A DNA stretch of 25,661 bases, taken from IMG/VR virus record IMGVR_UViG_3300045612_000491, positions 1-25,661 of that record. The stretch is one strand, 5' to 3'. The position numbers and the translations under genes are program-made. Within the stretch, counting starts at the first letter, position 1; each line of letters starts with the position of its first letter. Under the pieces are notes generated by a model. It searched no databases, was not told the origin of the DNA, and saw nothing but the letters and a program-made list of their open reading frames with translations. Below are positions 1 to 25,661 of this stretch, in pieces. Source of the DNA: a virus.

Positions 1-1013
1 ATGGTGGGTGTAGGTGTAATATTGATGCAGGCTGAGTCGTCGGGCACGGTGGGCTTACCTCCAAGAGTGTCTGTAAACCCAGAGCTAGTCGGGCAGTAGT
101 AAATCGTCAGGTTAACGTGGGTGCTTGAGAAAGCGCCATCCCCCACCGTGGGGGCATTCCCCTGCATGGTGATGCTAGTAAGGCTAGTGCAATTAAAGAA
201 CGCATAATCCCCAATGCTGGTCACGCTGTTGGGGATGGTGACGCTGGCAAGGCTGGTGCAATTAAAGAACGCAAAATTCCCAATGCTGGTCACGCTGTCG
301 GGGATGGTGACGCTGGCAAGGCTGGTGCAACCATAGAACGCACTATACCCAATGCTGGTCACGCTGTTGGGGATGGTGATGCTGGTAAGGCTGGAGCAAT
401 TTCTGAACGCACCATACCCAAGGCTGGTCACATATAAACCAATTTCTACAGCGGTTAAAGTTTTGTTGATGTTCCTGCTGGAATCTAACAACACCGTATC
501 ACTGCTGGTGCTGGTGGTTCCATCACTGTAATAGAAAATAGTCACAGATGATGTACGGGTGGGGGTTAATGTTGGTGTGCTAGTAGGAGTTGGCGTGGGT
601 GTTGGTGTAGCAGGATTGCCCGATAATGTTGGCGTGGGTGTAGTAGGATTGCCCGATAATGTTGGCGTGGGTGTAGTAGGATTGCCCGATAATGTAACCG
701 AAGGAGTTGGTGTGGGTGTAGTAGGATTGCCCGATAATGTAACCGAAGGAGTTGGTGTGGGTGAGGGCAATGGGTTATTTAGCGTTATATTATTTTTAGC
801 CACAACTATATATCCTGAATTACTAATAAAATGGGTAAATTGCGGGGCAATATCGAATGGTCTGTAGGTTCTTAGGACGTATTGAGATGGGGCTACTATT
901 TGTACCGCACATAAAGAAGCGCTAATCGAGCTTAATGCTATAGGTACTTCAAAAGGATATTGAAATACGGAGTATTTACCAAAAGAATCGCCAGGCAAAA
1001 TAATCTGATTCAT
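1..1013 (-). CDS. Thr/Pro-repeat protein with BspA-type leucine-rich repeats, probable distal tail fibre or adhesin (partial, C-terminus cut by window edge)
   Basis: The frame is open from an ATG at 1011-1013 to the window edge (at least 337 residues), so the C-terminus is missing. Residues 1-80 form a short folded-looking head; about 81-140 are Thr/Pro repeats built on LSGNP and TPTPTPSVT. Next come four 23-residue units of the type [15 protein letters not shown], the LRR_5/BspA pattern, then a [11 protein letters not shown] motif typical of the end of such domains, and another Thr/Pro stretch running off the edge. BspA-like LRRs are known as surface adhesion modules; a host-binding role here is inferred from that and from the position last in the tail cluster. 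The LRR part is near 50% GC against roughly 17-35% nearby, which suggests acquisition from another source. An ATAAATA box lies 7 bases before the start. Confidence 0.75.
165..432 (-). repeat. Tandem 69-bp repeat encoding BspA-type leucine-rich repeats
   Basis: Four near-identical 69-bp units are visible; the word gaacgca recurs at 198, 267, 336 and 405, exactly 69 bases apart. Each unit encodes one 23-residue LRR_5 repeat. The high nucleotide identity between units, not just amino-acid similarity, suggests recent expansion. In 181-300 about half the bases are G or C, far above the surrounding phage DNA. Confidence 0.9.
585..770 (-). repeat. 33/45-bp Thr/Pro-linker repeats (distal gene)
   Basis: The word aggattgcccgataat occurs at 612, 645, 678 and 723, so the spacing is 33, 33 and 45 bases. 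The units encode LSGNP(A/T)TPTPT with or without PSV. The same 45-bp unit recurs in the neighbouring gene around 1500-1620. Confidence 0.9.
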
Positions 1014-1020
1014 ATGTTAT

Positions 1021-1028
1021 TATTTATT
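1021..1028 (-). promoter_or_regulatory. Late-promoter-like box AATAAATA upstream of the LRR gene
   Basis: ATAAATA reads on the minus strand with 7 bases between it and the ATG at 1013. It fills most of the 19-base gap to the preceding gene. It matches the core of the T4 late promoter (TATAAATA) and the boxes before other genes in this window. Confidence 0.5.
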
Positions 1029-1032
1029 TTTT

Positions 1033-2607
1033 TTAAGATAAATTTACAACTCCATTTACAAAAATACCTGTAAATTGATAATTATTTCCTGGAGTACTAT
1101 TTAATTTATATCCAAAAGATGTACCTAATCTATCTGTTGTAAAATTAATAAAACTTCTAAAACTACCGCTTAAATTTACAGTCATAGTAACAAAATCAAT
1201 CGAACTACCACCATTATTAAAATAAACAGTATCAGCATAGTTGTAGGGTGAAACGGAATTAATTTCTATCTTTTGACCCGGGCTAACATTTTCTGGACCT
1301 ACTAAAGAAAATAGAAAGTTAGTACTAGAAGTTAATGACGGTGTCACACTGGGCGTTGCTGTTGTTGTAGGAGTAACCGGTAAACCAGATGCTGTGGGTG
1401 TAGTGCCCGGAATTCTTGTAGGTGTAAGCGTTTGGGTAGGGGTAGGGGTAGGTGTTGGTGTTGTTGTAGGAGTAACCGGTAAACCAGATGCTGTGGGTGT
1501 TGGTGTAGCAGGATTGCCCGATAATGTAACCGAAGGAGTTGGCGTGGGTGTAGCAGGATTGCCCGATAATGTAACCGAAGGAGTTGGCGTGGGTGTAGCA
1601 GGATTGCCCGATAATGTTGGCGTGGTGGGAGGGGTAGGAGTAGGGGTAGTCGGTAAACTAGATGCTGTTGATGTCGCTGTAGGTGTAATGCCCGGAATTC
1701 TTGTAGGTGTAAGTGTCTGAGTAGGTGTTTGTGTAGGGGTGGGTGTTGCTCCGGTATTAAAATATACGTTTCCTGCTATAAATGTACTGAAAAATTGTGG
1801 GTATGATTTATTAAACCCTTGTAGGCTATAACCAAACGGCTGACTAATTCTTGTTGATTCAAAGTCAACCTGAATTCTAGCTCTACCATCTACCCATATA
1901 CGCATGGGGGGAATAGCAGGCAACCCTCCAGTGCTTACCCCATTAAAACAAAAACTATCTAAATAGTTTTCAGCTGAAAATAAAGAAATATCTTCAACAG
2001 TATTATTACCTTCAACACAATATGAAAATGGGTTCGGTGTTGTCGAAGGAGTAATTGAAGGAGTAATTGATGGAGTGCTTGTTTGAGATGAGGTTGGAGT
2101 ATTGGTAGGTGAAGGAGTTAGTGTAGAAGTAGCGATAGGAGTAGGTGAATTTGAAGGTGTAGGTGTTTGTGTTGGTGTTTCTGATCGTGTTTCTGATGGT
2201 GTTTCTGATGGTGTGACTCCTATAGTTAGTGTAGGGGTGCAGGTATTCGTGATTGTAGGTGTATTTGTAGGAGTTTCTGTTTGTGTTGGCGTTGCTGTTA
2301 AAGTATTGGAAGGCGTAGGTGATTTGGTAACTGAAGGTGTAGGTGATTTGGTAACTGAAGGTGTAGGTGTATTTGTAGCTGTTTGAGAAGGCGTTACTGA
2401 TGCGGTTGGTGTGTTCGAGGGAGTTATAGAAGGAGTAGGTGAATTCGTTGGGGTTGATGTTACAGGTATACCTAGATCCGCAGCGATGCCCACAAATCCT
2501 TCTTGCATAATTTTTTCAAAACTCGTGCGACTTAATCGCTCTCTACGTAGACGATCGTTTGTACTTAAGTTGTCTAAAACCCGCGGATCTTTTTTACGCA
2601 CAGCCAT
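1033..2607 (-). CDS. Thr/Pro-repeat protein with two copies of a small folded domain, probable tail fibre component
   Basis: This 524-residue protein starts with a charged, probably helical segment (about residues 1-50), which may be its docking end. Long Thr/Pro/Ser repeats follow, interrupted by a folded domain at about 190-290. A second repeat block built from [15 protein letters not shown] and LTPTRIPGTTPTA units leads to a final domain at about 428-524. The two domains look related: FGYSLQGFNKSYPQFFSTF near residue 257 aligns with FGYKLNSTPGNNYQFTGIF near residue 498. No signal peptide or membrane segment is seen. The gene lies between two other Thr/Pro-rich genes downstream of the baseplate wedge genes, so a fibre or surface-decoration role is likely but unproven. 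A TTAAATA box sits 6 bases before the ATG. Confidence 0.7.
   Translation of the reverse strand: MAVRKKDPRVLDNLSTNDRLRRERLSRTSFEKIMQEGFVGIAADLGIPVTSTPTNSPTPSITPSNTPTASVTPSQTATNTPTPSVTKSPTPSVTKSPTPSNTLTATPTQTETPTNTPTITNTCTPTLTIGVTPSETPSETRSETPTQTPTPSNSPTPIATSTLTPSPTNTPTSSQTSTPSITPSITPSTTPNPFSYCVEGNNTVEDISLFSAENYLDSFCFNGVSTGGLPAIPPMRIWVDGRARIQVDFESTRISQPFGYSLQGFNKSYPQFFSTFIAGNVYFNTGATPTPTQTPTQTLTPTRIPGITPTATSTASSLPTTPTPTPPTTPTLSGNPATPTPTPSVTLSGNPATPTPTPSVTLSGNPATPTPTASGLPVTPTTTPTPTPTPTQTLTPTRIPGTTPTASGLPVTPTTTATPSVTPSLTSSTNFLFSLVGPENVSPGQKIEINSVSPYNYADTVYFNNGGSSIDFVTMTVNLSGSFRSFINFTTDRLGTSFGYKLNSTPGNNYQFTGIFVNGVVNLS
1366..1735 (-). repeat. Nested Thr/Pro-linker repeats shared with the neighbouring gene
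   Basis: A 45-bp unit containing aggattgcccgataat is found at 1510, 1555 and 1600. A second unit, containing gtaggagtaaccggtaaacc and cccggaattcttgtaggtg, appears near 1366-1430, partly near 1458-1500, and in diverged form near 1648-1715. The 45-bp unit is nearly identical to that in the distal gene at 600-765. Confidence 0.85.
2153..2375 (-). repeat. Short in-frame repeats in the N-terminal Thr/Pro linker
   Basis: A 12-bp unit (tctgatggtgtt type) is repeated three times near 2178-2215. A 24-bp unit (ggtgtaggtgatttggtaac plus tgaa) is repeated near 2318-2372. They encode SETPSETRSETP and TKSPTPSV peptides. Confidence 0.75.
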
Positions 2608-2613
2608 TTATAT

Positions 2614-2620
2614 TATTTAA
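2614..2620 (-). promoter_or_regulatory. Late-promoter-like box TTAAATA
   Basis: One mismatch from ATAAATA; 6 bases separate it from the ATG at 2607. Confidence 0.35.
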
Positions 2621-2676
2621 GCACTACAAAAGCATTCTTCTAAAATTAATTTCCTGTCTTAAAATCATCACCTTTT

Positions 2677-2703
2677 TTTATAGCATAACTAATAAATTGT
2701 CAA
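2677..2703 (-). promoter_or_regulatory. Candidate sigma-70-type promoter (TTGACA / TATAAA)
   Basis: The minus strand reads a perfect TTGACA (2698-2703), 15 bases, then TATAAA (2677-2682). The spacer is 2 bases shorter than the sigma-70 optimum of 17. It would start a transcript with a leader of roughly 60 bases ahead of the gene at 2607. A chance match is possible in such AT-rich DNA. Confidence 0.35.
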
Positions 2704-2744
2704 AATCTTTAGTTCTTTTTATATATCCCAATTAATTATTAATT

Positions 2745-3854
2745 TTATGTTATAACGAAATTACCACCTATATCATCGTATCCAACGCCCTGTTGCGTGC
2801 CTGGTGTTTGAGTAACAGATGGTGTTATAGAGGGCGTTATAGTATTTGAAGGGGTAATAGAGGGCGTTATAGTATTTGAAGGGGTAATAGAGGGCGTTAT
2901 AGTATTTGAAGGGGTAATAGAGGGCGTTATAGTTCTTGTAACTGAAGGTGTAACTGTGCTTGTAGAAGTACGGGTTACTGTATTTGTCGGTGTTGCTAAA
3001 GGTGTCTTGGTAGCTGTAGGTGTTGGTGATAAGCCAGGGGTTGCAGTATTTGTAGGAGCAGGAGTATTAGTCGGCGTTGTTTGAGGTGTAGGTGTATTAG
3101 AAGGGGTTGCTAAAGGCGTTGATTGAGGCGTCGTTGTTGGTGTTGCTGTAGGAGTTCTTGTAGGTGCTAAAGTTGGAACAGGAGTATTTGTTGGTGTAGG
3201 TGATAAGTTCGGTATAAGCGTGGTTGTAGGTGTAGATGTGGCCGTCGACGTGGCTGTAGGTGTAGATGTGGCCGTCGACGTGGCTGTAGGTGTAGATGTG
3301 GCTGTAGGTGTAGATGTGGCTGTCGACGTGGCTGTAGGTGTAGATGTGTTTATTGGTGTGGCTGTAGGTGTAGGTGTGTTTGTTGGAGTTGCAGTCGACG
3401 TGGCTGTAGGTGTTAAATCTGGTGTAGAAGTTGCTTGAGGTGTACCTGTATTTGTTGGTGTTTTAGTTATAGTTGGTGTAACAGAGCTTGTTATATTAGG
3501 AGATACGTATGGTGTACCTGTTTGAGTAGGAGTAAGAGTAGGAGTAGCTAATGACGTTTTAGTGGGCGTTTGTATAGCGGTTCCAGTTGGCGTATTAGTT
3601 ATTGTAAGGGTAAGGGTTGGAGTTGGTGTCAATAACGCAGTTGGGGTTAGTGAAGGACCAGAGGAAGGCGTTGCTGTAGGAGTCGGCGTGGATGTTATTG
3701 AAGCAGTTGGTGTTTGTTTGGGTTCTATTGCTTGATCTCGAGCTACAGGGTCTTTACCTAATACAGACTTATATAAAGGAGAAAGTCTATCTAATTTATT
3801 TTTTCTTTTAAAGTTATTATTATTAATAACTTCTTCAATAGGTAATATGGCCAT
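2745..3854 (-). CDS. Thr/Pro-repeat low-complexity protein, probable tail fibre linker or surface protein
   Basis: This 369-residue protein has a charged N-terminus (about 1-47, containing [14 protein letters not shown]). Almost 300 residues of Thr/Pro/Ala/Ser/Asn repeats follow ([15 protein letters not shown] and [10 protein letters not shown] units), then a short tail with [13 protein letters not shown]. No catalytic motif, membrane segment or signal peptide is seen. It begins 3 bases after the stop of the propeller protein, so it is the last gene of the gp25-gp6-like wedge operon. A GGAG in the end of the previous gene lies 8 bases before its ATG. Such mucin-like repeats usually form extended, possibly glycosylated stalks; a stalk role on the baseplate is inferred. 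The function is not recognised. Confidence 0.65.
2826..2940 (-). repeat. 30-bp tandem repeat encoding [10 protein letters not shown]
   Basis: agggcgttat recurs at 2831, 2861, 2891 and 2921, an exact 30-bp period. The first three full units (agggcgttat agtatttgaa, then ggggtaatag) are identical. Confidence 0.9.
3223..3420 (-). repeat. 30-bp and 18-bp tandem repeats encoding (TP/ST)AT linkers
   Basis: The 30-bp blocks 3241-3270 and 3271-3300 are identical. An 18-bp shortened copy (3301-3318) and a further 30-bp copy with one change (3319-3348) follow, with more diverged units to about 3420. The pattern suggests repeat-number change by slippage or unequal recombination. Confidence 0.9.
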
Positions 3855-3857
3855 ACA

Positions 3858-6800
3858 TTACTCCAATACATTTAATCCTTTTGAAAGATAAAAAGAAAAC
3901 AGATTTTCAACTATTCCCTTATCTGATATCCAGTTTGTATATGAACTATTAAATGGAGATAAAGTAGTAAGACCGTCTTTCCAATTTATTATGTTATTGT
4001 AAAAAGTATTTTCCGGCTTATCTATAAATTCAAAAAATTTATAGTAGTTTCCTATATAAGATCCAGATATTGTATCAGATGCTACTAATCCCCATCCCCA
4101 ATCATTAGAATAAGATGAAAGAGGTACTGTGCTTAAAAGTGTAAATCTAGATTCATTTACTAGATTGTATGTGTCGGAAAATATTTCATATGCAATAATA
4201 GGTACCCCTATTGAAATTTTACTAGTAAGAACAGATAATTCAGTACCGCGATTTACAGCATAATAAGAATTATTTACAGATCCTTTATCATAAAAATTTA
4301 AATTAAATTTATTTTGATCGCCCCATAAAATATTATGTTTTAATGAAAGTAAATTAACTAATCTTTTTAGGTTAGGAGGAAACGGATAGTTATAATCTTC
4401 AAATTGAATCCCTAATTCGTAGCAAAACGATATTAGCGAATCAACATTACATTTGTCAATATCACCATTATTATCAATAAAATTAGCTATTTTTTCATAA
4501 ACAGTCTTACCTAGTGTATACGGCATAGAACTTACATTACCTACTATTGTTCCTAAAAACGTATCTAAAAAATTGTTATAGCTAAGCATAAAATCTTGAA
4601 AAGTAATCTGCTTATAGTATTCCGTCATATCAAAATTTTCATTTTCTTTTGTAAGTTCATACTTACCATTGGAAGAATATATATTAAAGACTGCAGAAGT
4701 ACCTGTAATGGTTCTAACTAAGGATTCAGAATACATGTATTTGTTAATCCATCTAAATCCGTTCCAATCGCCGTATGCTTGATATCTTTTTTCCTCCCAT
4801 GCAGAAATAGGATAAGATGTATCATCCAGCATACCCGGTAATAATGAAGCACTGTTTATCGGGTATGGCGGGTAAAACGCATCCACATAATAAATTCTTC
4901 CATCAATGTTATTAATAGCCCATATATACTGAGATGTATCACATATAATACCGTCAATGCTTTGAATATGACTTGTGTTATTAGCAGACCCTACCTTAAC
5001 ATCTGTACGTTGGGCTGTATATGCATCAATACGTGAAATAGTATCCCGATCATGTGAAACCCATGCATTCTGTCCACCATCTACACAAATATTACCAATT
5101 AATCTAAAGCCGGACAACGGATATTGAGGAATTAAATTGCCGTTAAAATCATATTTAAATAAATAATCGTTCCTAGATGATAAACTAAATGCACTTATTG
5201 TAGAATTGTTTAAGCAGGTTACCCAAACCATTTTATTTCTATCTACGCAAACTTCTACCGGTGAGTATAATGGTACGAACGGAATTACTTTTATTGTACT
5301 GCCGTATGTATTGTATTTTATTAGTAGAGAGCTTATCGGGTGCGTATAAGCAACCCAAAGATTATTATCAAAATCAGTATCTACAGAAGAAGGTAGAAGA
5401 GTATTTTCACCAGCAAAACCGCTAAGCTGAGGTAAATTATAATCAGAACTTAAATGATAAACTAAATTTTGATAATGCGGGTATGCTATATTTGTTATGA
5501 CACCCGACAGCGCATGTACTTTAACTGTTGAAATACTGTCAAACAAGGATACCCATATATCTGAATTTTTATCTAACGCAATACTATTAGGAGCAGCGCT
5601 ACTTAATACCGGTGATCTATAATTCAAATAAGCTACATTACCACTTGAATCTATAATAGTCTTAAAAGAAGTAAAGTCGAAAGAAGATAAAATTTCACCG
5701 GTGTTAGCATTTAATTTAAGAAGAGTATCTGCTACACCGTCTGCTACCCATGGGCGGTAGTCTTCTTCTACACCAGCTCCGGAAATTGCACATGCAATAG
5801 CGTATTGATTTCTGTTTTCATCAACAAATATATTTGTTTTTTGTGATGAGAGAAATATACCTACGGTACCTAAGCAAGAACTTATAATTTGCTGTCTAAA
5901 AAACCTTCCAATATATCTAGATTGTGGCTGTGCGATCCAAGAGATAAGAGTATCTTTAGGAAAATTAACGGGGTCTTCTACTAATACGGAACCCGTAAGC
6001 ACTACATTTTCTACTGAGTAAGGGCTTACTAGATATCCTTTGAAAAAGCCTCCAATAGTGTGCGGTGTCTCTTCATTAAAATCTTCATAAAAAGATATGC
6101 CTGTTAAAGGTGTATATGTTTCATTACTAAAAACCTTAGAATATTTGCATAAACCAAATTTTAAATCGTAGTAACCAGTAGCCGTTCTTGTATCCGTTAA
6201 AGATGATGATAGTGGTGGGTATGTTTTTGTTGTATAGTTTTCGTTATCTTTAAATTTTATAACGAAAGGTATTTCTGAATTTTGCCAGCTATGGTATGGT
6301 ATGTCGAACGAAGTTGCTGATAAATGACCTTCGCCGTCAATACCGTTAGTAGTAATAGAAAGACGTTGAGCAGGGTTATGTCTAACCTTAATAATAGGCA
6401 TAGTAGTATAATTAATATTTTGAAACCCGCCCGGTGGGTAAAGAACAAAATCAAAAATATTACTGTATGTTGAATAAAAATCTTTAAACTTACTATTATC
6501 AATGGACGCAAAAATAATTATTGGGTTTTCTCTTGATGTGTAATTTTTTACTTTATCATCAACGTAGTGTGCTTCGCATTGTCCAGTTGTACCACAAAAG
6601 AAGGACCCAGGATCATTTTTGTTACACAAAACTAATTGCTTATTATCATTTATTCTTGCATAAATTAAAACATTAGTAGTGCTTAACTTATCAACAACAA
6701 CATACTGTTCAGTGTCGCCTATTTTAAATTTACCGTAAAATCTTGAAAGAAGTCTAAGATGTGACCATTTATCGCTGTAATACCTACTAACATTAAGATA

Positions 6801-7292
6801 ATCACCAGAAGCACCAGAAGCATAAAAATTTATTGTATAGCCTTCTGCACTTAATGCAGGCCAAGATTGCCAGCTAGAATACCGGCGCACTACTAATGGT
6901 TCAATTAGTTTACTAGCCGGTACGTCATAAATTAACCTTTTAAAAACTTCAAATCTTATTTCATCATGAACAAAATCTCTTATAGTGATAATCGGCTGAT
7001 AAGTATTATCAAAAGCGTTACCCGCAGCATCGAAAACTGTTAAATTCGGTTTATATTTACCAGGCCATTTGTAAATGTGAATAGCTGTTAAATCTGAACT
7101 GTAAGTACCGTCACCAAAATCCCATCTAATTTTTTTATTGGAAATATTGTTTTCTGTAGAAAGTAGCGGAGATGTAGTAAAGTCCGGTACAAAAGTTAAC
7201 GGTGTTATATCAATAGTATAAGAAGATAAGCTACTACGACCGGAATAATCTCTTACATCGTAAAAGAGATATGTAAAGTTTGTAGTTGCCAT
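3858..7292 (-). CDS. Large baseplate-associated protein: PKD domain + beta-propeller + baseplate wedge-like C-terminus
   Basis: This 1144-residue protein follows the gp6-like gene with a 1-base overlap (TGATG), the place of the gp7-type wedge gene in T4-like clusters. Residues about 25-105 form a PKD-type domain (WDFGDGT at 57-63, then PGKY.PNLTVFD). From about 490 to 810, repeated blade-like segments (SDIWVSL, NNLWVAY, KMVWVTC, QNAWVSH, QYIWAI) fit a Vgb/NHL-type beta-propeller. Residues about 860-1144 look like a tail-protein domain (LKRLVNLLSLKHNILWGDQNK), resembling the end of wedge or tail-I-type proteins. Known PKD and propeller folds bind proteins or glycans; a role as an exposed wedge or receptor-contacting protein is inferred. 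The gp7 equivalence rests on position and the C-terminus only. GGGAG lies 5 bases before the overlapping TGATG. Confidence 0.65.
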   Translation of the reverse strand: MATTNFTYLFYDVRDYSGRSSLSSYTIDITPLTFVPDFTTSPLLSTENNISNKKIRWDFGDGTYSSDLTAIHIYKWPGKYKPNLTVFDAAGNAFDNTYQPIITIRDFVHDEIRFEVFKRLIYDVPASKLIEPLVVRRYSSWQSWPALSAEGYTINFYASGASGDYLNVSRYYSDKWSHLRLLSRFYGKFKIGDTEQYVVVDKLSTTNVLIYARINDNKQLVLCNKNDPGSFFCGTTGQCEAHYVDDKVKNYTSRENPIIIFASIDNSKFKDFYSTYSNIFDFVLYPPGGFQNINYTTMPIIKVRHNPAQRLSITTNGIDGEGHLSATSFDIPYHSWQNSEIPFVIKFKDNENYTTKTYPPLSSSLTDTRTATGYYDLKFGLCKYSKVFSNETYTPLTGISFYEDFNEETPHTIGGFFKGYLVSPYSVENVVLTGSVLVEDPVNFPKDTLISWIAQPQSRYIGRFFRQQIISSCLGTVGIFLSSQKTNIFVDENRNQYAIACAISGAGVEEDYRPWVADGVADTLLKLNANTGEILSSFDFTSFKTIIDSSGNVAYLNYRSPVLSSAAPNSIALDKNSDIWVSLFDSISTVKVHALSGVITNIAYPHYQNLVYHLSSDYNLPQLSGFAGENTLLPSSVDTDFDNNLWVAYTHPISSLLIKYNTYGSTIKVIPFVPLYSPVEVCVDRNKMVWVTCLNNSTISAFSLSSRNDYLFKYDFNGNLIPQYPLSGFRLIGNICVDGGQNAWVSHDRDTISRIDAYTAQRTDVKVGSANNTSHIQSIDGIICDTSQYIWAINNIDGRIYYVDAFYPPYPINSASLLPGMLDDTSYPISAWEEKRYQAYGDWNGFRWINKYMYSESLVRTITGTSAVFNIYSSNGKYELTKENENFDMTEYYKQITFQDFMLSYNNFLDTFLGTIVGNVSSMPYTLGKTVYEKIANFIDNNGDIDKCNVDSLISFCYELGIQFEDYNYPFPPNLKRLVNLLSLKHNILWGDQNKFNLNFYDKGSVNNSYYAVNRGTELSVLTSKISIGVPIIAYEIFSDTYNLVNESRFTLLSTVPLSSYSNDWGWGLVASDTISGSYIGNYYKFFEFIDKPENTFYNNIINWKDGLTTLSPFNSSYTNWISDKGIVENLFSFYLSKGLNVLE

Positions 7293-9145
7293 CAGTACTC
7301 CCTTACAAGAGACTGTATAGAAGGTGTAACAACAACAATTTTATTTACAAAATCTATAACATTGTTTATGTAAGGGAATTTATAATAGGGAAGCTGGGTA
7401 TCCTGTGAAATAATATCTATATCATCATATGGATACACGGGATTATATATCACCATACTTACACCAGGAACTTGATATGTGTTTCCATTATAAAGTGTCT
7501 TTGTTTTAATATCATCAACACCTTCTAAAGCTAATATTTCATTCGTTATGTCTGTAAAAGAAATTAGTTTTCCTAAATTATCTGAAGTAGTTGAAAAGTA
7601 ATTTTTAAAAATATCGTAAATTTGAAGTTTTAGTTCTTCAGGGTTTCTTTTGGCTGTTATGCTTCTGGTAATTTGCAAAGTAGCGTTGGTTGTTACATCG
7701 GGACTTAAAACAACATTAGGTATATTAACTGCAAAATCTAAACCTACATAAATAGGATCTATAATTACGGGCTCGCAGGTAGTAATTTTTATATCTAAAA
7801 GATCATTGAGAATGATCTGTTTTTGAGCTGAATTAAGATAATTTACCCTCGTAGTAAGAGATGTTAATTTGTTGAGTCTCGGTACAGCGTAAATATATAC
7901 ATTATTAAAATTACAAGAATCAGAAAATTTTACTTGATTAAAGAGCACACGAGAATTTAAATTAGGTTTATCTACTCCCAAATCAAAATAATATTTTAAA
8001 TGCCCGGAAGTATAATCCCAATTATTAACAACTTTAGAAGAACAAATTATATTACCGTAATTTTTATCTATAAACGTTTTAAAGTCATTACTAGTTATTA
8101 ATCTATACTGCGATTTAAATGTATTGAGAGCATTATTTTTAATGTTTTGAACGCTTTCACGTAAAACATACTGTGTAGAAGGATTGCTGTTCGTAAAAGT
8201 AATAAAAGTAGAATTATTATTATCAATAAGATTTATACCGGAGGGAATAATATTAGATTTTATTTGATCAAACCTTAGTGTTGAGTAGAAAAACAATCTG
8301 CTATTATTAAGTTGATTTGAACCTATCTCTCCTTTAGAGCCATTAGTTCTCAAATAATATATAGCAACTTCATCGTTTTCGTTAAGCTTTTTACCGGTAA
8401 CATTATTACCAAATTTAATTTCGTATCTTTCATTTTCATTCATTCTTATTTCATATGTATTACTATTGCTTTTTTCAAGAAAAAGTGACTGTGTAGGGGA
8501 CCATTGCTTCCAAGTAGGGTTATTAGAATTATTTTCCTTTACATAAACATGAATATTAAAGTGATCTATTTCGATATTATTGCCATTTGAATCTACTATA
8601 GTAATCGTTAATTGTTCGAAAGGTTCACCTGTTGCAATATATGAAGGATATTCAGTCCATGTACCTTGATACAGTAAATTATTTTCCTCTAAATCAGTTA
8701 ATCTTTCAAGTTCATTAGTTAATTTTGTAAAGGTAATATCTTTATTAAAAGTATAGTTTATACCATTAACAGTGAAATAAGAATATCTAGCTATAGTATA
8801 TGTACCCTGTTGAAGTGAAGTTGAACCTGTTGCTTCAAACGAAAGAATAGGTGTTTGATACCCTATGGGGTTGTAATTTAAAATTTTTACTATTTTATTA
8901 ATATTGTCATATATTTCAGAAGTTGAAAAGTTACTTTCTGATGCAGTCCTATTTAAATAAAATAAAAGTACGTGATATGCGTAAGAAACTATATCGATAA
9001 TTGAGTTTAAGTTACTTCCTTCATACCTTTGATCTGAAAATACATTAGATGTATTCAGTCGTTGAATAATAAGATTTTTAAGGCTAGTAGCATCGAATGC
9101 TACATAGCCGTCTGTAGGTAATGAGTAATCACTAAATTCTGACAT
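7292..9145 (-). CDS. Baseplate wedge protein, gp6-like (baseplate J family)
   Basis: At 617 residues this is close to T4 gp6 (about 660). The N-terminal part (about 25-100) has the helical pattern typical of the family, including SNLNSIIDIVSYAYHVLLFY and NINKIVKILNYNPIGYQTP. A beta-rich middle and the C-terminal region LYNGNTYQVPGVSMVIYNPVYPY follow. gp6 proteins dimerise to form the inner ring of the baseplate and drive the change that triggers sheath contraction. The gene begins 2 bases after the gp25-like stop and shares 1 base with the next gene, so the three are surely co-transcribed. No late-promoter box is found before it. The family assignment is firm; detailed structure cannot be judged from sequence alone. 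Confidence 0.85.
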   Translation of the reverse strand: MSEFSDYSLPTDGYVAFDATSLKNLIIQRLNTSNVFSDQRYEGSNLNSIIDIVSYAYHVLLFYLNRTASESNFSTSEIYDNINKIVKILNYNPIGYQTPILSFEATGSTSLQQGTYTIARYSYFTVNGINYTFNKDITFTKLTNELERLTDLEENNLLYQGTWTEYPSYIATGEPFEQLTITIVDSNGNNIEIDHFNIHVYVKENNSNNPTWKQWSPTQSLFLEKSNSNTYEIRMNENERYEIKFGNNVTGKKLNENDEVAIYYLRTNGSKGEIGSNQLNNSRLFFYSTLRFDQIKSNIIPSGINLIDNNNSTFITFTNSNPSTQYVLRESVQNIKNNALNTFKSQYRLITSNDFKTFIDKNYGNIICSSKVVNNWDYTSGHLKYYFDLGVDKPNLNSRVLFNQVKFSDSCNFNNVYIYAVPRLNKLTSLTTRVNYLNSAQKQIILNDLLDIKITTCEPVIIDPIYVGLDFAVNIPNVVLSPDVTTNATLQITRSITAKRNPEELKLQIYDIFKNYFSTTSDNLGKLISFTDITNEILALEGVDDIKTKTLYNGNTYQVPGVSMVIYNPVYPYDDIDIISQDTQLPYYKFPYINNVIDFVNKIVVVTPSIQSLVREY

Positions 9146-9147
9146 AA

Positions 9148-9624
9148 TTAGTTAAATATAAACCCCGAATTACTTAATGTGCCTGGTATAGTAATGCCTG
9201 CTATTTTCATACGTGGAGCTGTAATAGTAAGCAAAATATAATACTGTTGATTTTCTTCATCAGGAATAACCTTGAGTGATTCTATTGAAACTCTATCTAT
9301 TTCATATATTCCAATACCCCTTCGTATTTCCTGACCTATACTCTCAGCTACATTCATTGATATGGGTTCAAACAAGTAACGCGATAGACCTATCCCAAAA
9401 TCTGGATTTAAGAGCTTTTGACCTGGAAATGTATTAAAAAGATTAAAAAGTGACGATTTTATGGCACCTAAATCATATAATGCTTTTAAATCTTTAATTT
9501 CATCCTTTTTTAATAATTGATTGTTTTTTGTAAATTGATATTCTAAATCTAGCTTTATATCGCTGTAAGTAAAGTTCTTAAATGTTTTTGTCGGTGCTTT
9601 AACAGATAGTATCTTGATAGCCAT
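9148..9624 (-). CDS. Baseplate wedge protein, gp25-like (GPW/gp25 family)
   Basis: This 158-residue protein has the core of the gp25 family: LFNTFPGQKLLNPDFGIGLS (65-81 region) followed by RYLFEP, then IGIYEIDRVSIESLKVI, corresponding to the conserved YE.R segment, and a C-terminal beta region. T4 gp25 is 132 residues, so this one has a longer N-terminus of about 40 residues. gp25-type proteins join the wedge to the first sheath ring and act as a nucleus for sheath assembly. The gene heads the cluster gp25-gp6-propeller-Thr/Pro protein and carries the best T4-type late box in the window, TATAAATA, 5 bases before its ATG. It diverges from the plus-strand gene at 9656. Confidence 0.9.
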   Translation of the reverse strand: MAIKILSVKAPTKTFKNFTYSDIKLDLEYQFTKNNQLLKKDEIKDLKALYDLGAIKSSLFNLFNTFPGQKLLNPDFGIGLSRYLFEPISMNVAESIGQEIRRGIGIYEIDRVSIESLKVIPDEENQQYYILLTITAPRMKIAGITIPGTLSNSGFIFN

Positions 9625-9629
9625 TAAAA

Positions 9630-9637
9630 TATTTATA
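9630..9637 (-). promoter_or_regulatory. Late promoter box TATAAATA (perfect T4 consensus)
   Basis: All eight bases match the T4 late -10 consensus. Five bases separate it from the ATG of the gp25-like gene. It lies in the 31-base gap between two divergent genes. Confidence 0.6.
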
Positions 9638-9655
9638 AAAATAACTATTTTTAAA

Positions 9656-10306
9656 ATGGGTAGGAGAAGAATAAATAATTATGTGAATAAAAAATTTGTC
9701 AAGTTGTTTGAAGCGACCATATCTAGGTTTAATCGAGGTGGGTTTTTAGCTAGTGACAGAGTTTCGTTTGTTGACAATGTTTTACGTAATGATTATTTTA
9801 AAAAACAGCCAGAAGAATTAGCTAATGCAGTTAAAGAGTTAATAAATTGTGGTCTTAACTTGAGAGTAAAAAATATTAAGTCCACTTTTCCTGCTGTCGG
9901 GGGAGCAGGGAATCCAGATAATTTTGGATATAGTTTCGCTGTTGAAGTTGCACCAGAAATAGCTCCAGGTAGATTGGATACTAATAAAACTGTTACCGTT
10001 CCTGCTGAACTTTTAGTACGCCAGGACGATGGTATAAATTTACCTCCCGTACCAGATTCGTTGGTAAGAAAAGATAGTTCATATATTAAACCTAAAAAAA
10101 CATCAGATATTAAACAAGAAGAAATTCCCTTTTATCGCCCACATAATCAAACACATTTATCTAATGTAAATGGTAAAAATGTTGAGGGCGATAGAGAGCT
10201 TAAAAATATTAATGTTACAATTCCGTCTTCGCCTGCTGTTGGTGTAAAAGACCCTGCCATATCAGGTTTTCCAGACAGTTATACGATAGCTTATTTACCT
10301 AAGTAA
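9656..10306 (+). CDS. Phage protein of unknown function, N-terminal basic domain
   Basis: One of two plus-strand genes. An upstream TTG at 9614 is in frame but lies inside the gp25-like coding region; the ATG at 9656 (MGRRRINNYV) is preferred and gives 216 residues. Residues 1-80 include KKFVKLFEATISRFNRGGFL followed by ASDRVSFVD and LNLRVKNIKSTFP, possibly a small beta-barrel-like fold. The GGFL..DRVSF pattern resembles uncharacterised proteins of marine T4-like phages, from memory only. The C-terminal half is rich in Pro, Asn and Lys and looks loosely folded, with VTVPAELLVRQDDG at the junction. No catalytic motif is seen. It converges on the clamp-loader gene, overlapping its end by 8 bases. 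Function not recognised. Confidence 0.7.
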   Translation: MGRRRINNYVNKKFVKLFEATISRFNRGGFLASDRVSFVDNVLRNDYFKKQPEELANAVKELINCGLNLRVKNIKSTFPAVGGAGNPDNFGYSFAVEVAPEIAPGRLDTNKTVTVPAELLVRQDDGINLPPVPDSLVRKDSSYIKPKKTSDIKQEEIPFYRPHNQTHLSNVNGKNVEGDRELKNINVTIPSSPAVGVKDPAISGFPDSYTIAYLPK

Positions 10307-11243
10307 TATCGGATAGCTGTATAAAACAGCTATAGCAATTTATTTCTTGGTCTACAACAAATGCGCTTCTGTATAAATGCTCTGCAATTATTAGAAGGTA
10401 TTTTTTTTTAAGCTCTAAATTTAATTCAGTTTCATTATAGAATTTTTCATCTATAAAATTAAATAAACCTCTTAGTAAATTTACATAATCTGAATTAAAT
10501 TTTTGCTCATTTTCAATTAACGACTTTCTTAATGAAAGTATATTTTTAGATTGAATATTAGTAAGAATAAGTTTCAATACATCGTTAGTTTTGTTTTCAA
10601 CTATAGATAACTTGCCTGAAGAAGATGCTTTATGTAGTTCGTTTATACATTTACGGAGATCGGGGTAAAAAGTTTTTACTATGTGTGCAACTTTTATTTT
10701 ATCTTGTTCAGATATAGATATATTTTCATTCTTTAAAATATATAAACATCTTTTTGCAACAAAAGTAAGTGGAGGTACTAAATCTAGACTCTGGCATCTG
10801 CTTTGAAGAGCAATAATGATTCTGTGTTTATAGTTAGCAGTAAGAATAAAACGAGTAATTTTAGAGTGCTCTTCCATAGTGTTGCGAAGAGCTCGTTGTC
10901 CATCAAGAGAAAGACCGTCCGTTTCATCTAAAATTATAACTTTTATTTTGCCATCTATACTTTTAGTTTGAGCGAAGTTAGTAACTTTAGTTCGAATAGT
11001 ATCAATACCGTTTTCATCACTTGCATTTATATATAAATACTGACACTTTAAAATATCATTAACAATAATTTTAGCTAATGATGTTTTTCCTATACCGGGC
11101 GTTCCTGTAAATAATAAATTAGGTATTTCATTTTTTTCAGTAAATGAATTAATAACAATTTTATTTTCTTCTGAGATAACAAAATCATCCAACGTTTTAG
11201 GTCTGTATTTTTCGACCCATATATTATTAAAATCTAAACTCAT
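10299..11243 (-). CDS. 44: Sliding-clamp loader ATPase subunit (T4 gp44 / RFC small-subunit type)
   Basis: At 314 residues it is nearly the length of T4 gp44 (319). The family's N-terminal signature WVEKYRPKTLDD is at 9-20, Walker A GTPGIGKT at 47-54, Walker B VIILDETD at 102-109, sensor-1 TAN at 135-137 and the SRC motif with its arginine finger at 148-150. Proteins of this type use ATP to open the sliding clamp and load it on primer-template DNA for the replicative polymerase. In T4-like phages the clamp also supports late transcription, which may be relevant to the late-type boxes here. The partner subunit (gp62) and clamp (gp45) are not in the window. Its start overlaps the dut stop (ATGA). 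Finding a replication gene between hub and wedge genes is unusual. Confidence 0.95.
   Translation of the reverse strand: MSLDFNNIWVEKYRPKTLDDFVISEENKIVINSFTEKNEIPNLLFTGTPGIGKTSLAKIIVNDILKCQYLYINASDENGIDTIRTKVTNFAQTKSIDGKIKVIILDETDGLSLDGQRALRNTMEEHSKITRFILTANYKHRIIIALQSRCQSLDLVPPLTFVAKRCLYILKNENISISEQDKIKVAHIVKTFYPDLRKCINELHKASSSGKLSIVENKTNDVLKLILTNIQSKNILSLRKSLIENEQKFNSDYVNLLRGLFNFIDEKFYNETELNLELKKKYLLIIAEHLYRSAFVVDQEINCYSCFIQLSDIT
10313..10333 (+). terminator. Candidate hairpin terminator for the plus-strand gene
   Basis: Seven bases after the stop of the gene at 9656, ATAGCTGT pairs perfectly with ACAGCTAT across a 5-base loop (ATAAA). An AT-rich run (AGCAATTTATTT) follows, not a clean T tract, so termination would be weak. 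The hairpin lies inside the 3' end of the convergent clamp-loader gene. Confidence 0.35.
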
Positions 11244-11695
11244 TTACCAGAGGATCCAAAACCTTTATCATTTCTATCTGTTAACTCTGCTGTACCCCAA
11301 TCTATAGCCATAGGTATATTTAAATATAATACAAACTGAGCAATGCGTTCCCCAGCTTTAATTTCATAGTCTTTGTCTCCTAAATTATAAAGTTTAATAC
11401 CCGCGTCACCTCTATATCCATTATCAATTATACCTGGATGAGCGAGTATACTGTGTTTAAAACCTAATCCGCTTCTACTTTCGACTTTAATCCAATATCC
11501 GTCTGGTATACTTGCAAATTTTAACCCGACGTTAACTATGTTATTACCTTTAGAGGGTATAATTTTATCTTCGATAGAATATACATCAAAACCAGTATCA
11601 GATTCATGATTTTTTGTAGGAAGTTTGGCATTGTCATGGGTCTTTTCAAATTTTAAAACAGGCATATATAATAAATTAGGATCGCTGTAATACAT
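11240..11695 (-). CDS. dut: Deoxyuridine 5'-triphosphate nucleotidohydrolase (trimeric dUTPase)
   Basis: This 151-residue protein has all five motifs of homotrimeric dUTPases: ESDTGFDVYS (31-40), SRSGLG (73-78), GIIDNGYRGDAGIKLYN (88-104) with the catalytic Asp and the uracil-stacking Tyr, GERIAQFVLY (115-124), and RNDKGFGSSG (141-150), the C-terminal arm that closes over the triphosphate. It hydrolyses dUTP to dUMP and pyrophosphate, which keeps uracil out of phage DNA and feeds dTMP synthesis. The ATG at 11695 is used here; Met11 (ATG at 11665) would fit the usual family start better and cannot be excluded. It is the first gene of a two-gene unit with the clamp loader. A weak TATAAAA box lies 7 bases before the first ATG. 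Confidence 0.95.
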   Translation of the reverse strand: MYYSDPNLLYMPVLKFEKTHDNAKLPTKNHESDTGFDVYSIEDKIIPSKGNNIVNVGLKFASIPDGYWIKVESRSGLGFKHSILAHPGIIDNGYRGDAGIKLYNLGDKDYEIKAGERIAQFVLYLNIPMAIDWGTAELTDRNDKGFGSSGK

Positions 11696-11729
11696 AATAA
11701 CATTTTATAATGCAAACCACAAAATTCAA

Positions 11730-11737
11730 CATAAGTA
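11730..11737 (+). promoter_or_regulatory. Late-promoter-like box CATAAGTA (plus strand)
   Basis: ATAAGTA differs at one base from ATAAATA and lies 6 bases before the ATG at 11744. It shows that the motif follows the gene orientation and not the strand of the whole cluster. Confidence 0.35.
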
Positions 11738-11743
11738 ATTTAG

Positions 11744-12202
11744 ATGAGTGATGAACTTAACGAAATGGTTGGTGATTTACTAAATCAGCTTCAAACCGCA
11801 GAAAAAAAAGCTAAAGATGTTGAAAAAGAGAAAGACCCTTTAAAAAAGGAGAACTTAGAAAAATTTGTAATTGAGAATGCAGGCAGATTAGTTGAAGAAA
11901 GTTTAGGTATGATAAAAAATGTTAAGGACTACATAATTTCAGCTCCTGAACATAAAGATGTTACAGCGTTAGCAGATTTAGTTGCAGCTACCTCATCAGC
12001 TATTGAAACGTTGAACAAAATAATTGTTACGGACAAAAGAAATGAAGCTATTATTAAGGTCAAAGAAATGGATATTAAAAATAGACAAGAAAAATACGAA
12101 GGAGAAATCCAGCCTAAGAAATTATTATCCAGAGAGGAGGTGTTTAAGATGTTAATTGATGATAGAATAACGGATGCAAAAATTATTAAAGATAAAAATT
12201 AA
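11744..12202 (+). CDS. Small helical acidic protein, candidate small terminase subunit (gp16-like)
   Basis: This 152-residue protein is almost wholly alpha-helical and highly charged. The central stretch (KNVKDYIISAPEHKDVTALA followed by DLVAATSSAIETLNKII) resembles in pattern the central helices of T4-type small terminase subunits, where a helix-loop-helix pair drives oligomerisation. The overall length also fits (T4 gp16 is 164). This is pattern similarity judged by eye, without a search, so a coiled-coil scaffold or chaperone protein is equally possible. The C-terminus carries LLSREEVFKMLIDDRITDAK. The gene is on the plus strand between minus-strand genes. Its stop codon and that of the convergent 566-residue protein share the four bases TTAA. 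Confidence 0.75.
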   Translation: MSDELNEMVGDLLNQLQTAEKKAKDVEKEKDPLKKENLEKFVIENAGRLVEESLGMIKNVKDYIISAPEHKDVTALADLVAATSSAIETLNKIIVTDKRNEAIIKVKEMDIKNRQEKYEGEIQPKKLLSREEVFKMLIDDRITDAKIIKDKN

Positions 12203-13899
12203 CATTTAAAAAACTTATCAAAGAAATTCTTAAACACATTGTTAAAGTTAAATTTAATTTTTTCTGCTAACTTACTAAAGTCAAAGAAGTTAATAAAATT
12301 ATTAATAAGAGCTTGAATCTTTGATTCGAAATCGGCAAAAGGATTAGATAAAGTAAAGTCATATAGACCGGACGTATCTACTGTAGGAGGAACAAAGTTA
12401 CATACAACATCCTTTAAAGATTGAACGAGCTGAAGTGCGCCGGCAGGATTAGCAATCATAGCTGGATTCATAACTATTGAAGGTCCTAGTTCTGCTAAAG
12501 TTTGTAGAGAGCCAAAATTAACTTTAGGAATAATATTGGGTATTCCAAAATTACCTAATAAATTGGTTATTTGACTTATTGAACCTGTTATACCTGTGTT
12601 ATCTAAATTAGGAATAAAATTACCGGGTAAAAATGTAGAGAAATCTACTGACGGTAAACCTAAAGGTACTCCTAAGCTTGAAATTTCAGAAACATATTGA
12701 AATGCAGTATTTTGAGATAAAATTTGAGTTAATTGGTTATCGAGTTTAGTTATCGGGTTAGTAAATCTTTGATTAAGTTCTCCTATAAACTCATTAACTC
12801 TAGGAGTAAAATTAGTAAAGCTATTTATATTTAAATTTTCTGTGGTTGTATAAAATCTATTACGATTAAAATCTTCTGCAGTATTAAAATACTGTGTATC
12901 TATAGCCGATGAAGTAGTTTCAGATGCAGATGCATTGTAAGATAATGTTGATTTTAATGATGCTAAAGATCTCTGTATTGTTGTAGGTGTGATAACAGGT
13001 TGAGCCTTTTTGTTTAGTAAATCTAATTTTTGAGAAAGACCTTCAACCTTTACATCTATAAGATATCTATAGATTTTTTGAAGATTGGAATAAATTTCAT
13101 TTTCTGAAAAGTTTCTAGGGTTATAAGCAACACTATCATTTAAATTACTGTAATATGAAATATAATTAAACGTTCTATAAAATTCTTTTTGTAAAAGCTT
13201 AACAAAAGAACTCATGTTCTTTACATTTTCATTGAAATAGTTTAGATCGGTAATAAGATTTACCGAATGTGCAACAGTGGGATCTAGTTTATCTATCATT
13301 ACACCGCGCTTACAGTACTGAATATTAACAAGGTTTGTTCTTAATAATGTAGTTGTTCTTCTGCTTAATTCTTCTGATATTTCTTTGGCATTATCGCTAA
13401 GCTTGTTATTTATAGATACCGGCCAGGTTACAGGTTGCGAATACTGAAATAAATGCGTATCAAAATAAGGAATAACTGCATCGTCTAGCTTAACTTTTGA
13501 ATTTACTAATGATCCTATACTATCACTAACATCGTCGTAATAGCTTTGTAATTTATTTTCGTTTTCTAGCTTACTTTTAGTCAAATCCTTAATAGTTTTT
13601 ACTGTATTATTATATTTTTTAACCCAATAAACTACAAATTCATTATTAAATTTATCTAAGTAAGTATTATCTAAAGAGGAATAAAAATCACTTAAAGCAG
13701 AAACTTGGTCGGATGCTTGAATAGTAGCACGATAGTTAATTGCAGTGCTAAGTTCTGTTACGTAAGTTCCGACATAATCTATAAAATTGGTGTAATTTTT
13801 TATTGAATCTAGTGTTGAAGCGAGTTCTGTGTCTAAAAACTCAGGATAAAGTGTTTTATTAAATGTTTTATTATTTTGACTAGAAGAAGGAATAATCAT
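12199..13899 (-). CDS. Unrecognised 566-residue structural protein of the hub operon
   Basis: It follows the gp27-like hub gene with an ATGA overlap, where T4-like phages often place the central spike gp5 or other hub parts. No lysozyme domain, no spike-like beta-helix repeats and no metal-binding apex motif are seen. Residues about 1-310 are helical with coiled-coil character. The middle is Gly/Pro/Asn-rich (SLGVPLGLPSVDFSTFLPGN), and about 440-500 has hydrophobic runs including GPSIVMNPAMIANPAG. The C-terminus is a very aromatic amphipathic helix, FNFNNVFKNFFDKFFKC. That end could contact a membrane or a hydrophobic partner; this is speculation. It is the last gene of the gp48-gp53-gp27-like cluster. 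Function not recognised; a baseplate or hub part is likely. Confidence 0.65.
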   Translation of the reverse strand: MIIPSSSQNNKTFNKTLYPEFLDTELASTLDSIKNYTNFIDYVGTYVTELSTAINYRATIQASDQVSALSDFYSSLDNTYLDKFNNEFVVYWVKKYNNTVKTIKDLTKSKLENENKLQSYYDDVSDSIGSLVNSKVKLDDAVIPYFDTHLFQYSQPVTWPVSINNKLSDNAKEISEELSRRTTTLLRTNLVNIQYCKRGVMIDKLDPTVAHSVNLITDLNYFNENVKNMSSFVKLLQKEFYRTFNYISYYSNLNDSVAYNPRNFSENEIYSNLQKIYRYLIDVKVEGLSQKLDLLNKKAQPVITPTTIQRSLASLKSTLSYNASASETTSSAIDTQYFNTAEDFNRNRFYTTTENLNINSFTNFTPRVNEFIGELNQRFTNPITKLDNQLTQILSQNTAFQYVSEISSLGVPLGLPSVDFSTFLPGNFIPNLDNTGITGSISQITNLLGNFGIPNIIPKVNFGSLQTLAELGPSIVMNPAMIANPAGALQLVQSLKDVVCNFVPPTVDTSGLYDFTLSNPFADFESKIQALINNFINFFDFSKLAEKIKFNFNNVFKNFFDKFFKC

Positions 13900-15419
13900 A
13901 GTGCATTATTATTTAAAAATAAATTAGAACTAGCATAGGTTTTTACACATTTAATTTCGTTAGAATAATCCCCGTCCTTAAAAATATGTCTTACATTAAC
14001 TATAAAATAAATACCTAGAACTTTAGAGTCAAAATCATTTACTTGAATAGCACCCTGTCTATCTAGACCAATAAATCTACCTGCTTGTCTATGAGTAGAT
14101 CCCACTGTAGTAAACGTGAGCATTTGATTTAAAAATACACCAGCTCTTAAAAATTTATTTCTGCCTGCAGATAACCTTTGATCCGAATCAGTACTGTTTA
14201 CAGAATATACGTTTTTAATATTTTTATTTTTTTGCTTTAAGATACCGGGCAAATAGTTATTTGATGGGCTTCTGCTACCTCTTAATGTAGATACATAATT
14301 CTTATTATAAATATCCATTGATGTTTCTATAGAATTTCTTTCAATATCAATGTTAAATGCTTTATCCCCGGTATTATAACTATGTACTAATCTAGCAACA
14401 AGAGCGTCTTGAGAATAAAGACCGGGCATAAAGTCCGTAGTATAATGTGTTAAATTGTTCCATAAATTAAAATAAGCACCTATTTTTGGTGTAAATCTTA
14501 TTTCTTGGACCGGTATAGTATTTGTACTGTCGTTATACTCTCCGATAATATATGTTTCTAAGTAGTATTGATCACCGGTATCTCCATTACCGTTATAAGC
14601 CCTATCAAAAAAACTTTTTAAACTAGCTAACTTAAAAGACCTGTTATGTCTTTCTATTTCTAAGAAGCACTGATCAAAATTATTACCTGCAGTACTTACA
14701 TGGCGGCTAAGAAGATAGTTTAGACTGTCAATTGCTTTGTATTGTGCAGGAGCTGAAAAAAATATACCTGTGGCTCCTTGATCCCATTCTTCACTTATAG
14801 TTATACCTGGACCTTCTGTGGAATCAAATGTTTTTTCAAGCAATGCTCGTATTGCATCACCCGTATAAAGTTGACGCTGGATATCACTTAACTGAGTAGT
14901 ATCACCTTGAAGTAATAAAGATGTAGAAAAATCTACATTTTTTTCCTTTAAAATTTCATAGTAGTTATCCCAAAAATATAAAATTTTATGCTTTCTTCCC
15001 GGAGAATTATCATTTACTTCTTCGTTATTATAAATAGCAAAAATAAAATTCATTTTAAATATACTATCAATAATTACCGATTCTGAATCGCTAGTAGAAT
15101 TTATTTCAATTTTTGGTTTTATTTCAACAATTAGAAAATCTCTACTATCGCCTCTAAATAAAAACCCACGATTAGATGAATTAGCTAAATCGTTTGCAGC
15201 TTGTGGATCATTGCGTTCAAGGTAATCAAATGTGTTATCTAATATAATGTAACCTTGATGATAAAAAATTTCAAAACTATCTTCTATAACTAATTCTTTT
15301 ACAGCTGCAGGCTTTATTTGTCTAGCTCTACCGTCAGCAGATTGTAAAAATACTTTAAATGTATAATAGTCATTTCCTATCTGACTACTTACTATATTAG
15401 ATAAAGCAGGGTCGTTCAT
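13896..15419 (-). CDS. Baseplate hub protein, gp27-like candidate
   Basis: This 507-residue protein is larger than T4 gp27 (391). A beta-rich N-terminus (YYTFKVFLQSADGRARQIKP, residues 17-36) is followed by AIDSLNYLLSRHVS, matching the helix common in hub proteins that form the tail-tube-like platform. The C-terminal part (about 460-495, FDSKVLGIYFIVNVRHIFKD then YSNEIKCVKTY) resembles the terminal strand pair of hub proteins. gp27-type trimers adapt the sixfold tail tube to the threefold spike. It overlaps both neighbours by ATGA, between a gp53-type wedge protein and the 566-residue protein. The assignment rests on motif pattern and gene order; a general hub or tail protein of the gpD/gp44-Mu type is the alternative. 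Confidence 0.65.
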   Translation of the reverse strand: MNDPALSNIVSSQIGNDYYTFKVFLQSADGRARQIKPAAVKELVIEDSFEIFYHQGYIILDNTFDYLERNDPQAANDLANSSNRGFLFRGDSRDFLIVEIKPKIEINSTSDSESVIIDSIFKMNFIFAIYNNEEVNDNSPGRKHKILYFWDNYYEILKEKNVDFSTSLLLQGDTTQLSDIQRQLYTGDAIRALLEKTFDSTEGPGITISEEWDQGATGIFFSAPAQYKAIDSLNYLLSRHVSTAGNNFDQCFLEIERHNRSFKLASLKSFFDRAYNGNGDTGDQYYLETYIIGEYNDSTNTIPVQEIRFTPKIGAYFNLWNNLTHYTTDFMPGLYSQDALVARLVHSYNTGDKAFNIDIERNSIETSMDIYNKNYVSTLRGSRSPSNNYLPGILKQKNKNIKNVYSVNSTDSDQRLSAGRNKFLRAGVFLNQMLTFTTVGSTHRQAGRFIGLDRQGAIQVNDFDSKVLGIYFIVNVRHIFKDGDYSNEIKCVKTYASSNLFLNNNAL

Positions 15420-15778
15420 GTTAGATACGTCTGTAATTCATCTATAACCTGTCGTACAAATGTAGGTTTTAATATTTTTAATGTAGTTCCAATATTAGGT
15501 ATAATAATTGGGTTATAGATGTTATTTACTAGACATATTAACCACCAAAGATCAATCGTTTTGTAGGCGTTATAACTAATCATCGTCCAAGGAAGCCTCT
15601 GGCGTACGGTAATATAATCTATCATAGTTTCATTAATAAGCTTAGGAAAATAAACAGTGTTAATAATATTATAGAAATATTGATTATTTTCTGTTTTAAA
15701 AAGTTTAAATATATTTTCATACTTTGTATCACTTAAAGTAGGAAGCTGTAAAACTTTATTTTGATATATACCATTCAT
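15416..15778 (-). CDS. Baseplate wedge protein, gp53-like (LysM-type)
   Basis: The 120-residue product has the recognisable gp53/LysM-type core: LPWTMISYNAYKTIDLWWLI (62-81), then CLVNNIYNPIIIPNIGTTLKI. The D.WW.I...N...NP....G..L.I pattern is characteristic. T4 gp53 is 196 residues, so this is a minimal version lacking the extra region. In T4, gp53 clamps neighbouring wedges together around the hub during baseplate assembly. ATGA overlaps on both sides tie it tightly to the gp48-like and gp27-like genes. There is no late box before it, as expected inside a cluster. Confidence 0.75.
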   Translation of the reverse strand: MNGIYQNKVLQLPTLSDTKYENIFKLFKTENNQYFYNIINTVYFPKLINETMIDYITVRQRLPWTMISYNAYKTIDLWWLICLVNNIYNPIIIPNIGTTLKILKPTFVRQVIDELQTYLT

Positions 15779-17172
15779 GCAGTTCTAAATATAGTTTGAT
15801 TAAGTTGGTTGATTATACCACCAAATTGATCTGTTGTATTTAATCCTAATAAATTTCGTTCTTCATTTGAAAGACTAGCAATATCGGCTGCAGCTTGTTG
15901 AGTATTTGTATTGACTGTATGAAAAAGTAAGTTTTTAGATTCCGAAAACATACTTTTTAAAGCGATAGTTATTTTATAAGCATCGGGAATTATAGCTTTA
16001 ATATTTCTGGTAACTGTTCTTTGAGATACTGGTGTAGATTGATTAGATGTTGTAAGAGGCCTATTAAAACTACCTCCGGCGCCTCTACTAATTTCATTAT
16101 TTAAATCATTACTATTTGTATTTGCTGTGCTATTGTTTGTTTGGGGGGTGAACTGACGAGTTTCAACTGGTATAGTCAAATCTAATTCTCTTCTAGATCC
16201 TTGAAATTCAATTTGCATTCCTGTTACATAACAAAAAGGTAAAAATTTTACTCCAGGTATTCTAACTTCATATACAGGGGGCGGTTCAACAATAGATTTT
16301 GATTGACGCGCAGGTTTATTATTGTAAAGAAGTAAGAATACAAGCTGCCAGTTACGCACAACATCATCATAAGTTAAAGAACCAGTATTAATTAAAGGAA
16401 AAGAGAACGTAATATCTTCACCTTCTGTTGGATAATTAAAAAATTTAGCCCTTTCTTGAAAAGTATAATTGAGCGGGGCTTCTAATGTTTGTAATGCTTC
16501 CTGAGCATTAACAATACCTTCGACCCCGCCTTTTAATAGGCCTAAGAACGGGTTTGTTATATCGCCAGAAAAGCTATTACCGCTGTACCCTTGATAATTT
16601 TCAAAATATGGCAATACAAATTCCCACCCAGTGTCTTTTGTAATGTATAAATTTCTGTAAGGCTCAAGCCAAGGTGACTGATCATACACATTATTCTCAT
16701 CTCTAACATCAGAAGCAATTCTTCTTGTGATATCAGACAAACGAGTACTAATTACGGGTGTTGCTGTAGCACTGATCTGTTCCACTTGTTGTGCTGTAGT
16801 CTGGACATTACCTAAAGCACTATTAATCATATTATTCATTTCATTAGCAGCTCCCTCTCCAAATATATTTCTAATTATCCCTTGAGCTGAATCTACTGAT
16901 GCGCCAAAAGAATAAATTAACTGAGATACAAGAGCATTAACTTTAAGTCGTTTTTCCTTCAGTATAATTGTCGGTACTTCTTTTCTAGCTTCAGAACCCG
17001 GTTTAGAATATGTCCAATAATAGTCATTAGCCACATTTAAGCGACCACCCCTTTGACTGCTCCCCGGTGCTACTAGATAGGGTGGATTATAAGTAGAAAA
17101 AGGCCCTTGATTAAAAGTACTATCTGCAGCAGTCTTATCTTTATAAGCAAAATTCCATATTAACCCCGCCAT
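15775..17172 (-). CDS. Baseplate tail tube cap, gp48-like candidate
   Basis: This 465-residue protein (T4 gp48 is 364) carries PYRNLYITKDTGWEFVLPYF near 191-210, then EDITFSFPLINTGSLTYDDV and RNWQLVFLLLYNN. VYEVRIPGVKFLPFCYVTGM leads to the strand pair MQIEFQGSRRELDLTIPV, and IIPDAYKITIALKSMFSESK lies near the end, a strand pattern typical of tube-fold end proteins. A Asn/Thr/Ser-rich loop (about 344-378) interrupts the fold. Tube-cap proteins sit on the hub and start tail tube polymerisation. It lies directly after the tape measure, as gp48 follows gp29 in T4. It starts with a late box 5 bases before ATG and heads a four-gene unit. Confidence 0.5.
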   Translation of the reverse strand: MAGLIWNFAYKDKTAADSTFNQGPFSTYNPPYLVAPGSSQRGGRLNVANDYYWTYSKPGSEARKEVPTIILKEKRLKVNALVSQLIYSFGASVDSAQGIIRNIFGEGAANEMNNMINSALGNVQTTAQQVEQISATATPVISTRLSDITRRIASDVRDENNVYDQSPWLEPYRNLYITKDTGWEFVLPYFENYQGYSGNSFSGDITNPFLGLLKGGVEGIVNAQEALQTLEAPLNYTFQERAKFFNYPTEGEDITFSFPLINTGSLTYDDVVRNWQLVFLLLYNNKPARQSKSIVEPPPVYEVRIPGVKFLPFCYVTGMQIEFQGSRRELDLTIPVETRQFTPQTNNSTANTNSNDLNNEISRGAGGSFNRPLTTSNQSTPVSQRTVTRNIKAIIPDAYKITIALKSMFSESKNLLFHTVNTNTQQAAADIASLSNEERNLLGLNTTDQFGGIINQLNQTIFRTA

Positions 17173-17177
17173 AAAAT

Positions 17178-17185
17178 TATTTATT
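17178..17185 (-). promoter_or_regulatory. Late-promoter-like box AATAAATA
   Basis: Perfect ATAAATA core, 5 bases before the ATG at 17172. It would drive the cluster gp48-gp53-gp27-566-residue protein. Confidence 0.55.
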
Positions 17186-17187
17186 CA

Positions 17188-19332
17188 TTAAACAACAGAA
17201 CGGGCTATGTTAGATCTATATCTTAAAGCTGACGTTTCTGAATTATTAACAACAATATTATTTGGTCTATTATTCATTAAAATATTAGATGAAAAATCCT
17301 TATTTCTTATATCCTTGAGAAATGGTATATGAGAGTCTACAGCTTTAAGCTGCTTGGCTTGAAGTAAAAGACTTTCTTTATAAAAATTTTCTAAACTAGA
17401 GAATTTTTTGTTTAAATCCTTAACCTCTTTTAAAAGTTTTTCGTTAGATTCTTTTGTTTTTATTGAAAAAGATTCAACAATATTATCTATAGGACCGCCT
17501 TTACGCACTGCAAAAAATTGATCGTTCTTACTAAAGCGAAATGCCTGTTGACCGGAAAATAAAACTTTATCTTTTGTACTAATAAGGTCGCCCGCTTTTT
17601 TAACAGGCAATTCTGTCTTTTTACGTGTTCCATCAATGTCTTCTAACATATCTTCAATATATTTTGCGTCAGCGAAATCCTGTTCTAATGTTCTTTTAGA
17701 CTTACCGGTAATTTTGTTCCATGCATCTTTCCAAAAAGCAGCAGTAAAGATTTTTGAAAAGAAATCTCGTATTTGAATACCCGTATGAACAACACCCTCT
17801 CCAATCCAGTGACCTATTTTCTGTAGTTCTGTACCTAAAGAAAAGTTTGTGAAAAAATCTTCTAGCTCTTGACTAAAAAACTTAAAGAATGTCAAGTATG
17901 GTCCTTCTTTTTTATCTCCGAATAAACTATCCCATGCCTTACCTATCCAGTAAGGCAGATCGGCTATCAAAAACTTCATAAACATACCAATCCCTTTATA
18001 TAGCACCTCAGGAATAGCGGAAAAAATGAGCCCAAGCTTATTAAGCGTATCTTGTTCTTCAAAAATTTTTCTTATAATTGGTTCTATTTGTTTTAATGTT
18101 AAGAACGCAAGAGGAAATAAAAAACCACTAAACCAACCTACAACATTTAAACCTATAGTAGTAGCAGCAGCAGTTAAAGCAGCGTCATCGATTTTTTCAC
18201 CTTTTATTTTTCTTTCAACTAACTGAAAAATTGTATCTAATGTAGAAATAACAGAACCAATATAAGGTATTTTTCTAATTACTGTGCCAACACCAGGAAT
18301 TTTTTCTAGCGCTTTAACTGCATCTCCTAATTTACCGGCTAAAGACGCAAGAATATTTTTAGCACCATTAATAAACCCATTAAATGCTTTACCAAAACCT
18401 TGTAACGCTTTTTGAAAAAGAGGTTTAGGTTTATCAAGTTGTTTAGTAGTTGTTTCTAGTTCATCTATTAATTTCTCTATTGAATATCCTTCTTGTCGAA
18501 ATTTCAATAATTCATCTAACATTTGTAATTTTTGTTTATTTTGAGCTAAAGCAGGCCCGCCTCCGTAATTAACCCCGAAAGCATATTTTTTTTCTTTTAA
18601 ATATTCAGTAAGTTCATCTACATTTAAATTACGTATGTAACCTGGTAATTCTTTTAGTTGTTTTGTAAAAGTTTTTATTTCTTTTAGAGCTTTAAGAAAA
18701 TTTTCGGTTTGCCAGAACCTAGGAATTTTTAATTCTCTCATAAACTTTCCAAACTTGGATTCCCGCAAAGATTTAGCTATATCATCAAAAATCTGACCTA
18801 ACTTTGAATTTTTAAACCCTTTCCATAATTTATCTCTTATAGATTTAAAAACGTTGCCTAGATCTTCACCAAGCTTTAACCCTTTCCACCATGCTTCGAG
18901 TCCTTTAAGTTTATCTTTTAAAAATGCTATAAGCCCAGCTATGAGCCCTACTATAAGAGCTGCTATCATACCCCATAGTCCGGTTTTTTTATCTTCTAGT
19001 TCTTTTTTATCTATATTAAATGTTAGTAAATTTTTTAAAGCTTTACGAATTCCTTTTTGACCATCAGGAGTAATACTATCAATAGTAATTGGAACGGCTT
19101 GAAATATTCTTCTTTTTTGATTAAATCTTCTAAGAAGCGTTTTTTCTTTCTTTTCATCTGAAAACAACTTATCTCTTAATCTCTCCATTTCCTGTTCTTT
19201 AAACCCAGCAGGAAGTTTAGTTTGTTCTTCTTGATTGCTTAGAAACAACAGTAGCTGCGATACTTTTTGATCTATAACACCTAAATTATCATTTAATACA
19301 TTTAGATTGCTGTCTATAGCTGTATCGTCCAT
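17188..19332 (-). CDS. Tape measure protein / tail length determinator (gp29-like position)
   Basis: At 714 residues this is one of the longest helical proteins in the window. Helical, charged segments flank three hydrophobic stretches: GLWGMIAALIVGLIAGLIAF at 119-138, one at about 380-415 (WFSGFLFPLAFLTL) and one at about 434-468 (IGMFMKFLIADLPYWIG). The C-terminus (about 610-680) is coiled-coil-like. Long helices with a few membrane-like segments are the usual signature of tape measure proteins, which set tail length and may help DNA cross the membrane. T4 gp29 is 590 residues. At the usual 0.15 nm per residue the tail would be near 107 nm. Its place between the gp26/51-like pair and the gp48-like gene supports the call. 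A TTAAATA box lies 5 bases before the ATG. Confidence 0.65.
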   Translation of the reverse strand: MDDTAIDSNLNVLNDNLGVIDQKVSQLLLFLSNQEEQTKLPAGFKEQEMERLRDKLFSDEKKEKTLLRRFNQKRRIFQAVPITIDSITPDGQKGIRKALKNLLTFNIDKKELEDKKTGLWGMIAALIVGLIAGLIAFLKDKLKGLEAWWKGLKLGEDLGNVFKSIRDKLWKGFKNSKLGQIFDDIAKSLRESKFGKFMRELKIPRFWQTENFLKALKEIKTFTKQLKELPGYIRNLNVDELTEYLKEKKYAFGVNYGGGPALAQNKQKLQMLDELLKFRQEGYSIEKLIDELETTTKQLDKPKPLFQKALQGFGKAFNGFINGAKNILASLAGKLGDAVKALEKIPGVGTVIRKIPYIGSVISTLDTIFQLVERKIKGEKIDDAALTAAATTIGLNVVGWFSGFLFPLAFLTLKQIEPIIRKIFEEQDTLNKLGLIFSAIPEVLYKGIGMFMKFLIADLPYWIGKAWDSLFGDKKEGPYLTFFKFFSQELEDFFTNFSLGTELQKIGHWIGEGVVHTGIQIRDFFSKIFTAAFWKDAWNKITGKSKRTLEQDFADAKYIEDMLEDIDGTRKKTELPVKKAGDLISTKDKVLFSGQQAFRFSKNDQFFAVRKGGPIDNIVESFSIKTKESNEKLLKEVKDLNKKFSSLENFYKESLLLQAKQLKAVDSHIPFLKDIRNKDFSSNILMNNRPNNIVVNNSETSALRYRSNIARSVV

Positions 19333-19337
19333 ATGAA

Positions 19338-19344
19338 TATTTAA
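19338..19344 (-). promoter_or_regulatory. Late-promoter-like box TTAAATA
   Basis: One mismatch from ATAAATA; 5 bases before the ATG at 19332, in the 27-base gap after the preceding gene. Confidence 0.4.
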
Positions 19345-19359
19345 CGAAAAATACTAAAA

Positions 19360-20112
19360 TTAGACGGTAAAAAACGAAGCATCTATAGAAAACTCAACTA
19401 AATTGCCATCTAATGTAAAAAACTTTTGTTCAAATTGTTTTGTTTCATTTATATAAGACAAAATAAGGGTATTAGATGTAAGAGGTAGCTTTTCTACTAA
19501 TTGTTTCTTTTGATTAAAGGTAATTTCATTAAAATTAATATCTACAGTATTGCTACCGTTATTAAACTCAATTCTATTAATATATTTTATAAGTTCATTA
19601 ACGTACATTTCACCAATTGTTTCTTTTGTCAGTTCCTCTTTATTTTCTAAGGAAGTAACAAGCTTTTTAGATTCTTCATTGATTTCTACTTCGGTTTTAA
19701 AATTTGGAATAGCTAGATGTATTTTTAATGCGCCGTCCTCTACTGTTTTTAACTTTAAATCTGTAGGAAGTGAAATGTGATTGTAAAGAACAAAAGAAAT
19801 ATCTTTTTTTTCATTAGAAACCGTGACAATTGGACTTAATGAAACAGCTCTTAATGATGATATGATGTAAGATCTGTCTGTAATTAAAAAATTAATTCCC
19901 TTTTCAAGACTACAATCGTTAACTATATCACAAAGTAGGTTTACAAATGAAATCCCTGCTACATTTTTATCTAAAGCGCTTTTTACAACGTCTTTTTGCT
20001 GTTTTGTTGTTAGGCCTTTAAATTTTAACTGCCTGTTAAGAGAAGGTACAAAAATATTATGCTCTTTATTAAGAGCCGACAAAACATCTAGCGTTTTATC
20101 AAAGTTTTCCAT
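19360..20112 (-). CDS. Baseplate hub assembly protein candidate (gp26/gp51-like), second of a pair
   Basis: This 250-residue protein has LNRQLKFKGLTTKQQKDVVK near its start and FLITDRSYIISSLRAVSLSP at about 96-115. The D(R/K)..I...LR..S segment is the hallmark of T4-type baseplate proteins of the gp26 family, as judged from memory. The remainder is mixed alpha/beta with several VEI..E strands. The preceding gene has the same order of features, so the two look like distant paralogues. Both lie between the tail tube genes and the tape measure, the position of tail assembly chaperones in many phages. No slippery frameshift site joins them. Either a hub-assembly or a chaperone role is possible. 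Confidence 0.45.
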   Translation of the reverse strand: MENFDKTLDVLSALNKEHNIFVPSLNRQLKFKGLTTKQQKDVVKSALDKNVAGISFVNLLCDIVNDCSLEKGINFLITDRSYIISSLRAVSLSPIVTVSNEKKDISFVLYNHISLPTDLKLKTVEDGALKIHLAIPNFKTEVEINEESKKLVTSLENKEELTKETIGEMYVNELIKYINRIEFNNGSNTVDINFNEITFNQKKQLVEKLPLTSNTLILSYINETKQFEQKFFTLDGNLVEFSIDASFFTV

Positions 20113-20116
20113 ATAA

Positions 20117-20965
20117 TTATTTACCTAAGGGTATAGATTTTTCAACATTGCTGTTTTTTGAATTCTCCATCTTTTCATATTCTTTTTCTAAAAGATTTTG
20201 AAGTATAAGATTTTCAGCTAAAGTGTTTTTATCGATGTATTCAGCAGAAAATTGTGTTTTGCTAACTAAAATATATTGTAATTCGTATAGATTTGTAAGA
20301 TTTGAATTATATAGAGCCTTAAGTAGTTCCAGCATAGAAGCATCATATGGTCTTAACGGTATAACCGGGCCAATTTTCATATCCAAATTTAAATTTTTAA
20401 AATCATTACTTAAAACTGTAAAATATTCCTGTAAATACTTTGTAGTACAAATAGGTATGCTTTGAAAAAGTCTGTTTTTTTCTTCTATTGAAAGTTTATT
20501 AACTAATATTTCTTCTTTTTCTGTTTTAACTACATGAAGCAAATCATAAAACACATCAAACATATCGTTAAATGTAAAGCTATATGGAAGACCAAGTAAA
20601 AAAGAAATATTATCTATATTTATTTCGTTTGAAAACTCTGTTTTAATGTCAAGACACTGTTGAAGAAAGGGTATAAGAGGGAATTTGTAGTTACCGCCCT
20701 CTTTTTTGTACTCAACATTAGGAGAAACAGATATACATCTAAGCATTAGTAATGAACAAAATTTGTCATAGCTAGTTAACTGCGATAAGACATCTTTTTC
20801 TACTATATTTTCTTGTAAAATTTTTGTAAAATAATCAGAAATATGCGTATCGTTGTTGTTAGTAATAAACTTGTTAAGAGTTTTGTATTGAGCAAACGAA
20901 AGTTCTTTTAACTTAATGTCCTTTTGTAGGGTAGGAGCATAGCCATTAAAGAAAAAATCACCCAT
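20117..20965 (-). CDS. Baseplate hub assembly protein candidate (gp26/gp51-like), first of a pair
   Basis: This 282-residue protein begins with FNGYAPTLQKDIKLKELSFA, then LTSYDKFCSLLMLRCISVSP at about 63-82. That aligns in kind with FLITDRSYIISSLRAVSLSP of the next gene (both read hydrophobic-x-D-(K/R)-x6-LR-x-(I/V)-S-x-(N/S)P). The C-terminal third is helical and ends in a Lys/Glu/Ser-rich tail. The stop codon lies inside the late box of the next gene, so regulation of the two is closely linked. A gp26/gp51-type hub-assembly role is the best guess; a tail assembly chaperone is the alternative. Confidence 0.45.
   Translation of the reverse strand: MGDFFFNGYAPTLQKDIKLKELSFAQYKTLNKFITNNNDTHISDYFTKILQENIVEKDVLSQLTSYDKFCSLLMLRCISVSPNVEYKKEGGNYKFPLIPFLQQCLDIKTEFSNEINIDNISFLLGLPYSFTFNDMFDVFYDLLHVVKTEKEEILVNKLSIEEKNRLFQSIPICTTKYLQEYFTVLSNDFKNLNLDMKIGPVIPLRPYDASMLELLKALYNSNLTNLYELQYILVSKTQFSAEYIDKNTLAENLILQNLLEKEYEKMENSKNSNVEKSIPLGK
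20118..20124 (-). promoter_or_regulatory. Late-promoter-like box GTAAATA
   Basis: One mismatch from ATAAATA; 5 bases before the ATG at 20112. It overlaps the last codons of the upstream gene, whose TAA stop is part of the box. Confidence 0.4.
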
Positions 20966-20970
20966 GTAAT

Positions 20971-20978
20971 AATTTATT
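20971..20978 (-). promoter_or_regulatory. Late-promoter-like box AATAAATT
   Basis: One mismatch from ATAAATA; 5 bases before the ATG at 20965, in an 18-base gap. Confidence 0.4.
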
Positions 20979-20983
20979 AGGGT

Positions 20984-21877
20984 TTAGATAAATCCTATGG
21001 GATTAATACTACCAATACCATTTTGAAATGTTGTAACGCGCGGTATAGCACCCTGCTGAATACGGTTAATAATGTCTGCTAAGGCTAAATAATTGTTATT
21101 TTCTACAGTATAATTTGAAAATGTCCATCTAGTACTAAAGATATCTAATTTATCGGTATCATAATCAAATGTTTCCTCACCAATATTGTAGGGAATACAG
21201 TTATAAAACGTCCATATCTTACGAGGAATCATAGAAATAGCTCTCAATGTGCGTGTATATTGAAAAATTTGAATATTACATTTAATATTTTTATCATCTT
21301 TGCGCTGCCCATTATCGCCCGGGCGAGCCACCATTCCGTAATGTGAAGCTAAAATTGTCCAAGGACGTATGACAAAGTCTATAAACGATGTATTGGTTTC
21401 TCTAAAATCAATTGTTAAAGTTTTAGGGGTATTCGTTCTAGGGCCTCCTAATATACCAGGTAAATAACCACGGTTATTAGAAACTGAAACGGATTCGGGA
21501 TCAAATTCTTCTGATGGTAGTGTTATAGAACTAGCAAATAAGCACCCAATTATCTTTTGATAAAATAAACTATTCAAAAGAGTTGTTGCCGGGTTTATAT
21601 CAAACCCTCGACGCCCGCCATCTATACGTTCTAAGCCTTGTATAATACTTGTGCGTAATGCTTTAGGGTAATTATCTACTACCATTACCCATTGTGTTGA
21701 TGTTGGTATAGAAGAAAACCAAGATTCCATTTGTACTAAAAAATAATCTCGTACGCTTATAATAGGTACAGCAGGGAGATTAAAACCAAATAAACTAGCG
21801 AACTGAGGTGCAAAAGTAAACTGATTAAGATTTTGTGAAATTCCTCCTAGAAAGGAACTATTCGGGTCCGATATCAC
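20984..21877 (-). CDS. Tail tube-fold protein, gp54-like tube initiator candidate
   Basis: This 297-residue protein (T4 gp54 is 320) begins at a GTG: no ATG lies near the N-terminus, and the box AATAAATA stands 5 bases before the GTG, as for other genes here. Visible segments are ISVRDYFLVQMESWFSSIPT, QKIIGCLFASSITLPSEEF, FIDFVIRPWTILASHYGMVA and WTFYNCIPYNIGEETFDYDT followed by IFSTRWTFSNYTVEN. The last region matches the C-terminal strand pattern of tube-fold proteins. The gene follows the tail tube gene. gp54 starts tube assembly on the baseplate; another tube-fold end protein is possible. Confidence 0.5.
   Translation of the reverse strand: MISDPNSSFLGGISQNLNQFTFAPQFASLFGFNLPAVPIISVRDYFLVQMESWFSSIPTSTQWVMVVDNYPKALRTSIIQGLERIDGGRRGFDINPATTLLNSLFYQKIIGCLFASSITLPSEEFDPESVSVSNNRGYLPGILGGPRTNTPKTLTIDFRETNTSFIDFVIRPWTILASHYGMVARPGDNGQRKDDKNIKCNIQIFQYTRTLRAISMIPRKIWTFYNCIPYNIGEETFDYDTDKLDIFSTRWTFSNYTVENNNYLALADIINRIQQGAIPRVTTFQNGIGSINPIGFI
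21083..21090 (-). other. No extra feature; internal to the gp54-like gene
   Basis: The region was read for internal starts and boxes; none convincing was found. Confidence 0.05.
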
Positions 21878-21882
21878 CTAAT

Positions 21883-21890
21883 TATTTATT
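21883..21890 (-). promoter_or_regulatory. Late-promoter-like box AATAAATA before a GTG start
   Basis: Perfect ATAAATA core, 5 bases before the GTG at 21877. The conserved distance supports that GTG as the true start. Confidence 0.55.
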
Positions 21891-21902
21891 AGGGAAACCT
21901 AA

Positions 21903-22451
21903 TTAGCTCACAATTCTATAGTAATGATAGGCTAATGTACCTGTAAATTCTATTGTATCGCCTGTACCGGTAGCAATATTATATGTAAGTGCACCTACTT
22001 GACGAGGGGAAACACCAACTAACTGATACTGCTGTACACGGTTCAACTGATTGTCAAGCTGTACCAAGTCAATAACAGATGTTTGGTTTGGTGTAAAATA
22101 ATTTCCCGTGCTGGTGGCATCATCAAACGTGTCTCTTGTCCATTGTTCAAACTTTTGACGAATTTGGGAATTTGCATCTGCATAGAACGTTACGTCCCAT
22201 GCATCGCTCCCCGGGTATGTTGCAGTACCTGGTATATTAAAATTGAGACCCATGTAAGGAACCGTAATATTTGTAATTGAACGCGCTGGTAATGAAGTTG
22301 ATTTAATATAGACTAAATCGTTGTTATCGAATGTTACGCCACTGGCACCACCGGCGTTAATGTTTAATACACGAAAATTAAAGTCGCGTGCAAATTCTCT
22401 TGATGTTGCTACTCTGTAAAAGTCGGTTATAAGTTGATTTACATCGGCCAT
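21903..22451 (-). CDS. 19: Major tail tube protein (gp19-like)
   Basis: The 182-residue product (T4 gp19 is 163) follows the sheath gene, as in T4. The family pattern is clear: YRVATSREFARDFNFRVLNI at the N-terminus, LVYIKSTSLPARSITNITVP then GLNFNIPGTATYP, the DVTFYADANSQIRQKFEQWT segment, and the C-terminal strand pair IEFTGTLAYHYYRIVS. Stacked hexamers of this protein form the inner tube through which DNA leaves. There are 15 bases between it and the sheath gene, filled by its own late box. A strong independent promoter suits a protein needed in many copies. Confidence 0.9.
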   Translation of the reverse strand: MADVNQLITDFYRVATSREFARDFNFRVLNINAGGASGVTFDNNDLVYIKSTSLPARSITNITVPYMGLNFNIPGTATYPGSDAWDVTFYADANSQIRQKFEQWTRDTFDDATSTGNYFTPNQTSVIDLVQLDNQLNRVQQYQLVGVSPRQVGALTYNIATGTGDTIEFTGTLAYHYYRIVS

Positions 22452-22456
22452 AAAAT

Positions 22457-22464
22457 TATTTATC
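22457..22464 (-). promoter_or_regulatory. Late-promoter-like box GATAAATA
   Basis: Perfect ATAAATA core, 5 bases before the ATG at 22451, in the 15-base gap between sheath and tube genes. Confidence 0.55.
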
Positions 22465-22466
22465 CC

Positions 22467-24752
22467 TTACGTTACGATCTCCTGGAAGTTTGTACCAGTT
22501 CTCGTAGCATAGAAGTTACATAATATAAATTCTGCTGTACGTACCGGCTTCACATAAATATCAATTACAAGTACCCCGTCATCAATAATTTCTGGTGTGT
22601 TGTTACGTTCGTCACAGATAATTAAGTAATCAAATATACCCTGTGTATTCTTTGCATTATCAAATATCGGTGTGATTGTATTAACCACATTAGTACGTGT
22701 AAACAGTGTATTCGGTTCGAACACAAAAAACTTGACGGTCTCACGTGTTCTGTTCTCTAAGCTTAAGAATAACCTACGGACGTTAATGCGATCAAATACG
22801 CTGGGCTTTTGCTGCAGGGTCTTTTGACCAAAGATTACGAATCCTTCGGCAGGGAAGAACGCAATCGGATTAATACCGATCTTATACAACTGATCGCGCT
22901 GTTTTTGTTTTGGATAAAACGCTAAATCATTAAGGCCTGTTACAATACCGCGTGTAAATCCTGCAGGTGCATACCAAGGCTGATATGTTGAGTCTGTATT
23001 TGCAAAGTTAGCAGCAGCAAATCCAGAGAACGGTACCCAGATTTGTTGATTTGTAATAACATCTACCGTCCGACCACAATTTGCAAAGGTACAAGCATAG
23101 TTTGTATTAATGGCATTAAATTGATTACGTAAAGGCCAGTAGATATTTGTTGAAAAGCTCTTTGTAGGATCATCTAGCGTCTTAACATTAAGTCCCTGTA
23201 CAAAAATATTTGTAATAGGATCTGCAATATAAATATGATCTTTACGCTTGTTAGAAGCAAAGTTAATAAATTCATTTGCAACACCTAAATAATTTTGTAT
23301 GACAGAAGGAATTACTCGAAGATCGGATGCACTTAACGCGTTGATCGCACCGTATACAATAGAATCATCGAAGTAACCGTCTGTTAATGGGTTAAACGAA
23401 TTGATATAAACGGTACCTAAGCCGGCTTCAACCGTTATGTTAATCGGATATACATCTGCATTTTCAAGTTTATCAAAGGCTGCTACTAATTTAGCAGGAA
23501 CATTACCAATAACCTTAGTAGTAAGATCTGTGCTCTCGTAGTCGCCTAGTGAAAACAATGCGTTTGTTGTACCGTATGTATTAATAAAAGCTTGTAAAGA
23601 TGCGGAAGGAGCGCCAAGACGGGTTTCATATTCATCTGCACTTTCATCAACTTTCGGAGTTGCTATGGGTTCACTCAAGAACCTTACCATTTTTGAAGGT
23701 ATACCAGAGAGATCTAACCATGTTGTTGTAGCTTTATTAGAAATATAGGGATTAACAAGCGTCGTTATATTTAAAGACGTATCATCAAGATTTTCTAAAA
23801 AGAAGCTGGTGGGTGGTCCGCCATTTACGTTATTGATCTGCCTAAAATTATCAAATGAACCAATAAAGCCTTCTTCTAGAACATAATCAAGAGCGATTGT
23901 ATCTGGTGAAAAGATAGATTGACGTAGTTTGAATAAGCCTACAATAGCGGTATCATTAAATTGTGGATTATAAATATTAAATGTAGGGATATTTTCAAGT
24001 ACTTCTGATATACTCCCGGCTACACCAGCGGGAGCAGCACTGAGAGGGAAGTTTAATCTAACGCTAGGTATATCAATATAGTTATTGATAAATAGGTTGC
24101 TATTATTAATTGTTTTAATAGCATTTATATCGTTAAAAGGAGTAGCCGGATCAAGATTAGTATTATCAACGATACCTACATAATAACCTTCGTAACGAGA
24201 ATTAATAGATGACTGCGATTTGTTGAGAATAATTAAACCAGCAGCACTTAAAGAAGGTACAGTTTCAAATGTTGCAACACCACCCGTATCAGCGCTCCAA
24301 TTAAAAGCGTTACCTCTTAAAATATCTAGATATTCTACTTCAGATAATCTTACATGTGTCGGTTTACCAAAATAATAATGAGAATTTGCAGTTGTAAGTG
24401 ATGTGCTTGAAGCACTGTTAACATATGAAACCACTGGATATACTAATGCACTAAAATTTTGACTTGTACCTACTCCGGCGCCACCACCATAAGGTAGGCG
24501 ATACACAAGAACATCAGCAGGGCTCTGAAAAACTGCTTTTACAGTATGATAAAAATATCTCTCAGCAGCATTTGTGGGTTGGCCAAAGATTTGTTCAAAT
24601 TGTGAAATACTTGCAATTTTAAAAGGCTCGGCAACAGGACCTCTTGAAGCAAAACCAGGTACAAAAACTGTGGTTGCAGCTTGTCCTATAGCTGCTAATG
24701 AAAGGTCTACTTCTTTAATTTCAACACCGGGGCTTTGGATCGTACGTGCCAT
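22467..24752 (-). CDS. 18: Contractile tail sheath protein (gp18-like)
   Basis: At 761 residues it is longer than T4 gp18 (659). The N-terminus SPGVEIKEVDLSLAAIGQAA leads to FVPGFASRGPVAEPFKIASI and ISQFEQIFGQPTNAAERYFY, the classic sheath start. In the C-terminal third, VTGLNDLAFYPKQKQRDQLY, KIGINPIAFFPAEGFVIFGQ then KTL, and VRRLFLSLENRTRETVKFFV match the conserved sheath core. The sheath forms the contractile cylinder around the tube and drives it through the host envelope. The extra length sits in the variable middle (about residues 100-450), probably outward-facing domains. Only 15 bases separate it from the tube gene. Its start carries CATAAATA 6 bases before the ATG. Confidence 0.95.
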   Translation of the reverse strand: MARTIQSPGVEIKEVDLSLAAIGQAATTVFVPGFASRGPVAEPFKIASISQFEQIFGQPTNAAERYFYHTVKAVFQSPADVLVYRLPYGGGAGVGTSQNFSALVYPVVSYVNSASSTSLTTANSHYYFGKPTHVRLSEVEYLDILRGNAFNWSADTGGVATFETVPSLSAAGLIILNKSQSSINSRYEGYYVGIVDNTNLDPATPFNDINAIKTINNSNLFINNYIDIPSVRLNFPLSAAPAGVAGSISEVLENIPTFNIYNPQFNDTAIVGLFKLRQSIFSPDTIALDYVLEEGFIGSFDNFRQINNVNGGPPTSFFLENLDDTSLNITTLVNPYISNKATTTWLDLSGIPSKMVRFLSEPIATPKVDESADEYETRLGAPSASLQAFINTYGTTNALFSLGDYESTDLTTKVIGNVPAKLVAAFDKLENADVYPINITVEAGLGTVYINSFNPLTDGYFDDSIVYGAINALSASDLRVIPSVIQNYLGVANEFINFASNKRKDHIYIADPITNIFVQGLNVKTLDDPTKSFSTNIYWPLRNQFNAINTNYACTFANCGRTVDVITNQQIWVPFSGFAAANFANTDSTYQPWYAPAGFTRGIVTGLNDLAFYPKQKQRDQLYKIGINPIAFFPAEGFVIFGQKTLQQKPSVFDRINVRRLFLSLENRTRETVKFFVFEPNTLFTRTNVVNTITPIFDNAKNTQGIFDYLIICDERNNTPEIIDDGVLVIDIYVKPVRTAEFILCNFYATRTGTNFQEIVT

Positions 24753-24758
24753 ATAAAT

Positions 24759-24766
24759 TATTTATG
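24759..24766 (-). promoter_or_regulatory. Late-promoter-like box CATAAATA before the sheath gene
   Basis: Perfect ATAAATA core, 6 bases before the ATG at 24752, preceded on the coding strand by an A-rich run (AAAAAAAC). Confidence 0.55.
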
Positions 24767-24797
24767 TTTTTTTGGATAAAGTTTTTTACTTTTTTCT

Positions 24798-25445
24798 TTA
24801 CATATCTACATCTTTTACTAAGGAGACATAAAACTGGGAGTAACTAAACGCAAAGCTTGTTTCTATTTCAGTACCATCCCGGTAGTTAAAATTTATGCCA
24901 CCTAGGAATGTAGGGAATGACTGAATATATTTAAACTGTACGGTTTTTTTGTTATATTCATCTAAAGCATATATAGAAATATCGGCTCTATAGTTTAAGT
25001 TGACTTCTCTAACTAAGTTTATATCTTCAGGTTTAGAGATACCGAATTCTTTAAGAGCTTTAGGAGTTTTAGTCAAATTATCTATATCGAATGTTCCTTG
25101 TTTTTCGTCATTAAATAAGTTTAACCATGTATAAATGACCCAATAATTATTAAATCTATTATCAACCGTAAAGTTTACAACCATGGGAGGATAAGGATTT
25201 CTATTATAACTGCTAGTTGTCAATGTTTGACCCCCATATCTAACTACTGAGGCACTTATTTCAATGTCTGGAACAATAATACCAAATACTGAAAACTGAA
25301 GAGTATCCGGTATAATAATATTGTTATCTCTTACATCTTTTGTAGAAATTTGTTTAAGAGCGGGCGGTACATTAAACGACATTAAAAATTTATCGCGGCG
25401 TGATTTATTAAAAGGGCTCTGCTGTAAAGGAGTAAGAATACTCAT
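24798..25445 (-). CDS. Tail tube-fold protein of uncertain role (possible tail terminator or minor tube protein)
   Basis: This 215-residue protein lies just upstream of the sheath gene. The N-terminal NKSRRDKFLMSFNVPPALK, the middle VRYGGQTLTTSSYNRNPYPP followed by MVVNFTVDNRFNNYWVIYTW, and the end TSFAFSYSQFYVSLVKD have the strand order of the gp19-type tube fold. Because 21903-22451 is a better major tube candidate, this one may be a minor tube protein, a neck protein or a tail completion protein; T4 has gp3 and gp15 for such jobs, but no specific match is seen. It begins 3 bases after the upstream gene stops. A degenerate TTAAATT lies 5 bases before its ATG, overlapping the upstream stop codon. 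Confidence 0.55.
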   Translation of the reverse strand: MSILTPLQQSPFNKSRRDKFLMSFNVPPALKQISTKDVRDNNIIIPDTLQFSVFGIIVPDIEISASVVRYGGQTLTTSSYNRNPYPPMVVNFTVDNRFNNYWVIYTWLNLFNDEKQGTFDIDNLTKTPKALKEFGISKPEDINLVREVNLNYRADISIYALDEYNKKTVQFKYIQSFPTFLGGINFNYRDGTEIETSFAFSYSQFYVSLVKDVDM

Positions 25446-25448
25446 ATA

Positions 25449-25661
25449 TTAATTTAATCTCTTCCAGCCTTGGGATTCTAATTCTTGCATATCAGAAATA
25501 GCATCAGATTCAGAAGCTGGTATAATAATCGGTATAGGTTTGAAACCAGTACCGTCTTTTTCATTACTGTAAATTGATCCCGGATTAACGAAATATTTTA
25601 TACCGTAATCTAGAGATCGTATTCTTAAAGGTTTTTTATTTGAATCTAACTCTAATATTTC
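25449..25661 (-). CDS. C-terminal end of an unidentified phage protein (partial, N-terminus beyond window edge)
   Basis: Seventy residues are in frame from the window edge to a TAA at 25449-25451. Visible segments are KPLRIRSLDYGIKYFVNPGS, then YSNEKDGTGFKPIPIIIPAS and a terminal LESQGWKRLN. The gene belongs to the same tail cluster, with 3 bases to the next start. In T4-like order a neck, tail-completion or terminase gene would be expected here, but the fragment gives no motif to decide. Confidence 0.7.
   Translation of the reverse strand, partial: EILELDSNKKPLRIRSLDYGIKYFVNPGSIYSNEKDGTGFKPIPIIIPASESDAISDMQELESQGWKRLN

Follow-up and report, generated by a model that had tools for sequence, protein, structure and literature searches.

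A duplicated, unnamed beta-domain on Thr/Pro stalks in a putative fibre protein of an uncultured contractile-tailed phage

The 524-residue protein P1 of an uncultured, contractile-tailed phage carries two copies of a small, unnamed head domain, predicted to be a beta-sandwich. It is encoded at positions 1033..2607 on the minus strand of a 25,661-base IMG/VR fragment, here called the window, which is the whole stretch of DNA analysed. Sequence comparison indicates that the two copies, A and B, are the product of a real and old intragenic duplication in what looks like a modular phage fibre protein. Together with members D, E, F and G from other phages they form a new domain family within a known kind of system. 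On balance, P1 is probably a fibre or adhesin attached to the virion, with the domains serving as interchangeable adhesive heads. Among related phages, likewise uncultured, the head domain so defined is seen to move from one stalked fibre gene to another.

The open reading frame and its translation divide P1 into an N-terminal peptide, stalk 1, head A, stalk 2 and head B, all on the minus strand. The N-terminal peptide is a basic segment of 43 residues (the non-stalk residues 1-43; 2479..2607) and a putative virion anchor. The first Thr/Pro stalk (residues about 44-190; 2038..2478) was delimited by composition masking and repeats, and the second (residues about 287-427; 1327..1749) by composition masking and the DNA repeats D3 and D7. 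Head domain A, the mid-stalk copy, lies between them (residues 191-286; 1750..2037), and head domain B is the copy at the C-terminal tip (residues 428-524; 1036..1326). Both heads were defined by pairwise comparison, BLASTP and leave-one-out profiles, and B additionally by AlphaFold2. Each is about 95 residues long and follows about 140-150 residues of stalk.

The relationship between A and B is evident in several comparisons. BLASTP aligns them over 76 residues at 29% identity (3e-6), and a Smith-Waterman alignment gives z=8.1, with none of 2000 shuffles scoring as well. Leave-one-out profiles recover A at 1.6e-10 and B at 4e-11 among 2302 open reading frames. The initial annotation had aligned two short segments of P1, correctly placed: FGYSLQ begins at residue 258 and FGYKLN at residue 498. 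The alignment spans about 76-90 residues, well past the 19 quoted there, which are the most conspicuous stretch of a match over the entire domain. AlphaFold2, given six divergent sequences, predicts B as an all-beta domain of eight strands, with a mean pLDDT of 79.9 and a pTM of 0.73. Of the five models, three are similarly confident and the other two are poor, with a pLDDT of about 50 or less. Searches for the domain in Pfam, PHROGs, NCBIfam and PDB sequences returned no convincing match. Whole P1 has no match in Pfam, and its matches in PHROGs are confined to the low-complexity stalk. The annotation's proposal that an unnamed beta-domain is repeated along Thr/Pro stalks is supported.

Direct scans for further copies were carried out in several databases. 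Scans of IMG/VR with B, A1 and A2 gave no confirmed match, and those with E and F each returned only the contig from which the query was known. A tblastn search of INPHARED with P1, B and D gave no match, and a scan with E of one reference genome per GTDB species gave none. Since the direct scans yielded no close relatives, related phages were fetched through their gp6 genes (80 loci), and the fibre regions of those loci were then searched.

Clear members outside the window were found on two contigs. Contig G003 has one copy in each of two genes. D lies mid-stalk in a 930-residue protein (locus L007) whose N-terminal domain was read by eye as lectin-like, Pfam giving no match to it, and E forms the tip of a 516-residue protein (L085). 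Contig G029 holds two to three copies in three consecutive genes. F is a free-standing open reading frame of 101 residues, G is the tip of a 167-residue stalked protein, and H, the tip of a 379-residue stalked protein (L094 16652-17791), is probably a member as judged by its profile scores (E=0.0015 within one genome, 0.03 among local open reading frames). The suggestion that several fibre genes use the unit therefore holds for these related phages, and fails for the gene that follows P1 in the window. All six clear members (A, B, D, E, F and G) are recovered in leave-one-out runs at 4e-16 to 2.4e-4 (D 1.7e-8, E 4e-16, F 7.9e-7, G 2.4e-4), and the best non-member over all runs scores 0.07. The C-terminus of the L091 protein (5740-7425) reaches 0.23 among local open reading frames and a pairwise z of 4.7 to E. 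The C-terminal heads of L088 and L090 were compared as candidate distant members, and the comparison gave no support. The family is sparse, with no clear member in the majority of the remaining records that were searched.

The genes around P1 are those of a tail-fibre neighbourhood. PHROGs profiles identify a sheath protein (phrog_23, 8e-69), a gp25-like baseplate protein (phrog_261, 1.6e-19) and a gp6-like baseplate protein (phrog_219, 1.5e-45) in the window, which likewise encodes a tape-measure-like protein. In the order of transcription, the tail and baseplate genes are followed by a PKD-containing protein of 1144 residues (3858..7292; Pfam PKD_4, 6.2e-9) and then by the Thr/Pro-rich proteins P2, P1 and P0, all on the minus strand. 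In relatives, too, the PKD gene stands immediately behind the gene for the baseplate wedge; its L003 homologue is 56% identical, and L007 11860-15315 is a PKD carrier too. P2 (369 residues; 2745..3854; open reading frame and composition masking) is nearly all Thr/Pro stalk (residues 43-355) without a globular head, and may be either a fibre that ends without one or a partner stalk. A common N-terminal anchor for P1, P2 and the protein that carries G (L094 18136-18639) was considered and set aside, the sequence similarity not being significant.

P1 is inferred to sit on the virion with its stalks extended and its heads binding a receptor. The N-terminal segment would anchor the protein near the baseplate, and the Thr/Pro stalks would be extended and flexible. 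The heads would bind a ligand of the cell surface, either glycan or protein, and two of them on one chain would add reach and avidity. The two copies in P1 are most likely swappable tips that grip host cells.

A different role for the domain is that of a structural spacer or oligomerisation unit, which would register three chains along the stalk without itself binding a receptor. Trimerisation by small beta units is known from other fibres, and both A and D lie mid-stalk, between two Thr/Pro runs, where copy A could indeed be a structural spacer. However, the domain is at the tip of the protein in B, E and G and stands alone in F. The identity of the other members to B, at 15-37%, is also a better fit to diversifying heads than to a conserved register unit. 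The predicted monomeric fold, together with the existence of a free-standing open reading frame of 101 residues, tends to favour a head that functions by itself over a unit for trimerisation. A purely structural role is rated unlikely.

In another reading, the domains are general Ig-like decorations, which would bind an environmental polysaccharide or mucus-like matrix instead of an infection receptor, a role that has been proposed for the Ig-like domains of phages. The Ig-like adhesin domains of phages, such as T4 Hoc, PKD, BACON and Big_2, are likewise small, modular, all-beta units that are repeated on virion-associated proteins and thought to be adhesive, and phages adhere to epithelium through proteins with Ig-like domains (PMC13370021). 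Foldseek shows a weak resemblance of the model to a mixture of Ig-like and adhesin sandwiches in the PDB, but nothing significant there (best E 0.22) or in BFVD (best E 0.05), with TM-scores of at most about 0.4. Profiles of the Ig clan (Ig, PKD, Big_2, fn3) gave no significant match in Pfam scans of P1 and three members, and no relative with a known binding function was detected by sequence or fold in the databases searched. Unlike the Ig-like adhesins, A and B lack a match in Pfam, PHROGs or NCBIfam and a significant fold match, and they sit on Thr/Pro stalks encoded by a cluster of tail-fibre genes beside the baseplate genes, not on the capsid. Such a matrix-binding role seems improbable.

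The interchangeable-head reading of P1 has parallels in the modular fibres and adhesins of T4-like and jumbo phages. These share a conserved N-terminal part, variable distal heads and a position adjoining the baseplate wedge genes. Here, by contrast, the linkers are, as far as the sequence tells, long low-complexity Thr/Pro stalks and not coiled coils or beta-helices, and the A/B head family is unnamed. No description of such a combination of stalk and head was found in the literature searched.

That A, B and the N-terminus of the next protein, P0, are three copies of one domain, as the initial annotation proposed from a Y.L...PQF..F spacing seen by eye, is highly improbable, with pairwise scores not above those of shuffles (A, z=-0.7, p=0.80; B, z=0.9, p=0.18), a profile-profile probability of 0.2% between the two families with no alignment, and a match of the P0 N-terminus to a different module. 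The peptide YVLRTYRP does begin at residue 45 of P0 as quoted, and the spacing is a chance match. Of the three segments to be compared, A and B proved to be related, and that of P0 to neither at the sequence level.

P0 runs off the end of the contig, and all its parts lie on the minus strand. Its N-terminal domain, C (residues 1-82; 768..1013), represents a second module family and is not a copy of A or B. It is followed by a Thr/Pro stalk (531..794; composition masking) and a head of BspA-type leucine-rich repeats (residues 196-299; 117..428; Pfam PF13306, E=1.5e-35). A relative of C is found in a stalked protein of 328 residues (L094 18668-19654), in which a module of about 90 residues (YRP...THFQPGS.Y) occurs twice in tandem at the N-terminus. 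The tandem units, c1 and c2, match each other with z=12.4. C matches the second with z=8.0 (p=0.0002) and the first more weakly (p=0.012), and a profile of both units finds C only at an E of about 0.04. C is similar to this module family, a link based on few sequences. In the window and in L094 alike, the gene with the second module comes directly after a gene with an A/B-type domain. A scan of IMG/VR with the C-family alignment recovered only a contig in which the query had been found before. Structure prediction, which is informative for B, gives an unusable model for C (pLDDT 46.7).

Evidence that heads have been exchanged is provided by the relatives, whose N-terminal parts are homologous and bear different heads in equivalent positions. 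The lectin-like N-terminal domain bears D in L007 and, according to Pfam, proprotein-convertase P-domains (P_proprotein) in L009 and L012; the heads at this position in L010, L013, L014, L019 and L039 cluster by sequence with those of L009 and L012. Likewise, the N-terminal anchor domain that bears E is joined to RCC1 repeats in L091, and in L088 and L090 to an unrelated head. The BspA-type leucine-rich repeat (PF13306), P_proprotein (PF01483) and RCC1 (PF00415) heads occupy equivalent positions on Thr/Pro-stalk proteins of the same neighbourhood, and are unrelated in sequence to A and B.

The stalk DNA is repetitive as well. Repeat units of 45 nucleotides are common to the stalk of P0 (window 582-763) and stalk 2 of P1 (1414-1640), with up to about 85% DNA identity. 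This sharing suggests a recent exchange between the neighbouring genes. With units about 85% identical, the stalk DNA is a credible site of exchange, and it probably serves as the crossover point for head swapping. The swapped heads on the N-terminal parts of relatives, the BspA-type repeats of P0 and the shared stalk units together point to interchangeable adhesive heads carried on stalks near the baseplate.

A further observation concerns the stalks themselves. In nine relatives (L007, L009, L010, L012, L013, L014, L019, L039 and L094), there is a gene for a GlcNAc-transferase of family PF11397 whose start lies 31-57 bases downstream of a fibre gene with a Thr/Pro stalk. Its sites are L007 21257, L009 20881, L010 20849, L012 20233, L013 20846, L014 20221, L019/L020 20272, L039 20482 and L094 2244, where L020 seems to be a duplicate of the L019 locus. 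The assignment is confirmed by Pfam in L094 (4.9e-70) and, through a search, in 12 out of 27 records; the nearest matches in cultured phages are in the jumbo phages XacN1, CM1 and RAS14 (43-48% identity). The window, which is a fragment, has no PF11397 gene.

The family includes the eukaryotic enzyme that glycosylates the hydroxyproline of Skp1. As the transferase gene directly follows the stalk fibre gene, the stalks may be O-glycosylated by the phage enzyme, giving rigid mucin- or extensin-like stalks that show the swappable heads; this is a tentative and rather doubtful proposal. If it held, the phage would build mucin-like fibres; we know of no phage fibre with a glycosylated stalk. An equally good alternative is that the gene block containing the transferase modifies cell-surface or other glycans, since it also contains FkbM- and TylF-type methyltransferases and more glycosyltransferase-like genes. 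Further genes resembling glycosyltransferases or methyltransferases follow in L094 and L085. A prolyl hydroxylase (PF13640) was considered as a partner of the transferase and is absent from the records of the transferase-bearing relatives.

Two other features of the window may be mentioned. Genes read from their sequence as a clamp-loader-like ATPase (10299-11243) and a dUTPase-like protein (11240-11695), both on the minus strand, lie within the tail cluster, and the same pair occupies the same place in L003, L007, L009, L023 and L041. Antisense to the Thr/Pro stalks, on the plus strand, there are Gly/Val-rich open frames (559-867, 1394-1720 and 2102-2386), which are most likely artefacts of codon composition and not genes.
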